Position numbers and translations under genes: made by a program
Assembly: GCA_003150225.1 (NCBI GenBank)
Contig: QAND01000030.1
Coordinates: 1 to 61,021, forward strand
Source: Bacillota bacterium
GTDB lineage: Bacteria > Bacillota > Clostridia > Christensenellales > QAND01
Reading direction: 5' to 3'
DNA: 61,021 nucleotides
Shown here: in pieces, positions 1-61,021 of the stretch
How the letters are laid out: every line of letters starts with the position of its first letter
How positions within the stretch are numbered: position 1 is the first letter of the stretch
The notes under the pieces: model-generated
Databases searched by the model: none
Told to the model about the DNA's origin: nothing
The model's input: only the letters and a program-made list of their open reading frames with translations

Positions 1-30
1 AAACAATCAATATTTAATTCAATTACAAGA

Positions 31-84
31 GCGACCTTGGGGCACCTTCCTTACGGAGGGTGCCCCAACGGAGGCGCTTTTTTT
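31..84 (+). terminator. Intrinsic terminator of an upstream gene
   Basis: A GC-rich hairpin with perfect GGGGCACC/GGTGCCCC arms and an outer GCG/CGC extension is followed by a run of seven T on the plus strand. It would end a plus-strand gene lying left of the window. It faces the minus-strand MATE gene and may also act on that transcript. Confidence 0.7.
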
Positions 85-1552
85 AGACCCGCATTTCTTT
101 CCATTTGCCGGTTCGGAACCGGTAGGTGACAAGGATACACCGAACGAATTGTTCCGCGGTGATGGCGATCCAGGCGCCGATGAGTCCCCAGCCGAATACA
201 TTGACCAGAAGGATGCCAAACAAGGGGCGCAGGATCATGACGCACAGCATCAATACCATGGCAGTAAACCGGGTATCGCCCGCTCCCCGCAGGGAGGCAG
301 CTTGGATGAAATAGGAGCATTGAACGGGCTGGGTGATGGATACGAAGGTGAGTACTCCTACCGCCATGGCCACCACGTCGGGTTCATTGTTGTACATCAA
401 AACGATGGGCCGGGCAAAGGTGAACATCAAAAGGCCGATGAGGACGGCCACCACCAGCCCCACTCGGTTGGTCTGGCGCGCGTACTCCTCCGCCAAATCA
501 GGTCGCTCGCGGCCTAGGTTTTGACCTACAAAGGTTGTGGAGGCTACACCAAAGGCCTGGCCTGTGGTAAAGGACAGGCTTTCGATGTTGATGGTCACCA
601 TATGGGCGGCAAAGGCGGCGGTGCCCAACCCCGATACCACCCGGGTGAAGATGGTTTGACCGATCCGCATGCCGAGCTGCTCCGCCATGGCGGGGCTGCC
701 CACCCGGGTCATCCGTTTGATTACCGTCCAATCCAGAAGCTTGTTCTTGCGGGACAGATAGACGTATTGGTGCTTGCGGAGCAGAATAAAAAGTCCGAGG
801 AAAAAGGCCACCACGAACCCAAGAGAGGTAGCGATGGCGGCGCCCGCTACCTCCAGGCGGGGGAAACCGAAATTGCCGTAGATGAGGCAGTAGTTGAAAA
901 ACACGTTGATGATGTTGGCCGTGAAGTTCATATAAAGGGAGGCCTTGGTGTTTCCTACCCCCCGAAGGGCGGCGGTGATGGCCATACCGGCGATGTTGAA
1001 AGGCAGGCCGATTAACAGGAATTCAAAATACTGGGTGCCGTACAGCGTGGTGGTTTCGTCTCCCCCCATAAAACGCACCATATCGGAGGCAAAGAAAAAG
1101 CCCACGGTGCATAGCGCGATGGAGATTACAATGGAGAGGATCAGGTTGCTGGACGTCGCTGTATTGGCGGTGTCCTGCCTGCCCTCTCCTCGGCTCCGCG
1201 CTACCAGGGCGGTACAGCCGACATTAAACGCCTGAAACACGGCCAGCATCAGAAACTTGGGCTGGTTGGTCAGCCCTACGGCTGTGATGGCGTAGGAGCC
1301 CAGCTGGCCCACCATCATCATATCGACGATGCCACAGAGGGAGACCAGGATCATCTCCATGGCCGAGGGCCATGCCATCCGGAAAATATCGCTGCGGATC
1401 TCCTTTAAGGTGGGGTTTTCCTTGGTTTCAAAGTGATGGGCTTGCGGCTCTTTTTTGGCGGCAAAAAGGGACAAGACTAGCAACACCTTTCCACTTTGGC
1501 AGGCGCGGACACAGGACCCCCGCCCAGGGGGAGCCTCTTGCCCGCGTGTCAA
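83..1552 (-). CDS. MATE family efflux transporter
   Basis: Predicted polytopic inner-membrane drug/cation antiporter of the MATE family. The core begins around the motif IRSDIFRMAWPSAMEM and has the duplicated six-helix layout, with family segments such as MMMVGQLG and GVASTTFVGQNLG. The product of the full frame is 489 residues, somewhat long for the family. The first roughly 45 residues look non-native and the frame opens with TTG, so the true start is probably internal at a GTG or TTG; no clear ribosome site picks one. Monocistronic, divergent from the DUF3842 gene. Substrate unknown. Confidence 0.85.
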   Translation of the reverse strand: MTRGQEAPPGRGSCVRACQSGKVLLVLSLFAAKKEPQAHHFETKENPTLKEIRSDIFRMAWPSAMEMILVSLCGIVDMMMVGQLGSYAITAVGLTNQPKFLMLAVFQAFNVGCTALVARSRGEGRQDTANTATSSNLILSIVISIALCTVGFFFASDMVRFMGGDETTTLYGTQYFEFLLIGLPFNIAGMAITAALRGVGNTKASLYMNFTANIINVFFNYCLIYGNFGFPRLEVAGAAIATSLGFVVAFFLGLFILLRKHQYVYLSRKNKLLDWTVIKRMTRVGSPAMAEQLGMRIGQTIFTRVVSGLGTAAFAAHMVTINIESLSFTTGQAFGVASTTFVGQNLGRERPDLAEEYARQTNRVGLVVAVLIGLLMFTFARPIVLMYNNEPDVVAMAVGVLTFVSITQPVQCSYFIQAASLRGAGDTRFTAMVLMLCVMILRPLFGILLVNVFGWGLIGAWIAITAEQFVRCILVTYRFRTGKWKEMRV

Positions 1553-1582
1553 AATATTTTGCTCGAGCTACTCGATAAATTT

Positions 1583-1610
1583 TTGATAAGTACACTATAC
1601 ACCCTATGTA
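1583..1610 (+). promoter_or_regulatory. Candidate promoter for the DUF3842-GNAT pair
   Basis: TTGATA, a 16-base spacer and TATGTA lie in the 160-bp divergent gap between the MATE gene and the DUF3842 gene. The match is moderate. A TTTACA hexamer on the minus strand in the same gap could serve the MATE gene. Confidence 0.4.
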
Positions 1611-1714
1611 AATTATTGCAAGCCGGTTCCAGATATTGAATCGTTGCTATGGCAACGTTTGCATTTCGGCGGGTTCTGTGATGAAATAAAATCGATGAGC
1701 AAGGAGGAAGAAAA

Positions 1715-2143
1715 ATGGCGAAACAACCATTGATCGCGGTGATTGACGGGAAAGGCGGCGGCCTAGGCCGCGCGGTGATTGAAGCTTTGAATCGAGGGGA
1801 GCTGGAGGGGGAAATCATCGCCCTTGGCACCAACGCGGTGGCCACCGCCAATATGCTGCGGGGCGGGGCGAAGGATGGCGCTAGCGGGGAGAACGCTGTC
1901 TGCCATATGTGCCGGCAAGCAAAGGTCATCGTGGGGCCCATTGGGATTTTGACAGCTGATGCCATGATGGGGGAGATCACCCCGCGGATGGCCCAGGCGG
2001 TGGCCCTGGCCCCGGGAGAAAAGGTTCTGCTGCCCCTGCAGCGGTGTGGGATTACCGTAGCCGGAGTACAGGATCTGCCCTTAAAGGAGTTGCTGGGCCA
2101 GTTGCCTGGATTGGTGCGAGCCGCTCTTACGGAGGAGGAATAG
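1715..2143 (+). CDS. DUF3842 family protein
   Basis: Small cytosolic protein of 142 residues resembling the DUF3842 family of Clostridia. It opens with a Rossmann-like glycine-rich strand-loop (IAVIDGKGGGLGRAV, residues 7-21) that suggests nucleotide binding, followed by a GTNAVAT segment and two cysteines in a CHMC pair near residue 64. A ribosome site (aaggagg) lies 8 bases upstream. The GNAT gene starts 1 base after its stop, so the two are translationally linked. No biochemical function is known to me for this family. Confidence 0.8.
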   Translation: MAKQPLIAVIDGKGGGLGRAVIEALNRGELEGEIIALGTNAVATANMLRGGAKDGASGENAVCHMCRQAKVIVGPIGILTADAMMGEITPRMAQAVALAPGEKVLLPLQRCGITVAGVQDLPLKELLGQLPGLVRAALTEEE

Positions 2144-2144
2144 G

Positions 2145-2618
2145 ATGGAGATCCGTCCGATGATGCGGGAGGATTACCCCGCGGTACAGGCGCTCTATCG
2201 GGAGTTATTTTTCGAGATGGCGGCCATCGCCCCGATGTACATCCAGGCGGCGGATCAGGATGTGGAATATCTGGACGCGGTTTTGGACAGCGATGAGGAC
2301 GATGTGCTGGTGGCCGATGAAGAGGGGACGATCTTGGGGTTTGTGGTGCTGCAAACCCAGCTGACGCCCCCTATCCCCTGTATGGTTCGCTACCGGTTTG
2401 CCGCGCTCATGGATCTCATGGTCCGGCCTGACGCCCGGAATAAGGGCATTGGCACCGCCCTTATTGACGCTGCAAAGGCCTGGACCCGGCAAAACGGCCT
2501 GCGCTTTTTGGAGTTGGACGTGTTGTTAGGAAACCAAAGGGCAAGATCCCTTTACGAGCGGGAGGGTTTCGCTCCGGTACTGAGCACCATGCGGCTGATG
2601 ATGGAAGAGAAACCTTGA
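2145..2618 (+). CDS. GNAT family N-acetyltransferase
   Basis: Single-domain acetyltransferase of 157 residues. The acetyl-CoA pyrophosphate-binding motif R/Q-x-x-G-x-G/A appears as RNKGIG at residues 98-103, followed by the expected helix, and the C-terminal LYEREGF motif is present. It likely transfers an acetyl group to a small amine or a protein; the substrate cannot be read from the sequence. Encoded immediately after the DUF3842 gene in a two-gene operon. Confidence 0.85.
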   Translation: MEIRPMMREDYPAVQALYRELFFEMAAIAPMYIQAADQDVEYLDAVLDSDEDDVLVADEEGTILGFVVLQTQLTPPIPCMVRYRFAALMDLMVRPDARNKGIGTALIDAAKAWTRQNGLRFLELDVLLGNQRARSLYEREGFAPVLSTMRLMMEEKP

Positions 2619-2836
2619 GGATTTGTGGCCGGAACCAGCGGGAAGCGGGATTTGCCATGGTAGGATGAAGGGAAAAGGGGCCTTTACCCGAATCTCCGGG
2701 TTGCCCCTGAAGTCCATTGGCATACCGGGGCGCGGGAGGTTGACTTCTGGGAGTGGCCCAGCTGGGTATTGACGCTAAATCCCATCGTTCAGGAGAAGCG
2801 GATTCTTAGGTTTGTGGCGCCACGATAAAGAAAGAG
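2619..2836. other. Intergenic stretch without a supported gene
   Basis: About 220 bases between the GNAT gene and the terminator shared with glpK. Short GC-rich inverted segments are present, but I see no convincing gene, promoter or RNA family. Confidence 0.5.
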
Positions 2837-2866
2837 AAAAAGGGCCGGCGAAAGCCGGCCCTTTTT
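2837..2866 (-). terminator. Terminator of glpK
   Basis: Perfect hairpin AAAGGGCCGGC-gaaa-GCCGGCCCTTT flanked by A- and T-runs, just after the glpK stop. Its symmetry means it can also end transcripts coming from the GNAT side. Confidence 0.85.
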
Positions 2867-2873
2867 GATCCGT

Positions 2874-4361
2874 TTACTGCTTGGCCCAGTCCAGGGTGCG
2901 TCCCACGGCGTCATGCCACTTATGCAGCAGCTCCGTCCGGACGTCCTTTGCCATGGTGGGAGAGAACTCCTGCTCCAGTTCCCATAGGTTGATGGGATCG
3001 TTTTCCCCGTAGAATCCCACGGCAATGCCGGCGAGATAGGCAGCGCCCAGGGCGGTGGCCTCCTGGTATTGGGGCCGGAGAACCCGCGCTCCCATGAGAT
3101 CGGCCTGGAACTGCATGAGAAAATCGTTGGCGCAGGCCCCTCCATCCACCTTGAGCGCGAAGATGGGGTTCTGGGCGGCCATGGCCATGAGGTTCAGCAC
3201 GTCCATGGTGCTGTATGCGATGGATTCCAGGGTGGCTCGGACGATATGCTCCCGCCGGGTTCCTCGGGTGAGGCCGATGATGAGCCCTCGGCTATCCATG
3301 TTCCAGTAGGGGGCGCCCAACCCGGTGAAGGCAGGAACCACATATACGCCGCCGCTGTCTCGGACGGAAAGAGCCATGGCCTCGGTTTGTGCGGCGCTCT
3401 TGATGATGCCCAGCTGATCCCGGAGCCATTTTACGGCGGCGCCCGCCACAAAGACGCTGCCTTCCAGGGCGTATTGGGTGCTGCCGTCGGAGGTGGCGGT
3501 TAGGGTGGTGATGAGATCTCGGGTCATCACAGGTTTCTCTCCGATGTTCATCAGGAGAAAACAACCGGTGCCATAGGTGTTTTTGGCATCGCCCCGGCGA
3601 AGACAGCCATGGCCAAACAAGGCGGCCTGCTGGTCTCCGGCCATGGCGGCGATGGGAATCTCAACTCCCAGGATGCTTGGGTCGGTATAACCCATGACAC
3701 CGCAGGAGGGCAGCACCTGGGGCAGGGCGTACCGGGGTACTGCAAAGGCGGTTAACAGCTCGTCGTCATAGTCCAGGGTGTTGATGTTAAAGAGCATGGT
3801 ACGGCTGGCATTGGTTACATCGGTGGCGAATACCCGTCTTCCGGTGAGGTGGTAGAGGATCCAGGCGTCCACGGTGGCAAAGCAAAGCCGGCCGTCCATG
3901 GCCCGCTTGTAAGCTCCCGGAACGTTTTCAAAGATCCATTGAATTTTTGTGGCGGTAAAATAGGGATCGATGACCAACCCCGTCTTGTGTTTGATGGTGG
4001 AGGCCATGCCGTCCTGGCGCAGCTCGGCGCAGATATCGGCGCTGCGGCGGCACTGCCACACGATGGCGTTTAATAGGGGTTTTCCGGTTTGGGGATCAAA
4101 GGCGATTACCGTCTCCCTCTGGTTTGTGATGCCGATGGCTTGAATCTGCTGGGGAGAGACGTCGGCTTTTTCCAGAACGCCATGTATGCACTGGTATACG
4201 CTGCCGATGATCTCCGTGGGATCGTGCTCCACAAAACCTGGCTGGGGATAGTATTGCCGCAGCTCCACTCCATAGGAGGCGCGAGGGGCCCCTGCGGCAT
4301 CGAATAGAATGGCTCTGGTACTGGTGGTGCCCTGATCGATGGATAGGATAAAGGTTTCCAT
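2874..4361 (-). CDS. glpK: Glycerol kinase
   Basis: ATP-dependent phosphorylation of glycerol to sn-glycerol 3-phosphate in the cytosol. The product is 495 residues, the usual family length. The N-terminal phosphate-binding loop DQGTTSTR is at residues 9-16, and FGGY-kinase segments are present, including YGTGCFLLMN and the C-terminal DGGACANDFLMQFQADL. The start at 4361 has an upstream GGGGG-rich ribosome site. No glpF or glpD is adjacent. The roughly 390-bp upstream gap holds two strong hairpins that could be regulatory. Confidence 0.96.
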   Translation of the reverse strand: METFILSIDQGTTSTRAILFDAAGAPRASYGVELRQYYPQPGFVEHDPTEIIGSVYQCIHGVLEKADVSPQQIQAIGITNQRETVIAFDPQTGKPLLNAIVWQCRRSADICAELRQDGMASTIKHKTGLVIDPYFTATKIQWIFENVPGAYKRAMDGRLCFATVDAWILYHLTGRRVFATDVTNASRTMLFNINTLDYDDELLTAFAVPRYALPQVLPSCGVMGYTDPSILGVEIPIAAMAGDQQAALFGHGCLRRGDAKNTYGTGCFLLMNIGEKPVMTRDLITTLTATSDGSTQYALEGSVFVAGAAVKWLRDQLGIIKSAAQTEAMALSVRDSGGVYVVPAFTGLGAPYWNMDSRGLIIGLTRGTRREHIVRATLESIAYSTMDVLNLMAMAAQNPIFALKVDGGACANDFLMQFQADLMGARVLRPQYQEATALGAAYLAGIAVGFYGENDPINLWELEQEFSPTMAKDVRTELLHKWHDAVGRTLDWAKQ

Positions 4362-4448
4362 GGAACGCCCCCCTAGGGTTTTTCAGCTGTCCGCGGGCCA
4401 ATTCCATCCTGTGGCTGCGGAAAACCTTGTATTGCGCTGCTGCCCTGC

Positions 4449-4513
4449 CGCCGGCAGAGCATGCCGGCGAACAGAACGCAACAACACACGCCGTCCAAAC
4501 CCAGGTTGGACGG
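4449..4513 (-). promoter_or_regulatory. Two hairpins upstream of glpK
   Basis: In the 390-bp gap before glpK there are two perfect 8-bp stems. CGCCGGCA/TGCCGGCG lies at 4449-4469 and CCGTCCAA/TTGGACGG at 4491-4513. Neither is followed by a U-run on the glpK strand, so they are not simple terminators. They could be leader-RNA structures or protein sites; function is inferred only from position. Confidence 0.4.
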
Positions 4514-4710
4514 TTTGACATCTCGTTGATCAATTTCTGAATTCCACCCATATTTTACAGGGCTCGCCTTATTTAGACAAGGCTAAAATGAGGGAACCCT
4601 CAATCCCGTGCTATTCTATTGAGCGGAAAAAGAGAGGGGAAAGGGGTCCCCTTTTATCGGACACGATTACAGAGAACCGGAAGGGATATGGAAAGGCGGC
4701 TGGCGAGATG

Positions 4711-4743
4711 AAAAAAGCCGCCCAGAATCGGGCGGCTTTTTGG
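4711..4743 (-). terminator. Terminator of the mntP-ECF pair
   Basis: Perfect hairpin AAAAAAGCCGCCC-agaatc-GGGCGGCTTTTTT directly after the ECF S-component stop. It is symmetrical, so it can work in both directions. Confidence 0.85.
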
Positions 4744-4750
4744 TCAGAGG

Positions 4751-5233
4751 TCATTTTTTCGGCATCAGCTTTTGGGTGAATAGAATGGCGGCCAATCCGA
4801 TGGCCACGCCAGCGATCCCCTGGATGCAGTTAAATCCTGCGGAGGGAAGAGCGGCGGGCATGCCGTAGAGAATGGCCTCGAAGAGGAAATACCCCAGCAC
4901 CATAAAGGCCTGCAACAGCAGGAGCAACAGGGCGGAATAGGCTACGGACCGGGTCTTTTTTTGGAGCAGATGGCCTGCCACAAGCCCCATGATGCCTTTG
5001 ATGATAAAGGTGATGGGGGCATAGGTAACATAGCCTGCCAAAAGGTCTGCCAGGCAGCTACCCACGGCGGCCACCAAGCCCGCAAAGGGCCCCAGAATGG
5101 CGGCGGATAGATAGATAATCCCGTCTCCAATGTGGATGTACCCTAGGGTGGTGGGGAACTTTAGATAGGCTGTGGCCACCATGATCAGGGCGGCTAGGAG
5201 TCCTCCATAGGCCAGGCGTTTGGTGTTGTTCAT
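4751..5233 (-). CDS. ECF transporter S component
   Basis: Membrane protein of 160 residues with about six hydrophobic helices, typical of substrate-binding S components of energy-coupling-factor vitamin importers (ECF_trnsprt family). Seen: N-terminal LAYGGLLAALIMVATAYLKF, then IHIGDGIIYLSAAILGPFAG, a typical S-component signature. It would act with a shared ECF AT module encoded elsewhere. The ATG at 5233 is preferred over a GTG nine bases upstream because AGGAAG sits 8 bases before it. It follows mntP in the same direction with a 52-bp gap. Substrate unknown. Confidence 0.85.
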   Translation of the reverse strand: MNNTKRLAYGGLLAALIMVATAYLKFPTTLGYIHIGDGIIYLSAAILGPFAGLVAAVGSCLADLLAGYVTYAPITFIIKGIMGLVAGHLLQKKTRSVAYSALLLLLLQAFMVLGYFLFEAILYGMPAALPSAGFNCIQGIAGVAIGLAAILFTQKLMPKK

Positions 5234-5285
5234 ATGGATCACTTCCTAAATATATAAAAATAAGATAACCGTAGTAAATGGGAAA

Positions 5286-5855
5286 TCAGCCGAGAATGCC
5301 CAGATGCTCCAACAGGATTTTGGCTCCGATGAGGATCAAAACGACGCCTCCTGTAACCACTGCCTTCTTTTGAAAGGCACAGCCCAGCCGCTTGCCGAAG
5401 AATACTCCCAAATAGCTGAGCGAAAAGGTAATTACGCCAATGAGGCCGGCGCTAAGCCAGATGTTGGCGGATACCGCAGCAAAGCTGATGCCCACCGCCA
5501 GGGCGTCGATACTGGTGGCGATGGAGAGGATTAAAAGGGTTTGGATGCGGAACGAGTCCCCCTTCGCTTCGCAGTCCTCCTCCCCCCGGATACCGTCCAG
5601 CAACATCTTTCCGCCCACAAAGGCGAGGAGGCCGAAGGCGACAAAGTGATCTACGTGCTGGATATAAGCCATGATGGACATCCCGGCAAAATAACCGATG
5701 AGGGGCATGAGCGCCTGAAAAAATCCAAAGAAAAAACCCATCCGCAGCGCTTTTGGCCCCAAAGGATCTCGGGCTGTAATGCCGCTGCTGACCGCCACCG
5801 CAAAAGCGTCCATGGCCAACCCGCAGGCTGTGAGTATTAGGGTCAATAGATCCAT
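5286..5855 (-). CDS. mntP: Manganese efflux pump MntP
   Basis: Six-helix membrane exporter of Mn2+ (MntP, formerly DUF204), 189 residues. The duplicated three-helix units carry the conserved aspartates in AMDAFAVAVSSG near the N-terminus and SIDALAVGISFA in the second half. The ATG at 5855 is preferred over the one 18 bases upstream because AGGAG lies 7 bases before it. I looked for a yybP-ykoY manganese riboswitch in the short upstream gap and saw none. Likely co-transcribed with the ECF S component. Confidence 0.93.
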   Translation of the reverse strand: MDLLTLILTACGLAMDAFAVAVSSGITARDPLGPKALRMGFFFGFFQALMPLIGYFAGMSIMAYIQHVDHFVAFGLLAFVGGKMLLDGIRGEEDCEAKGDSFRIQTLLILSIATSIDALAVGISFAAVSANIWLSAGLIGVITFSLSYLGVFFGKRLGCAFQKKAVVTGGVVLILIGAKILLEHLGILG

Positions 5856-5948
5856 TTCGCCACTCCTATCCATGGAACCATGCCATTTTTGATAACCCCA
5901 AGGGTTTTGTGCCTATACTAACTGGTATTGGATACGATGTCAAATATA

Positions 5949-5995
5949 TTTGTGAAAAAAATATCTATTTACAAATCTCAAAAAAAGGATATACT
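5949..5995 (+). promoter_or_regulatory. Promoter and inverted repeat upstream of the Crp/Fnr gene
   Basis: TTTACA, a 16-base spacer and TATACT form a plausible promoter at 5968-5995. Overlapping its -35 is an imperfect inverted repeat, TTTGTGAA with TTTACAAA, at 5949-5975. A Crp/Fnr-type dimer could bind there, so autoregulation is a reasonable inference. Confidence 0.5.
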
Positions 5996-6030
5996 ATAAG
6001 TGTATCATATGAGACAAAAAGGAGGGCGTA

Positions 6031-6669
6031 ATGGAGGAATACCGACGGTTATTGGAAGCCTGTCCGCTATGGCGCGGCGTAGCGCCTAAAACGGTGGACC
6101 GAGCCCTTGCCGTCCTTCGTACCGCATCCTTTTTGCCGGAGGAGGCTATCTACCAGAAGGATCGGTTTTATCAAGGACTGGGTATGGTAGCGGAGGGCCG
6201 CGCGCTGACCAGCAAGACATCGGTAGAGGGCAGACGGATGCCCATGAGCGTATTGGAGCCCGGCGGACTGTTTGGGGCGGTTACGGTATTTGGAAACGCT
6301 TCCCGCTTTGAAACCGATATTTATGCTGGCCCCCAGGGATGCACCGCGCTGTTCCTTTCTCGGGAATCCGTGCTGGAACTGCTCTCTATGGATTTTGTTC
6401 TGGTACAGAACTATATGAGCTATCTTTGCTCCCGTATCCGGTTTTTGAGCGGCCGGGTGGATGCGCTCTTTGGCACCGACGCCAAGAGCAAGCTGCTCTC
6501 CTATCTATATCACAACGTGGATCAGGAGGGTACGGTGCGCTTGGAGGATAACATGGCGCAGTTGGCGGCAAAGCTGTCGGTTTCCCGGGCCACTGTCTAC
6601 CGGGCGATGGATGCTCTCATAGCGGAGGGGGCCATACGCCGGGAGGGAAAACGGATTTATCTGTTATAG
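6031..6669 (+). CDS. Crp/Fnr family transcriptional regulator
   Basis: Protein of 212 residues. The N-terminal cyclic-nucleotide-binding-type beta-roll (residues about 10-120, with LEPGGLFGAVTVFG) is followed by a dimer helix and a C-terminal winged helix (LAAKLSVSRATVYRAMDAL, about 173-191). There is no cysteine cluster for an Fnr-type Fe-S centre, so the effector is unknown. GGAGG precedes the ATG. It lies directly upstream of an SBP-permease-ATPase importer and probably controls it; an inverted repeat overlaps its own promoter. Confidence 0.9.
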   Translation: MEEYRRLLEACPLWRGVAPKTVDRALAVLRTASFLPEEAIYQKDRFYQGLGMVAEGRALTSKTSVEGRRMPMSVLEPGGLFGAVTVFGNASRFETDIYAGPQGCTALFLSRESVLELLSMDFVLVQNYMSYLCSRIRFLSGRVDALFGTDAKSKLLSYLYHNVDQEGTVRLEDNMAQLAAKLSVSRATVYRAMDALIAEGAIRREGKRIYLL

Positions 6670-6737
6670 GGGCGAGAATTCGCCCCAACAGATTAATAAA
6701 TAAATCATGATATGATAATTTTAGGGAGGGAATTTTG

Positions 6738-7724
6738 ATGAAACGGAGACAGAGTAGAGCGATCACCATGCTATTGGCAGCATTGCTGTTAATCGGCGCG
6801 CTGGCGGGCTGCGGCGGCGGTAACAATCCCCAGCCTTCCGCGGAGCCCACTTCCATGAAGGACCTGAAGATTGGGGTGCTGAAGGGCCCTACCGCGCTGG
6901 GCGCTGTGAAGATCATTGAAAATGAGGACCAGTACGGAAGCGTCGAGGTGATTGCATCCCCTGACGACATGGCCGCCAAGTTCATCTCTGGCCAGGTGAA
7001 TATTGCGGCGGTTCCCACCAATCTGGCGGCGGTGCTTTACAAGAAGACCGAGGGGAACACCAGGGTGCTGGCCATCAATACCCTGGGTGTGCTGTATATT
7101 CTCAGCAGCGACGACAGCGTGAAATCCATAGCCGATCTCCGCGGCAAGACCATCTATACATCCGGCCAGGGTTCCACGCCGGAGTACATTCTGAATGATC
7201 TGCTGCAGAAGAACGGCCTGACCCCCGGTGCCGACGTGACGGTGGAGTATCGCAGCGAACATGCTGAGGTGGCCGCCCTGGCCGCCGCCGGTACGGCTGA
7301 GGTCATCATGGTGCCCGAGCCCTTTGTGACCTCCATCACCGGCAAAACCCCTGAGATGAAAATCGCTGTGGATATGACCCAGGCCTGGAAGGAGGCCAAC
7401 GGAGATGTTCCCCTGGTCATGGGATGCATCGTGGCCAAGGCTGATGTGGATGACGCCCAGATCCAGGCCTTTTTAAAGGAGTACCAGGCTTCCACCACCT
7501 TTGCCAATGAAGAGGTGGAGGAGACCGCCAGGATCATCGGCGAGGCCGATATTATGGCGGAAGCGGTGGTTAAGAGCGCGCTGCCCCGGTGCAACATCAC
7601 CTATTTGGCGGGCGATGAGATGAAATCCGCCATGGAGACTTTTTTGACCGCTTTGTACGAAGCCAACCCCAAGTCCGTGGGCGGCGAGATGCCCCAGGCT
7701 GACTTCTACTATGGCGCCCAGTAA
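6738..7724 (+). CDS. ABC transporter substrate-binding lipoprotein (NMT1/SsuA type)
   Basis: Extracellular solute-binding lipoprotein of 328 residues. The signal peptide ends in lipobox LAGC (Cys25). The body resembles the taurine/nitrate/sulfonate/thiamine-precursor class: IGVLKGPTALGAV, then DLRGKTIYTSGQGSTPEYIL, and later MVPEPFVTSI. The ATG at 6738 is preferred to a TTG just upstream because the GGGAGGG ribosome site is well spaced. Its 3' end overlaps the permease start by 14 bases. Substrate unknown. Confidence 0.88.
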   Translation: MKRRQSRAITMLLAALLLIGALAGCGGGNNPQPSAEPTSMKDLKIGVLKGPTALGAVKIIENEDQYGSVEVIASPDDMAAKFISGQVNIAAVPTNLAAVLYKKTEGNTRVLAINTLGVLYILSSDDSVKSIADLRGKTIYTSGQGSTPEYILNDLLQKNGLTPGADVTVEYRSEHAEVAALAAAGTAEVIMVPEPFVTSITGKTPEMKIAVDMTQAWKEANGDVPLVMGCIVAKADVDDAQIQAFLKEYQASTTFANEEVEETARIIGEADIMAEAVVKSALPRCNITYLAGDEMKSAMETFLTALYEANPKSVGGEMPQADFYYGAQ

Positions 7725-8457
7725 GAAACATAATATTCTAAGGAGCATAGGAAAATGGGCTGTTGTGGCGGCGATATGGATCGCCGCCTGGCAGCTCTTA
7801 TCCCTTTTGGTGGGCCACGAGGTTCTGCTGCCCTCTCCCTTTGCCACCTTTCGGCGGTTGGCGGAGCTTTTAGGGGAGGGAGAATTTTACCTAGCCATCG
7901 GATCCACCTTTGTGCGGGTGATGGCGGGCTTTTTAATTGGAGCATTTACCGGGGTTTTGCTGGCGGTGGCCTGCGCTGCATCCTCCTGGCTGCGGGCGGT
8001 TTTTTCCCCCTTTATCGCGGTGGCCAGAAGCACGCCTTTTGCGTCCTTTATCATACTGGCTCTGCTATGGCTGAAAACCGGCCAGGTGCCGGTTTTGACT
8101 GCCGCTATCATGACCTTGCCCATTGTTTACGAAGGGGTGCGGGAGGGCATTGCCAGTACCGACGAGGGGATGCTGCATATGGCTCGGCTTTATGAGTTTC
8201 GCCCCTATGACACCTTGCGGTATATCTGGGTTCCCTCCGTCCGACCCTATCTGATGGCGTCGACCGCCTCCTCCATGGGTCTAGCCTTTAAGGCTGCGGT
8301 GGCGGCCGAGGTTATCGGTAGCCCACGGTATGCCATCGGGGGGCTGTTGTCCGACGCCAAGGTATATCTGGAGACCACCGATCTCTTTGCCGTCACTGCG
8401 GCACTGATCATCCTCAGCGTGTTCATCGAGCGAGGATTGCGGAGGTTGGTGGGATGA
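7711..8457 (+). CDS. ABC transporter permease (SsuC/TauC type)
   Basis: Inner-membrane permease of 248 residues with about six helices. The EAA-type cytoplasmic loop follows EGVREGIASTDEGMLHMARLY and includes the ATPase-contacting segment. It pairs with the SBP upstream and the ATPase downstream, overlapping both genes (14 bases and an ATGA overlap), as in tightly coupled importer operons. Confidence 0.88.
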   Translation: MAPSKKHNILRSIGKWAVVAAIWIAAWQLLSLLVGHEVLLPSPFATFRRLAELLGEGEFYLAIGSTFVRVMAGFLIGAFTGVLLAVACAASSWLRAVFSPFIAVARSTPFASFIILALLWLKTGQVPVLTAAIMTLPIVYEGVREGIASTDEGMLHMARLYEFRPYDTLRYIWVPSVRPYLMASTASSMGLAFKAAVAAEVIGSPRYAIGGLLSDAKVYLETTDLFAVTAALIILSVFIERGLRRLVG

Positions 8458-9062
8458 TGGGAATTGCGTTGCAGGGGATTGAGAAGTCCTTTGGTGGAAA
8501 TAAGGTGCTGCACGGTTTTGACCTTGCGGTGCGGGATGGCGAGATGGTGGCCCTCATGGGCCCGTCCGGTTGCGGGAAAACCACGGTGCTGAATCTTTTA
8601 AGCGGCATCCTTACGCCGGATGGAGGAGAGGTGCTTGGCATGGAGGGGAAACGGATTACCTATCTTTTTGCTGAGAACCGCCTGATCCTCCATAAGGGAG
8701 CGGAGGCCAATCTATTGGCGGCCATGCCCCATCCCGATTTGGCGCGAGCTAGGGAGATTTTAGACAGCCTCGGGATCCAGGGGGACGCGGGCCTTCGACC
8801 GGTAAAGGAGCTGAGCTTTGGCATGGCTCGCCGAGTGGCCATTGCCCGGGCCATTGCCCATGATGGGGATGTGATGCTATACGACGAGCCGGTCTATGGA
8901 TTGGATGAAAAAAACCGGGCTGTGGTGCTGTCCCGCCTGAAAGAGCACCTCAGGGGAAAAACCGGAGTGCTTGTGACCCATGAGGCCGATGTTGCCCAGG
9001 CCCTGTGTCAAAGGGTGATTGCCATGGAGCCCTTGGGAAAGGGGTTGGATTCCAGCCTGTGA
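8454..9062 (+). CDS. ABC transporter ATPase, short form
   Basis: Nucleotide-binding subunit of 202 residues, shorter than the usual 240-260 of SsuB/TauB proteins. Walker A (GPSGCGKTT), Walker B with catalytic Glu (VMLYDEP) and the H-loop histidine (VTHEAD) are intact. The Q-loop reads FAENRL where FQ-E-x-R-L is usual, so the conserved Gln seems replaced by Ala. The signature reads LSFGMARR instead of LSGGMxQR. It may still work in its operon, but the deviations are notable. Confidence 0.85.
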   Translation: MMGIALQGIEKSFGGNKVLHGFDLAVRDGEMVALMGPSGCGKTTVLNLLSGILTPDGGEVLGMEGKRITYLFAENRLILHKGAEANLLAAMPHPDLARAREILDSLGIQGDAGLRPVKELSFGMARRVAIARAIAHDGDVMLYDEPVYGLDEKNRAVVLSRLKEHLRGKTGVLVTHEADVAQALCQRVIAMEPLGKGLDSSL

Positions 9063-9074
9063 ATCGCGTTAGGG

Positions 9075-9103
9075 AAAGCCCGTTCTGCGGAACGGGCTTT
9101 TTG
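9075..9103 (+). terminator. Terminator of the importer operon
   Basis: Hairpin AAAGCCCGTT-ctgcgg-AACGGGCTTT followed by T residues, 12 bases after the ATPase stop. Confidence 0.85.
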
Positions 9104-9148
9104 TATGGAAAAGAGCTTGGGTGGCATCCTAATGCAGAGGTGAGTGGA

Positions 9149-9319
9149 ATGTCACGAGAGGATTATATGTACAACAACGATGTGCGGGAATACTTCTTAA
9201 AGCTCCCTGCTCCGGTTCAGAATGCCGTTATCGATACGGGCATAGAGATCTCTACCCTGGGCGAGCTGCAGATGTGGGCCGAGCACTATATGAAATCCCA
9301 TCCAAACAGCCGGGGTTAA
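9149..9319 (+). CDS. Small protein of unknown function, 56 aa
   Basis: A 56-residue soluble protein starting at ATG 9149 with AGAGGTGAG upstream. It is rich in charged and aromatic residues (MSREDYMYNNDVREYF) with a predicted helical C-terminal half. I recognise no domain. It sits between a terminator and the small ferredoxin gene, and codon use resembles the neighbours. Length and spacing support a real gene, but expression is unproven. Confidence 0.6.
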   Translation: MSREDYMYNNDVREYFLKLPAPVQNAVIDTGIEISTLGELQMWAEHYMKSHPNSRG

Positions 9320-9380
9320 AACTGAATAGGACCGGTAAAAATGTGAATCATAGAAAGGAATACAGTAGGAGGTATGCCTT

Positions 9381-9569
9381 ATGAATGCGTATGTTGATCA
9401 AACCGGATGCATCAGCTGTGGGCTCTGCGTCAGCATGTGTCCCCAGGTCTTTGTCTTTAACGAGGAGGGCAAGGCCGAAAGCTTTGTGGATCCCATCCCC
9501 GCCGGGGCGGAGGAAAGCGCCCAGAGCGCTGCCAACAGCTGTCCCGTCAGCGTCATCGAGATCCAGTAG
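9381..9569 (+). CDS. Single-cluster [4Fe-4S] ferredoxin
   Basis: A 62-residue electron carrier. Cluster ligands are CISCGLCVSMC plus the distal C in NSCPVSVIEI, the arrangement of monocluster ferredoxins. There is no second CxxCxxC motif. AGGAGG precedes the ATG. Likely a cytosolic low-potential donor or acceptor. Monocistronic, with a strong terminator right behind it. Confidence 0.9.
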   Translation: MNAYVDQTGCISCGLCVSMCPQVFVFNEEGKAESFVDPIPAGAEESAQSAANSCPVSVIEIQ

Positions 9570-9571
9570 CA

Positions 9572-9605
9572 AAAAAGGGCCGGATGCAACCATCCGGCCC
9601 TTTTT
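9572..9605. terminator. Bidirectional terminator
   Basis: Perfect hairpin GGGCCGGATG-caac-CATCCGGCCC flanked by A and T runs. It separates the convergent ferredoxin and CaCA exchanger genes. Confidence 0.9.
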
Positions 9606-9611
9606 GTTTGG

Positions 9612-10556
9612 CTAAAATACCAATAGCCCTAAGTATACCCCATAAAGGGTCAGGGCGGCAACGCCCTGCCAGCGCATGAGCTTTCCCTTGCACAGCATGG
9701 GCGCCGTAAAAACAAGGCACATGGCAAGGCAGATGGGAAGGTCCAGGGTGAGGGATTGGGGAGAGATGGCAAGCGGGTTGCGGGCGATCATGCCGCAAAG
9801 AGGCACGATGAGGGTGGTGTCAATGATATTGGCGCCCAGAATGTTGCCCACCGACAGGGAACCCTGCTTTTTGAGAATGGAGGCTACGGTGGTGACCAGC
9901 TCCGGCAGGGAGGTGCCTATGGCAATGACGGTGACGCTGATGATCCCCTCTGGCACTCCCAAGAGAGCGGCTAGGGCGCTTCCCTGGTCTACCAGAAGCC
10001 GGGCGCCGATGATGATACCCAGGGTGCCAAAAGCGAATTTGAAGAGGTTTGCGGTGACCTGGTTTTTGGTGGGAGATGGGCGGTTATGGGCGGGAAGGAT
10101 CTGCCGCTTGGCGGATCGGATGTTCTCGTAGAAAAACAGCGCACAGATGAGGAACAGCAGAAGAACTCCCAGCGTGGAGAGGAAGCCTTCAAGAGAGCAA
10201 GCATAAAGCACCCCTACAGCCGCGATCATCAGAAGGGCTTTGGCAGCGTATTCCTTTCGACGGAATGCAAAAGGCAGGAACAGGGCGCACAGACTGAGGA
10301 TAAGACCTAGGTTTGCGGTGACGGAACCCACCGCGTTGCCCACTGCCATATCCGCTTTTCCCTGGGTGGCGGCAAGCAGGGAGACCAGAAGCTCGGGAAG
10401 AGTGGTGGCAAGGCTTACCACTGTTGCTCCGATGATCACCTTTGGAATGCCGGATACCTCGGCCATCCAGGCAGCGGCGTCCACAAAGAAATCGCCGCCT
10501 TTGACGATCAGAACAAGGCCCAGTAGAAACAGCAGAACGATGACGGTTACAGACAT
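9612..10556 (-). CDS. Sodium/calcium exchanger family protein (YrbG-like)
   Basis: Polytopic CaCA-family cation exchanger of 314 residues, with two inverted repeats each carrying the alpha motif. These are ATVVSLATTLPELLVSL with GNAVGSVTANLGL, and VIAIGTSLPELVTTV with GNILGANIIDTTL. It probably exports Ca2+ in exchange for Na+ or H+. The ATG at 10556 is chosen because GGAGTG lies 6 bases upstream; the frame extends 44 residues further without a ribosome site. Single gene. Confidence 0.9.
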   Translation of the reverse strand: MSVTVIVLLFLLGLVLIVKGGDFFVDAAAWMAEVSGIPKVIIGATVVSLATTLPELLVSLLAATQGKADMAVGNAVGSVTANLGLILSLCALFLPFAFRRKEYAAKALLMIAAVGVLYACSLEGFLSTLGVLLLFLICALFFYENIRSAKRQILPAHNRPSPTKNQVTANLFKFAFGTLGIIIGARLLVDQGSALAALLGVPEGIISVTVIAIGTSLPELVTTVASILKKQGSLSVGNILGANIIDTTLIVPLCGMIARNPLAISPQSLTLDLPICLAMCLVFTAPMLCKGKLMRWQGVAALTLYGVYLGLLVF

Positions 10557-10848
10557 GGGGATCACTCCAGGCAAAATAAAAACCCACGGACTAAGACGCC
10601 CATAGGTCATGTTCATGGGGGCGGACTGGGTTTCACGGAAACAGAGCATTGCGTTGGCCCAAAATGGCTTCCAAAACAACCTCCTCACTATACCACGCCA
10701 GCCTATCTAAGGCAATGGGGGCCTCATGGCGAGGGACGGAGACTAAGCCCGGCCGCGGCCCAGTTTGCCCGGCTTCGTCTGGGATATCCCTGTATGAAGA
10801 AATCCGGGAAAACGGGTGTTTTTTGATTCCGGGGGGCAAAACGGGGGA
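10557..10848. other. Intergenic region between exchanger and ABC exporter
   Basis: Roughly 290 bases between divergent genes. I see no gene. The right edge abuts the promoter of the ABC exporter. Confidence 0.5.
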
Positions 10849-10877
10849 TTGGCAAGGGGAGGGCGGTAGGGTACAAT
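10849..10877 (+). promoter_or_regulatory. Promoter of the ABC exporter operon
   Basis: TTGGCA, a 17-base spacer and TACAAT lie 43 bases upstream of the ATPase start. Confidence 0.65.
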
Positions 10878-10919
10878 AATTGTGAAAAAGGTAACAACCC
10901 TTTTCAGGAGGTAATGACG

Positions 10920-11657
<738 letters not shown>

Positions 11658-11660
11658 ACC

Positions 11661-13334
11661 ATGAGAAAATTCTTTACCCTATTTTTTGTGGAGCTGAAGC
11701 TCCAGCTCGGTCTTCAGACCCTGAAGGAGGGGTTTAAAAGCGGCCCAAAGGGGATTTTAAAATCCCTGGGATATCTGCTGGTGGCGGCGCTACTGGTGGG
11801 CTCCTTGGGCTTTTTATACCTGTTCCTTTTGAACTTGGTATTTGAACCCGCCTATCTGGCGGGACTCAGCGATACGCTACTGACCGCCGTGGTGCTGCTG
11901 GCTATGGTGCTGACCTTTGTATTTGGCATCATGCAGTGCATCGGCCTGTACTACAACCGGGATACCGATTTTCTGTTTTCCCTGCCCATTCCCCAGAGGA
12001 CTGCCTTCGCGGGGAAATTTGCCCCCATTATGGCCAGCGAGGCCGTCTTGAACGTGGCTATCATCCTGCCGGCGCTGATTATCTATTCCCAATACGCCAG
12101 GGTGGATATGCTGTTCTGGCTCAAGAGCGTGGTGGTGATGCTGCTGTCCGCAGCTATCCCTTTAGCGCTGGCAGCCATTATTTCCTCTCTCATTATGGGG
12201 ATGACCATCTTCGTCAAGCACAAGGATAAGATTGTCATGGGATTGGGCGTAGTGTTCTTTATCCTCTATTTTCTGGGGGTACAGTACCTATCCGCTGGGA
12301 TGACCACCATGGACGAAAACGCCTTGGCGGCGATGCTGACCGGAGGGCTTATGGATACCATCACCCGGGCCTTCCCCCCGGCGCTCTGGGCAGCGAAGTC
12401 CTTGGTATATACCGGAAGCTCTGGCATGAACGCCTTCCTGCTCTTTACGGGGGTCAGCGTGGGCGCGCTCATCCTCAGCACCTTTGTGGCGGGCAGCTCC
12501 TTCATCCGCACCAGTACCAACCAGGGGGAGGCCGCGAAATCCGAGAAGCGGGTGAATCTGGATAAATCCAGCAAGCCCCAGTCCGCCTTCCGCGCTTTGC
12601 TGGCGCGGGAGTGGAAAACGGTGCTACGGTCCCCGGTTTATGCCATGAACTCTTTGATCATGGCGTTGGTAGGGCCCATTATGGTGTTCTGTATCTTTTT
12701 CATCCCCCGGGGTGACATGGGGGACTTGAATAGCATGGTCTCCATGATGGGGATTCCCCCGGAGGTGACAGGCTATATCATGCTGGGGGTTGCTGCTCTT
12801 ATGTATTTCTTGGGCACTGTGAACAGCGGCGCGGCCACCGTCTTTACCCGGGAGGGAAAGGCTGTTTGGCTGCTGAAGACCCTTCCCGTTGAGCCCAAGC
12901 GAATCGCCCTCGCGAAGTTGATCTTTGGGCTGGAGATCAGCGTCATTGCCATTCTGCCTCTGGCAGTGGCCCTGTACTTTATGACGCCGTTTCTCTCCAT
13001 CCTGCAGCTTTTGCTGGCTACGCTTGCGGCCCTTGTGGCGTGCACTCCAGTAGTGGCGGGCGCCGTGTTCCTGGATATGCAAAAGCCCAGCCTCAACTGG
13101 ACCTCCGAGGCGGCGGCCATCAAGCGAAGCCGCAACGCCATCCTGGAGATCCTGCTGGCGTTTCTCTATGTGGCGCCCAATGTGGGAATTGTATCGCTGG
13201 TTATGAAGCTGGACCTGGGAATGACCGCTGTGTGGGCTGCTTTGCTTGTGGTCAACGCCGCCATCTCGATTGGGCTGATCATTGCGCTGATGAAATGCGC
13301 GCCTAGGATGATCGGCAATATGGGAGAGAAATGA
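11661..13334 (+). CDS. ABC-2-type exporter membrane protein
   Basis: Integral membrane protein of 557 residues with about twelve hydrophobic segments in two halves, joined by a hydrophilic region (KSEKRVNLDKSSKPQ, near residue 300). The N-terminal about 35 residues are cytosolic and amphipathic. The layout fits the putative ABC-exporter membrane subunits of Bacillota, a fused two-half permease. It is coupled to the ATPase upstream. The operon ends at a strong terminator. Confidence 0.8.
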   Translation: MRKFFTLFFVELKLQLGLQTLKEGFKSGPKGILKSLGYLLVAALLVGSLGFLYLFLLNLVFEPAYLAGLSDTLLTAVVLLAMVLTFVFGIMQCIGLYYNRDTDFLFSLPIPQRTAFAGKFAPIMASEAVLNVAIILPALIIYSQYARVDMLFWLKSVVVMLLSAAIPLALAAIISSLIMGMTIFVKHKDKIVMGLGVVFFILYFLGVQYLSAGMTTMDENALAAMLTGGLMDTITRAFPPALWAAKSLVYTGSSGMNAFLLFTGVSVGALILSTFVAGSSFIRTSTNQGEAAKSEKRVNLDKSSKPQSAFRALLAREWKTVLRSPVYAMNSLIMALVGPIMVFCIFFIPRGDMGDLNSMVSMMGIPPEVTGYIMLGVAALMYFLGTVNSGAATVFTREGKAVWLLKTLPVEPKRIALAKLIFGLEISVIAILPLAVALYFMTPFLSILQLLLATLAALVACTPVVAGAVFLDMQKPSLNWTSEAAAIKRSRNAILEILLAFLYVAPNVGIVSLVMKLDLGMTAVWAALLVVNAAISIGLIIALMKCAPRMIGNMGEK

Positions 13335-13353
13335 CAAAATCAAAGTAGAAGGG

Positions 13354-13382
13354 AAAGGGGCCTTTGGAAAGGCCCCTTTTTT
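13354..13382 (+). terminator. Terminator of the ABC exporter operon
   Basis: Hairpin AAAGGGGCCTTT-gga-AAGGCCCCTTTT with a trailing T-run, shortly after the membrane-subunit stop. Confidence 0.9.
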
Positions 13383-13414
13383 ATGAAAGAGATCTGTTTC
13401 TTTTGGGGATTGCA

Positions 13415-13443
13415 TTGTAAAATACGAAAAGAACGGGTACAAT
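13415..13443 (+). promoter_or_regulatory. Promoter of degV
   Basis: TTGTAA, a 17-base spacer and TACAAT, 41 bases upstream of the DegV start codon. Confidence 0.6.
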
Positions 13444-13484
13444 ACTATTATTATTTTCATAACAAACTGTGAGGATACGGACCT

Positions 13485-14330
13485 ATGGTAAAAGTGTTTG
13501 CGGACAGCACATCGGACCTGGATGCTCCCATCGCTGAAAAAGAGGGCGTGGGCATCATCCCCCTGACGGTAACCCTGGGGGAGGAGAGCTTTGATGACGG
13601 CGCGGGCGTTTCCTTCTTGGAGATGAGCCGGCGCATTGAAGCGGAACACATCGTGCCCAAGACGGCGGCTCCGTCTCCCCAGCGGTTTTATGACGCTTTT
13701 TTGCCTGAGCTGCAAAAGGGCAATACCGTCCTTTGTTTTTGCGTCAGCAGTGGGATCAGTTCGACCTATCAAAACGCCTGCATTGCCCGGGATCAGCTAA
13801 AGGATGTGGGCCGGGTGGACGTCATCGATAGCAAGGCCTGCGGTATCAGCATCGGTATCTCAGCGGTGTTGGCGGCACGGGCGGGCCGGGCTGGATTGGA
13901 CCACGATACCGTTTATGCCCAGGGGTTGCGTAGGGTGTCCAAGATGGAGACCCTGGTGCTGTTGGATGATCTGGATTATCTGGTGATGGGAGGACGGATC
14001 AGCGCCCTTGCGGCAAAGGCCGTCAGCATTATGAACATCAAGCCCGTCATCACCTTTGATGAAGAGGGCAAGATCTATATCCGTCACAAATCCTTGGGCT
14101 TTAAAAAGGGGATGAAATGGCTGTGCGAGCAGGCGGTGGAGAAAGGCAAGGATTTTGGAAACACCATCCTTGGCTTTGCCTATTGTCTGGATCGAAGCCG
14201 CGCTGAGCAGCTGGCTGACATGGTGAAAAGCCAGGTGCGGGTGGTGGAGAGCATCACCACTCAGATTGGCTGTGTCATTGGCGCTTATACCGGAACCAAG
14301 GGTGTCGCCGTCTTTTTTGAACGGGCATAG
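13485..14330 (+). CDS. DegV family fatty-acid-binding protein
   Basis: Protein of 281 residues of the DegV/FakB fold. Members bind a fatty acid and present it to FakA for phosphorylation. Seen: the N-terminal FADSTSDLD, the conserved ISSGISSTYQNA-type segment, and LDDLDYLVMGGRIS. No fakA is in the window, so whether this copy serves the Fak pathway is inferred from family only. Single gene between a promoter and a terminator. Confidence 0.92.
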   Translation: MVKVFADSTSDLDAPIAEKEGVGIIPLTVTLGEESFDDGAGVSFLEMSRRIEAEHIVPKTAAPSPQRFYDAFLPELQKGNTVLCFCVSSGISSTYQNACIARDQLKDVGRVDVIDSKACGISIGISAVLAARAGRAGLDHDTVYAQGLRRVSKMETLVLLDDLDYLVMGGRISALAAKAVSIMNIKPVITFDEEGKIYIRHKSLGFKKGMKWLCEQAVEKGKDFGNTILGFAYCLDRSRAEQLADMVKSQVRVVESITTQIGCVIGAYTGTKGVAVFFERA

Positions 14331-14379
14331 GGGTAAGCGCTGGGAGGCATCCCCCGTATTGTGAAGGTTAAATGGAAAG

Positions 14380-14411
14380 AAAAATGCCGTGGGAAACCCA
14401 CGGCATTTTTT
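14380..14411. terminator. Bidirectional terminator
   Basis: Perfect hairpin AAAAATGCCGTGGG-aaa-CCCACGGCATTTTT between the convergent degV gene and the small lipoprotein gene. Confidence 0.9.
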
Positions 14412-14420
14412 GTGCTGTGA

Positions 14421-14765
14421 TTACTGTACCTTTTTTAGAACGGACTTCTGGCCCTGAACATCGGTCAGGGTCAGGGTGGATTTATCCTCGCTGAGGGTAT
14501 AGGTGACCACCGCGGACTGGGCGGTTCCTCCAGGAGGGTTCACGGTGATGGTGATTTGATCGGAGTCCTTTTCCCAACTAAAGCTGGCCCCTACCGCTAC
14601 GTTGCCGCTGGCTTCACCCACCAGCAACTGGGCGCTGTTGTTGAACTCGTAATAGGTACCCGTTCCCTCCTCCTGCCATTTGCCGGCAAAGGGGTATTTT
14701 GCGCCGCACCCCACGGCAAACAGGAGCAGAAGTGCCAGGACAAAGGCGAGTGCTGTGCGTTTCAT
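14421..14765 (-). CDS. Small lipoprotein, lipocalin-like (DUF5640-type)
   Basis: A 114-residue secreted lipoprotein: a signal peptide ends in lipobox AVGC (Cys20). The mature part follows the pattern of small beta-barrel DUF5640-type proteins: GKWQEEGTGTYYEF, several alternating beta strands, and a terminal DKSTLTLTD strand. The family name is tentative. It follows a related gene (14793-15161) in the same direction with a 27-bp gap; the two appear to be diverged tandem copies. Function unknown. Confidence 0.65.
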   Translation of the reverse strand: MKRTALAFVLALLLLFAVGCGAKYPFAGKWQEEGTGTYYEFNNSAQLLVGEASGNVAVGASFSWEKDSDQITITVNPPGGTAQSAVVTYTLSEDKSTLTLTDVQGQKSVLKKVQ

Positions 14766-14792
14766 AGGTGATTCCTCCTAAAGGATGATGGT

Positions 14793-15161
14793 TTATTGCG
14801 CATCGTCGGGCTGACGGGTCATGGTGACCACGCTGCCCGTCTCGGGATTGGTTAGGGTAAGGGTATCCTTGGAAAGGGAATAGGCGCTTTCCTGGCGCTG
14901 AATTTGGCTATCGATGATCAGCTGTATTTCCAGAACACCGGCTTCCTCATCCAAAACATAGCTGGCGGTATAGGGAGCGAGCTTGGGAAGCTCGATTTCC
15001 ACTGTGCCGTCCTTTTGGAAGGTGTAGGAGGCGCCGTTGTTATCGTGAATCCAGCGGCCTACGATGGTAAGAGGTTCTTGGCTGAGGCTGGTAACCACTA
15101 CATAGGCGCCCATGGCTACGATAAGCAGCGCGATAAGCACGATGGCAATCTTTCGAGGCAT
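14793..15161 (-). CDS. Small membrane-anchored protein, lipocalin-like
   Basis: A 122-residue protein with an N-terminal membrane anchor (residues about 5-25) and no lipobox cysteine. The exposed part shows the same strand pattern as its neighbour: GRWIHDNNGASYTF near the start and SKDTLTLTNPETG near the end. A GGAGG-type ribosome site lies before the ATG. First gene of the pair, transcribed away from the virion cassette. Function unknown. Confidence 0.65.
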   Translation of the reverse strand: MPRKIAIVLIALLIVAMGAYVVVTSLSQEPLTIVGRWIHDNNGASYTFQKDGTVEIELPKLAPYTASYVLDEEAGVLEIQLIIDSQIQRQESAYSLSKDTLTLTNPETGSVVTMTRQPDDAQ

Positions 15162-15261
15162 AGGACGCCTCCTTCCTTTGCAAAGGGATTTGTATCATTA
15201 TAGCCAATTCCCCTCCGCCTTGTAAAGCGCCGGAAGGGAATGGGGCTGTTTTCTGATCCAT

Positions 15262-15326
15262 TTGACGCTTTTGTGAAAGCGCTATGTCACAAAAGCGTTG
15301 GCAGTATGAAGCAATCCCCATGCTAG
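15262..15326 (+). promoter_or_regulatory. Inverted-repeat operator and promoter of the virion cassette
   Basis: A perfect 12-base inverted repeat, ACGCTTTTGTGA and TCACAAAAGCGT, with a 10-base centre lies at 15265-15298. It is followed immediately by a candidate promoter, TTGGCA (15298-15303), 17 bases, TGCTAG (15321-15326). The repeat touches the -35 element, which suits a repressor or activator site. This is the only obvious promoter for the ten following genes. Confidence 0.55.
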
Positions 15327-15357
15327 GCTTCCTCTATGGGAGAAAGGGGATGGAGGA

Positions 15358-15936
15358 ATGAACCAGCGGCAAAAGGAGCTTTGCCGGTTGTTGCAGAAAG
15401 GATTGACCCTTGAGGAGGCCGGAACACGGTGCGGGTACCGGCCGGGCTATTTCCGCAAACTCCTGCGTATCCCGGAGGTGCGGGAGGCTCTGGAGGTGGG
15501 CAGCCGGCCGGTCCTTGGCCATGGGCCGGACCACGTTCTGCTTTTGTACGAGCGGATCGCCTTCAGCGACGTCAAGGACTTTCTGCGTTTCGGTACCCGG
15601 GAAGAGGAAGGGAAACGAGTGAGCTATACCGAGCTTCGGGAGGATCAGGAGGTGGATGGCCAGCTTGTGGAGGAGATCGTCATCTCCAGTAGGGGGATTC
15701 CTCGGATAAAGCTGGCGGATCGGATGAAAGCCCTGGAAAAGCTGGAACGGTATTTTGATCTGTTTCCCGATACCTACCGCCGGGCTTTGATGGAGCGAAA
15801 GCTGGAGCTGATGGAGCGGGAAGAACGGGTGATTGAGGTGCTAAGCGATATTCCGCGTCCGCAGGAGGAAAGGGGAATGGAGGAAGAGGCACCTTTGGAA
15901 ATGGAATGGAGCGGGGGAGGATGCACGGATGGCTAG
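15358..15936 (+). CDS. Phage terminase small subunit
   Basis: A 192-residue protein. A helix-turn-helix at residues about 5-45 (LLQKGLTLEEAGTRCGYRPGYFRKLL) would recognise the packaging site. The middle and C-terminal helices (LADRMKALEKLERYFDLF, then a Glu/Arg-rich helix) match the oligomerisation part of small terminases. GGAGG precedes the ATG, and the 3' end overlaps the large terminase gene by 8 bases. First gene of the virion cassette. The family call rests on the HTH, length and position. Confidence 0.8.
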   Translation: MNQRQKELCRLLQKGLTLEEAGTRCGYRPGYFRKLLRIPEVREALEVGSRPVLGHGPDHVLLLYERIAFSDVKDFLRFGTREEEGKRVSYTELREDQEVDGQLVEEIVISSRGIPRIKLADRMKALEKLERYFDLFPDTYRRALMERKLELMEREERVIEVLSDIPRPQEERGMEEEAPLEMEWSGGGCTDG

Positions 15937-17314
15937 GCCCGGCTCCAGCGCGGTGCGGCTCCACTATCATCCCACGGGAAAACAGGCGCTGTTTCACCGC
16001 TCCACAGCGGATGAGGTGCTCTTTGGAGGCGCCGCAGGCGGAGGAAAGACCGCCGCCCTAGCCATGGAGGCCTGTATCCGGTGCCTATCCACTCCCGGCG
16101 TGCAGATGTATCTTTTCCGCCGGACCTACCGGGAGCTGATGGATACTCTGGTGTTACAGTCCCGGCGGTTTATCCCACGGGAGCTGGCGAGGTTTTCCAG
16201 CACCACCATGAGCATGGAGTTCATCAACGGCTCTGCCATGCGGTTTCGCCACTGCAACAACGAGGGGGATCGCTTCAATTATGCCGGGGTGGAGATCCAC
16301 GGCCTATTCATCGACGAGCTGACCCATTTTACCAAGACCATCTATGACTTTTTGAAGACCCGGCTCCGGGCGGAAAAGCGGCTGGGTATCCGCCCGGTGG
16401 TGCGGTGCGCCAGCAACCCTGGCGGCATTGGCCATAGCTGGGTCAAGGAGCGGTTTGTGGATCCGGGGCCGCCCTATGAGCTGCACGAGGAGTATGTTTA
16501 CAGCGAGGCTTTGGGCTATGGCAGGAAGCGGACAGTGCAGTTTATTCCATCGCTGGTTACCGACAATCCCTACATTGGGGAGGACTATGTCTTTGAATTG
16601 GAGGGGAAGCCCAAAGCACTGCGGGAAGCCCTTCTGTTGGGGCGATGGGACGCCTTTGAGGGACAGGTTTTTGACGAGTGGCGAGACCGCCCAGAGGCAT
16701 ACGACACCCATCGTTTTACCCATGTGGTGACGCCCTTCCCCATCCCCTCCTATTTTCGGCGATACCGGGCCTTCGACTTTGGCTATGCCCGGCCCTTTGC
16801 CGTTCTATGGTTTGGAGTGGACAGCGATGGAACGGCCTATCTGTATCGGGAATGGTATGGAGGAAGCGGCAACAACGTGGGAATGCGGCTGCCAGCTTCG
16901 GAGATTGCCAAGGGCATCCGCCGCATCGAGGAGGAGGCGGGAGAGCGGGATGTAGCGGGATTTGCCGATCCCAGCATTTGGGATGGCAGCCGAGGGGAAT
17001 CCATTGCGGAACAAATGGAGCGGGAGGGTGTCTATTTTACCCCGGGGGACAACGCCCGCATCGCTGGGAAGATGCAGATGCACCAGCGGTTAGCCTTTGA
17101 CGCATCCGGCCGGTGCGGGCTCTATGTATTTTCTACCTGCAGGAACTTTATCCGCACTTTGCCAGGGCTGAAATACGACGCGCATCGCCCGGAGGATGTG
17201 GATACCCAAGGAGAGGATCATCTTTACGACGCTGCACGGTACTTTTTGATGTCCCGGCCGGTGGGCCAGAAGCCCAAGGCCATCACAAGGCGGGTGTTTA
17301 ATCCGCTGGAATAA
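15929..17314 (+). CDS. Phage terminase large subunit
   Basis: DNA-packaging motor and headful nuclease, 461 residues. The ATPase has Walker A GGAAGGGKT (residues 33-41) and Walker B GLFIDE (125-130). The RNase H-like nuclease carries candidate acidic residues D283 (AFDFGYA), D347 (FADPSIWD) and D434 (EDHLYDAARY). All motifs are intact and there is no internal stop, so the gene looks functional. It would pump DNA into a prohead through the portal encoded next. Confidence 0.93.
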   Translation: MARPGSSAVRLHYHPTGKQALFHRSTADEVLFGGAAGGGKTAALAMEACIRCLSTPGVQMYLFRRTYRELMDTLVLQSRRFIPRELARFSSTTMSMEFINGSAMRFRHCNNEGDRFNYAGVEIHGLFIDELTHFTKTIYDFLKTRLRAEKRLGIRPVVRCASNPGGIGHSWVKERFVDPGPPYELHEEYVYSEALGYGRKRTVQFIPSLVTDNPYIGEDYVFELEGKPKALREALLLGRWDAFEGQVFDEWRDRPEAYDTHRFTHVVTPFPIPSYFRRYRAFDFGYARPFAVLWFGVDSDGTAYLYREWYGGSGNNVGMRLPASEIAKGIRRIEEEAGERDVAGFADPSIWDGSRGESIAEQMEREGVYFTPGDNARIAGKMQMHQRLAFDASGRCGLYVFSTCRNFIRTLPGLKYDAHRPEDVDTQGEDHLYDAARYFLMSRPVGQKPKAITRRVFNPLE

Positions 17315-17325
17315 GGAGGTTCACC

Positions 17326-18960
17326 ATGAACGACGAATTGCGGGAAAAGGCGCCCCGGCAGGATCAGGAGCTGATTGGCCGGGCCTATGAGCTCTTTGAC
17401 GACTTCTATGCTCAAACTGCCGAGCTTCGTATGAAATGGGAGGAGAACGAGGAACTGTATCGCACCAATCACTGGCGGCGCCAGGGCCAGAGGGACGACG
17501 AACCTCAGCCCGTGAATCCGGTGCTGTTCTCTACCATTGAGAGCATGCTGGCGGATATTATGGACAGCTATCCCCAGCCGGTGGTGCTGGCCCAGGAGGA
17601 GGGGGACGATGCTGTGGCGGAGACCCTATCCCAGGTGGTACGGTACATCCTCAAGCGCCGGCGGTACCGGACGGTATTCCGCAAGAAGGCCCGCCAGGCG
17701 CTAATCAAAGGAACGTCGGTCCAGGAGGTGTTCTGGGATACCGAGCTCTATGGCGGCCTGGGGGATGTGAACATCCGAAGCTGGGATGTAAAGCATTTTT
17801 TATTTGATCCCAAATGTGAGAACTTCCAGGAGGGCCGGGCCTGCTTCAAGTTTGGGTTCTTTACCAAGGAGTTTGTGGCCGACCGATATCCTTTTGCGCT
17901 TTCCATGGTACAGCCCGATACCTACAGCCCCTACGGCGGAGACGGGGACGAGCTGATGATGATGGAATATTGGTATAAGGAGCGGGACAGGGAGGGCGTC
18001 TCTCGGGTTCATATGGCGGTGCTCTGCGGGCACGCCCTTCTGTATGACAGCAAGCGGAGCCGGCCCGAGGGAATGTATGCCCACGGAAAGTATCCATTTG
18101 TAATGGAATCCCTCTATCCCTTGGAGGGGATGCCGGCGGGGCTTTCGGTGGTGGATGTGCTGAAAAACCTACAATTATACGCCGATCAATTGGATCAGAT
18201 CATCCTCAAAAACGCCCTTATGAGCGGGAAGGCCAGGATGCTTGTCAGCCGCAGTGCCGAGGTGGAAGAGGACGCCCTGTTGGATTGGAACCGGGAGGTG
18301 GTACGGGCTTCCCGCATCGATGAGAACAGCCTTCGCTGGATGCAGCCCGCTCCCCTAAATCCTTATGTGGTGACCCACTATGACCGGAAGCTGGACGCCA
18401 TTAAGGAGGAGAGCGGCCAGACCATGTTTGCCCGAGGGGAGACGGGAAAAGGGGTTACGGCGGCCACCTCTATCCTGGCCCTTCAAGAGGCGGGAAACAA
18501 GCGAAGCCGTCTTATCATTGAGCAGATGTACGATGGCTTTGAGCAGCTCGTTCGGATGGTCATCGACGTCATCGGGGAGTGCTACGATGAGGAGCGGTAT
18601 TTCCGTATTCGGGGGGAGGGAAGCGATGAGACGGTGGCCCTTTCCTCCCAGATGCTCACCCGGGATTATGGTGAGGGTGAGGGGTACATCGAGTTTGACG
18701 TGTCGGTGGAGGTGGAAAAGCAGTCCCCTTACCGCAGCGTGTATCAGAACGAGCTGGCGCTTCAACTCTTGGCGGCAGGAGTCATCGAGCGGGAGGAATG
18801 CCTTGCCATGATGTCATTTGTGGGCAAGGAAAAGGCTATGGCCAGCCTCATGGAGAAGCGGAACCGGGCGCGAATGGAGGCGTTGGCGTCTGGGTATGAA
18901 ATGGGTCTTTCCCAGCAGGAAGATGAAATGCCATCGGGAATGAAACTCCCTATGATATAG
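17326..18960 (+). CDS. Phage portal protein (P22-like superfamily)
   Basis: A 544-residue portal, the dodecameric ring at the capsid vertex. It is rich in alpha-helix, with an acidic N-terminal region and repeated conserved segments: PVNPVLFSTIESMLADIMDSYPQ (near 62-84), the middle ALIKGTSVQEVFW and DVKHFLFDP, and the late GVTAATSILALQEAGNKRSR helix. It starts 11 bases after the large terminase stop with AAGGAGG upstream. Length and position fit short-tailed phage portals. Confidence 0.85.
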   Translation: MNDELREKAPRQDQELIGRAYELFDDFYAQTAELRMKWEENEELYRTNHWRRQGQRDDEPQPVNPVLFSTIESMLADIMDSYPQPVVLAQEEGDDAVAETLSQVVRYILKRRRYRTVFRKKARQALIKGTSVQEVFWDTELYGGLGDVNIRSWDVKHFLFDPKCENFQEGRACFKFGFFTKEFVADRYPFALSMVQPDTYSPYGGDGDELMMMEYWYKERDREGVSRVHMAVLCGHALLYDSKRSRPEGMYAHGKYPFVMESLYPLEGMPAGLSVVDVLKNLQLYADQLDQIILKNALMSGKARMLVSRSAEVEEDALLDWNREVVRASRIDENSLRWMQPAPLNPYVVTHYDRKLDAIKEESGQTMFARGETGKGVTAATSILALQEAGNKRSRLIIEQMYDGFEQLVRMVIDVIGECYDEERYFRIRGEGSDETVALSSQMLTRDYGEGEGYIEFDVSVEVEKQSPYRSVYQNELALQLLAAGVIEREECLAMMSFVGKEKAMASLMEKRNRARMEALASGYEMGLSQQEDEMPSGMKLPMI

Positions 18961-18991
18961 GGTAGGCGGAACAATCGAAGGAGGAATTGCC

Positions 18992-19618
18992 ATGGAAACG
19001 GTCGATATGGAGTTTGTGGACGACGCACAGGAACAACGGACGGAACCGGTTTTGGAGGAGTCCCAAGAGGGGTTCTATAAAAGCCAGAAGGAGGTAGACC
19101 GGGCCTTTGCACTCCGGCTGGCCGCCGAACGGAAAAAGTGGGAACGGGAGCGGCTGGCCGCAGAGCCTTCTGCCAGCGGAGCGGAGAATCTGGAATTGAA
19201 TCGCAATGAGGCACCTACGGGCGAGGAAATGGAACCCGACGCCGGGGAGATGGACCTCATGGAGCAGAAGCGGTTTCTCATGAGCGTGGTGGAGGCAGAG
19301 GGGGAGATTCAGCGAGAGGATCCTTACTTTGACATGGAACAGGAGATCCGGCGAAACCCCATGTTTGCTCTGATGATTGCAAACGGCTATGATCCCCGGC
19401 GGGTCTATGAGTTCTTCTACCCCATCCGGGCCCGGGGAAACCTAAAAAAAGCGGTGGAGCGGGAGGTTATGGATCGCATCCGCCTGCGCAACCGCCGTCC
19501 TCTTACCATGGCCAGCCCCAACGCCGCCATGAACGTCCGGGACGTTTCCCGGATGAGCGACGAGGAGATCGGGCGCATCGACGCCCGGGTGAAGCGGGGG
19601 GAGCGGGTTCGGCTTTAG
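18992..19618 (+). CDS. Scaffolding-like protein of the virion cassette
   Basis: A 208-residue, highly charged, mostly helical protein directly before the coat gene, the usual place for a scaffold. The N-terminal two thirds are acidic and low-complexity (Glu-rich around residues 1-110). The C-terminal third is basic (LKKAVEREVMDRIRLRNRR, then RVKRGERVRL), which suits coat binding as in known scaffolds. No sequence family is recognised; the role is inferred from composition and position. Confidence 0.65.
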   Translation: METVDMEFVDDAQEQRTEPVLEESQEGFYKSQKEVDRAFALRLAAERKKWERERLAAEPSASGAENLELNRNEAPTGEEMEPDAGEMDLMEQKRFLMSVVEAEGEIQREDPYFDMEQEIRRNPMFALMIANGYDPRRVYEFFYPIRARGNLKKAVEREVMDRIRLRNRRPLTMASPNAAMNVRDVSRMSDEEIGRIDARVKRGERVRL

Positions 19619-19660
19619 CCGGATCCGAAGCCTCCTAGGAAATTTTGAGGAGGAATGACT

Positions 19661-20860
19661 GTGGCGCTTCAAACCAACTTAACCACCAGTGCTGCCATCA
19701 GCAGCACCATGCAGACCTATTATGATAAAAAATTGCTCATCAATGCCAAGCCCAACCTGGTGCATCAGTCCTTTGGCCAGAAGGTGGTGCTGCCCAAGAA
19801 TGCCGGAAAGTCCATTACCTTCCGGAAATGGACTCCGTTTCCTGCTCTGACCACCCCCCTGATCGAGGGAACCGTGCCCGACGGCCAGTCCTTGGAGATG
19901 ACCAACGTGCCTGCTGCTATCGATCAATATGGCGGGTATGTGGCGGTTTCCGACCTTTTGGATTTGACCGCTCTAGACCCGGTGATCAACGACAGCGTGG
20001 AACTGATGGGGGATCAGGGCGGCCTGACGGTGGACCAGATTGTCCGGGACGTACTGGCCGGCGGCACCAACGTCCAGTTTGCCGATGATAAGACCCAGCG
20101 TTTGGAGCTGGGATATGTGGATGAAAACGGCAAAATGGGGGGCGTTCTGACGGTAGATGAGATCCGGAAAGCCGTTCGTACCCTGAAGAAAAACCGGGCT
20201 CCTCAGTTCGTCCGAGGCGGCAAGGGGTATTATGTGGCCATCGTGGGGCCTGAGACCACCTATGACCTGCAGAGCGATCCCATGTGGCAGGATGTTTCCA
20301 AATATGCCGGTGGGGAACAGATCTTTGAAGGGGAGATCGGGAAGCTTTTTGGCGTGGTGTTTGTGGAATCCAGCCATGCCATCATCAAGCAGCCTTCTCC
20401 TCTGCTTCAAAGCGCCCCTGCTATGCGATTTGAAAGCATGACCAACGGCGTATGCAATGTGGATTGCAGCATCCGGGCGGATGAGGTGGCAAAGCTGATC
20501 AACCGGACCGTCACGGTGGGGAACCATGTGAGCACCATCACCAACTGCAATACCTCGGAAAAACGGATCAACCTGGCGGACACCAGCCTTACCATCGAGA
20601 CTCCCGGAGTCATTTATGACGGGGATGCCGGCCTAGGCGGCGCTACCATCAGCAATACCCTGGTATTTGGCAAGAATGCCTATGGCGTCATTGATATCGA
20701 GGGGGGCAACCTTCGGACCATCATTAAGCCCAAGGGCAGCGCCGGTACCGCTGATCCTCTGGATCAGATCTCTACTGTGGGCTGGAAGGTGGATGGGTTT
20801 GCCGCTAAGATTTTGCAGCCCCTATGGATGGTGCGCATTGAACACGCTGTAACCGACTGA
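19661..20860 (+). CDS. Major capsid protein, N4gp56 family
   Basis: A 399-residue coat protein. The N-terminal segment (TTSAAISSTMQTYYDKKLL, FGQKVVLPKNAGKSITFRKWTPFP) and AIDQYGGYVAVSDLLDLTALDPVI match the N4gp56-type HK97-fold major capsid family. GTG at 19661 is preferred: AGGAGG is 7 bases upstream, whereas the ATG at 19655 is only 1 base from it. The gene is intact. A strong hairpin follows it, which may set coat protein apart in expression level. Confidence 0.88.
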   Translation: MALQTNLTTSAAISSTMQTYYDKKLLINAKPNLVHQSFGQKVVLPKNAGKSITFRKWTPFPALTTPLIEGTVPDGQSLEMTNVPAAIDQYGGYVAVSDLLDLTALDPVINDSVELMGDQGGLTVDQIVRDVLAGGTNVQFADDKTQRLELGYVDENGKMGGVLTVDEIRKAVRTLKKNRAPQFVRGGKGYYVAIVGPETTYDLQSDPMWQDVSKYAGGEQIFEGEIGKLFGVVFVESSHAIIKQPSPLLQSAPAMRFESMTNGVCNVDCSIRADEVAKLINRTVTVGNHVSTITNCNTSEKRINLADTSLTIETPGVIYDGDAGLGGATISNTLVFGKNAYGVIDIEGGNLRTIIKPKGSAGTADPLDQISTVGWKVDGFAAKILQPLWMVRIEHAVTD

Positions 20861-20875
20861 TCCAATTTGGGAGAA

Positions 20876-20894
20876 CCCCGGCCTTTGGCCGGGG
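20876..20894 (+). terminator. Hairpin after the capsid gene
   Basis: Perfect stem CCCCGGCC-ttt-GGCCGGGG without a clean T-run. It may stabilise the coat mRNA or attenuate read-through into the connector genes. Confidence 0.5.
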
Positions 20895-20919
20895 AGTCTT
20901 CCCCTAAGGAGGAATCCAT

Positions 20920-21171
20920 ATGAACGTTAATACCACCAAATCTTTGGGGAAAAAGATACTGACCGAGGCTGAGATGGACGCGCTTTCCGCCCGGTGCGGG
21001 GAGAAGCTGGCGGGCTATCCTAAAGTCCGGGTGCGTATTCCGCTGGCGCCTGGAGAAGGGGATACTGTGGAGTGCGCTATCAACGGATACAATTTTATTA
21101 TCAAGCGGGGGGTTACCGTAGAGCTGCCCGAGCCGGTGGTTGATCTGTTGAGCAACGCCGGCGTTGTGTGA
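20920..21171 (+). CDS. Small virion-cassette protein, 83 aa
   Basis: An 83-residue protein of unknown function placed between the coat and connector genes. The C-terminal half is beta-rich (KVRVRIPLAPGEGDTVECAI, then NYNFIIKRGVTVELPEPVVDLL-like strands). Small genes at this site of N4gp56-coat phages often encode head decoration or completion proteins, but that is inference. AAGGAGG precedes the ATG. The next gene starts 7 bases after its stop. Confidence 0.65.
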   Translation: MNVNTTKSLGKKILTEAEMDALSARCGEKLAGYPKVRVRIPLAPGEGDTVECAINGYNFIIKRGVTVELPEPVVDLLSNAGVV

Positions 21172-21178
21172 GGGAGCC

Positions 21179-21715
21179 ATGAACGGCCGTGAGCTTGCCA
21201 CCCTGGTGTTGCGCAATATCGGGGAGGATGAGGATACCGTTACCTATGGGGAATACGCCGATCGTATCTATGCGGCGCTGAACGAGGCGTATCAGCAGGC
21301 GTGTGCGTTCCGATACCGGCCTCGAAAGAAGGTGGAGATTCTGCCTCAGGAGGAAAGTGTGATTTCCCTTGATAGTCTGCCGGAGGATTACTATGCGCCC
21401 CATTCCATCACGGATGGCCAGGGCTATGGGGTAATGTTTGCGTGGGAACCCGACGGCCTACGGCTTGGGCGGAAGTGCGATGTGGTTACGCTGGACTATA
21501 TCTACCGGCCTCCGGTGCTGGATGAAGACGTGACGCCGGTGCTACCCCCCGTGTTTCATACGGCTCTTGCGGACTACGCGGCCTTCCGCATCATGATTCC
21601 GGGGGGAAAGCAGCGCCAGGCCCGGGCGGACTTGTTTTATGCCAATTACCAGCGGGTAATGGTTCAGCTTACCCCCATGGGGGACGCTTGCACCTTTGTC
21701 AATCGATACCGATAG
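21179..21715 (+). CDS. Head-completion/connector protein (gp4 position)
   Basis: A 178-residue protein in the position and size class of the P22 gp4-type tail accessory factor that extends the portal. The N-terminal helical bundle (RELATLVLRNIGEDEDTVTY, RIYAALNEAYQQACAFRY) is typical of head-tail adaptor folds. It is followed by beta strands and a C-terminal helix. The ATG at 21179 is supported by GGGAG upstream. Call based on position, size and helical N-terminus. Confidence 0.6.
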   Translation: MNGRELATLVLRNIGEDEDTVTYGEYADRIYAALNEAYQQACAFRYRPRKKVEILPQEESVISLDSLPEDYYAPHSITDGQGYGVMFAWEPDGLRLGRKCDVVTLDYIYRPPVLDEDVTPVLPPVFHTALADYAAFRIMIPGGKQRQARADLFYANYQRVMVQLTPMGDACTFVNRYR

Positions 21716-21727
21716 GAGGAGAATCCT

Positions 21728-23110
21728 ATGGCGGACGCATATATCCTGGACTATTCCCGGTTTTCCGGGGTGGATCAGTCCTTATCCCAGCTGGATACCC
21801 CGCTCCATGCCACCCATGACGCCCAGAATATCACGGTTGCGGGAGGCATTCTTATGACTGCTCCCAATGACGAGGTGGTGTACGATCCACAAAAGGGGCC
21901 GGTTATGAGCATCATTCAGCGGGTTTGCCTGGACGCCGATGAAAAGCCCATCACCGAGCTGTATATCGCCACCGATACCAAGACCTACTGGCTGGATGAG
22001 TCCACCGGCAGCTGGGAGGAGACCCAGATCATCTACGACCAAACCCAGGGACGGTTTGACTATGTGAATTATTCCGTAGGGGATACCTATTACACCATTT
22101 TGGCAAACGGCTGTGAGGAGGTAGGGGTTTGGGATGGAGGCGGGTACTGCGAGAGTTTTGGACCTGAGACGGTATTTTCTAGCGTTTGTCTCCATTATGA
22201 GCGAATTTGGGGCACTGGGAATCCAGCGTACCATCAGCGGGTTTGGTATTCCGACGCCTATGAGGCCAACGACTGGTTTGGGGCGGGTTCCGGCAGCGTG
22301 GACGTATACAGTCCCACCACAGCAAAAACGGTGGCCATCCGAAGCTTATTTAATGAGATTGTGATCTTCAAGGATCGAGAGATCTTCCGGGTATATGGCA
22401 CCTATCCTTCTGAGTTTGGCGTGTCCAAGGTGGCAGGGGATTATGGCCCCGTCAACTGCTTTTCCATCGTATCCGCCATGGATCGGGTCTATTATATGAG
22501 CCGCAACGATGGCATTTGCTACTACGACGGCATGCGGACCCGGCCCTTGGGGGATGAGAAACTCCGCATCTTTTTTGAAAACCCCAACCTATGTCTTGAT
22601 CATTGCTGTGCTGCCGCCCTAGGAAGGAAGATCTACTTTGCGGTTTGTGAGGATGGGGATGGCGTCAACGATGCTCTACTGGAATACGACGTGGGCAAGC
22701 AGACCTATCTCATCCACAGGGGCGTGAACGCCAACTGCTTTCTGGTGGCCGACGGCACAATTCTATATGGCAGCCAGGATGGAAAAATCTACCGCATGGG
22801 CGCCCAAAAAACCGGACCGCGCAAAGCAGCCCATTGGAAAACGCCTGTTCATGATCTGGGAGCGAAATATACCCATAAGACCAGTACCGTGCTCTACGCC
22901 CATGTGCGGGGACAGGGAGAGCTGTCTGTTACAGCGGACTTTGGCGGCAGGGCACGGGAAAAACGGATCGCTCTCAGCGACCAGCTTACCCCGGTGCGCA
23001 TTCCCATCCGCGCTTTGGGGCGAACCGTTAGCTATACCTTCAGCAATGTGGAGGGTTCATCCTTTGAACTGCATGCGCCCCAGGTTGCTATTGAAATAGA
23101 CGAGGATTAG
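21728..23110 (+). CDS. Virion protein in gp10 (DNA-stabilisation) position
   Basis: A 460-residue protein rich in short beta strands and repeated Tyr/Trp-Gly segments (TDTKTYWLDESTGSWEE, YYTILANGCEEVGVWDGGGY, KDREIFRVYGTYPSEFGV, GDGVNDALLEYDVGKQTYL), suggesting a beta-propeller. P22 gp10, a propeller of about 470 residues that plugs the portal, occupies the same gene position. The similarity is in order, length and predicted fold, not in recognised motifs. GGAGG precedes the ATG. Confidence 0.55.
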   Translation: MADAYILDYSRFSGVDQSLSQLDTPLHATHDAQNITVAGGILMTAPNDEVVYDPQKGPVMSIIQRVCLDADEKPITELYIATDTKTYWLDESTGSWEETQIIYDQTQGRFDYVNYSVGDTYYTILANGCEEVGVWDGGGYCESFGPETVFSSVCLHYERIWGTGNPAYHQRVWYSDAYEANDWFGAGSGSVDVYSPTTAKTVAIRSLFNEIVIFKDREIFRVYGTYPSEFGVSKVAGDYGPVNCFSIVSAMDRVYYMSRNDGICYYDGMRTRPLGDEKLRIFFENPNLCLDHCCAAALGRKIYFAVCEDGDGVNDALLEYDVGKQTYLIHRGVNANCFLVADGTILYGSQDGKIYRMGAQKTGPRKAAHWKTPVHDLGAKYTHKTSTVLYAHVRGQGELSVTADFGGRAREKRIALSDQLTPVRIPIRALGRTVSYTFSNVEGSSFELHAPQVAIEIDED

Positions 23111-23123
23111 GAGAGGAGGTCCT

Positions 23124-24542
23124 ATGAGCGGATTTATCATTCCCAACCGAAATGTAAAGGGCTTGCCCAACAATGTGTTGGGATATGGCCAGGGATTTAC
23201 CTTTACCAGCACGGCGGGGTATCAGCGGATCACGGATTTTTCCGATCTCGCTCTCAAGACCCTCAATGACCAACTGGAGCAGCTTTGGGTAAGAACCCAG
23301 AGCCGGGATCCCCAGACCGGGGATTACAGCACCACCGCGTTGATGGTGGGGGCGGAGCTGGCCAATCCCCGCATCATGGGACGGGCGATGTTTGCTGGAA
23401 AGCCGCAGGTGCGGTATGTTTCCAGCGCTGGGAATGACAGCAACGACGGTTTAACGGAACAAACGCCATTCTGCAGCATCCTGTGCGCCCTCCAATCCCT
23501 GCCCATGATCTGCGACCAGGGAGCCGTTATCTATTGCGATGCGCCGTCCTCGGGCCGGTATTTTGAGCGTCTTTGGGCCAGCATTCCCTTTTGCGGCGAT
23601 CTAAGGATCGTGGGCCGCCAGCGAGTGACCTTCGTGGGCTCCATTCGCTTTGGACCGGCCTTTACTGGAACCATAGCCTTTGAAAATTTTGTGTTCCAGG
23701 GAACCTGTGAGAAACTGGTAGAGGTTGTATCTCCGGGAGCTTCAGTCAGCTTTCATACCTGCGATTTTGTGATGGGGGGCGATGGCTGCCGTGGTATCCT
23801 GGCGCGGGGCGGAAGCGTCGCCGCTTTAGGCTGTGGTTTTTACGGCTGCGGGTTGGGCGCCATAGAGGCTTGGGATATGGGGCGGATCGGCATGCACAAT
23901 TGCGTAGGATCCGGCAATGGATTTGCCCTGAAGGCAGAAGGATGCGCCATTGCGGTTCAGTCTGGAACCCGGCCGGTGGCAGTTACCCCTTCCATTGCTC
24001 AGGAGGGAGGTGTGATCCTGGGAACGGCCACAGCCTCCGCTGGTACGGCTGTAACGCATCTGGGGTACCGGGAGAGGGTGTTTTCCTCTACTGCTACCAT
24101 GAGCGCGTTGGATCTGGAGTTCTTAGAGGACCCCTCCCCTGCGCAGGGGAAGGACCGGGTGACTGGAAAGGAGTACAAGGGGTATTGGGTGTTCGATTCC
24201 CAGGATGTCATTACGCAGCTTTCGGGGAAGACCCCGGTGGCCGGGAGGATCCAATTAAAGCGAAAACCGGGCGCGGGAACCAAAGACCGGGTAAAGGTGT
24301 ATTTGTATTTACATAGCCATACAGGCCCCATGGGGGACGCCGTGGTAGGCGGTCCTTTGGGCAATGTGGCGTCGCTGGCGCCAGACGAGTCCCTGTGGGC
24401 GCCGGTGACGTCCGCGTCCATTCAGGCCATCCAGAGCGGCTATACCCGGGGATATGCCGTCTATTCGCCCATCAGCGGCGAGGAGTTGGAGTTCTATTCC
24501 CAGGCGGAGTATCCGGCCGATCTTTGGGTGGTGTACCAGTAA
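23124..24542 (+). CDS. Beta-helix tail-spike-like protein
   Basis: A 472-residue structural protein. Residues about 1-90 would attach to the particle. Residue 98 opens a pectate-lyase-like element (YVSSAGNDSNDGL, then TPF) characteristic of right-handed beta-helix proteins. Repeated short rungs follow (FTGTIAFENFVFQGTC, SFHTCDFVMGGDGC, AALGCGFYGCGLG). The C-terminal 150 residues form a separate beta-rich domain. It could be a receptor-binding spike or decoration. No catalytic residues can be named from sequence. Confidence 0.7.
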   Translation: MSGFIIPNRNVKGLPNNVLGYGQGFTFTSTAGYQRITDFSDLALKTLNDQLEQLWVRTQSRDPQTGDYSTTALMVGAELANPRIMGRAMFAGKPQVRYVSSAGNDSNDGLTEQTPFCSILCALQSLPMICDQGAVIYCDAPSSGRYFERLWASIPFCGDLRIVGRQRVTFVGSIRFGPAFTGTIAFENFVFQGTCEKLVEVVSPGASVSFHTCDFVMGGDGCRGILARGGSVAALGCGFYGCGLGAIEAWDMGRIGMHNCVGSGNGFALKAEGCAIAVQSGTRPVAVTPSIAQEGGVILGTATASAGTAVTHLGYRERVFSSTATMSALDLEFLEDPSPAQGKDRVTGKEYKGYWVFDSQDVITQLSGKTPVAGRIQLKRKPGAGTKDRVKVYLYLHSHTGPMGDAVVGGPLGNVASLAPDESLWAPVTSASIQAIQSGYTRGYAVYSPISGEELEFYSQAEYPADLWVVYQ

Positions 24543-24554
24543 GGAGGAGATACC

Positions 24555-25583
24555 ATGGCGTACAGCCAATATTATGGAAAATCCGGTGATTATATCAAAG
24601 AGATACAGAAGCTCCTAAACGATAAGGGGGCGGGGCTATCGGTGGACGGCGTCTGGGGGGATGAAACCGAGCGGGCTTATCAACAGCTGGGAAGCATCAC
24701 GGCCTCCTCCTCTCTTGGGGGATCCTCCGTCAGCACCCGCCAGAACAGCTATGGACTTTCTTATTATGATTATACGGCGCCCAGCGATGCACAGCTGCTG
24801 GAACGGGCGCAGGCCGCCGTCTCGGGGGAATACGACGCTATGCTGGCCGCTGAGGAGGAAAAAGCGCAACGGCTCACCGAGGCCCTTCAACGTTCCATCA
24901 GCGCCTTGGATCCGGCCTATCAGCAGCGCTTGGATCTTCTGGAGGAGCAGTTTAACGAGACCCGGGAGTATCTTGCTAACGATGCTTTGAAGCGGGGAAT
25001 GGGCCGAAGTACCCACTACCTAGGAATGGTGGACAAGGCCAGCGATAAGCACCTTACCATGGTGGATCGGATCAACCAGGAATACCGGGATCAGGTGGAC
25101 GCCATCAATCAGGAGATCTTGGATGTGCAGCGGGACTTGCTTAGCAACAAGGGGATGATCTCTGCCAAGCAGCAGAGCGCTATGCGAAAATACCTGGATC
25201 AGCTGATGGAGGATCGGGATGACCGTATCCTAGCTATGGTAAAGTACAACAACTCGGTGCGGGAGACCGAGCTTGCGTTGGCGGCAAAAGCCTCCAGCTC
25301 CTCCCGGAGCGGGGGCGGACGCAGCAGCGGAAGCAGCGGGAAATCCAGTTCCGGCTATTCCCAGAGTGTGCAGACGGAATGGGCACGGTTAACCAAGCCG
25401 GGCAAGATCGCATTTTTTGACCAGATTGCCGATGAGCTGTACAGCAAAGATCGAAGCCTTTATAGCAAGCTGAAGAACGACGTGGCCAGTTACCGCAAGC
25501 AGGGATATTTTGCAGCGGTAAACAAGGAATATAACTACTACACCGATACGGTGAAACCCTATCGTTATACCGGTCCGCGCTAA
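24555..25583 (+). CDS. Coiled-coil virion protein with peptidoglycan-binding-like domain
   Basis: A 342-residue protein, last in the cassette. Residues about 9-45 (GDYIKEIQKLLNDKGAGLSVDGVWGDET) match the PG_binding_1 helical repeat of cell-wall proteins. Residues about 90-230 form a long charged coiled coil. A Ser/Gly-rich linker follows near 235-260, then a compact C-terminal region. There is no visible lytic active site. It could be a needle, ejection or wall-anchoring protein. GGAGG precedes the ATG. Confidence 0.65.
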   Translation: MAYSQYYGKSGDYIKEIQKLLNDKGAGLSVDGVWGDETERAYQQLGSITASSSLGGSSVSTRQNSYGLSYYDYTAPSDAQLLERAQAAVSGEYDAMLAAEEEKAQRLTEALQRSISALDPAYQQRLDLLEEQFNETREYLANDALKRGMGRSTHYLGMVDKASDKHLTMVDRINQEYRDQVDAINQEILDVQRDLLSNKGMISAKQQSAMRKYLDQLMEDRDDRILAMVKYNNSVRETELALAAKASSSSRSGGGRSSGSSGKSSSGYSQSVQTEWARLTKPGKIAFFDQIADELYSKDRSLYSKLKNDVASYRKQGYFAAVNKEYNYYTDTVKPYRYTGPR

Positions 25584-25645
25584 GAAGCCGTATGCTTTTT
25601 TCCTTTACTGGAAACAATAGGAGAAAAGCGGGAGGGATGATGCGC

Positions 25646-27208
25646 ATGCCTGACTGGGATTGGTTTGGATTTACCCCCAAGGAAGCCTTTTTCTTAGGGG
25701 AGGATGAGGAGGAGCGGAACAACGCCACGGAAGACGGTTATGGCGGAAGCAACGTTCCTCCCAAACTGGATGGCTTTACCCCCACAGAGTCGCTGGAGGA
25801 GAATAAAAAACAGCTGGACGCCTTGTTTCATAAGGAAATCAACATGGACTATATTCGCCGGGAATTTTACTGCGGGAAGATCAAGGTGCTGCTGGCATTT
25901 ATCGATGGCCTGACCAACAGCATGATCGTGGACGATATGCTGCTGCGGCCATTGATTCAGCATCCATGCGAGGGGATAGACGATGCCTTAAGGCGGGTGT
26001 TGCCCATCAATAATATTTCCGTTGCCACCGATGGGAAACAGATGGTGAACTCCATTCTTGAGGGGGACGCTGTGGTGTTCTTTGACGGGGATGCCCGGGC
26101 TATCACCTTGGATGTAAAAAGCTACGACAAGCGTACGGTGGGAGAGACCATCAACGAGAAGGTGGTAAAGGGGCCGCAGCAGGGGTTCGTGGAGAACATG
26201 CGGACCAATATCACCTTGATCCGCAGTATTGTCCGGGTGCCTGACTTGGTGAGCCAAATCATGCCCACCGGTGGAGATAACAATATGAAGTGTGCCGTTA
26301 TGTACCGAAAAGGAGTGGCATCGGAACAGCTGGTACAGCGGGTCATTGAAAAGATAAAGGGTATTAGCGATGTGGGGTTTGTTTTGGGCGGCGGCATGAT
26401 GGAGCAGCTTATGAAGGAGGACCGCCGGTGCATTCTGCCCCGCACCCTTCAGACCGAGCGCCCCGATCGAGCGGCTGCCTATCTGACCCAAGGGCATATT
26501 GCGCTGGTGTGCGACGGTTATCCCTTTGTGATGGTGTTGCCCATTACGTTTTTTTCCTTGATGCAGACCAGCGAGGATTATTTTATCAACCCGGTATTTG
26601 CTACCATTGAGCGGATCATCCGTTACGCGAGCCTCTTTATTTCCATGCTACTTCCGGGGATCTATGTGGCGCTGGTGCTGTTTCACCAAAAGATGCTGCC
26701 CATTGAATTCATCCTTTCCAGCCTGGCAAGCCGGCAGCTCATCGCCCTTCCGGTATTTCTGGAAATTCTACTGATGTCCATCGTTTTTGAGCTGCTGCGG
26801 GAAGCCAGTATCCGGGTGCAATCGGGGATCAACCAAACCCTGGGCATCGTCGGAGGGCTCATTTTAGGGCAGGCGGCGGTGTCGGCCAACCTGGTGAGCC
26901 CCATCGCCATCATCGTGGTGTCCACAGCGGGATTGGCCAGTTTTGCAATTCCGGATTTTTCCCTACAAATGGCTCTGTATTATGTGCGATTTATCTTCCT
27001 GGGCGCTGCGCTACTGGGCGGTTTTTGGGGCATTCTTTTGGTGTTTATTCCGCTCTGCGCGTATTTGTGTTCCATTAAATCCTATGGCGTACCCTATTTT
27101 ACCCCCGTTGCACCCAAGACCCGCTCCAACCGGGATTTGATCATCAAAGGGAACATCACCCGCGGTGGGGATATTCCAGACTATATCCGGGGAGGTGGGA
27201 AAAAATGA
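25646..27208 (+). CDS. Spore germination protein GerA family (A subunit)
   Basis: A subunit of a nutrient germinant receptor in the spore inner membrane, 520 residues. A soluble N-terminal region (about 1-290) is followed by about five membrane helices beginning near FISMLLPGIYVAL. Family segments include LVKGPQQGFVENM-like (VVKGPQQGFVENMRTNITLIR) and PDFSLQMALYYVRF. The ATG at 25646 is favoured because GGAGGG lies 9 bases upstream; two ATGs just before it are too close. The gene begins about 60 bp after the virion cassette, with no obvious promoter. Confidence 0.93.
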   Translation: MPDWDWFGFTPKEAFFLGEDEEERNNATEDGYGGSNVPPKLDGFTPTESLEENKKQLDALFHKEINMDYIRREFYCGKIKVLLAFIDGLTNSMIVDDMLLRPLIQHPCEGIDDALRRVLPINNISVATDGKQMVNSILEGDAVVFFDGDARAITLDVKSYDKRTVGETINEKVVKGPQQGFVENMRTNITLIRSIVRVPDLVSQIMPTGGDNNMKCAVMYRKGVASEQLVQRVIEKIKGISDVGFVLGGGMMEQLMKEDRRCILPRTLQTERPDRAAAYLTQGHIALVCDGYPFVMVLPITFFSLMQTSEDYFINPVFATIERIIRYASLFISMLLPGIYVALVLFHQKMLPIEFILSSLASRQLIALPVFLEILLMSIVFELLREASIRVQSGINQTLGIVGGLILGQAAVSANLVSPIAIIVVSTAGLASFAIPDFSLQMALYYVRFIFLGAALLGGFWGILLVFIPLCAYLCSIKSYGVPYFTPVAPKTRSNRDLIIKGNITRGGDIPDYIRGGGKK

Positions 27209-28263
27209 GGGAAAAGCTTGGGTACAGCGCCTTCGGAAAATTCATTTTAATTACCTCTCTTGCCAAGGTTCTGTTGGTGGATAATAGTCTCAGTATCCTT
27301 GGTGGCGGCGCGTTTTTGGTTCCCTTGATTGCTTTGGTAGGCGGAGTCGCGTTGATTTTTTTGCTGGATCAAAATCGTCTGAGGGGGGGACTATGCCCAC
27401 TCGATGGAGAGACGTCCACCTTGTCGCAGCGAATGGTAATGATCCTGTTTCTTGTAGCCATCCTTATGGAGGTAACAGCTAATGTTAGCCGTATGACCTT
27501 AACCATGAAATACGATACCTTTTTGACCACCGGGGAATCCACCATTGCTGCGGTGGTATTGGCGGCTATGGTGGCGGGGGCATTTTTTGGCCTGACCGGC
27601 ATGGATGGAGCAGGAAAGATTGGTCTGGTGCTTTCCTTCCTTGTTCTTATCCTGGGACTTTGGGCGGCATACAGCAATTACGATCCTTTTAGGGTGTTAC
27701 CCTTGGTACGGGAGGACTGGAAGGACTATGTGCGGGCGGGCCTTCAGTGGATCATGGCTTTTTGGCCCATTGTGCTACTCTGGGTGTTTCCTCAAAAGCC
27801 GTCCGACACCCCCAGGATCAAGAAGTTTGGCATCCGCGGAGCCTGCTTCGGCGCACTTTGGGGAGGCGGCATTCTACTGGCCTGCCTGATGGTACGGAGC
27901 CCATATTCCGTCCAGCCGGGCTTTTCTCCCGTCTCGTTTTTATTTGAGCAGGCCACCATGGGACGATCCTTTTACCGCTTGGATCCCATCTTAAGCGTAG
28001 CCATTACCTGTTTGGGCGTGGTATCGGGAGCGTTGGGGCTCTACGTATGCGGCATATTGGTCAAGCGGATCGTGGGGCTTCCGGATGTACGCCCTGCAGT
28101 TGTGCTTATTGGGATGGCGTGTCTCTGCGCCATCCAGTGGTCGCTGACTCCCGGTTCACCGCTATGGGGGATGGGAAGCGATGTGGAAAGCTGGAGCGTT
28201 TGGTTTCTCCTTGGGGGAATTGCGTTGGGGCTTTTGACGGGAAGGAGGATGCGTCATGGTTAA
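27205..28263 (+). CDS. Spore germination permease GerB family (B subunit)
   Basis: Integral membrane subunit of the germinant receptor, 352 residues with about ten helices. It is a member of the APC-like GerAB/endospore germination permease family, thought to bind the germinant. The start codon overlaps the GerA stop (ATGA), and the C subunit start overlaps its own end by 8 bases, so the three subunits are translationally coupled. Confidence 0.9.
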   Translation: MREKLGYSAFGKFILITSLAKVLLVDNSLSILGGGAFLVPLIALVGGVALIFLLDQNRLRGGLCPLDGETSTLSQRMVMILFLVAILMEVTANVSRMTLTMKYDTFLTTGESTIAAVVLAAMVAGAFFGLTGMDGAGKIGLVLSFLVLILGLWAAYSNYDPFRVLPLVREDWKDYVRAGLQWIMAFWPIVLLWVFPQKPSDTPRIKKFGIRGACFGALWGGGILLACLMVRSPYSVQPGFSPVSFLFEQATMGRSFYRLDPILSVAITCLGVVSGALGLYVCGILVKRIVGLPDVRPAVVLIGMACLCAIQWSLTPGSPLWGMGSDVESWSVWFLLGGIALGLLTGRRMRHG

Positions 28264-29482
28264 GCGCGGAATGCTTCTGGGGCTGCTTTTGCTCGTTATG
28301 ACTTTTCTGGGCGGATGCAGCGATAGCTTGGAATTGGATGATTCCGCCCATGTTCTCAGCGTTGCCATTGACAGGGGAGAGGAAAAGGCCTACCGGTATA
28401 CCTTTCAGATGCCAATTTTATTGGGGGAGGGCTTGGGAAACGGGGAGGCGCGGTTTCGCAGCTTGACCCTGGAGGCGGATAATATCCTGGATGCTTTTGA
28501 AAGCGCCAACCATGCCGATGCCCGGAATATGAACTTTGCTCATTTGAATTTTTTGGTGGTCAGCGAAGAACTGGCGCGGGCGGGGGATATGCCGGGCTTG
28601 ATTGCCTCCTGCGCTTATTTGGCAGAACTTCGGGAGGAGGCTTTGGTGGTGGTTGTCCGGGGATCGGCACAGGATTTTTTGAAAGGGTTTGAAAACGAAA
28701 AGGAATCCAATCTGGAGCGGCTGCAGGAGAATCTGATCCAGGGCGCAGCCAACTCCTCCATCATTCCATCGGCTACCATAGCCGACCTGTTGGAGTATTT
28801 TACCGATGGACGGGGGGATTGTGTGGTGGCCTTGGGCAGTGTGAATGAATCGGTGTCTTCCCCGGCTACTGGAGAGGGGGAAGAGGCCTCCGAGGAGGCT
28901 TTTTCCCAAAGTGCCATGGACGATCCGGTAGGGGAAATTTCTAGAGAGGGCGGCTTGGGGAGTGATCTCAGAGGAGCGGCGCTGTTCTCAGACGGCAAGA
29001 TGGTGGAGATACTGGGCCCAGGGGAGACCAAGTTTTTGCTCATGGCCCGCGGCGAGTTCAGCCATACCAGGTATGTGGTGCCGGATCCCTCGGGGGAGGG
29101 CACCGTTACGCTGAATCTTACAAAGCGTGCGCAGCCCAGCATCCAGGTGGATCTGGAGGAAGATGGCGCTCGCTGTAGGATAACCGTCTTTCTTCGTGGA
29201 CGAGTGGTGGATCAGACTAATTTTGTGAACATGGATGATGATGCGGTCTTTGAAGCCGTTACCCTTGCGGCGGAATCAGAGCTAAACCGCCGTATGGAGG
29301 AGGTACGGATCAAGGCTCTGGCAGCGGGCTCCGATGCTTTTAACCTGTCCCGCTGGGCGAGCCGCCGGTATCTCTCCTTTGCGGCTTATGAAAAAGATGG
29401 CGTTAAGGATGCCATCCGCAACGGCCAGGTGGAGGTCCGGGTGGAGTTCCAAATGGTCAAACAGGACCCATACAGGAGGTGA
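28256..29482 (+). CDS. Germination lipoprotein Ger(x)C
   Basis: C subunit of the germinant receptor, a lipoprotein of 408 residues: the signal peptide ends in LGGC (Cys21). The GerC fold follows (LELDDSAHVLSVAIDRG, then AHLNFLVVSEELARAGDMPG). The middle carries a variable acidic insert (about residues 200-225, rich in Glu/Ser). The C-terminal domain ends with a repeat-like helix region. Third gene of the operon; a small membrane-protein gene follows at once. Confidence 0.92.
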   Translation: MVKRGMLLGLLLLVMTFLGGCSDSLELDDSAHVLSVAIDRGEEKAYRYTFQMPILLGEGLGNGEARFRSLTLEADNILDAFESANHADARNMNFAHLNFLVVSEELARAGDMPGLIASCAYLAELREEALVVVVRGSAQDFLKGFENEKESNLERLQENLIQGAANSSIIPSATIADLLEYFTDGRGDCVVALGSVNESVSSPATGEGEEASEEAFSQSAMDDPVGEISREGGLGSDLRGAALFSDGKMVEILGPGETKFLLMARGEFSHTRYVVPDPSGEGTVTLNLTKRAQPSIQVDLEEDGARCRITVFLRGRVVDQTNFVNMDDDAVFEAVTLAAESELNRRMEEVRIKALAAGSDAFNLSRWASRRYLSFAAYEKDGVKDAIRNGQVEVRVEFQMVKQDPYRR

Positions 29483-29487
29483 CGCAT

Positions 29488-29640
29488 ATGATGATCGCTG
29501 TAATGGCCCTGGCCATGGCCTATTGTACCGCCTATGCCATCAAACTGGTCCAGGATGGTTGCTGGCGCCCCGCAGTACCCTTCGGACTTATGGCTCTTTC
29601 GATCTTTGGCGTTTGGGTTTATGGAATGTTTGTGCTATGA
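29488..29640 (+). CDS. Small two-helix membrane protein, 50 aa (putative GerD-position subunit)
   Basis: A 50-residue protein with two hydrophobic segments (about residues 2-18 and 31-48) joined by a short loop (QDGCWRPA). The start at ATG 29488 has AGGAGGT 7 bases upstream and follows the GerC stop by 5 bases, so it belongs to the ger operon. Some germinant receptors have a small two-helix D subunit, and this protein fits in size and place; that identity is inference. Its end overlaps the DUF3006 gene by 6 bases. Confidence 0.7.
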   Translation: MMIAVMALAMAYCTAYAIKLVQDGCWRPAVPFGLMALSIFGVWVYGMFVL

Positions 29641-29865
29641 ATCCTTGCTGCGTTGAAAAAGCCGCTGGAGGGTATCTTTGGCTTCTTGGCGCAAGGTATG
29701 CTCGGCTTCAAGGTTCACGGTAAAGACGCCGTCCTCTGATCGATCTACCACCGCGCCTTCATGGGCGCGGCCGTTGATCTGATCCGGCGAGAGTAGCAGT
29801 CTGTCGCCATTCTCTCCCAGCAATAAAAATTGACCGTTTTCTTGGCGGTCGACGATATAGCGCAT
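29635..29865 (-). CDS. DUF3006 domain-containing protein
   Basis: A 76-residue protein matching the DUF3006 pattern: RYIVDRQENGQFLLL at the start, a middle that binds no obvious ligand, GAVVDRSEDGVF, and a C-terminal basic helix (RQEAKDTLQRLFQR). Small beta-barrel fold, function unknown. It converges on the ger operon, overlapping the last small gene by 6 bases, with no terminator between. Confidence 0.8.
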   Translation of the reverse strand: MRYIVDRQENGQFLLLGENGDRLLLSPDQINGRAHEGAVVDRSEDGVFTVNLEAEHTLRQEAKDTLQRLFQRSKDS

Positions 29866-29923
29866 TCTGGTTCCTCCTACGACTTTATGGAAAAGAGAGC
29901 CTTTTTGATCTATTGCACTTTTA

Positions 29924-29953
29924 TTGAAAGCGCATTGGTTTGTATGCTAAAAT
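29924..29953 (+). promoter_or_regulatory. Promoter ahead of the 82-aa gene and cdaA
   Basis: TTGAAA, an 18-base spacer and TAAAAT, about 30 bases upstream of the GTG/TTG start of the following small gene. Confidence 0.5.
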
Positions 29954-29980
29954 AATACCACCAACAGGAATTGAGGAAAA

Positions 29981-30229
29981 GTGTTGTCAAAAGACTATAC
30001 GGAAGAAAATCTAGCAAAGCTCTATGAGTTGGAAATCGAGCGGGATAAGCTGGAGCAGCTTGCCGATGAGAAGTTGTCAAGGGGAGAGAGCCTTTCCTCC
30101 CCTGAGCTGGTGCAGCAAAACGCGGTGGTGCTGTCTAGAATTGATCTTTCGGATCTGGCTGGGATGGCTGATGCCACGGAAGAGCCGGAGGAGAAGCCTA
30201 GGAGGACACGAAAGAGCCCAAAAAAATAA
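29981..30229 (+). CDS. Small charged protein upstream of cdaA, 82 aa
   Basis: An 82-residue soluble, helical protein (YTEENLAKLYELEIERDKLEQL) with a Lys/Arg-rich tail (KPRRTRKSPKK). The start is a GTG at 29981 or the adjacent TTG, with GAGGAAAA upstream. No family is recognised. The helical part recalls short regulatory coiled-coil proteins, but no motif supports a specific role. It precedes cdaA by 24 bases, so the genes may be co-transcribed. Confidence 0.55.
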   Translation: MLSKDYTEENLAKLYELEIERDKLEQLADEKLSRGESLSSPELVQQNAVVLSRIDLSDLAGMADATEEPEEKPRRTRKSPKK

Positions 30230-30253
30230 TTTGATAAGGTAGGCATACATTTT

Positions 30254-31075
30254 TTGAGCATTTGGGAGTTTTTAGGGAATATCTTTTCACGGTTCAGCAT
30301 CCTGGACTTGGTGGATATCGCCCTGGTGACGGTACTGATCTATTATATTCTGAAGCTTGCTTCCCGCACCCGCGCAATGCAGGTGTTAAAGGGATGCGGC
30401 ATCATGTTGATTGCGGCCCGGATCAGTGAATGGATTGGCCTTCAGTCCATCACCTGGGTCTTGAACTATGTGATCAATATGGGCGCGGTTTTGATCATCG
30501 TGCTGTTTCAGCCTGAACTCCGCAAGGCATTTGAGCATATTGGACGGACCAGCCAGTTTCGGGATAGCCGCAGAAGCGTCAACGAGGAGGATCTCATCAA
30601 CCAGATGGTGGTATCCCTGACGAGCCTGAGCAAATCCAGGACTGGAGCGTTGATTGCTCTGGAACGGCAGGTTGCGCTGGACGACATCGCAGAAACTGGA
30701 ACCGGCATTGGTGCTGAGGTATCCAATGCGCTTTTGGGTACGATATTTATGCCAGGGACGCCGCTCCATGACGGCGCGGTGATCATCCAGGATGGATACA
30801 TCAAAGCAGCGGGATGCTTTTTGCCTCTGACCAATAGCGATGAACTGCCCAAGACCCTGGGGACCCGCCATCGAGCGGCGGTAGGGCTTTCCGAGGTGTC
30901 AGACAGCGTGGTGTTTGTGGTTTCAGAGGAGACGGGGACCATCTCCTGTGCGATGGAGGGGAGGCTGACCACCAACCTGGACGCCGGAGGAATTCGCGCC
31001 ATTATGGAAAGCACCCAGGGCAAGCTCACAGGTTGGAGTCTTACCGACTTCTTTCGAAGGAGGAAAGCCCAATGA
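30254..31075 (+). CDS. cdaA: Diadenylate cyclase CdaA
   Basis: Membrane enzyme that makes cyclic di-AMP from two ATP, 273 residues. Three N-terminal membrane helices (about 15-90) precede the DAC domain with the catalytic motifs HDGAVII and GTRHRAAVGLSE. The start is TTG at 30254; the closest ribosome site is weak, so the start is less certain. Its stop overlaps the ybbR start (ATGA), the classical cdaA-ybbR pairing. The third partner, glmM, is not next in this genome. Confidence 0.93.
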   Translation: MSIWEFLGNIFSRFSILDLVDIALVTVLIYYILKLASRTRAMQVLKGCGIMLIAARISEWIGLQSITWVLNYVINMGAVLIIVLFQPELRKAFEHIGRTSQFRDSRRSVNEEDLINQMVVSLTSLSKSRTGALIALERQVALDDIAETGTGIGAEVSNALLGTIFMPGTPLHDGAVIIQDGYIKAAGCFLPLTNSDELPKTLGTRHRAAVGLSEVSDSVVFVVSEETGTISCAMEGRLTTNLDAGGIRAIMESTQGKLTGWSLTDFFRRRKAQ

Positions 31076-32040
31076 GCCGCTTATGGAACCGATTAAAACA
31101 TAATCTTTGGCTGAAGATTGCCGCCTTGTTTTTTGCCATCCTATTGTGGAGCTTTGTGATCTCTGAGACCGATCCGGAGCGGAATCGCACCTATGGGGGC
31201 ATCCCCATCGAGGTTGTAGGGGTGGCCCAACTGGACCGCAACAATCTGGCCATCAAGGGGGAGGTTGGCGCCATCTTTACCGATGCCAATGTATCCCTGT
31301 CCTTAAAGGTCAGCGAACTGGGATCCTTGGAGTCCAGCTCCGTTGGGGTGATTGCCGACGTATCCGCCATCACCGAACCGGGAAAATACTCCATTCCTCT
31401 AACAGGGCATTCTCCGGTCGGATCGGTTGTAAAGGTGATTCCGGCCTCCATTACCATAGAGGTGGAGGAAAAGGTCACCGCTCAGTTCCCTATCCAGGTG
31501 ATCAAATCGGGGGATTTAACTGAAGGTCTGTATTCAACCGATCCCATTGTAACCCCTCAATATCTGGAGATATCGGGAGCGGCGTCCGATGTAGCCGCCA
31601 TTCGTAACGTGGTGATTCGGCTGGACGAAACCGGTCTAACCTCCAGTTACGCCGCGCGCCTGCCGGCGGAGCTATTGGGAGAAGGGGGCGAAACCATCAG
31701 CTATAAGCGCTTTTTCTCGGATCAGCCTACCGCTGAGGTCAATATGGAGATATTGCCAACCAAGAAGCTTCCCATCGACACCAGCTCCATTTTGGAAGAT
31801 GCCGATGCCGTGGCCCAGGGCTATCGTGTGGCAGGGGTCAGCATTTCCCCTGCGGAGGTGGAAGTGGCTGCACCGGCTCAGGTACTGGCCGGTTTAACCA
31901 AAATTTCGGTGGAGAAGGTTCGGATTCAAGGTGCCAATCAGAGTATGGAGCTGACTACCCAAATTATTCTTCCCAAGGACGTGGTTAGCGCTGGCGCTAG
32001 GGAGGTCACCGTAAAGGTGGAGATCACGGCAGCAGAATAG
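31072..32040 (+). CDS. cdaR: YbbR-domain protein (CdaA regulator)
   Basis: Single-span anchored protein of 322 residues, homologous to CdaR/YbbR, which regulates CdaA. An N-terminal transmembrane helix (residues about 10-32, LWLKIAALFFAILLWSFVIS) is followed by several YbbR beta domains. The repeats can be recognised by recurring segments such as EVVGVAQLDRNNLAIKG, then DSVSLSLKV-type strands and SPAEVEVAAPAQVL. AAGGAGG precedes the ATG. Operon with cdaA; a terminator follows. Confidence 0.88.
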   Translation: MSRLWNRLKHNLWLKIAALFFAILLWSFVISETDPERNRTYGGIPIEVVGVAQLDRNNLAIKGEVGAIFTDANVSLSLKVSELGSLESSSVGVIADVSAITEPGKYSIPLTGHSPVGSVVKVIPASITIEVEEKVTAQFPIQVIKSGDLTEGLYSTDPIVTPQYLEISGAASDVAAIRNVVIRLDETGLTSSYAARLPAELLGEGGETISYKRFFSDQPTAEVNMEILPTKKLPIDTSSILEDADAVAQGYRVAGVSISPAEVEVAAPAQVLAGLTKISVEKVRIQGANQSMELTTQIILPKDVVSAGAREVTVKVEITAAE

Positions 32041-32052
32041 CGGAGTCGTCAT

Positions 32053-32087
32053 CCGGGGAGGGGGGAGACCCCGTCCCCGGCTTTTTT
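32053..32087 (+). terminator. Terminator of cdaA-ybbR
   Basis: Stem CCGGGGA/TCCCCGG enclosing a G-rich loop, followed by six T residues. Confidence 0.75.
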
Positions 32088-32100
32088 ATGGAGGAATTGT

Positions 32101-33735
32101 ATGCTGTATGAGATTCGGGGGATATCCCTGACGCCGGATCAGGATCCCGGCCTGCTTCGAAGCCTAGCTGCAAAGAAGGCGGGGTTGGATCCCTCCGCCA
32201 TCCGGAAGCTCTGGATCCGCCGCCGGTCCATCGATGCGCGGCGGGGCCGGGTATCGTTGGTCTATGCGCTGGGGCTGGAGGTGGTGGATTCCCGTCCTCG
32301 CGGGGAAGCGTTCCCCATTCCGGAACCGGAGCCGGACCATTTTCTTCGCGGCGAGGGATTGTTATCCGGCCCCATTGTTGTGGTGGGAGCTGGCCCCTGC
32401 GGATTGATGGCGGCCCATACTCTTGCGGAGGAGGGATACCCGGTGCTGCTTCTGGAGCGGGGCTGTCGGATGGGAGAACGGGATATCCATACCAATGGTT
32501 TTCTGTCAGGCGGTTCTTTGGATCCTGACAGCAATGTTCTCTTCGGCGAAGGTGGAGCGGGAGCTTATTCCGACGGCAAGCTAACCGCTCGAAACCGGGA
32601 TATTGCCGGCCGCCGCGCATTGGAGCTTTTGATGCGGTACGGGGCAGGAGAAGAGATTGGCTATGATGCCAAGCCCCATATCGGGACGGATCGGCTCAAA
32701 GGGGTGATCTCCGCATTGACCGACGGCATCCAAAGCCTGGGAGGACGAGTGCTGTTTGGTGCAAAGCTCACCGGAATTTTGGAAGCAGGCGGGGAGATCG
32801 CCTCCCTGAGCTTTCAGTGGAAGGGGCAGACCGAAACCCTCCAGCCGGGCGCGGTGGTGCTGGCGACTGGTCACAGCGCGAGGGATACCTATCGGATGCT
32901 CCATAGCCTAGGGGTGCCCCTTATGCCTAAGCCCTTTGCGGTAGGGGCACGGATTGAACACCACCAGTCCATGGTGGATGGGGTCCAGTATGGGGCTTAC
33001 GCGGGGCATCCCCGTCTAGGCGCTGCCGAGTACGCCCTTACCGCGCGGGGCGGGGATAGAGGGGTATATACCTTTTGCATGTGCCCTGGTGGACAGGTGA
33101 TTCCCAGCGTCAGCGATCCTGGCCTGCTGTGTGTCAACGGGATGAGCTATCATGCCCGGGACGGGGAAAACGCCAATTCCGCGCTCATCGTTCAGGTATC
33201 CCCCAAGGATTACCCTCCCGGTCCCCTGGGCGGCGTGGTCTTCCAGGAGGAGATGGAGCGCCGGGCATATAACGTGACCAACTCCTATGCTGCTCCGACC
33301 CAGCGGGTGGAGGACTTTTTGCGCCGGCGCCCTACCCGGCGCCTGGGAGCGGTAAAGCCCACCTATCCCTTGGGTCATGCCTTCTGCAGCCTAGATGACG
33401 TTCTACCGGACTATGTGTGCCGTAGCTTGCGAGAGGCGCTGCCTTATCTGGGGAGAAAATTGCGGGGGTTTGACAGCCCAGACGCCGTTTTTACCGGGGT
33501 GGAAAGCCGAACCAGCGCTCCGGTGCGGATCCTGCGAAACGATGATGGGACAAGCCCCTACGCCCATAACCTCTATCCGGCAGGGGAGGGCTCGGGCTAT
33601 GCTGGAGGCATTGTCAGCGCAGGAGCGGACGGCATCCGAGCCGCCAGGAAGATCATGGCCAGGTTTGCATCTTCTTCCCGTGGCTTTACAGGAAAAGCGG
33701 CTTCGTTTATAATGATGGCAAGAGGAAGGGGGTAA
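32101..33735 (+). CDS. FAD-dependent dehydrogenase
   Basis: A 544-residue flavoprotein of the FAD-dependent dehydrogenase class (COG2509-like). An N-terminal extension of about 90 residues precedes the dinucleotide-binding motif VVVGAGPCGLMAAHTLAEEG (near 98-117). ATGHSARDTYRMLH follows, and the C-terminal FAD segment YPAGEGSGYAGGIVSAGADG. Electron acceptor and substrate are unknown. GGAGG lies upstream of the ATG. The following small gene starts 4 bases after its stop, which suggests co-transcription. Confidence 0.88.
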   Translation: MLYEIRGISLTPDQDPGLLRSLAAKKAGLDPSAIRKLWIRRRSIDARRGRVSLVYALGLEVVDSRPRGEAFPIPEPEPDHFLRGEGLLSGPIVVVGAGPCGLMAAHTLAEEGYPVLLLERGCRMGERDIHTNGFLSGGSLDPDSNVLFGEGGAGAYSDGKLTARNRDIAGRRALELLMRYGAGEEIGYDAKPHIGTDRLKGVISALTDGIQSLGGRVLFGAKLTGILEAGGEIASLSFQWKGQTETLQPGAVVLATGHSARDTYRMLHSLGVPLMPKPFAVGARIEHHQSMVDGVQYGAYAGHPRLGAAEYALTARGGDRGVYTFCMCPGGQVIPSVSDPGLLCVNGMSYHARDGENANSALIVQVSPKDYPPGPLGGVVFQEEMERRAYNVTNSYAAPTQRVEDFLRRRPTRRLGAVKPTYPLGHAFCSLDDVLPDYVCRSLREALPYLGRKLRGFDSPDAVFTGVESRTSAPVRILRNDDGTSPYAHNLYPAGEGSGYAGGIVSAGADGIRAARKIMARFASSSRGFTGKAASFIMMARGRG

Positions 33736-33739
33736 TTCC

Positions 33740-33982
33740 ATGAATCGTCCCAAAGAAAAGAAGCGCAAATACAGCGCCGGGGAGGTCTTGGTATGCCTCA
33801 TCGCTCTGCTGGTAGCTCTTTTGATGAGCCGGTTTATGCCTGTAAAATGGGGGATTGCCAAGCAGATGGAGGACGAACGGAACGCCGCTACCGCCTCTCC
33901 GACCGTCACCGTTACGCCGGAACCCACCCCGGCGGAGGAAGCCAGCCCCACGCCCGCTCCGGAGGGGGCGCAGGGGGAATAA
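33740..33982 (+). CDS. Small membrane-anchored protein, 80 aa
   Basis: An 80-residue protein with a basic N-terminus (KEKKRKY) and one membrane helix (about 15-38, VLVCLIALLVALLMSRF). The tail is low-complexity and rich in Thr, Pro, Glu and Ala (SPTVTVTPEPTPAEE). No family recognised. The tail would be exposed outside the cell and may be a spacer. A terminator follows it. Confidence 0.65.
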   Translation: MNRPKEKKRKYSAGEVLVCLIALLVALLMSRFMPVKWGIAKQMEDERNAATASPTVTVTPEPTPAEEASPTPAPEGAQGE

Positions 33983-33995
33983 CAACATCAGCTGC

Positions 33996-34019
33996 GCGGC
34001 GGTATTCCGCCGCTTTTTT
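33996..34019 (+). terminator. Terminator
   Basis: GCGGCGG-tatt-CCGCCGC followed by six T residues. Confidence 0.85.
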
Positions 34020-34035
34020 ATTAGGAGGAATGCCC

Positions 34036-34701
34036 ATGGAGCGGCGGATCACTGTCTTTTGCGGGAATTTTGGATCAGGAAAAACCGAGCTCGCCTATGC
34101 CTATTCCAAGGCGTTGCGGCAGGGTGGAGAACCGGTTATGCTGGTGGATTTGGATCTAGTCAACCCGTATTTCACATCGGGAAATCAACGAAGCGCCCTT
34201 GCGGAACAGGGGATCCGGGTGATTGCTCCCCAGTACCTGGGGGGCGATGTACCCTCCATTCCCCCGGAGGTGTTCTCCGCGTTTAGCGGCTCAGGACGGG
34301 TGGTGTTCGACCTAGGAGGCGATCCCATCGGCGCTGTGGCCATGGGCTCCTTGGCTCCGCGGCTGGAGGCAGCTGGGGGAGCGGAGGTTTTGTTTGTGCT
34401 GAACCCCTACCGTCCTTTGGTCCGGGACGCCCAGTCCGCCCATGACCTAATGCGTGAGATCCAGGAGCAGAGCCACCTTCCATGTACCGCCATTATCAAC
34501 AACGCCAACCTGGGAGCTGAGACAAAAAAAGAGCATCTGATGGCGGGGGACGCCGCGGCAAAGGAACTGGGAAAGCTGGCTGGATTACCGGTGACCCATT
34601 TTGGCGCCACCCTGGAGTTGCTGCGGGAATTGATGCCGGGGGAGGTTTCAGGAACCCCCATTTTGGTGGAGGGAATCAACCGCCCGGAATGGCTTGTCTA
34701 A
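34036..34701 (+). CDS. P-loop ATPase/GTPase, SIMIBI-like
   Basis: A 221-residue nucleotide-binding protein. The P-loop is GNFGSGKTE (about 9-17) and the following LVDLDLVNPYF carries the aspartates of SIMIBI-class (CobQ/MinD-like) NTPases. FDLGGDPIGA is a likely switch II/Walker B segment, and IINNANL resembles the NxxN specificity region. It precedes the 2-oxoacid oxidoreductase operon and is of a type often found beside it in Clostridia. Function unknown. ATG at 34036 is favoured by AGGAGG 7 bases upstream. Confidence 0.75.
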   Translation: MERRITVFCGNFGSGKTELAYAYSKALRQGGEPVMLVDLDLVNPYFTSGNQRSALAEQGIRVIAPQYLGGDVPSIPPEVFSAFSGSGRVVFDLGGDPIGAVAMGSLAPRLEAAGGAEVLFVLNPYRPLVRDAQSAHDLMREIQEQSHLPCTAIINNANLGAETKKEHLMAGDAAAKELGKLAGLPVTHFGATLELLRELMPGEVSGTPILVEGINRPEWLV

Positions 34702-34704
34702 CCA

Positions 34705-34732
34705 TTGACATGCTTTTTGATGGTGCTATAAT
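34705..34732 (+). promoter_or_regulatory. Promoter of the 2-oxoacid oxidoreductase operon
   Basis: TTGACA, a 16-base spacer and TATAAT, a near-consensus sigma-A promoter about 48 bases upstream of the delta-subunit start. Confidence 0.85.
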
Positions 34733-34779
34733 AAATCAAATATCTTCTTTATTTTTATGAAAGGGTGGAGGTGGCGTCA

Positions 34780-34986
34780 GTGCCAGGAGCATACATCGAC
34801 GCGAACGTATGCAAGGGCTGCGGATTGTGCGTAACCGCGTGTCCCAAAAAGATCATTCAGATCGATGAGAAAACCATCAATATCAAAGGCTATGCGCCGG
34901 CCCATGTGGTGGATCAGGAGGCCTGTGTTGCCTGTGGCGCCTGTTATGCCATGTGCCCGGACTGTGCCATTACGGTAGAAAGGTAG
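34780..34986 (+). CDS. 2-oxoacid:ferredoxin oxidoreductase, ferredoxin-like delta subunit
   Basis: A 68-residue two-cluster ferredoxin subunit with CKGCGLCVTAC and CVACGACYAMC motifs, each donating to a [4Fe-4S] cluster. It relays electrons from the thiamine-dependent reaction to free ferredoxin. GTG at 34780 is preferred because GGAGGT lies 7 bases upstream, rather than the GTG 15 bases earlier. First gene of a four-subunit operon. Confidence 0.9.
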   Translation: MPGAYIDANVCKGCGLCVTACPKKIIQIDEKTINIKGYAPAHVVDQEACVACGACYAMCPDCAITVER

Positions 34987-34994
34987 GGTGAACT

Positions 34995-36050
34995 ATGGCA
35001 AAGGTGTTGATGAAGGGGAACGAGGCCATCGCAGAAGCGGCGATTTTGGCTGGATGCCGGTATTATTTCGGCTATCCTATCACGCCCCAGAATGAGATTC
35101 CAGAATATATGTCCCGGCGGATGCCCCAGGTGGGCGGCGTCTTTCTGCAGGCAGAAAGTGAGCTTGCGGCCATCAATATGGTATATGGCGCAGCGGGCTG
35201 TGGCAAGCGGGTGATGACCAGCAGCAGCTCTCCGGGGATCAGCTTGAAGCAGGAGGGGCTGAGCTACATCGCGGGTGCGGAGCTGCCCTGCGTGGTGGTA
35301 AACATGGTACGGGGAGGCCCGGGCCTGGGAGGCATTCAGCCCGCCCAGAGCGATTACTATCAGGCCACCCGGGGCGGAGGGCATGGGGACTACCGCATGG
35401 TGGTCTACACCCCCAGCACCGTTCAGGAGGCCGCCGAGATGGTGGTAAAGGCATTTGATGTGGCGGATCGGTACCGCATTGGCGTGATGATCCTGGGGGA
35501 CGGTATGATCGGGCAGATCATGGAGCCGGTGGATCTGGAGGCCATCGATCCCGGATACCAGGAGGTGAAAAAGCCCTGGGCCACCACCGGTATGGACAGC
35601 AAAAATGGTGTTCGTAGCGTGGTCAATTCCCTCTATATCAATCCGGACGAACTGGAGGAGGTCTGCCACCGGCTGGAGGCAAAGTACGAGGTGATCTCCG
35701 CCTTTGAGACCGATTATGAGTCCTACATGGTGGAGGACGCCGATCTTCTTCTGGTAGCCTACGGCACCACCGCCCGCATCTGCAAGAGCGCGGTGGCAAA
35801 GGCCCGGGAGGAGGGGATCAAGCTGGGGCTTTTGCGGCCCAAGACGGTATGGCCCTTCCCCTACGACGCCCTTTCCATGGCGGCGGAGGGCAAGAAAGCC
35901 GTCATCAGCGTGGAGATGAGCCTAGGCCAGATGGTGGACGACGTCCGCATCGCGGTAAACGGCAAATGCCCGGTGTATTTTACCGGACGGACGGGCGGGG
36001 TCATTCCCACCCCCAAGGAGATTCTGAACTTTGTAAAGGAGGTGGGCTAA
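34995..36050 (+). CDS. vorB: 2-oxoacid:ferredoxin oxidoreductase alpha subunit (VorB type)
   Basis: A 351-residue subunit with the pyrimidine-binding part of the thiamine diphosphate enzyme. Seen: GNEAIAEAAILAGCRYYFGYPITPQNE at the start, then QAESELAAINMVYGAAGCG and MTSSSSPGISLKQEG. It oxidatively decarboxylates 2-oxoacids (branched-chain 2-oxoisovalerate or 2-oxoglutarate) to acyl-CoA with ferredoxin reduction; sequence alone does not fix the substrate. It abuts the beta-subunit gene. Confidence 0.9.
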   Translation: MAKVLMKGNEAIAEAAILAGCRYYFGYPITPQNEIPEYMSRRMPQVGGVFLQAESELAAINMVYGAAGCGKRVMTSSSSPGISLKQEGLSYIAGAELPCVVVNMVRGGPGLGGIQPAQSDYYQATRGGGHGDYRMVVYTPSTVQEAAEMVVKAFDVADRYRIGVMILGDGMIGQIMEPVDLEAIDPGYQEVKKPWATTGMDSKNGVRSVVNSLYINPDELEEVCHRLEAKYEVISAFETDYESYMVEDADLLLVAYGTTARICKSAVAKAREEGIKLGLLRPKTVWPFPYDALSMAAEGKKAVISVEMSLGQMVDDVRIAVNGKCPVYFTGRTGGVIPTPKEILNFVKEVG

Positions 36051-36782
36051 ATGGCCGCTTTTGAAAAACCCAAGGCCTTGACGGATGCACCCTTCCATTA
36101 CTGCCCTGGCTGTACCCATGGGATCGCCCACCGGCTGGTGGCCGAGGCCATCGATGAGCTGGGCATTCAGGGCAAGACCATCGGCATTGCGCCGGTGGGC
36201 TGCGCCGTGTTCGCCTACAATTACTTTAACTGTGATATGCAGGAGGCCTCCCACGGCCGTGCGCCTGCGGTAGCCACCGGGATCAAGCGAGCCCTGCCGG
36301 ATCGAGTGGTGTTCAGCTACCAGGGGGACGGCGATCTGGCCAGCATCGGCGCCGCGGAGATCGTCTCCGCTGCTGCAAGGGGAGAGAAGATCACTGTGAT
36401 CTTCATCAACAACGCCATCTATGGCATGACCGGCGGCCAAATGGCCCCCACCACCCTTTTGGGCCAGAAGACCACCACCTCCCCCTACGGGCGGAATCAG
36501 GATATCCAAGGCTATCCCATTCGCATGGTGGAGATGCTGTCCCAGCTGGATGGCGTGGCCTACGCCGAGCGGGTTTCCATGCACAATTATCCCAACGTGC
36601 TGAAGGCAAAGAAGGCTGTGAAGAAGGCCTTTGAAACCCAGCTCGCCGGAAAGGGCTTCGCCATTGTGGAGCTGCTTTCCTCCTGTCCCACCAACTGGGG
36701 AAAATCCCCAGTAGAAGCCCTCAAGTTCATTGAGGAAGAGATGATCCCCCAGTATCCTCTGGGTGTCTATAAGGAGGTGTAA
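36051..36782 (+). CDS. 2-oxoacid:ferredoxin oxidoreductase beta subunit (TPP-binding)
   Basis: A 243-residue subunit carrying the diphosphate-binding half of thiamine diphosphate: [12 protein letters not shown] near the start and the [21 protein letters not shown] loop, followed by [16 protein letters not shown]. It forms the catalytic centre with the alpha subunit. Start codon directly follows the alpha stop; the gamma gene follows after 2 bases. Confidence 0.92.
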
Positions 36783-36784
36783 CC

Positions 36785-37327
36785 ATGGAACATCGTATCG
36801 TGGTTGCGGGATTCGGCGGCCAAGGGGTTTTGCTCATTGGCCAGGTGCTCTGCTATGCGGGGATGGCCGAGGGGAAGAACGTCTCTTGGCTGCCCAGCTA
36901 CGGCCCCGAGATGCGGGGCGGCACCGCCAGCTGCAGCGTCATCGTCTCCGATGGAGAGATCGCCAGCCCCCTGGTTACCGAGCCGGAAAAGCTTATTGTG
37001 ATGAACCTGCCCTCCTTTAGCAAGTATGAGCCCCTGGTGGAAAAGGGCGGTACCATCTACGTCAACAGCAGCCTGATTGAGCTGAAGTCGGAGCGGGAGG
37101 ACATCCAAAAGCGCTATGTCCCCTGTAACGAGGCCGCCATCGCCGTCGGCAATGGCCGGGCCGCCAATATGGCCATGCTGGGCGCCTTTTTGGCGGATAC
37201 CGGCGTGGTATCCCTGGACAGCGCCATGAAGGCTCTGGCCAAGATCTTCGGCGAGCGCCGCGCCCATCTGCTTCCCGTCAACGAGGAGGCCATGAAAAAG
37301 GGCGCCGAGATGATGGTAAAAGGCTAA
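36785..37327 (+). CDS. 2-oxoacid:ferredoxin oxidoreductase gamma subunit
   Basis: A 180-residue subunit of the POR/KOR gamma family: IVVAGFGGQGVLLIGQVLCYAG at the start, the typical SYGPEMRGGTASCSVIVSD segment, and the AAIAVGNGRAANMAMLGAFLADTG helix. It completes the alpha-beta-gamma-delta complex. The operon then ends in a terminator. Confidence 0.92.
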   Translation: MEHRIVVAGFGGQGVLLIGQVLCYAGMAEGKNVSWLPSYGPEMRGGTASCSVIVSDGEIASPLVTEPEKLIVMNLPSFSKYEPLVEKGGTIYVNSSLIELKSEREDIQKRYVPCNEAAIAVGNGRAANMAMLGAFLADTGVVSLDSAMKALAKIFGERRAHLLPVNEEAMKKGAEMMVKG

Positions 37328-37328
37328 A

Positions 37329-37366
37329 CGCAAAAAAGAGAGCCCCTTGGGGTTCTTTTTTTTGCG
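37329..37366 (+). terminator. Terminator of the 2-oxoacid oxidoreductase operon
   Basis: CGCAAAAAAGA and CCCC pair with GGGG and TCTTTTTTTTGCG, just after the gamma-subunit stop, with a long T-run inside the 3' arm. Confidence 0.75.
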
Positions 37367-37466
37367 CAAAAGGGGATTCGTAGGCATTCAGATGGAAAAG
37401 GGCTTGCATTTTTTCGTCCTTTCCCATAGGGTAGAAGCGAGAAATCCCAGAGGAAGGGGAACCGCT

Positions 37467-38237
37467 ATGCTGAACGATCTCCACGTCCATACCGCCTTTT
37501 CCGCCGATTCCGACACCCCCCTTGCCGCCTATTGCCAGCGGGCGGTGGAGCTGGGGATGGGCTGCGTCTGCTTTACCGACCATCTGGACTGCCATCCCCT
37601 GGACTCGGGCTGCGGCTATTACGACCCCCAGGCTTATTTTGAGGCCATTGAAACGGTCCGGGAGCAATACGGCGGCCGGATCCGCATCCTGGCGGGGGTG
37701 GAGTTCGCCGAGCCCCACCTCCATCCCGATCTGCTTCGGGAGTATCAAACCTATCCCTATGATTTCATCATCGGCAGCATTCATTGGGTAGGAGACCTGT
37801 TTCCCAGCCGGATGCAACGGGAGGGGATTCCCTCCATGGCCTATACCGACGGCTATTTCCGAGAGGTCTATTGCGCCGTTCGCCACGGCGGGTTCCAGAG
37901 CCTGGGGCATTTGGATTTCCCCAAGCGGTATTTCGGGAAAAGCCCCTTGGATACGGGGCTCATGGAGGACATCTTTCGCCTGATGGCGGAGCGGGAGATC
38001 CTGCTGGAGATCAACACCTCCGCTCTCCGTAAAGGGCTCCGGGAGCCCATGCCCAGCCGGGAACTCCTGCGGATGTACCGGGATGCCGGCAACCGGGACG
38101 TAACCATTGGCTCCGACGCCCATTTTGTGGAGGACCTGGCGGCGGATAACCAGGTGGCCCAGGCGTTGATCCAGGAGCTGGGGCTCCGGGAAGTGGTGTT
38201 CCTTCAAAAACAACGGGTGCCGGTGCAGGACCTTTAA
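37467..38237 (+). CDS. Histidinol-phosphatase, PHP family
   Basis: A 256-residue PHP-domain phosphoesterase. Metal-ligand motifs are LHVHTAFS at the start, FTDHLD (about 32-37), GVEFAEPH, GSIHWV, HLDFP and a late GSDAHF. Members of this type dephosphorylate histidinol phosphate (HisK); another small phosphate substrate is possible since no his genes are near. ATG at 37467 chosen for the AGGAAGGGG site; the frame extends 40 residues upstream without one. Confidence 0.85.
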   Translation: MLNDLHVHTAFSADSDTPLAAYCQRAVELGMGCVCFTDHLDCHPLDSGCGYYDPQAYFEAIETVREQYGGRIRILAGVEFAEPHLHPDLLREYQTYPYDFIIGSIHWVGDLFPSRMQREGIPSMAYTDGYFREVYCAVRHGGFQSLGHLDFPKRYFGKSPLDTGLMEDIFRLMAEREILLEINTSALRKGLREPMPSRELLRMYRDAGNRDVTIGSDAHFVEDLAADNQVAQALIQELGLREVVFLQKQRVPVQDL

Positions 38238-38243
38238 TCCAAG

Positions 38244-38273
38244 GCCCATCCAGATGCTGGATGGGCTTTTTTT
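38244..38273 (+). terminator. Terminator of the PHP phosphatase gene
   Basis: Perfect stem GCCCATCCAG-atg-CTGGATGGGC followed by seven T residues. Confidence 0.9.
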
Positions 38274-38420
38274 ATTGGGAAAACGCCCCAATAAGAGGGG
38301 ATTTTTGCGGGAGCGTGCGCTAGAATACGCCCCGATCATCCCGGATAAGATAGAAAAGGAAGGAATCATAAAATCCGCCTTAGAATCCCCCAGGCCGCCC
38401 TCCAGGGCCCCGGGAGATTG

Positions 38421-38449
38421 TTACAGGTTTTCACAAAGTATGGTATACT
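38421..38449 (+). promoter_or_regulatory. Candidate promoter of nfeD-floA
   Basis: TTACAG, a 17-base spacer and TATACT. The -10 is good; the -35 is weak. Confidence 0.45.
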
Positions 38450-38473
38450 TTGAAGAAAAGGAGGCGAACAAAT

Positions 38474-38968
38474 TTGCCGCTGTTTTCGGATATCAACACC
38501 TGGGCGGTCATCTGCCTGCTGGCCGGGCTGGTCCTCATGGTGGTGGAGATCTTCACCCCGGGCTTTGGCCTGGCGGGAGGCTCTGGGCTGGTTCTCATGG
38601 CCGCCGCCATCATTCTCCAGGCCAAGAGCATCCTGGAGGCCCTGATTCTCACCGCCATCATCCTGGTGATTTTGGGCATTGCCTTTGCCATCGCGGTACG
38701 GTCCGCCCAGCGGGGGAGGCTGGCCAACTCCCCTATCATCCTAAAGGATGCCATCACCGGCCAGGAGCCCCAGAAGGGAAGCCTGTTGGGGAAGACCGGC
38801 AGAACCGTCACCCCTCTGCGCCCCGCCGGCACCGCCGAGATCGAGGGAAATCCCATCAGCGTCATCACCCAGGGAGGCTGGCTGGATGCGGATGTGGAGG
38901 TCACCGTGGTGGGCACGGACGGCGTTACCCCTGTGGTACGCCGGGCCCGGGAACCGGAACAACAATAG
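38474..38968 (+). CDS. NfeD-like membrane protein
   Basis: A 164-residue protein with an N-terminal membrane region (about 8-80: VICLLAGLVLMVVEIFTPGFGLAGG, then two more helices) and a C-terminal OB-fold domain (about 95-160, LLGKTGRTVTPLRPAGTAEIEG). It is the short NfeD form that partners flotillins. TTG at 38474 is likely the start because AAGGAGG is 8 bases upstream; the frame extends a few codons before. floA follows after 21 bases. Confidence 0.85.
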   Translation: MPLFSDINTWAVICLLAGLVLMVVEIFTPGFGLAGGSGLVLMAAAIILQAKSILEALILTAIILVILGIAFAIAVRSAQRGRLANSPIILKDAITGQEPQKGSLLGKTGRTVTPLRPAGTAEIEGNPISVITQGGWLDADVEVTVVGTDGVTPVVRRAREPEQQ

Positions 38969-38989
38969 TCCCGAATAAAGGAGAAACAC

Positions 38990-39982
38990 ATGTCAAGTTT
39001 TTTTGCTGATTTCAACATCGTACCCGTGCTGATCGTAGCGGCCGTCATCATCGTATTTGCCGTCTTCTTCAGCTTTGTGCCCATCCGCCTGTGGATTTCC
39101 GCCACCGCCGCCGGGGTTAGGGTGGGCATCTTCAACCTCATCGGCATGCGGATCCGGAAGGTGTCCCCTCAGATCATCGTAAATCCCATGATCAAAGCCA
39201 CCAAGGCCGGCCTGGATCTTTCCATTAACAAGCTGGAGGCCCATCATCTGGCGGGCGGCAATGTGGACCGGGTGGTCAACGCCCTGATCGCCGCCCAGCG
39301 CGCTGAGATCACCCTGGAGTTTGAACGGGCTGCCGCCATCGATCTGGCCGGCCGGGACGTCCTCACCGCTGTGCAGATGAGCGTCAACCCCAAGGTGATC
39401 GAGACCCCGGTGGTGGCCGCCATCGCCAAGGACGGCATCGAGCTGCGGGCCAAGGCCCGGGTTACCGTCCGGGCCAACATCGACCGCCTGGTGGGCGGCG
39501 CCGGAGAGGAAACCATCATCGCCCGGGTGGGAGAGGGCATCGTCACCACCGTGGGTTCCGCCGATAGCCATAAGGCTGTGCTGGAAAATCCCGATCTGAT
39601 CTCCCGTACCGTCTTGGCCAAGGGCCTGGACGCCGGGACCGCCTTTGAGATTCTCTCCATCGACATCGCAGATGTGGACGTGGGCCGGAACATCGGCGCC
39701 CAGCTTCAGATGGACCAGGCCGAGGCCGACCGGCGCATTGCCCAGGCCAAGGCCGAGGAGCGCCGGGCCATGGCTGTGGCCAAGGAGCAGGAGATGAAGG
39801 CCGCCGTCCAGGAGATGCAGGCCAAGGTGGTGGAAGCCCAGGCCCAGGTTCCCCTGGCCATGGCGGAGGCTTTCCGGGCCGGAAACCTTGGGGTTATGGA
39901 TTACTACAACATGCAGAACATCCAGGCCGATACCACCATGCGCAAGCAGATCGCCGGAGATGCCGGCCAGCAGGACGGCTAA
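38990..39982 (+). CDS. floA: Flotillin-like protein FloA
   Basis: A 330-residue membrane scaffold of lipid-raft-like domains (UPF0365/YqfA). An N-terminal membrane hairpin (about 8-30) precedes a PHB/SPFH-type domain with [25 protein letters not shown]. An Ala/Glu-rich coiled coil follows ([20 protein letters not shown], about 240-290). It is coupled with nfeD, the standard arrangement. Confidence 0.94.
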
Positions 39983-40000
39983 TGGAAAGGACGTGACGCC

Positions 40001-40474
40001 ATGCCCATGATTGGAGCCCTAGCGGGGATCCTTCCCGTCTTGATTATCCTCTTGGTGGTGGCGGTATCCGTTAGCGCCAGGGGAAAGCAGCGGCGCGCGT
40101 CCCATGTGGATTGGCACCGGATTCTGGAGGAGATCACCCAGGATGATGGCGAATCCTTTCCGGAGGAGGGTAGCGCCTTTCCGGATGCCGAAGCTCCGGG
40201 GGCGGATGCCATTCGCGCCTGGGCAGGGACAGCGCCTGAGCCCGCGTTTGCCGTCCAAACCAAATTGGAGGCGGCCTATGAGGAGGAGGGTATGGGCCAG
40301 CATACCGCCCAGGGTGGGGAAGAGCGCCATGCCACCCGCCCAGCCTGGATGGAGCCCACCTCCCTGGAGAAAGACCGCAGAAGCGCCATCGACCTTAATC
40401 GGATGCGTGAGGCGGTGATCTTATCGGAGATCATCCGCCCGCCGCTCTCCAAGCGCCGCCGGGAACGGATTTAG
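40001..40474 (+). CDS. Membrane-anchored protein downstream of floA, 157 aa
   Basis: A 157-residue protein with one N-terminal membrane helix (about 4-26), a disordered acidic middle rich in Glu, Ala and Pro, and a conserved-looking C-terminal helix with MREAVILSEII. Proteins of this layout follow floA in other Bacillota; the function is unknown to me. Third gene of the nfeD-floA operon, followed by a terminator. Confidence 0.65.
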   Translation: MPMIGALAGILPVLIILLVVAVSVSARGKQRRASHVDWHRILEEITQDDGESFPEEGSAFPDAEAPGADAIRAWAGTAPEPAFAVQTKLEAAYEEEGMGQHTAQGGEERHATRPAWMEPTSLEKDRRSAIDLNRMREAVILSEIIRPPLSKRRRERI

Positions 40475-40490
40475 CGCCCCATAGAAAAGA

Positions 40491-40520
40491 AAAAAGCCGG
40501 GAGTTGCCTCCCGGCTTTTT
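40491..40520. terminator. Bidirectional terminator
   Basis: GCCGGGAG-ttgc-CTCCCGGC with flanking A and T runs, between the floA operon and the convergent Old Yellow Enzyme gene. Confidence 0.9.
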
Positions 40521-40535
40521 TGCGCTTTTTGAGAC

Positions 40536-41564
40536 TTATGGGGCCAATTCCGGCCAATTTGGGCCAAGAAGGGCCTTCTTGGCCCAACGGGAATCCTGCA
40601 TCAGAGCTCTGCCGACGCCGATGAGATCGGCCTTGCCGTTTTGCAGCAGTTCCTTCGCGGCCTGGACGTCGGTGATGCCCCCTGTCAGGATCACTGGGAT
40701 GGAGACGGTCTCCTTGATGGCCTGGGTAATCTCCCCAAAATAGCCCTGTTCTGGAGCGCCCTCTGGCCGGCGGTAGCCGCAGAATCCTCCGGAGATGTCC
40801 AGCAGGGCGACTCCGGCCCGCTCAAACTCCTGGGCCGCCTGTACGCTGTCCTGGATGGTGGCGCCTCCCTCCATGTAATCGCAAGCCCCCAGCCGCAGGG
40901 CGATGGGGTAGTTCTGGCCAACCTGGGCCCGTACCGCTTGGATAACCTCCAGATGCAGCCGGATACGCCCTGAAAGGCTGTTTCCGGCGTAATCGTCCCT
41001 TCGATGGTTGGTGAGGGGGGAATAGTATTGATTTAGTAGATATCCGTGAGCGGAGTGGATTTCTACTCCATCGAATCCCGCCGCCTTGGCCCGCGCCGCC
41101 GCTTTGGCAAATTGCTCTACCACCCGACGGATGTCCGCCTGGGTCATCTCCTGTGGAAGCTTAGGGGAATCTGTCTTTTGATTGGGCATCTTTACAGCGC
41201 TGGCGCTGATGCTTTTATGGCCGGTTACTTCGGATTTTGCCTGCCCTCCGGCGTGGTTGATCTGTGCAATCGCTTTGGAACCATTCTGGTGGATGGCTGA
41301 CGCAATCCGGCGCAGGCCCGGGATGTCATCATCCTGCGCGATGGATACCTGGTTCCGGCTGGCCTTGCCCTCCGGGCTGATATAGCTATGCTCGGTGATC
41401 ACCAACCCAATACAGCCTCCCTGGGTTTTCTCCAGATAGTAGTCCACAAGGGCTTGGGTGACGCGCCCTTCCTCATCGGCCTTGGCGGTGGCCATAGGAG
41501 GCATCACCAAACGATTATGAAGGCGCAGCGATCCGATTTCCATGGGGGTGGTCAAATGTTTCAT
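40536..41564 (-). CDS. NADH:flavin oxidoreductase, Old Yellow Enzyme family
   Basis: A 342-residue FMN TIM barrel. Seen: RLHNRLVMPPMAT at the start, AQINHAGGQAKSE, and the catalytic/FMN motif GVEIHSAHGYLLNQYYSPLTNHRRDDYAG. The later VGRALM phosphate-binding loop is present as LIGVGRALMQDSRW. It reduces activated C=C bonds of an unknown substrate. There is no C-terminal [4Fe-4S]/FAD extension, so it is the single-domain form. Single gene. Confidence 0.92.
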   Translation of the reverse strand: MKHLTTPMEIGSLRLHNRLVMPPMATAKADEEGRVTQALVDYYLEKTQGGCIGLVITEHSYISPEGKASRNQVSIAQDDDIPGLRRIASAIHQNGSKAIAQINHAGGQAKSEVTGHKSISASAVKMPNQKTDSPKLPQEMTQADIRRVVEQFAKAAARAKAAGFDGVEIHSAHGYLLNQYYSPLTNHRRDDYAGNSLSGRIRLHLEVIQAVRAQVGQNYPIALRLGACDYMEGGATIQDSVQAAQEFERAGVALLDISGGFCGYRRPEGAPEQGYFGEITQAIKETVSIPVILTGGITDVQAAKELLQNGKADLIGVGRALMQDSRWAKKALLGPNWPELAP

Positions 41565-41691
41565 GAGCGTCCTCCTTCTTTATGGGGTTATTCTACCACA
41601 AACGCCCCAGCCGGCAACTCGTTTTTTTTGAAGCCATTTATGGGCTGTACCATCCCGCTCCTTCCGGCTATAATAAGGCGGGAGGTGGCTT

Positions 41692-42900
41692 ATGCAGTCC
41701 GTAATTCCAATTATTGCTGGAATCCTGGGAGGGGCGCTGTTTCTCTTGGCGTTGATCCCCGCCTGGATTCAAGGTTGGCGGTATACCTTTTTGGAACGGG
41801 CACCCAAAAGCCTGGTGGCGGGGACTCCCCACCCGGGCGATGCCCTTCGGCTTTTGGGGTGGATGCTGGCGGGTAGCCTTTTCATCTACGCCACGGCTTA
41901 CCTGGCCGGCCGGGGGGATTTTTATAATGCCCTGGTGAAAGCCGATGCCCTCCACTATATCGAGATCGCGAAAAACGGTTATACCAACCTGGGGGAGACC
42001 CGGTACTTTCTGGTGTTTTTTCCGCTGTTTCCCTATGCCATGAAGGCCATGACCTATCTGACGGGCAGCTATCTTCTTTCGGCAATTCTCCTGAACAACG
42101 GATTTCTTTACGGTGCCATGTGGTATCTATACCGCATGGGATGCCGCTATTATGGCCGGGGAACGGCTTTTCGGGCGGCAAAATACATAAGCCTATTTCC
42201 CCTGGCCCTGTTTTTCCGCAATCCCTATACGGAGAGCCTCTTTTTACTGCTATCGGTGGCTTCCATCTATTATGCCATGGAAGGAAAACTGCCGTTGTCC
42301 GGGATTTTGGGGCTACTGTGTGCCCTATGCCGGTCCACTGGCGTGATCCTGATGCTCCCCATATTCATGGAGGGGATCCGTTCCTGGCGCATGGGGGAGA
42401 TTCCCCTTTACCAGGCGGTTCTATGGACCCTTCTGCCCCTTGTGGGAACCGGGGCCTATCTTTACCTCAACTATGCTGTGGCGGGAAACCCGTTCCAGTT
42501 TCTGACCTATCAGAAGGAGCATTGGTACAACGGGTTTGCCTCCTATCCCCACAGCCTGGTTACCACCACCCGCCATTTGCTACAGAACGCGGAGGCCGCC
42601 CTAACCCCCTTTTGGATTACCCAGTTTGTGGCCATCCTGCTGTTTGGCGGGCTGCTGGCCACGGGGGGACGGAAGCTGCATCCCACCCATTTTGCCTATG
42701 CCGTCGCGGGATTCTATCTCATGCTGTCCCAAACCTGGCTGCTGTCGGGCGCCCGCTATCTTATGGGACTGGCCCTTCCCTTTTATATCCTGGGCCGTTG
42801 GGCGGAAAAGCCGTTGGTGGATTCCGCCGTCACCTTATTGAGCGTTCTGGGGCTGTTTGCCATCACCTGGCTGTTTGCTTCGGGCATTCCCATCTACTAG
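41692..42900 (+). CDS. PIG-V-like membrane mannosyltransferase
   Basis: A 402-residue polytopic protein with about ten helices, resembling the bacterial PIG-V/mannosyltransferase-related GT-C family. The GT-C loop contains the acidic DALHYIEIAKNGY segment (about 84-96) after the first helices and FFPLFPYAMKAM. It probably transfers a sugar from a polyprenyl donor to a cell-surface glycan or lipid. TATAAT lies at 41669-41674. The YbaK gene follows. Confidence 0.8.
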   Translation: MQSVIPIIAGILGGALFLLALIPAWIQGWRYTFLERAPKSLVAGTPHPGDALRLLGWMLAGSLFIYATAYLAGRGDFYNALVKADALHYIEIAKNGYTNLGETRYFLVFFPLFPYAMKAMTYLTGSYLLSAILLNNGFLYGAMWYLYRMGCRYYGRGTAFRAAKYISLFPLALFFRNPYTESLFLLLSVASIYYAMEGKLPLSGILGLLCALCRSTGVILMLPIFMEGIRSWRMGEIPLYQAVLWTLLPLVGTGAYLYLNYAVAGNPFQFLTYQKEHWYNGFASYPHSLVTTTRHLLQNAEAALTPFWITQFVAILLFGGLLATGGRKLHPTHFAYAVAGFYLMLSQTWLLSGARYLMGLALPFYILGRWAEKPLVDSAVTLLSVLGLFAITWLFASGIPIY

Positions 42901-42913
42901 GAGGGAAATAACC

Positions 42914-43384
42914 ATGGAGGAGAAGACCAACGTAATGCGTATGCTGGACCAGAAAAAGATTCCCTACCGAGCCCATTACTATGGCGCGGGGGAGGCTCTG
43001 GCCGGCATCCAGGTGGCCCAACTGCTGGGGGAGGATCCGGCCCGGGTGTTCAAAACCCTGGTGACGGTGGGCCATTCCCGGCGAAACTATGTGTTTGTGA
43101 TTCCCGTTGGGGAGGAATTGGATCTGAAAAAGGCGGCGCGGACGGTGGGGGAGAAGGCGATCGAGATGGTGAAGTCCAAGGATCTGTTGTCGCTGACAGG
43201 CTATGTCCATGGAGGATGCTCGCCCATCGGCATGAAGAAGCCCTTTCCTACCATTCTTCATGAGAGCGCACGGGCCTTTGACGCCATCCTGTTCAGTGCA
43301 GGGCGTATTGGCGCCCAGGTGGAGGTATCGCCGGAGGATCTGAAAAGGATGGTCAACTACCGTTTTGCAGACCTGATCAAATAA
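42914..43384 (+). CDS. Cys-tRNA(Pro)/Cys deacylase YbaK/EbsC family
   Basis: A 156-residue trans-editing domain that hydrolyses mischarged aminoacyl-tRNA. Seen: VMRMLDQKKIPYRAHYY, the conserved FKTLVTVGHSRRNYVFVIPVGEELDLKKAA, and GYVHGGCSPIGMKKPFPT. The GGCSPIG motif with its conserved Lys is intact. ATG at 42914 is supported by AGGAGGG. Operon with the preceding GT-C gene (13-base gap). Confidence 0.9.
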   Translation: MEEKTNVMRMLDQKKIPYRAHYYGAGEALAGIQVAQLLGEDPARVFKTLVTVGHSRRNYVFVIPVGEELDLKKAARTVGEKAIEMVKSKDLLSLTGYVHGGCSPIGMKKPFPTILHESARAFDAILFSAGRIGAQVEVSPEDLKRMVNYRFADLIK

Positions 43385-43411
43385 AAAAGCCGCCCATTGG
43401 GCGGCTTTTTT
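43383..43411. terminator. Bidirectional terminator
   Basis: GCCGCCC-att-GGGCGGC with A6 and T6 flanks, between the YbaK gene and the convergent csp gene. Confidence 0.9.
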
Positions 43412-43425
43412 GCTGGCTTTATCGA

Positions 43426-43638
43426 TCAGGCGAAGCAGACGTTCACTGCCCGAAGCTTGCGGCTGTTTTTGGGGTCGGTCTCCGTGTCGTATGTAACCTT
43501 CTGGCCTTCTTGCAGGGATTTGAACCCATCGGCCTGGATGGCGGAAAAGTGCACAAACACATCGTCGCCGCCGTTGTCGTTGGAGATAAAGCCGAAGCCC
43601 TTCGCCTCATTGAACCATTTTACAGTACCGTTATTCAT
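43426..43638 (-). CDS. Cold-shock protein, CspA family
   Basis: A 70-residue OB-fold RNA chaperone. RNP motifs are visible: [11 protein letters not shown] and DVFVHFSAI, with the N-terminal [11 protein letters not shown]. It binds single-stranded RNA and DNA. AGGAGGT lies before the ATG. A long structured hairpin stands in the 5' leader, as expected for a temperature-controlled mRNA. Confidence 0.94.
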
Positions 43639-43678
43639 AACCAGTACCTCCTAAAAGATGTTATTCAAAATCGTGCAT

Positions 43679-43728
43679 ATAAAAACCGCTGGCGCAAGTC
43701 AAAATGAAATTGACTTACGGCCAGCGGC
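43679..43728 (-). promoter_or_regulatory. Leader hairpin upstream of csp
   Basis: On the minus strand a stem of about 17 bp (CCGCTGGC and GTAAGTCAA against TTGACTTGC and GCCAGCGG), with one bulge and a 7-base loop, is followed by TTTTTATA. It lies about 45 bases before the start codon, so it may be an attenuator or a cold-responsive leader element. Confidence 0.55.
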
Positions 43729-43840
43729 AATCAATGTACATTTAGAATACGATTTCACTATACACTGCCGGCGAAGGAATAGCAAGCATTGTTTTTGCGG
43801 AAATCTGCCGATTGTAAGGGGATGATGGAAACTGCCTCCA

Positions 43841-44926
43841 TCAACCCTCAAAGGGGAAGGGAAGATTTGCCGCCCGATAGATCTGCCGCAATACGTTGAT
43901 GGTGCCGTTTTTGATGGGGCTCTTTTCCATGGCGGCGGCCATTTCTCCGCGCCGGCGGTAGACGTCGTGAATGGCGCTGATAAGGCTTTCAGGGGTCAAA
44001 TCCTTCTGCTCCAGCATCACCCCATAGTTCATGGACTGAAAGTATCTCGCGTTGAGGATCTGATCCCCCCGGCTGACCTCCTTGGGGAGAGGAATCAGCA
44101 CCGAGGGCTTCATGAGGCACAGCAGCTCAAAGATGGTATTAGCACCCGCCCGCCCGATCATCAGATCACAGAGAGCAAAATAGTCGGCCAGCTCGGCATC
44201 CACGTATTCAAACTGCTTATAGCCCTGTTGCGTGAGGCTGGGGTTTAAATTCCCCTTGCCCCGCACGTGGATGACATTGTACTCCATGAGGATGGCGCCG
44301 AGGGCCTCCTCAAGCGCGGCGTTGACGGCGGCGCTGCCCTGGCTGCCCCCCATAAAGAGCAGCACGGGCTTCTGGTCAAATCCCAGGGCTGTCCGGGCTC
44401 TGGCAGCGTTGCCGTGGGTGATCTCGTCCCGGATGGGCGATCCAGTCCATACGGCCTTGTCCCCGGCGATGCCCAGCTCCTTGGGATCGAAACTGGTGCA
44501 GATGACGGATGCTTTGGGGGCGCTAAGCTTGTTGGCAAGACCTGCGGTATAGTCGCTTTCATGAAGGACAACCGGCACTCCGGCGGATTTGGCGCCGAAT
44601 ACCACCGGCACCGATACAAATCCGCCTTTGCTGAACAGCACCCGGGGCTTTAAATCCCGTAGAATCCGCTTGCTCTGGCCCATGCCGCGGATGACCTTAA
44701 AGGGATCGGTAAAGTTCTTCCAGGTAAAATACCGGCGGAACCGGCCGCTCTGGATGGGATGATAGGCCACCCCTTCCACCTGTTCGATGAGCTTTCGCTC
44801 GATGCCTTCCTCGGTGCCCAGATAGTGGATTTCCCATCCGTCCCGGAGCAGATAGGGTACCAGCGCAATATTGGGGGTTACGTGGCCGGCTGTTCCGCCG
44901 CCGGTCAGAACGATTCGTTTTTTCAT
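43841..44926 (-). CDS. murG: UDP-N-acetylglucosamine:LPS-type N-acetylglucosaminyltransferase MurG
   Basis: Peptidoglycan lipid II-forming glycosyltransferase, 361 residues, acting at the inner face of the membrane. The N-terminal GGGTAGHVTPN loop (about 8-18) binds the lipid I diphosphate. The C-terminal lobe has LLFMGGSQGSAAVN and the donor-site segment IGRAGANTIFELL. It stands alone, not in a division cluster. Confidence 0.96.
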   Translation of the reverse strand: MKKRIVLTGGGTAGHVTPNIALVPYLLRDGWEIHYLGTEEGIERKLIEQVEGVAYHPIQSGRFRRYFTWKNFTDPFKVIRGMGQSKRILRDLKPRVLFSKGGFVSVPVVFGAKSAGVPVVLHESDYTAGLANKLSAPKASVICTSFDPKELGIAGDKAVWTGSPIRDEITHGNAARARTALGFDQKPVLLFMGGSQGSAAVNAALEEALGAILMEYNVIHVRGKGNLNPSLTQQGYKQFEYVDAELADYFALCDLMIGRAGANTIFELLCLMKPSVLIPLPKEVSRGDQILNARYFQSMNYGVMLEQKDLTPESLISAIHDVYRRRGEMAAAMEKSPIKNGTINVLRQIYRAANLPFPFEG

Positions 44927-45035
44927 GAAATAACCGCCATTCCTGGTTAAAATGCAACCACCATTCTACCATAGATGATAGGGCACTGGCACCCCCAATA
45001 TGCATCCGTGCGGAATTTTTTGTCCGGTTTGTTTT

Positions 45036-45073
45036 TCAAAAGAAAAGAGCGGCTCCATTTTCTGGAACCGCTC
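45036..45073 (-). terminator. Terminator of cysE-cysS
   Basis: On the minus strand GAGCGGTTCCA-gaaaa-TGGAGCCGCTC (one wobble pair) is followed by TTTTCTTTT. A further 8-bp perfect hairpin, TGCAATCA/TGATTGCA, lies at 45100-45120 between the stop and this terminator. Confidence 0.75.
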
Positions 45074-45191
45074 CTGGCCGGCTGAGCCTGTGCCCTTATT
45101 GCAATCACTTTTTGATTGCATCTTTATTGCCCAATCAACGCCGTGCCATTGGCTGCATAGCCGTTTTATCTCCGCCACATGGGAGCGCCTA

Positions 45192-46583
45192 CTAGGCGCC
45201 TGGCTTGACCACAGGGCCGGCCTTGGTATCCTCCACCACATAGCCCAGGGCGGTGATCTGATCCCTGAGAGCATCGGCGGCGGCGAAGTCCCGGGCGGCA
45301 CGGGCGGCTTGGCGTTGCTCCGCCAGATCCAGCACCTCCTGGGGAATGGGAGCCTCGGCCTTGAGCTGGATACCCAGCACGTGGAGCAGCTCCTCCAAAA
45401 GCCCTTTGGCGGCGGCCGAACCCTCCGCGGAACCACCGTCCACGAACACCGTGTTGGCCTCCCGCACCAGATCAAAGATTACGCCCAACGCATCGGCGGT
45501 GTTGAGGTCGTCGTCCATAGCGGCTTTGAACCGATCCCGGTACTGGGGCAGGGACGCTGTAAACGCCACCTCCCGGGGAGCTTCTCCCCAGGGGGCGTCC
45601 GCGATTCGGGAGAGAAGGTCATGGGCGTTGCGTATGCGGCTGAGCGCCGCCTCTGCCTGGACGATCAAATCCCGGCTGTAGTTGATGGGGCTCCGGTAGT
45701 GGACTGAGAGCATGAACAGCCGCACCGCCATGAGGTCGAACTCGGTGGAGATGTCCCGGATGGTGAAGAAGTTGTTTAAGGACTTGCTCATCTTCCGGTT
45801 GTCCACGTTGATGTACCCATTGTGGAGCCAATACCGGGCAAAGGGCTTGCCAGTGGCTCCCTCCGATTGGGCGATCTCGTTGTCGTGATGGGGGAAGATC
45901 AAGTCCTGGCCCCCGGTGTGGATGTCAAAGGTCTCCCCAAGGTATTTCATGCTCATGGCGCTGCACTCCACATGCCAGCCCGGCCGGCCCTTGCCCCAGG
46001 GGGAATCCCAGCTGGGCTCGCCGGGCTTAGCGGCCTTCCACAGGGCGAAGTCCATGGGGTCCCGCTTGATCTCAGCCACGTCCACCCGGGCACCAGCCTC
46101 CAGCTCATCCAGGTTCTGGCCCGACAGCTTGGCATACCCCGGAAACTCCTTGGCAGCGTAGTAAACGTCCCCTTGGCTTTCGTAAGCCAGGCCGTTTTGA
46201 ATGAGCTTTTCGATAAGGGCGATGATCTCCCCAATGTGCTCGGTTGCAAGGGGGGCTACCGTAGGCCGCTCTACGTTGAGGCCGTCGGCGTCCACATAGT
46301 ATTCCCGAATAAACCGGTCCGCCAGCTCCTTGACGGTGATACCCAATTCGTTTGCCTTGTTGATCATCTTGTCATCGATATCGGTAAAGTTCTGGACCCG
46401 GGTTACGTCGTAGCCCAGGTATTCAAAGTACCGGCGCAGGGTATCAAAGACGATGAACGGCCGGGCGTTGCCCAGGTGAAAGTAGTTGTATACGGTGGGC
46501 CCGCAGGAATACATGCCCACCTTGCCGGGGGTGATGGGAACGAACTCCTCTTTTTTACGGGTCATGGTGTTATAGAGTTTCAT
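45192..46583 (-). CDS. cysS: Cysteinyl-tRNA synthetase
   Basis: Charges tRNA-Cys, 463 residues. The class I catalytic motifs are visible: the HIGH-equivalent FHLGNARPF (about 36-44) and KMSKS (in [13 protein letters not shown]). The zinc-site cysteine/histidine set includes C28 and SAMSMKYLG. Its start overlaps the cysE stop by 14 bases, so the two are translated together under a T-box leader upstream of cysE. Confidence 0.96.
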
Positions 46584-47286
46584 GGGAATCCTCCTCCTTT
46601 GTCATCTGTTGTATGATGCCCTCCAAGGCTTCGATGCGGCTTCGCAGCTCGGCCATCTCCCCGCGGACGGGGTCGGGCAGGTGTACCTGATCCAGATTGG
46701 GCTTTTTATATTCGCATTCCTCCATATCGCATTCGGCACAGGAGCCGATGGGCCGGCCGTGAGGACAGGCGCTGCGGCGGACGATGCGCCCGGGCACGCC
46801 CACCACGGTGCAGTAGGGGGGGACCTCCTCCAGCACCACGGCTCCGGCTCCTATTTTACTGCCCCGGCCCACGGTAAACGGCCCTAGGATCTTGGCGCCG
46901 GCCGCCACCACCACGTCGTCTTCGATGGTGGGGTGCCGCTTGCCGGTATCCTTGCCGGTGCCGCCCAGGGTGGCACCCTGATAGATGGTAACGTTGTTGC
47001 CGATGACGGCGGTTTCCCCAATGACCACCCCGGAGGCGTGGTCGATGAACAGCCCGCTCCCGATCTTCGCGGCGGGATGAATGTCCACGCCGGTGAAGAA
47101 GCGGTTTAGGGCGGCGATGAACCGAGGCAGAAACCGGAGCCCCATGCGGTATAGAGCATGAGCCCGGCGATGCCACCGGATGGCATGAAAGCCGGGGTAG
47201 CACATGAAAATTTCAAAGCCGTTCCGGGCGGCGGGATCCCGCTCCTTTACAGCTCTAATATCGTTTCTCAGATTGCGTAGATACAT
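46570..47286 (-). CDS. cysE: Serine O-acetyltransferase
   Basis: First step of cysteine synthesis: acetyl-CoA plus L-serine gives O-acetylserine. A 238-residue left-handed beta-helix enzyme. An N-terminal helical domain (DIRAVKERDPAARNGFEIF) precedes hexapeptide repeats (AAKIGSGLFIDHASGVVIGETAVIGNNVTIYQ in pieces), with the catalytic His in FIDHASG. ATG at 47286 is the start of homology. The T-box terminator lies directly upstream. Confidence 0.94.
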   Translation of the reverse strand: MYLRNLRNDIRAVKERDPAARNGFEIFMCYPGFHAIRWHRRAHALYRMGLRFLPRFIAALNRFFTGVDIHPAAKIGSGLFIDHASGVVIGETAVIGNNVTIYQGATLGGTGKDTGKRHPTIEDDVVVAAGAKILGPFTVGRGSKIGAGAVVLEEVPPYCTVVGVPGRIVRRSACPHGRPIGSCAECDMEECEYKKPNLDQVHLPDPVRGEMAELRSRIEALEGIIQQMTKEEDSHETL

Positions 47287-47295
47287 CCCTTTATC

Positions 47296-47546
47296 CCACC
47301 AAAATAAAAATAACCGCCTCCTAAGAGACGGTGATGACCGCGGTTCCACTCCCGTTGAGGCGGGCAAACGCCCGAGCCTCCCCTTGACGCCGTAACGTGG
47401 CGAGCGTCCTTCCACTCATGCGGAAGGCGGCTCCTGCGGCGCAACTTCACGGTTCCCTCACAGCGGATGGGCTTTCAGCCGGTGGCCCATCCTCTCTTGG
47501 CCGGAGCTGGAACGGCTACTAACCGCGATCCAAGCCTTTTCTTTTT
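47296..47546 (-). ncRNA. T-box leader (tRNA-Cys sensing) of cysE-cysS
   Basis: The minus-strand leader contains the T-box core AGTGGAACCGCG (complement of 47339-47350). A terminator hairpin, ACCGTCTC-ttag-GAGGCGGT with a U-rich tail, lies at 47301-47332. Long stem I sequences lie upstream. A plausible TGC specifier occurs at 47440-47442 (minus), matching cysteine. Uncharged tRNA-Cys would favour antitermination and expression of cysE and cysS. The specifier is my best guess. Confidence 0.85.
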
Positions 47547-47550
47547 TCTC

Positions 47551-47578
47551 ATTATAGCATGTTCGTCAAATCGGTCAA
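47551..47578 (-). promoter_or_regulatory. Promoter of the T-box/cysE-cysS operon
   Basis: On the minus strand TTGACC, a 16-base spacer and TATAAT precede the T-box RNA by about 7 bases. Confidence 0.85.
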
Positions 47579-47648
47579 CGGCTCTTTTCACTAGGATATG
47601 CAGAACCGTATATTCCCGTGCATCCCAATCCATCCTTGTGATGCTGAT

Positions 47649-47690
47649 TTGCACTGGACAACTTCGCCGGATATACGCATATGCGTATAT
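47649..47690 (+). promoter_or_regulatory. Promoter with perfect 20-bp palindrome (HTH gene, copy 1)
   Basis: TTGCAC (47649-47654), 17 bases, TATACG (47672-47677). The 20-bp perfect palindrome ATATACGCAT/ATGCGTATAT at 47671-47690 covers the -10, suiting a repressor site. A near-copy of this palindrome occurs before the second gene copy. Confidence 0.6.
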
Positions 47691-47733
47691 AACGCAGGAG
47701 AGAATTCTCTAAAATTTTTTAGAGGAGTGTCCC

Positions 47734-47883
47734 ATGCAAATTAAGGAAGCTATTGTTCTGCGCTTTCAGCAGATATGCAAAGAACGAAACATTGCGTATA
47801 ATTATTTGGCTCGACAAGCGGGAATTCCGTCGCCTACCGTTTACGGTATGATGGATGATAGCCGGAGAGATTTGTCGGTCTAA
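47734..47883 (+). pseudogene. Truncated copy of the small HTH regulator, 49 aa
   Basis: A 49-residue remnant, MQIKEAIVLRFQQIC, then RNIAYNYLARQAGIPSPTVYGMM and DDSRRDLSV, that ends at a stop. It is clearly homologous to the next gene over its first 49 residues and keeps the HTH, but lacks the C-terminal KKLCDGL-type helix. Its own ribosome site (GAGGAG) is intact. It is the upstream half of a tandem duplication. Either a decayed copy or a short DNA-binding peptide; the former is likelier. Confidence 0.7.
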
Positions 47884-47884
47884 A

Positions 47885-47900
47885 TATACGCAAATGCGTA
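47885..47900 (+). promoter_or_regulatory. Operator-like repeat before HTH gene, copy 2
   Basis: TACGCAA/ATGCGTA at 47887-47900 repeats the copy-1 palindrome with one central mismatch, overlapping TATACG at 47885-47890. No clear -35 exists at the right distance, so expression may come from the copy-1 promoter. Confidence 0.5.
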
Positions 47901-47946
47901 ACGCAGACGCGGATAGCTCTCTACAATTTTTTTGAAGGAGCATCCT

Positions 47947-48189
47947 ATGCAGGTAAAAGAGGCTATCGTTTTACGTTTTCAACAGATATGTCGGGAACGC
48001 AATATCGCATACAATGACCTGGCGCGGCGGGCTGGGGTATCCCCCTCCACCGTTTACAGCATGATGGACGATGGCCGCAGGGATTTGTCCGTCATTACGG
48101 TCAAAAAGCTATGCGATGGTTTGGATATGGGGCTTGGGGAGTTTTTTGACGCCGCCATATTCGATCATCTTGACCAAGAGATCAAATAA
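47947..48189 (+). CDS. Small Xre-like HTH transcriptional regulator
   Basis: An 80-residue single-domain Cro/C1-type regulator: MQVKEAIVLRFQQICRERN, the HTH NDLARRAGVSPSTVYSMMDD, then SVITVKKLCDGLDMGLGEFF. It is the complete copy of a tandem pair. Adjacent palindromes suggest autoregulation. GAAGGAG precedes the ATG. A terminator follows, so it is its own unit. Confidence 0.85.
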   Translation: MQVKEAIVLRFQQICRERNIAYNDLARRAGVSPSTVYSMMDDGRRDLSVITVKKLCDGLDMGLGEFFDAAIFDHLDQEIK

Positions 48190-48212
48190 AAAGGCCCCCA
48201 AGGGGCTTTTTT
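48188..48212 (+). terminator. Terminator of the HTH gene
   Basis: Stem GCCCC/GGGGC with flanking A and T runs, right at the stop of the HTH gene. Confidence 0.7.
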
Positions 48213-48265
48213 CGTGTATACTAATACGAATCAAAGAATGTTCCAATCCTAGGAGGAATGGGCCT

Positions 48266-48991
48266 ATGAAATGGCTGATGCGGGTTCTTTCCGCCCTTGC
48301 AGGGGTGGCGGTTACCATCGCTCTTTTGCTTACCGTGATCCGGGGAGTGGCCCTGGACCAAGATCACTACCTGGATCAATACCGGAAAAACGGTACGGCG
48401 GCGGCTATCGGCACCGATGAAGCCGGGCTTTCCGTCATTACCGATAACCTGATCCAGTACCTCTCCGGCAAAACCGACACCCTCTCCGCTCAGGTGGAGA
48501 TCGACGGCCAGACCCGGGAGTTCTACAACCAGCAGGAGCGGGATCACATGGTGGATGTCCAGCGGGTGATGAACACCGTCAACACCTTGTCCTATGCGCT
48601 GTACGCCTTTACCCTTATCGTGCTGGCGGCGGCGTTGTTCCTGCCGGAAAAATGGCGGATCAATCCCTTTCTGCCCCTTTTAATCGGCATGGGCCTGGGG
48701 ATTCTCGCCCTGGCGGCCCTGGGCTGCTACGCCTACTTTGACTTTAGCGGTTTCTGGACCGCCTTCCATGGAGCGCTGTTCCGTAATGATCTGTGGATTC
48801 TAAACCCCGCCACCGATTATCTCATCCGTCTGGTGCCCGAGCCCTTCTTCTTTGCCACCTGCATGAAGATCGTGGTGCAGTGGGGCCTGGTGCTGGCAGC
48901 GGCCTTTGTGGCCATCATCGTCACCCGGATCATGGGTAGGAAAAAGATGCGGTTGAAGATCTTTCGGGAGGAAAGCGGGGAGGAAGCATGA
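48266..48991 (+). CDS. TIGR01906 family membrane protein
   Basis: A 241-residue integral membrane protein of the TIGR01906/DUF1461 type. An N-terminal helix (about 5-28), a soluble loop of about 90 residues (VITDNLIQYLSG is the family signature) and three more helices in the second half are visible. Function unknown. AGGAGG precedes the ATG, and the gene overlaps the tsaD start by 4 bases (GAAGCATGA). Confidence 0.8.
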   Translation: MKWLMRVLSALAGVAVTIALLLTVIRGVALDQDHYLDQYRKNGTAAAIGTDEAGLSVITDNLIQYLSGKTDTLSAQVEIDGQTREFYNQQERDHMVDVQRVMNTVNTLSYALYAFTLIVLAAALFLPEKWRINPFLPLLIGMGLGILALAALGCYAYFDFSGFWTAFHGALFRNDLWILNPATDYLIRLVPEPFFFATCMKIVVQWGLVLAAAFVAIIVTRIMGRKKMRLKIFREESGEEA

Positions 48992-50067
48992 GCTATCGGG
49001 AAAAAGCCCAGGCCCGGGCGGAAGCACTTCTTAGCCGAGGCCAAGGTTACGTGCTGGCCGTTGAATCCTCCTGTGATGAGACCGCCGCCGCCGTTGTGGA
49101 CCTCAATCAGCGGGTTTACAGCAACGTGGTGGCCTCCTCCGCCAAGGTGTTTGAGGCCTATGGCGGCGTGGTGCCGGAGATCGCTTCCCGCAAGCATATG
49201 GAGCTGCTGCCCCATGTGGTGGAAAAGGCCCTTTGCGACGCGGGCCTTACCCTTGACGACATCGATTGCGTCGCCGGCACCATGGGCCCTGGCCTGGTGG
49301 GAGCCCTCCTCTGCGGCCTAAGCTACGCCAAAGCCCTGGCCTTTGGCCGGGATCTGCCCTTTATCGGGGTGAACCATATGGAGGGGCATATCGCCGCCAA
49401 CCAGCTGGAGGGCCCCATGGACTATCCCCATATCTGCCTGACGGTGTCGGGAGGCCATACGCAGCTTTTGTATGCTCAGGACCCGGTAATCTTTTATCAA
49501 ATGGGCCAGACGGTGGACGACGCGGCGGGAGAGGCCTTTGACAAGGCCGCGCGCGCTTTGGATCTGCCGTACCCCGGCGGGCCCAATCTGGAGCGCTTGG
49601 CCCGGGAGGGGGATGAGAACGCCTACGCTTTTACCCGGCCCAAGCTGAAACGCCCCATGGACTTCTCCTTTTCCGGCATCAAGACGGCGGTCATCAATCT
49701 GCTCCATACGGCGGAGCAGCGGGGAGAGAAGATCAACCGGGCCGATGTGGCCGCCTCTTTCCAAAAGGCCGTGGTGGGGATGCTGCTTCACAATGCCTTT
49801 GCCGCTTGCCGGGAGATGGATGTCCATACCCTGGCCATCTGCGGCGGGGTGGCGGCCAACGGCTATCTTCAGAACCGGGCTGCTGCTGAGGCTGGGGCAC
49901 TGGGGATCAAGCTCTATTTGCCCTCTCGGGCCATGTGTACCGATAACGCCGCCATGATCGGGGCGGCGGCGGTCAACCGTATCAAAAACCGGCAGTTTAT
50001 GGGGCTGTCCACCAATGCGGTTCCGGGATTGAAGCTCCAGTATATGCAGGACGCCCTGCATATATGA
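48988..50067 (+). CDS. tsaD: tRNA N6-adenosine threonylcarbamoyltransferase TsaD
   Basis: Catalytic subunit for t6A37 modification of ANN-decoding tRNAs, 359 residues. ASKHA-fold motifs: ESSCDETAAAVVD near the start, NHMEGHIAAN (metal-binding histidines), SGGHTQLL, and ICGGVAANGYLQNR near the end. The gene overlaps the preceding membrane-protein gene. Confidence 0.96.
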   Translation: MSYREKAQARAEALLSRGQGYVLAVESSCDETAAAVVDLNQRVYSNVVASSAKVFEAYGGVVPEIASRKHMELLPHVVEKALCDAGLTLDDIDCVAGTMGPGLVGALLCGLSYAKALAFGRDLPFIGVNHMEGHIAANQLEGPMDYPHICLTVSGGHTQLLYAQDPVIFYQMGQTVDDAAGEAFDKAARALDLPYPGGPNLERLAREGDENAYAFTRPKLKRPMDFSFSGIKTAVINLLHTAEQRGEKINRADVAASFQKAVVGMLLHNAFAACREMDVHTLAICGGVAANGYLQNRAAAEAGALGIKLYLPSRAMCTDNAAMIGAAAVNRIKNRQFMGLSTNAVPGLKLQYMQDALHI

Positions 50068-50135
50068 AGGGTAATTTTTATACCAAAAAGTAGGGCGAAT
50101 TTTACATACATATCCGTATATTCATTTTGCACGGC

Positions 50136-50220
50136 TGTGGAAAACCCAGGACAAACTAATGGAAATTGGGGCCACGCCCTGTGGATAACTCTGTGGACAG
50201 TGTGCATAAGCTGTTGCATA
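50136..50220 (+). other. Cluster of DnaA-box-like sequences
   Basis: In the tsaD-cwlD gap: TGTGGAAAA (50136), TGTGGATAA (50180, exact complement of the consensus TTATCCACA), TGTGGACAG (50192), TGTGCATAA (50201) and a weaker TGTTGCATA (50212). All are in one orientation and the last four start 9-12 bases apart. A/T-rich sequence flanks them. No dnaA or dnaN is near. Confidence 0.6.
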
Positions 50221-50271
50221 TACAGGGATTTCCCCCAAATAATACAAAATGTAACATGGATTTAACTCCAT

Positions 50272-50292
50272 TTTCATGCAAGAAGCATGAAA
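50272..50292 (+). promoter_or_regulatory. Hairpin upstream of cwlD
   Basis: Perfect stem TTTCATGC-aagaa-GCATGAAA in the cwlD leader, about 55 bases before the ATG. It lacks a U-run. It could be a regulatory leader or protein site. Confidence 0.4.
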
Positions 50293-50348
50293 CTTCTTTC
50301 CCCAACATACCAATGCAAATGATAGGATTTTTGGGGGAGAGGATATCC

Positions 50349-51146
50349 ATGAAAAACTGGCGAGAGAAAAAAGGGGTTGTTTTGGGAGGATGCATTTTGG
50401 CGGCGCTACTGGCGGTTCCGGTGATGCTGTGCGGCCTGACCCTTACGGCGGAGGGCAGCACCCCCAAGGTGATCATCGACCCGGGTCATGGCGGGTTCGA
50501 TCCCGGGGCTATCGGGGTCACCGGCACCCATGAGGACGACCTCAACCTTGCGGTATCGGAATTCTTGCGGGATGAGCTTCAGGATCGAGGGGTAGAGGTG
50601 GAGATGACCCGCACCGACGGCAACGCCATCTCCAACACCAAGACCAACGATATGTACACCCGGCGGAACCTCATCAGCAAGAGCGGTGCCCACTGCGCCA
50701 TCATCATCCATATGAACAGCAACCAGAACGCCAGCGTTCGGGGGCCGGTGAGCATCTATTATAGCTCCAGTGAAAACGGGGCGAAGCTGGCAAAATACAT
50801 CCAAGCGGAACTGAACAGCCAGCTGAATCCCGCCAAGAAGCGAACCGCCTACGGGGAATCCTTCTTCATCCTAAAGGGGGGAAAGGCTCCCAGCGTTATT
50901 GTGGAATGCGGCTTCTTGAGCAACCGGGACGAGGAATGGCTTTTAAAGCAGGAGAGCTATCAGAAGCGGCTGGCGGTGGCCATCGCCGATGGGGTATGCA
51001 AATACCTCTACGGGGAGGACGGCCCCACCATTACCCCCGGGCCCAACCCCTATCAGAGCCCCATTCCCGATGAGATGCCCGTCTCTCCCGCGCCGGAGGA
51101 GAACCAGCCGGAGGAGGGGGATTCCGTTCCCGATGACGCAGAATAG
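50349..51146 (+). CDS. cwlD: N-acetylmuramoyl-L-alanine amidase CwlD
   Basis: Zinc amidase that trims muramic acid to start muramic-delta-lactam formation in the spore cortex, 265 residues. An N-terminal signal/anchor (about 10-33) is followed by Amidase_3 motifs: IIDPGHGGFDPGA, the Glu in NLAVSEFL, IIHMNSNQN and VECGFLSN. A Pro/Glu-rich tail (PISPxP-type) ends the protein. ATG at 50349 is chosen because the GGGGGAGAGG site precedes it. Confidence 0.9.
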   Translation: MKNWREKKGVVLGGCILAALLAVPVMLCGLTLTAEGSTPKVIIDPGHGGFDPGAIGVTGTHEDDLNLAVSEFLRDELQDRGVEVEMTRTDGNAISNTKTNDMYTRRNLISKSGAHCAIIIHMNSNQNASVRGPVSIYYSSSENGAKLAKYIQAELNSQLNPAKKRTAYGESFFILKGGKAPSVIVECGFLSNRDEEWLLKQESYQKRLAVAIADGVCKYLYGEDGPTITPGPNPYQSPIPDEMPVSPAPEENQPEEGDSVPDDAE

Positions 51147-51217
51147 CGTAGTGTCCCGGGGGATTCTATGATAAAATAGGGTATCCCTTGGGGCGCGGCC
51201 CTGAAAGGAGATAAGCC

Positions 51218-51628
51218 ATGGAGCAGAACCAAGCGCCTCTCTGCGACAGGGGCCAGATTCAGATGCTGGCGTACGCCTATATGGGGGACGCCCTTTACGA
51301 TGCCTTCGTTCGGGACAGGCTGATCCGCCGCCACCCGGGGGAGACGGCCCACCAGCTCCATCTCCGGGCGGTTCGGGTGGTCCGGTGCGGAGCCCAGGCA
51401 AAGACGGCCCTTGGCATTCTGGATTCCCTGACCCCGCAGGAGCGGGATATTTTTCGCCGGGGACGGAACGCCAAATCGCCCACGGTGCCCAAAAATGCCG
51501 ACGTGGGCGAATACCGGTTGGCCACCGGCTTTGAGGCCCTCTTGGGCTACCTGCATTTGCACGGAAACGGGGAGAGGCTCCAGGAGATATTGGCACTGTG
51601 CGAGGCACAGGGATGGGAGGACGAATAA
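51218..51628 (+). CDS. mrnC: Mini-ribonuclease III MrnC
   Basis: Matures 23S rRNA ends, 136 residues, an RNase III catalytic domain without a dsRNA-binding domain. Motifs: AYMGDALYDAFVR (the RNase III signature with the acidic pair), KSPTVPKNADVGEYRLATGFEALLGYL. AAGGAG precedes the ATG. First gene of the mrnC-thyX-rlmB-yacP-sigH run. Confidence 0.93.
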   Translation: MEQNQAPLCDRGQIQMLAYAYMGDALYDAFVRDRLIRRHPGETAHQLHLRAVRVVRCGAQAKTALGILDSLTPQERDIFRRGRNAKSPTVPKNADVGEYRLATGFEALLGYLHLHGNGERLQEILALCEAQGWEDE

Positions 51629-51630
51629 AA

Positions 51631-52365
51631 ATGGGTAGAGTTGCGTTGCGGGTGGAGCTGGTGTCCCACACCATGGATCCCCAGCAGAATGTGGCCCTGG
51701 GGGCAAAGCTGTGCTATTCCGGCGCCGATGTGGACGAGCTGAAAAAAGGGGTAGAGGCCCGGGATCAGGCGAAGTTTATCCAGGTATTGATGGATATGGG
51801 GCATCTGTCCCCGGTGGAGCACGCCAGCTTCACCTTTGCCATTGAAGGGGTTTCCCGATCCCTTCTAGCCCAGATCACCCGCCATCGGATTGCCAGCTTT
51901 TCGGTTCAATCCCAGCGGTATGTGGATATGGCCCATGAGGAGGGCTGCTTTGATTATATCCTGCCTCCGGCCATCGAAGCGCTGGGGGAGGATGCGGTGG
52001 AGGCGTTCCATCAGCAGATGATGACCATCCAGGGCTGGTATAACGACTGGCAGAAGAAGCTGGGCGGCAAGGGGGAGAGCAGCAATGAGGACGCTCGCTT
52101 TGTGCTGCCCAACGCCGCCGGCACCAAGATGCTGGTGACCATGAACGCTCGGGAATTGACCCATTTCTTCTCCCTTCGGTGCTGCAACCGGGCCCAGTGG
52201 GAAATACGCGCCCTTAGCTGGGAGATGCTGCGCTTAGCTAGAAAGGCGGCTCCAGCCCTCTTCTGCAACGCGGGCCCCGGATGTCTTTCCGGTCCCTGCC
52301 CCGAGGGCAAGAAATCCTGTGGTCGGATGGAAGAGGTCCGGCGCCGGGCACAGGAGCTGGGCTGA
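51631..52365 (+). CDS. thyX: FAD-dependent thymidylate synthase ThyX
   Basis: Makes dTMP from dUMP with methylene-tetrahydrofolate and FADH2, 244 residues. The ThyX signature RHRxxSxxxxSxR is present as RHRIASFSVQSQRY, with HLSPVEHASFTFAI before and ELTHFFSLRCCNRAQWEIR after. ATG at 51631 is preferred over a codon 33 bases earlier. Nearly abuts mrnC and rlmB. Confidence 0.95.
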   Translation: MGRVALRVELVSHTMDPQQNVALGAKLCYSGADVDELKKGVEARDQAKFIQVLMDMGHLSPVEHASFTFAIEGVSRSLLAQITRHRIASFSVQSQRYVDMAHEEGCFDYILPPAIEALGEDAVEAFHQQMMTIQGWYNDWQKKLGGKGESSNEDARFVLPNAAGTKMLVTMNARELTHFFSLRCCNRAQWEIRALSWEMLRLARKAAPALFCNAGPGCLSGPCPEGKKSCGRMEEVRRRAQELG

Positions 52366-52366
52366 T

Positions 52367-53098
52367 ATGGCGCAGGAGTATATCTATGGCATCAACCCCG
52401 TAAAGGAGGCCCTTGCCGCCGGCCGGGAGTTTGAAAAGCTCTATGTGACCAAGTCCTCCCAGGCCGTGAGCCGCCTGGCCGCCAGAGTGCGGCAGAGCGG
52501 CGCGCCGGTGATCCAGGTGGACGAGCGCCGCTTGGATCAGATCATCGGGGAAAAGGTGGTTCATCAGGGCATCTGCGCCCTTTTGAGCGAGATCCCATTT
52601 GTGGAGGTGGAGGAGATCCTGGCCATGGCCCGGGAACGGGAGGAAGCGCCCCTTCTGGTGGTGCTGGACGGCGTTCAGGACCCCCACAACCTAGGGGCCA
52701 TCGCCCGGAGCGCCGAGGCCCTGGGGGCCCATGGCCTCATTTTGCCCAAGCGCCGCAGCGCGCCGGTTTCGGCTACCGCTATGAAGGCTTCTGCGGGAGC
52801 CCTCAACCATCTCCCGGTTGCAAGAGTAGGGAACCTGGCCTCCTGTCTGGATGCCCTTAAGAGGGAAGGACTCTGGATAGCGGGAGCGGATATGGGCTGC
52901 CCCGATGCCGGCAAAACCAACCTTGCCGGCCCTTTGGCCCTATGCCTGGGCGGAGAGGGGGAGGGCCTTTCTCCTCTGCTCCTGGATAAGTGCGACATCA
53001 AGGTGGGTATCCCCATGGAGGGGGCTACCAGCAGCCTTAACGTGTCGGCGGCGGCCGCCATCCTGCTCTATGAGATCGGCCAGCAGCGGAGGGGTTAG
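52367..53098 (+). CDS. rlmB: 23S rRNA (guanosine-2'-O-)-methyltransferase RlmB
   Basis: SpoU-class knotted methyltransferase, 243 residues. The N-terminal substrate domain opens with YIYGINPVKEAL. The SPOUT motifs are DGVQDPHNLGAIARSAEALG, LCLGGEGEGLSPLL and the final GATSSLNVSAAAAILLYE. Starts 1 base after the thyX stop. Confidence 0.95.
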   Translation: MAQEYIYGINPVKEALAAGREFEKLYVTKSSQAVSRLAARVRQSGAPVIQVDERRLDQIIGEKVVHQGICALLSEIPFVEVEEILAMAREREEAPLLVVLDGVQDPHNLGAIARSAEALGAHGLILPKRRSAPVSATAMKASAGALNHLPVARVGNLASCLDALKREGLWIAGADMGCPDAGKTNLAGPLALCLGGEGEGLSPLLLDKCDIKVGIPMEGATSSLNVSAAAAILLYEIGQQRRG

Positions 53099-53099
53099 G

Positions 53100-53606
53100 A
53101 TGGAGCGGGGCCCTGCCATCCTGCTGGCGGATGGCTACAATATCCTCATGGCCTGGGAAAAGGCGGGGGATATGGAGCTGTCCCATGCCAGGGAAGCTCT
53201 CATCGAGCGGATGGATAACTACGCCGGCGCCACAGGAATCCGGTGCATCCTGGTGTTTGATGGCCATCGGGCGGAGGGAAACCCTGGCAGTGTCGCCTCC
53301 TGGGACACCATGGAGGTGGTCTATACCCGGACGGGGCAAAGCGCCGACAGCTACATTGAACGGACCTGCTTTGAACTGATGGAGCGGGGCTGCCGGGTGG
53401 CTGTGGTATCGGGAGATGGGATGATTCAGAGCTTGGCCCTTGGGATGGGAGCGCTGCGCGTTACCCCGAGGGAGTTTCTGCGGGAGATGGAACGCGCTGC
53501 CCAGGAGGTGCTCCGTCAGCAGCCTGCCGGTCGAGAACGAATTAGCCTCTTGGACGGGGCGGATGCACGGACAGTGGCCATCCTGGAACGGATGCGCCGG
53601 GAATAG
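53100..53606 (+). CDS. NYN (YacP-like) endoribonuclease
   Basis: A 168-residue PIN-like NYN-domain protein, the homologue of YacP/Rae1, a ribosome-associated endoribonuclease. Acidic active-site motifs: LLADGYNILMAW, LVFDGHRAEGN, TGQSADSYIERT and VVSGDGMIQSLALGMGA. It follows rlmB by 1 base and precedes sigH, the order standard in Bacillota. Confidence 0.9.
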   Translation: MERGPAILLADGYNILMAWEKAGDMELSHAREALIERMDNYAGATGIRCILVFDGHRAEGNPGSVASWDTMEVVYTRTGQSADSYIERTCFELMERGCRVAVVSGDGMIQSLALGMGALRVTPREFLREMERAAQEVLRQQPAGRERISLLDGADARTVAILERMRRE

Positions 53607-53620
53607 AAAGGGGGAGCGCC

Positions 53621-54226
53621 ATGGAGCATTTTGAACGGTTCCGGGATCTGGAGGACGATGAATTGGTTCTTCTTGCCCGGGAAGATGACGACGCCCTTAC
53701 CTATCTGATGCTGAAATACAAGAACCTGGTCCGAGCCAAGGCCAGAAGCTATTTCCTTATGGGAGCGGATAGCGAGGATATCCTTCAGGAGGGGATGATG
53801 GGGCTCTATAAGGCTATTCGGGATTACAAGCCTGAGATGTCCAGCTTCCGGGGATTCGCGGAGCTATGCGTTACCCGGCAGATCATCAGCGCTGTTAAAA
53901 CCGCCACCCGTCAGAAGCATATGCCTCTTAACAGCTATGTGAGCCTTAATAAGCCGGTCTATGACGCCGATGACCGGACTCTCCTTGACGTGATGCCGGG
54001 CCAGTCGGCGCTGGATCCGGAGGAGATCATCCTGGGGGAGGAGAACCGTTCTGCTATGGAGGCCCACATCAAAAAGGAGCTTTCAGAGATGGAACGATCG
54101 GTCTTGGAACTGTACCTGACGGGCATGAGCTATGGGGAGATCGCGGAGCGTCTGGACCGGCCTCTGAAGAGCATCGACAACGCCCTGCAGCGCATCAAGA
54201 CCAAGCTGTCGGGATTTTTGCGGTAA
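53621..54226 (+). CDS. sigH: Sporulation RNA polymerase sigma factor SigH
   Basis: Early sporulation sigma factor, 201 residues. Region 2 has LTYLMLKYKNLVRAKARSYFLMG and DILQEGMMGLYKAIRDYKPEMSSFRGFAELCVTRQIISAV. Region 4 has ERSVLELYLTGMSYGEIAERLDRPLKSIDNALQRIKTKL. Gene context (after yacP, before tuf) and sequence fit SigH rather than SigE/F/G. Confidence 0.94.
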   Translation: MEHFERFRDLEDDELVLLAREDDDALTYLMLKYKNLVRAKARSYFLMGADSEDILQEGMMGLYKAIRDYKPEMSSFRGFAELCVTRQIISAVKTATRQKHMPLNSYVSLNKPVYDADDRTLLDVMPGQSALDPEEIILGEENRSAMEAHIKKELSEMERSVLELYLTGMSYGEIAERLDRPLKSIDNALQRIKTKLSGFLR

Positions 54227-54240
54227 TCGGCCCAAATCCG

Positions 54241-54269
54241 TTGACAAACCCCTGGGGATGGGCTAGAAT
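54241..54269 (+). promoter_or_regulatory. Promoter of tRNA-Gly and tuf
   Basis: TTGACA, a 17-base spacer and TAGAAT, 35 bases before the tRNA. Confidence 0.8.
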
Positions 54270-54303
54270 GTTACTCGCATAATTTATGAGATTTGGCACA
54301 TTT

Positions 54304-54377
54304 GCGGGTGTAGCTCAGTGGTAGAGCACCGGCTTCCCAAGCCGGCTATGTGGGTTCGATTCCCATCACCCGCTCCA
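54304..54377 (+). tRNA. tRNA-Gly (CCC)
   Basis: Complete cloverleaf: acceptor GCGGGTG/CACCCGC, D-arm TAGCTCAGTGGTAGAGCA, anticodon loop TTCCCAA with anticodon CCC, T-arm with GGTTCGATTCC, discriminator T and encoded CCA. Followed at 53 bases by tuf, probably transcribed together. Confidence 0.95.
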
Positions 54378-54429
54378 ATTCTAACCAAAAGCGGCTGGGT
54401 TGCCGCCCTAAGCAAAAGGAGAGAGAGAA

Positions 54430-55638
54430 ATGGCGAAAGCGAAATTTGAGCGGACGAAGCCCCATGTAAACATTGGGACCATCGGGCACGTGGACCATGG
54501 CAAGACGACGCTGACGGCGGCAATCACCATGGTGCTGAGCAAGCAGGGCCATGCGGAGGCGACGAAGTACGACGAGATCGACAAGGCGCCGGAAGAGCGG
54601 GAGCGTGGAATCACCATCAACACGGCGCACGTGGAGTATGAGACGGACAACCGTCACTATGCCCATGTGGACTGCCCCGGCCACGCGGACTATGTGAAGA
54701 ACATGATCACCGGGGCGGCGCAGATGGACGGTGCGATTCTGGTGGTAAGCGCGGCGGACGGCCCGATGCCCCAGACCCGGGAGCACATTCTGCTGGCCCG
54801 TCAGGTAGGGGTGCCGTACATCATCGTGTTCATGAACAAGGTGGATATGGTGGACGACGAGGAGCTGTTGGAGCTGGTGGAGATGGAGATCCGGGATCTG
54901 CTGAGCACCTACGAGTTTCCCGGGGACGATATTCCGGTGATCCGTGGAAGCGCGCTGAAGGCGCTGGAGGCGGCGCAGAGCGACGCAGACGTAAGCAGCG
55001 ATCCCTGGTGCAAGCCCATCTTTGAGCTGATGGATGCGGTGGACAGCTACATTCCCACGCCGGAGCGTGCCAGCGACCTGCCGTTCCTGATGCCGGTAGA
55101 GGATGTATTCAGCATCACGGGCCGCGGTACGGTAGCGACGGGGCGTGTGGAGCGCGGAACGGTAAAGATCCAGGATACGGTGGAGATCGTAGGTCTGCGG
55201 GAGACCCGGAGCACGGTGGTAACGGGAGTAGAGATGTTCCGGAAGCTGTTAGACCAGGCCATGGCGGGCGACAACATCGGGGTACTGCTGCGGGGCGTGC
55301 AGCGTACGGAGATTGAGCGCGGGCAGGTGCTGGCGAAACCGGGGACGATTCATCCCCACACCCATTTCAATGGTCAGGTATACGTGCTGACCAAGGAAGA
55401 GGGAGGTCGTCATACGCCGTTCTTCAACGGATACCGTCCGCAGTTTTACTTCCGGACCACGGACGTAACGGGAGTGATCAAGCTGCCGGAGGGCGTGGAG
55501 ATGGTGATGCCGGGCGACAACATCGACATGGAGATCACGCTGATCACGCCCATCGCGTTGGAGGAAGGGCTGCGGTTTGCAATCCGTGAGGGTGGCCGTA
55601 CGGTAGCCTCTGGCGTTGTCACTGGCGTTATCGAGTAA
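54430..55638 (+). CDS. tuf: Translation elongation factor Tu
   Basis: GTPase that brings aminoacyl-tRNA to the ribosome, 402 residues. G motifs: GHVDHGKTT, the switch region [22 protein letters not shown] and [11 protein letters not shown]. Domains 2 and 3 are complete to [16 protein letters not shown] precedes the ATG. Its own terminator follows. Confidence 0.98.
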
Positions 55639-55656
55639 ATAATTCTGTGAATCTGG

Positions 55657-55686
55657 GGTCAAGGGCCAATGCCTAGGCCCCTTTTT
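55657..55686 (+). terminator. Terminator of tuf
   Basis: Stem AAGGGCC/GGCCC with C-T-rich tail CTTTTTC. The stem is short, so it may be partial. Confidence 0.55.
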
Positions 55687-55696
55687 CTACCCTTTT

Positions 55697-55733
55697 AGCG
55701 GACAAAAAGCCCCAATGCGGGGGCTTGTCCGCT
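55697..55733. promoter_or_regulatory. Strong hairpin between tuf and rpmG
   Basis: AGCGGAC/GTCCGCT and AAGCCCC/GGGGCTT form a two-part stem with an AAA bulge, right before the rpmG promoter. It lacks a trailing U-run on the plus strand, so it could be a protein site or a weak terminator. Confidence 0.4.
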
Positions 55734-55742
55734 AAATTTGCG

Positions 55743-55771
55743 TTGACAGCATTTGGCGGTTATGCTATTCT
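55743..55771 (+). promoter_or_regulatory. Promoter of rpmG-secE-nusG
   Basis: TTGACA, a 17-base spacer and TATTCT, about 67 bases upstream of rpmG. Confidence 0.7.
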
Positions 55772-55837
55772 TTATAGGCTAACCCCATAAGGGGCTTTTC
55801 TTAATCATGTTCAAAACCAGCTTAGGAGGTGTTTACC

Positions 55838-55987
55838 ATGCGCGTAAAAGTGACTTTGGCTTGCAGCGAGTGTAAACAGCGGAATTATGACACTATGAAG
55901 AATAAAAAGAATGATCCGGACAGGCTTGAGCTGAACAAGTACTGCAAGTTCTGCAAAAAGCACACCTCCCATAAAGAAACCCGGTAG
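55838..55987 (+). CDS. rpmG: 50S ribosomal protein L33
   Basis: A 49-residue zinc-type (C+) L33 with the CSEC and CKFC pairs intact and a [15 protein letters not shown] middle. AGGAGGT precedes the ATG. First gene of the rpmG-secE-nusG unit; too short for many gene finders. Confidence 0.95.
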
Positions 55988-56001
55988 GGCGGGGGAGCGA
56001 G

Positions 56002-56235
56002 ATGGCAAAACCGGTTATCAGCAAAAAAAGCGCGGAGAAGAAGCCCAATATCTTTGTCCGCATGAAACGATACTTCAAAGAGGTCGGAGCGGAGCTTAAA
56101 AAGACCGTGTGGCCCACCAAAAAGGACCTGGTCAAGTACACCGGCGTGGTACTGGCCTTTATCGTGGTTTTTGCTGTGGTGGTGGGAGCCATGGACTTTG
56201 CTTTGGTGGAACTGCTGAACCTCATCGTACGATAG
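56002..56235 (+). CDS. secE: Preprotein translocase subunit SecE
   Basis: A 77-residue SecYEG subunit: a basic amphipathic helix (FKEVGAELKKTVWPTKKDLVKY, about 30-52) is followed by one membrane helix (VLAFIVVFAVVVGAMDFAL). 14 bases after rpmG, 12 before nusG. Confidence 0.95.
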   Translation: MAKPVISKKSAEKKPNIFVRMKRYFKEVGAELKKTVWPTKKDLVKYTGVVLAFIVVFAVVVGAMDFALVELLNLIVR

Positions 56236-56247
56236 GGGAGCATAGCC

Positions 56248-56769
56248 ATGAGCGAAGAAAAAGCCTATTGGTATGTGGTTCATACCTATAGCGGATATGA
56301 GAATAAGGTAAAAGCCAACCTGGAGAAGGCGGTGGAGAACCGTGGTCTCCAGGACTATATCGTCGAGGTAAAGGTGCCCATGGAGGACACCATCGAGATC
56401 AAGAACGGCAAGCGGAAAACCGTGGCCCGGAAGGTCTACCCCGGCTATGTAATGGTGAAGATGATCCTCACCGATGAGAGTTGGTACGTGGTGCGCAATA
56501 CCCGTGGCGTTACGGGATTTGTGGGCCCGGGATCCCGCCCCATCCCCCTTTCGGACGAAGAGGTCCGGCTGACGGGGGTGGAGGACGTGCCCATCGTGCT
56601 GGATGTGGAGGTAGGCCAGACGGTCACCATCACCTCCGGTCCCTTGGAGAGCTTTGTGGGCGTCATCGAGGAAATCAACAAGGAACGGCAGAAGCTGCGG
56701 GTGTCCGTCAATATGTTTGGACGGGAAACCATGGTGGAGCTGGACTTTGTCCAGGTACGCCGGGTATAA
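56248..56769 (+). CDS. nusG: Transcription termination/antitermination protein NusG
   Basis: Couples RNA polymerase with ribosomes and Rho, 173 residues. The NGN domain has YWYVVHTYSGYENKVKANLEK and PGYVMVKM. The C-terminal KOW motif is GQTVTITSGPLESFVGVIEEIN. It is followed by the structured leader of rplK. Confidence 0.96.
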   Translation: MSEEKAYWYVVHTYSGYENKVKANLEKAVENRGLQDYIVEVKVPMEDTIEIKNGKRKTVARKVYPGYVMVKMILTDESWYVVRNTRGVTGFVGPGSRPIPLSDEEVRLTGVEDVPIVLDVEVGQTVTITSGPLESFVGVIEEINKERQKLRVSVNMFGRETMVELDFVQVRRV

Positions 56770-56789
56770 CGACACCCCCGCTCAATCAT

Positions 56790-56880
56790 TTGTTTCCGAC
56801 TGCGCGGACGCGCAGAAAGACCGGGCACAGCCCGGGGTGGGAGGGTATTTCCCGCTAAAACCACTATATTCAATGGAGGT
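56790..56880 (+). promoter_or_regulatory. Structured leader before rplK
   Basis: Between nusG and rplK: hairpins TGCGCG-ga-CGCGCA (56801-56814) and CCGGG-cacag-CCCGG (56821-56835). These are followed by GTGGGAGGG...CCGCTAAAACCAC, where GTGG pairs CCAC (56837-56864). This resembles the kind of leader that ribosomal protein L1 or L11 could bind; the family is not certain. Confidence 0.45.
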
Positions 56881-56886
56881 GCAACC

Positions 56887-57312
56887 ATGGCAAAGAAGGT
56901 TGCAGGATTTATCAAACTGCAGATTCCCGCGGGCAAGGCAACGCCCGCACCGCCGGTTGGTCCCGCACTGGGCCAGCATGGCGTCAACATCATGGGTTTT
57001 TGTAAGGAATTCAACGAGCGTACCGCCAAAGACGCGGGCTTGATCATCCCTGTGGTGATCACCGTGTATGCGGATCACTCCTTCTCCTTCATCACCAAGA
57101 CCCCCCCCGCAGCGGTGCTGATCAAGCGGGCGCTGAACCTGGAGAGCGGCAGCGGCCGTCCCAATCGGGATAAGGTCGCTACCATCACCCGTGCTCAGCT
57201 GGAGGAGATCGCCAAGATGAAGATGCCGGATTTGAATGCCGCCAGCGTGGAAGCTGCCATGAGCATGATAGCCGGAACCTGTCGGAGCATGGGCGTCGTC
57301 GTCGCCGACTAA
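56887..57312 (+). CDS. rplK: 50S ribosomal protein L11
   Basis: A 141-residue L11 that binds the GTPase-associated rRNA. N-terminal [41 protein letters not shown] sequence and C-terminal [17 protein letters not shown] are intact. GGAGG precedes the ATG. Confidence 0.97.
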
Positions 57313-57369
57313 TACTGGGTGGGAGCAGGGAAGTTGCCCTGCGCTTGAACCACAAGGAGGTAATTTTTC

Positions 57370-58062
57370 ATGAAACATGGCAAAAAGTATATGGATAGCC
57401 TTGCCCTCATCGACCGGCAGAAGCAGTATGATCTGGCCGACGCCATCGAGCTTGTAAAGCAGACCAGCAAGGCAAAGTTTGACGAGACCATCGGGCTGTC
57501 GGTAAAACTGGGCGTTGATCCCCGCCATGCGGACCAGCAGGTGCGTGGCGCCGTGGTTCTGCCCCATGGTACCGGCAAGAACGTGAAGGTTTTGGTATTC
57601 GCCAAGGGCGAAAAGGCCGACGAGGCACAGGCCGCCGGCGCCGATTTCGTGGGTGCGGAGGATTTGGTTGCCAAAATCCAGCAGGAAGGCTGGCTGGATT
57701 TCGACGTGGCGGTAGCCACCCCCGATATGATGGGTACCATCGGACGGATTGCCCGTATCCTGGGACCCCGGGGCTTGATGCCCAACCCCAAGAGTGGTAC
57801 CGTGACCCCTGACGTCACCCGGGCCATCAACGAGATCAAAGCCGGTAAGGTGGAGTACCGTGTGGACCGCACCAGCATCGTGAATGTTCCCGTGGGCAAG
57901 GCCTCCTTTGAGGCGGAGAAGCTCAACGAGAATATCTCCATTTTGATGGACGCCATCGTTCGGGCAAAACCTGCCGCCGCCAAGGGCACCTATCTCAGAA
58001 GCGTGACGGTGTCCAGCACCATGGGCCCCGGCATCAAGCTGAACCCCCAGCGGTTCCTGTAA
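57370..58062 (+). CDS. rplA: 50S ribosomal protein L1
   Basis: A 230-residue L1 of the L1 stalk: [27 protein letters not shown], then [21 protein letters not shown] and [21 protein letters not shown] precedes the ATG. Followed by a separate promoter and the L10 leader. Confidence 0.97.
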
Positions 58063-58068
58063 GAGGGA

Positions 58069-58097
58069 TTGACAAAGCCCGCCGGGTTTGTTAAACT
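58069..58097 (+). promoter_or_regulatory. Promoter of rplJ-rplL
   Basis: TTGACA, a 17-base spacer and TAAACT directly after the rplA stop. Confidence 0.75.
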
Positions 58098-58103
58098 CAT
58101 TGG

Positions 58104-58250
58104 GTAACAAGAGAATATCATCCAACCGTAGACAGCAGGGACGGCGTTGCCGTTTAAACATCCAGCCGAGGTGGGAAGCGCATAACCTTTGTTTTGTGTT
58201 ACGCCCCCGAAGTATGCTGTTTCGGGGGCTTTTTCACAGGAGGTGAAACA
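58104..58250 (+). ncRNA. Ribosomal L10 leader RNA
   Basis: The leader has the L10-leader hallmarks CCGTAGACAGCAGG and CCAGCCGAGG and ends with a terminator-like hairpin GCCCCCGAA/TTCGGGGGC plus T-run (58203-58236) just before rplJ. Free L10(L12)4 complex would bind and reduce expression of rplJ-rplL. Confidence 0.9.
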
Positions 58251-58775
58251 ATGTCGGAAGCAATTAAAATGAAGGAAGCAGTGGTTGCGGAGATCGCAGA
58301 GAAACTGCAGAACAGCAAGAGCGCAGTATTCATCGATTATCGCGGCCTCACTGTGGAGGAGGTCACCGGCCTTCGGAACGAGTTTCGGAATGCCGGGGTG
58401 GAGTATCGGGTTCTGAAGAACACCATGATTGCCCGGGCTGTGGAGCAGCTCGGTATCGAGGGGTGTGAGCCCTACCTGGCCGGTCCTACCGCTGTGGCCT
58501 TTGGGTACGATGACGCGGTAACGCCCGCGAAGCTCATCAACGACTTCATCAAGAAGAACAAGAAAACCGAGATCAAATGCGGGATTCTTAACGGCAAGGT
58601 GCTGGATCAGAAGGGTGTTGTAGCCCTGGCGGATCTGCCCAGCCGCGAGGTTCTCATTGCGACGGTGCTGGGCACTATGAACGCGCCTGTCACTGGTTTC
58701 GTGTCCGCTCTGGCGGGCATTCCCAAGAAGCTCCTCTACGCTCTCAATGCCATTGCAGAGCAGAAGGGCGCCTAA
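58251..58775 (+). CDS. rplJ: 50S ribosomal protein L10
   Basis: A 174-residue L10 that anchors L7/L12 dimers. N-terminal KMKEAVVAEIAEKLQNSKSAVFIDYRGLTVEEV-type sequence, C-terminal helix for L7/L12 binding. ATG at 58251 is chosen for the AGGAGGT site. Confidence 0.97.
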   Translation: MSEAIKMKEAVVAEIAEKLQNSKSAVFIDYRGLTVEEVTGLRNEFRNAGVEYRVLKNTMIARAVEQLGIEGCEPYLAGPTAVAFGYDDAVTPAKLINDFIKKNKKTEIKCGILNGKVLDQKGVVALADLPSREVLIATVLGTMNAPVTGFVSALAGIPKKLLYALNAIAEQKGA

Positions 58776-58828
58776 AACCCGCCGGAAACCGGCAACCATA
58801 TTTCATCATCATTTAGGAGGAAAATCAA

Positions 58829-59206
58829 ATGAATAAAGAGCAGATCATCGAAGCCATCGCCGCTATGAGCGTACTGGAGCTGTCCGAGCTGGTAAAAGAG
58901 CTGGAGGAGAAGTTCGGCGTGTCCGCCGCTGCTCCCGTTGCCGTTGCCGCTGCCCCCGCCGCTGGCGGCGCCGCTGCTGAGGCCGCTGAGGAGAAGACCG
59001 AGTTCGACGTTATCCTCAAAGAGGTTGGCGGTGAGAAGATCAAGGTCATCAAGGTTGTTCGCGAGGCTACCGGCCTGGGCCTGAAGGAAGCCAAGGATCT
59101 GGTGGACGGCGCTCCCAAGGCTGTCAAAGAGGGTATCTCCAAAGAGGATGCCGACAAGCTGGCTGCTTCCCTCACCGAGGTTGGCGCTACTGTGGAAGTA
59201 AAATAA
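58829..59206 (+). CDS. rplL: 50S ribosomal protein L7/L12
   Basis: A 125-residue stalk protein: N-terminal dimer domain, Ala/Pro-rich hinge (about 32-50), C-terminal domain [43 protein letters not shown]. It ends at a strong terminator, so rpoB is not co-transcribed from here. Confidence 0.98.
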
Positions 59207-59220
59207 GCGTGTGACGCATG

Positions 59221-59250
59221 GCGCCGGGCAATCTGCCCGGCGCTTTTTTC
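59221..59250 (+). terminator. Terminator after rplL
   Basis: Perfect stem GCGCCGGGCA-atc-TGCCCGGCGC followed by six T residues. Confidence 0.95.
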
Positions 59251-59304
59251 TTTCCGAAAGATATTTCTGTGCTATACTAATTTCATATGAAAGGGGGAGC
59301 TAGC

Positions 59305-60462
59305 ATGGAATATCGGGCATTGGGCGCAACAGGAATGCAGGTCAGCCGGGTGGGCTTTGGAGGAGAACATCTGGAGGGCATGGAATACCGGGATGTGGAG
59401 GCGGTGGTTCACGCTGCTTTGGACGCCGGAATCAATATGATGGATTGTTTTATGGCGGAGCCCCATGTGCGGAGCAACATCGGAAAAGCTTTGGGCCGGC
59501 GCCGCCCCGAGATGCAGATCCAGGGGCATATCGGCGCCTGCTGGCTGGGGGGGCAATACAAGCGGAGCCGGGATCTCGATCAGTGTAAAGCGGCGTTTTC
59601 CGATCTGCTTACCCGGATGGATACCGATTATTTGGATGTGGGGATGATCCACTATGTGGATACCCAGGAGGATCTATCGCGGATGCTGGAAAACGGCATT
59701 TTGAACTATGCTCAGGAGCTGAAGCAGAAGGGAATGATTCGCGCCATTGGGGTCAGTTCCCACGATCCTGGTGTGGCGCTCAGCCTGGTGGAGACTGGGG
59801 TCATCGAGGTGTTGATGTTCAGCATCAACGCCGCCTATGATCTGTTGGATGCCGGCGTATCGGTGGATGATCTCATCAAGGCGGATCTGGTGCGGGAAGG
59901 CAAAGACCTGCATGGAATCCATCCTGCTCGTCAGCGGCTCTACGAGGCCTGTGAGGCGCGTGGAGTGGGGATTACCGTTATGAAGCCCTTTGGTGCGGGG
60001 AAGCTTTTAAAGGAGGAGCTATCCCCCTTTGGAGCCCCTATGACGCCGATCCAGTGTATCCATTATTGCCTGACCCGCCCAGGAGTGGCCAGCGTTCTGG
60101 CGGGGTATCGGAGTCCGGCGGAGGTGGAAGCTGCCGTTGCCTATGAGTCCGCCACGCCGGAGGAACGGGATTACAGCCCGTTTTTGGGCGCTACACAGCT
60201 CTATTCCATGGCGGGGAACTGTATGTACTGCAATCACTGCCTGCCCTGTCCTGCCCGCATTGATGTGGCCCAGGTCAACAAGTACCTGGATTTAGCGCTG
60301 GTAGCGGAGGGCAAGGTGCCGGATACCGTGCGGGAGCATTATCTTGCCATGGAGACCCATGGAGAGGATTGCATTGCCTGCCGCAGCTGTGAGAGCAACT
60401 GCCCCTTTGGAGTGCCGGTGGTGGAACGGATGAAAAAGGCCAAAGAAGTATTCGGCCGATGA
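59305..60462 (+). CDS. Aldo/keto reductase with C-terminal [4Fe-4S] clusters
   Basis: A 385-residue protein of the bacterial AKR family with a ferredoxin-like tail. The TIM barrel begins MEYRALGATGMQVSRVGFGG and holds VIEVLMFSINAAYDLL. The C-terminal CMYCNHCLPCP and CIACRSCESNCPFG motifs bind two clusters. It likely oxidises or reduces a carbonyl with NAD(P)H and Fe-S electron flow. ATG at 59305 is preferred over one 18 bases upstream for the GGGGGAG site. Confidence 0.9.
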   Translation: MEYRALGATGMQVSRVGFGGEHLEGMEYRDVEAVVHAALDAGINMMDCFMAEPHVRSNIGKALGRRRPEMQIQGHIGACWLGGQYKRSRDLDQCKAAFSDLLTRMDTDYLDVGMIHYVDTQEDLSRMLENGILNYAQELKQKGMIRAIGVSSHDPGVALSLVETGVIEVLMFSINAAYDLLDAGVSVDDLIKADLVREGKDLHGIHPARQRLYEACEARGVGITVMKPFGAGKLLKEELSPFGAPMTPIQCIHYCLTRPGVASVLAGYRSPAEVEAAVAYESATPEERDYSPFLGATQLYSMAGNCMYCNHCLPCPARIDVAQVNKYLDLALVAEGKVPDTVREHYLAMETHGEDCIACRSCESNCPFGVPVVERMKKAKEVFGR

Positions 60463-60497
60463 AAAGATGCAAGGTTTTCTCATGGGGAGGCCTGTGC

Positions 60498-60503
60498 TAT
60501 AAT
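60498..60503 (+). promoter_or_regulatory. -10 element upstream of ddh
   Basis: TATAAT about 49 bases before the ddh start; the -35 is not clear. Confidence 0.5.
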
Positions 60504-60546
60504 AGGGAACAAAAAACGGGCGGTATCGCCTTGGGAGGAAATGCAG

Positions 60547-61021
60547 ATGGAAAAGATCCGCTTGGGAATCGTAGGATATGGAAACATCGGGCGGGGCGTT
60601 GCCCAGGCCATTCGGATGAATCCTGATATGGAACTGGTGGCTTTCTTCAGCCGGCGGGATCCGGCGTTGGTCGAATTGGATCCTGCTGATGCCGGTACGC
60701 CAGTTTATGCTGCAAAAGACGCGGCCAACTATCAAGATCAGATTGACGTCATGCTGCTGTGCGGCGGCAGCGCCACCGATCTGCCCCAGCAGGGCCCGGA
60801 ATACGCCAAACTGTTCCACACCGTGGACAGCTTTGACACCCATGCAAGGATTCCGGAGTATTTTGCGGCCATGGATCAAGCGGCCCGGGAGAGCGGACAC
60901 CTGAACCTGATCTCCTGTGGCTGGGATCCCGGCCTTTTCTCCATGATCCGGTTGCTGGCGGGAGCTTGCTTACCCCAGGGAAATGACTACACCTTCTGGG
61001 GAGACGGGGTAAGCCAGGGCC
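60547..61021 (+). CDS. ddh: meso-Diaminopimelate D-dehydrogenase, 5' part
   Basis: Cut by the window end; 158 codons are present. The NADPH-binding start is IRLGIVGYGNIGRGVAQAI. The typical SRRDP, LCGGSATDLPQQGPEYA, VDSFDTHARIPEYF and SCGWDPGLFSMIRLLA segments follow. It converts tetrahydrodipicolinate to meso-diaminopimelate in one step for lysine and peptidoglycan. ATG at 60547 is chosen because GGGAGG lies 8 bases upstream. Confidence 0.93.
   Translation, partial: MEKIRLGIVGYGNIGRGVAQAIRMNPDMELVAFFSRRDPALVELDPADAGTPVYAAKDAANYQDQIDVMLLCGGSATDLPQQGPEYAKLFHTVDSFDTHARIPEYFAAMDQAARESGHLNLISCGWDPGLFSMIRLLAGACLPQGNDYTFWGDGVSQG

Follow-up and report, generated by a model that had tools for sequence, protein, structure and literature searches.

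Intact virion cassette of short-tailed-phage type, probably a gene transfer agent cluster, in the chromosome of a Clostridia bacterium

Gene transfer agents (GTAs) are known at the gene level from few lineages. RcGTA, the type of the alphaproteobacterial GTAs, has a siphovirus-type head and tail, and PBSX of Bacillus subtilis is long-tailed with a prophage-like gene set. The closest published case to the locus described here is FpGTA of Faecalibacterium, a ten-ORF podovirus-like GTA (Nat Commun 2026, PMC12946183). FpGTA I comprises ten ORFs in 10.5 kb and forms ~40-nm capsids in which 8.4-8.9 kb of host DNA are packaged, and a second locus carries fibre and lysis genes (PMC12946183). The same report places 3 of 25 GTA-like events in Christensenellaceae, and in its accessible text we found none of the genes behind this packaging named. 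Beyond it, nothing directly relevant was found in the GTA literature on Clostridia or Christensenella, preprints being outside the scope of this search.

A preliminary description had proposed an isolated, intact ten-gene virion cassette of short-tailed-phage type in a 61,021-nucleotide stretch of a Bacillota genome (the whole of which is called the window here). Family searches, ORF inspection and the chromosomal genes that neighbour the cassette on the window all bear this out. Indeed, positions 15358-25583 are filled by ten co-directional ORFs, with ten out of ten frames intact:

15358..15936, + strand: TerS, small terminase (PF03592, phrog_2606; alignable with its counterparts at the related loci L081 and L084)
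15929..17314, + strand: TerL, large terminase (Pfam and PHROG searches)
17326..18960, + strand: portal of the P22/SU10 type (PF16510, PF23899, phrog_156)
18992..19618, + strand: scaffold-position protein (phrog_13908, function unknown, E 3.6e-5; position)
19655..20860, + strand: major coat, N4gp56 family, long form (TIGR04387, E 3e-76)
20920..21171, + strand: small 83-aa protein between coat and adaptor (weak PHROG matches of unknown function)
21164..21715, + strand: adaptor, SU10 adaptor family (PF24175, E 9.3e-11)
21728..23110, + strand: tail nozzle with a P22 gp10/T7 gp12-like fold (structure model and structure matches)
23124..24542, + strand: spike with a beta-helix core, a putative receptor-binding or depolymerase protein (moderate structure model)
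24555..25583, + strand: DUF7934 protein, the last cassette gene (PF25588, E 1.4e-18; alignment)

The N-terminal stretch of TerS contains a candidate helix-turn-helix, as judged by eye. In TerL, the GGAxGGGK ATP-binding loop (residues 33-40) and the acidic residues D283 and D430 are invariant across 21 sequences. When the records of 80 related loci and the window were clustered, the scaffold-position protein cluster covered 75 of the 81 records and that of the small 83-aa protein 64. For the nozzle, which occupies the gp10 position, the structure model is confident (mean pLDDT 89.3), and the solved structures that match it best are short-tailed-phage tails, including P22 and T7 tail complex chains; the nozzle was also touched by an amidase PHROG (1.7e-9). 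The spike gave a moderate model (mean pLDDT 63) with a beta-helix core resembling pectate lyases and phage tailspikes, while the DUF7934 protein carries a weak N-terminal peptidoglycan-binding-like segment together with weak endolysin PHROG matches. Pfam and PHROG searches of the cassette returned no match to integrase, replication, holin or complete endolysin genes.

By description, the cassette resembles FpGTA in its ~10 kb, its ten ORFs and its content of TerS, TerL, portal, scaffold, coat and short-tail-type proteins, and also in the chromosome of an anaerobic gut Bacillota as its setting, the lack of replication genes and the placement of parts in two loci (PMC12946183). It differs in belonging to another host group, and the packaging of host DNA that has been seen for FpGTA is a prediction for the cassette. 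In addition, the TerS of the window seems, by eye, to bear a helix-turn-helix, whereas that of FpGTA is reportedly without an obvious DNA-binding domain (PMC12946183). Faecalibacterium was not named among the 120 matches listed per database search, most of which are nameless. With the alphaproteobacterial GTAs of the RcGTA type the cassette family shares that it is endogenised, often dispersed and co-diverging with its hosts (PMC9662315), and it differs from RcGTA in its short-tailed P22/SU10-like proteins and N4gp56 coat. The type of portal, adaptor and nozzle is also that of P22, SU10 and the Bacillus podophages Page and Pony, and the coats of the Page/Pony group are 37% identical over 76% of the window coat. 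However, these are complete phages (the Page/Pony records are ~40 kb), whereas the cassette is without replication, lysogeny or complete lysis genes.

We consider it likely that the cassette encodes the virion and packaging proteins of a GTA that descends from a short-tailed (P22/SU10-like) phage and has been retained by the host lineage. That it works like a GTA is well supported; that it is a GTA is probable, if unproven. In such a GTA, TerS and TerL would load host DNA via the portal into a small head made of the N4gp56 coat, the adaptor and nozzle would seal this head and form a short tail, and receptor binding and cell-wall passage would fall to the spike and the DUF7934 protein. Particles would be produced, filled by headful packaging of random host DNA and delivered to recipients, with lysis presumably supplied by genes elsewhere. 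A published list names six defining features of GTAs and accepts sequence similarity for phage-derived proteins (PMC9662315), and, judged from sequence, three of the six appear to be present here. Proteins that derive from tailed phages and would form particles are indicated by the protein families and the nozzle fold; full endogenisation, often at several loci, is seen as one locus in the window and several in relatives; and vertical inheritance with co-diversification is seen for the family, with fewer common splits in the window-type set (below). The remaining features of that list are the packaging of mostly random host DNA, a head too small for the element's own genome, and delivery to cells (PMC9662315).

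The preliminary description had suggested examining related genomes for synteny of degV, cassette and ger operon. In genome G001 (record 'Clostridiales bacterium isolate SIG367') all ten genes are present at locus L081 with 53-82% identity to those of the window, flanked by the same lipoprotein genes and by the same ger operon and cyclase gene; DegV was not found at this locus. Farther out on either side, matches between G001 and the window follow one another in the same order (window 83 to ~52319), interrupted by some genes without a match. Three genomes of the family of G001 were compared; in one of them, G014, a lipoprotein gene is immediately followed by gerA, and neither G013 nor G014, both draft assemblies, carries coat or TerL. 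Since G013 and G014 are the sisters of G001 in the RpoB tree and the genomes closest to it, the empty site implies one of two events: acquisition of the locus by an ancestor shared by the window and G001, or its loss on the branch of G013 and G014. Gain or loss has thus occurred within the family of G001 and G014, and the concern that orthologous loci would lack the cassette is borne out for G014 and not for G001.

The cassette abuts a germination operon, and between the two we read by eye, against the sigma-F consensus, the following element:

25590..25618, + strand: sigma-F-like promoter GTATG-N15-GGAAACAAT in front of gerA

A similar element with a 14-base spacer lies between cassette and gerA in L081, which makes a separate forespore promoter for the ger operon probable. 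This bears on whether the cassette encodes a domesticated particle with some other task, either a PBSX-like or bacteriocin-like killer that packages without delivering DNA, or a developmental particle. The spike and wall-binding-type proteins would suit such a particle, as would the position next to the germination operon in the window lineage, and DNA delivery in the cassette family is a prediction. PBSX, which is likewise a chromosomally fixed phage-derived particle in a Gram-positive host, differs in acting as a tailocin without DNA injection and provides the precedent (PMC12946183). Nevertheless, we regard another task as unlikely, because TerL, TerS and portal are conserved together with the coat and would be superfluous for a pure killer, and because the ger operon looks to be under a promoter of its own and the cassette occupies other sites in relatives. 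For these last two reasons a functional link to sporulation is likewise unsupported.

Between the window and L081, nine cassette genes gave dN values of 0.145-0.49 and saturated dS values of 1.36-3.08, with ratios of at most 0.24; for DUF7934, dN was 0.25 and dS not computable. The values of GerA, GerB, GerC and the cyclase, with dS again saturated, were comparable. Among nine closer pairs of relatives, dN/dS of cassette genes was mostly 0.05-0.3 and reached 0.43 at its highest, like that of flanking genes, so the low ratios expected under purifying selection were found at both distances. Neither relaxed selection nor broken genes, as a decaying prophage would show, were found in the window or L081; isolated split genes occur in relatives (gp10 in L090 and DUF7934 in L149).

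We also compared the divergence of the family with that of its hosts. Pairwise distances correlated with those of RpoB for coat (r 0.69, 30 genomes), TerL (0.65, 30 genomes), portal (0.94, 18 genomes) and nozzle (0.78, 28 genomes), and none of these values was reached in 2000 permutations each. A combined coat, TerL and nozzle (gp10) tree had 23 of 26 splits in common with the RpoB tree for 29 genomes and 25 of 36 for 39 genomes, against at most 3 in 500 label shuffles each. For the 27 genomes of three groups of relatives, A to C, the coat alone shared 17/24 splits and TerL alone 15/24, and the nozzle alone shared 13/22 (25 of the 27 genomes); the counts vary between runs that include different rows (23/26, 25/36, 17/24). 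The 12 window-type genomes had 4 of 9 splits in common with RpoB and 5 of 9 not. None of 2000 shuffles gave counts as high as those of the single-gene A-C and window-type comparisons. G774 was excluded from the split comparisons owing to its fragmentary RpoB, and the window itself is placed via L081/G001, as its rpoB lies outside the window; the right-most ORF of the window (60541-61020) was considered as rpoB, rejected at 25-28% identity, and enters no tree. Lineage-bound prophages could mimic part of this co-divergence, which is disfavoured by the mostly single copies, the dispersed loci and the lack of nearby integrases.

A trimmed, defective prophage that is still decaying would account for a cassette without integrase, replication or complete lysis genes, for the missing cassette at the orthologous site of G014, and for the prophage-like cluster with a related TerL in another genome (L390 in G771). 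We judge it very unlikely, since ten out of ten frames are intact in both the window and L081 despite saturated synonymous divergence and with low dN, the site is the same in G001, and the family co-diverges with its hosts. The earlier preference for a domesticated, GTA-like cassette over a trimmed prophage is accordingly strengthened by the common place in G001, purifying selection, co-divergence and dispersed loci.

A coat-alignment scan of a species genome collection returned 172 relatives, and the best 80, which were kept, mostly have Clostridia titles, several of them labelled Christensenella or Christensenellaceae. Coat clusters on two short contigs labelled Eggerthellaceae and Atopobiaceae (L094 and L107) are mis-binned or phage. 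Coat matches were present in 56 of 396 whole genomes of the order of G001 and in 54 of 391 of the class; shorter prophage-type coats, present several times in some genomes, are part of these counts. In many related Clostridia homologous clusters sit among housekeeping genes, usually one per genome, and the coat was present once per genome in 12 of 12 (that of G002 appears as two pieces). Gene orders in relatives, obtained with a simple purpose-written gene caller and, for genes of groups A to C, Pfam searches, follow several layouts. In group A the virion genes are all together; in group B coat-DUF7934 and small-adaptor-nozzle are split by other genes, including an EamA transporter gene; and in group C BppU_N, NlpC/P60 and holin genes come after the stretch from coat to DUF7934, and terminase and portal are found at other places. 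The group C arrangement can be set beside the second locus of FpGTA (PMC12946183); for the window type, no second locus with fibre, holin and endolysin genes was found. Phage_holin_4_1 was absent in 4 of 4 window-type genomes searched (6 of 19 positive over all), so that no lysis module was identified in them.

The terminase is often separated from the coat. Among the 52 loci with 5.5 kb or more available upstream of the coat, 29 have TerL co-directional and within 6.5 kb and 23 do not. TerL was present in 28 of 30 coat-bearing genomes, as a single match in 24 of the 28, and, by coordinates and contig extents, in 16 of the 28 it was on a different contig from the coat or separated from it by 18 kb or more (G776 not judged). 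On the single 2.76-Mb contig of G544, for example, the coat lies near 1,909 kb and TerL near 1,638 kb. In G017, which is of the window type, scaffold-coat and small-adaptor-nozzle-spike lie on either side of the cyclase gene in opposite directions, and TerL is on a separate contig. The terminase-portal loci that were examined are surrounded mostly by chromosomal-looking genes. In L485 (G496) and L487 (G469), TerL lies near a PcrA/UvrD-like helicase gene, as judged by eye, which suggests a conserved site for the terminase-portal locus. L347 (G015:C1:266000-285900) is a TerL-portal-nozzle-DUF7934 cluster near NifU/NifS-like genes (DUF7934 match 7.6e-122) in a genome with no N4gp56 coat match, and is possibly a further domesticated type with another capsid. 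DUF7934 proved too narrow as a family marker, being above cut-off in only 4 of 391 class genomes, and a gene labelled as coat in L432 was discarded as a chance match (26% identity, E 9.5e-5).

Phage_integrase (PF00589) matches occur in 23 of 23 genomes searched, yet in all 22 genomes with a matched coat contig (G771 unmatched) the 15 kb to either side of the coat are free of them, the nearest being ~17 kb away in G291; the test covers PF00589 as opposed to serine recombinases or attachment sites, and contig ends limit its reach. The integrase beside virion genes that marks an active prophage was therefore not found as regards PF00589. In a flank census of 115 hand-chosen proteins, from which some neighbours and near-duplicates had been dropped, the commonest 25 of 156 Pfam families include no integrase, with rare integrases possible, and DnaC-like helicase loaders lead the PHROG tally of the same proteins (5 of 115). 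A phage satellite or small active temperate phage at a preferred site, which the filing of related contigs as viral in IMG/VR and an HTH_3 gene beside the cassette in G002 would favour, is the least probable explanation and highly improbable given the lack of Phage_integrase near the coat in 22 of 22 matched genomes (serine recombinases being outside the search), of any replication gene match in the cassette, and of a joint locus for terminase and coat in many genomes.

The relation to phages is nonetheless close. Viral contigs fall within the family in the coat tree and a true prophage branches beside groups A to C, which likely reflects exchange with phages; the window-type, A-C and Monoglobus-type sets are themselves set apart by viral or prophage branches. 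This topology would fit several independent domestications, or a capture by phages. The coats of the IMG/VR records L162, L186, L171, L172 and L184 match those of the chromosomal loci L084, L147, L105, L104 and L127 exactly or almost exactly, and domesticated clusters thus appear to have been filed as viruses, a warning that some 'viral' database contigs are host chromosome. L173, L176-L181, L185, L210 and other viral rows, some of 37-41 kb, are nested within the chromosomal coat clade, which may mean that phages picked up the domesticated coat or never diverged far from it. At L390 (G771:C28:175000-194900), a short N4gp56 coat sits in a prophage-like cluster together with a TerL that shares 64% identity with that of the chromosomal family; G771 carries this second TerL in addition to a split chromosomal set.

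More tentatively, and with appreciable doubt, we propose that a deep ancestor of Christensenellales-type Clostridia domesticated a short-tailed GTA family, which its descendants have inherited since, the terminase-portal and coat-tail parts drifting to separate loci in several lineages. A single origin for the whole class was set aside: Monoglobus-type coats fall in another part of the coat tree with viral clades between, so independent domestications are as likely as one class-wide origin. The cassette family is a candidate source of the GTA-like packaging in Christensenellaceae, and the deep domestication, if true, would supply the missing genes for the DNA packaging seen there in faecal particles. 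If Monoglobus/Ructibacterium-type and Faecalibacterium counterparts are counted in, GTAs would then be a regular presence in gut Clostridia. Host-DNA packaging in faecal particles would gain a genetic basis from an old, large family inherited vertically in gut and rumen Clostridia, and gene flow in uncultured Clostridia would become testable. The novelty that the earlier description attached to a domesticated system is lessened by FpGTA, published in January 2026.

As to regulation of the cassette, one element lies ~60 bp upstream of TerS:

15265..15298, no strand assigned: perfect inverted repeat with 12-bp arms and a 10-bp spacer

This repeat, found once in the window and not at all in 100 shuffles, is possibly an operator; it was sought in L081 and not found there. 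Between 14300 and 25800, sigma-70-type promoters (9, shuffle mean 6.7) and terminators (10, shuffle mean 11.4) were near chance, and given these promoter counts we claim no cassette promoter. Rfam returned nothing up to E 0.5 at 15100-25700. Elsewhere in the window, a cspA thermoregulator match (RF01766, 90.9 bits) at 43381-43793 on the - strand overlaps a 70-aa gene.
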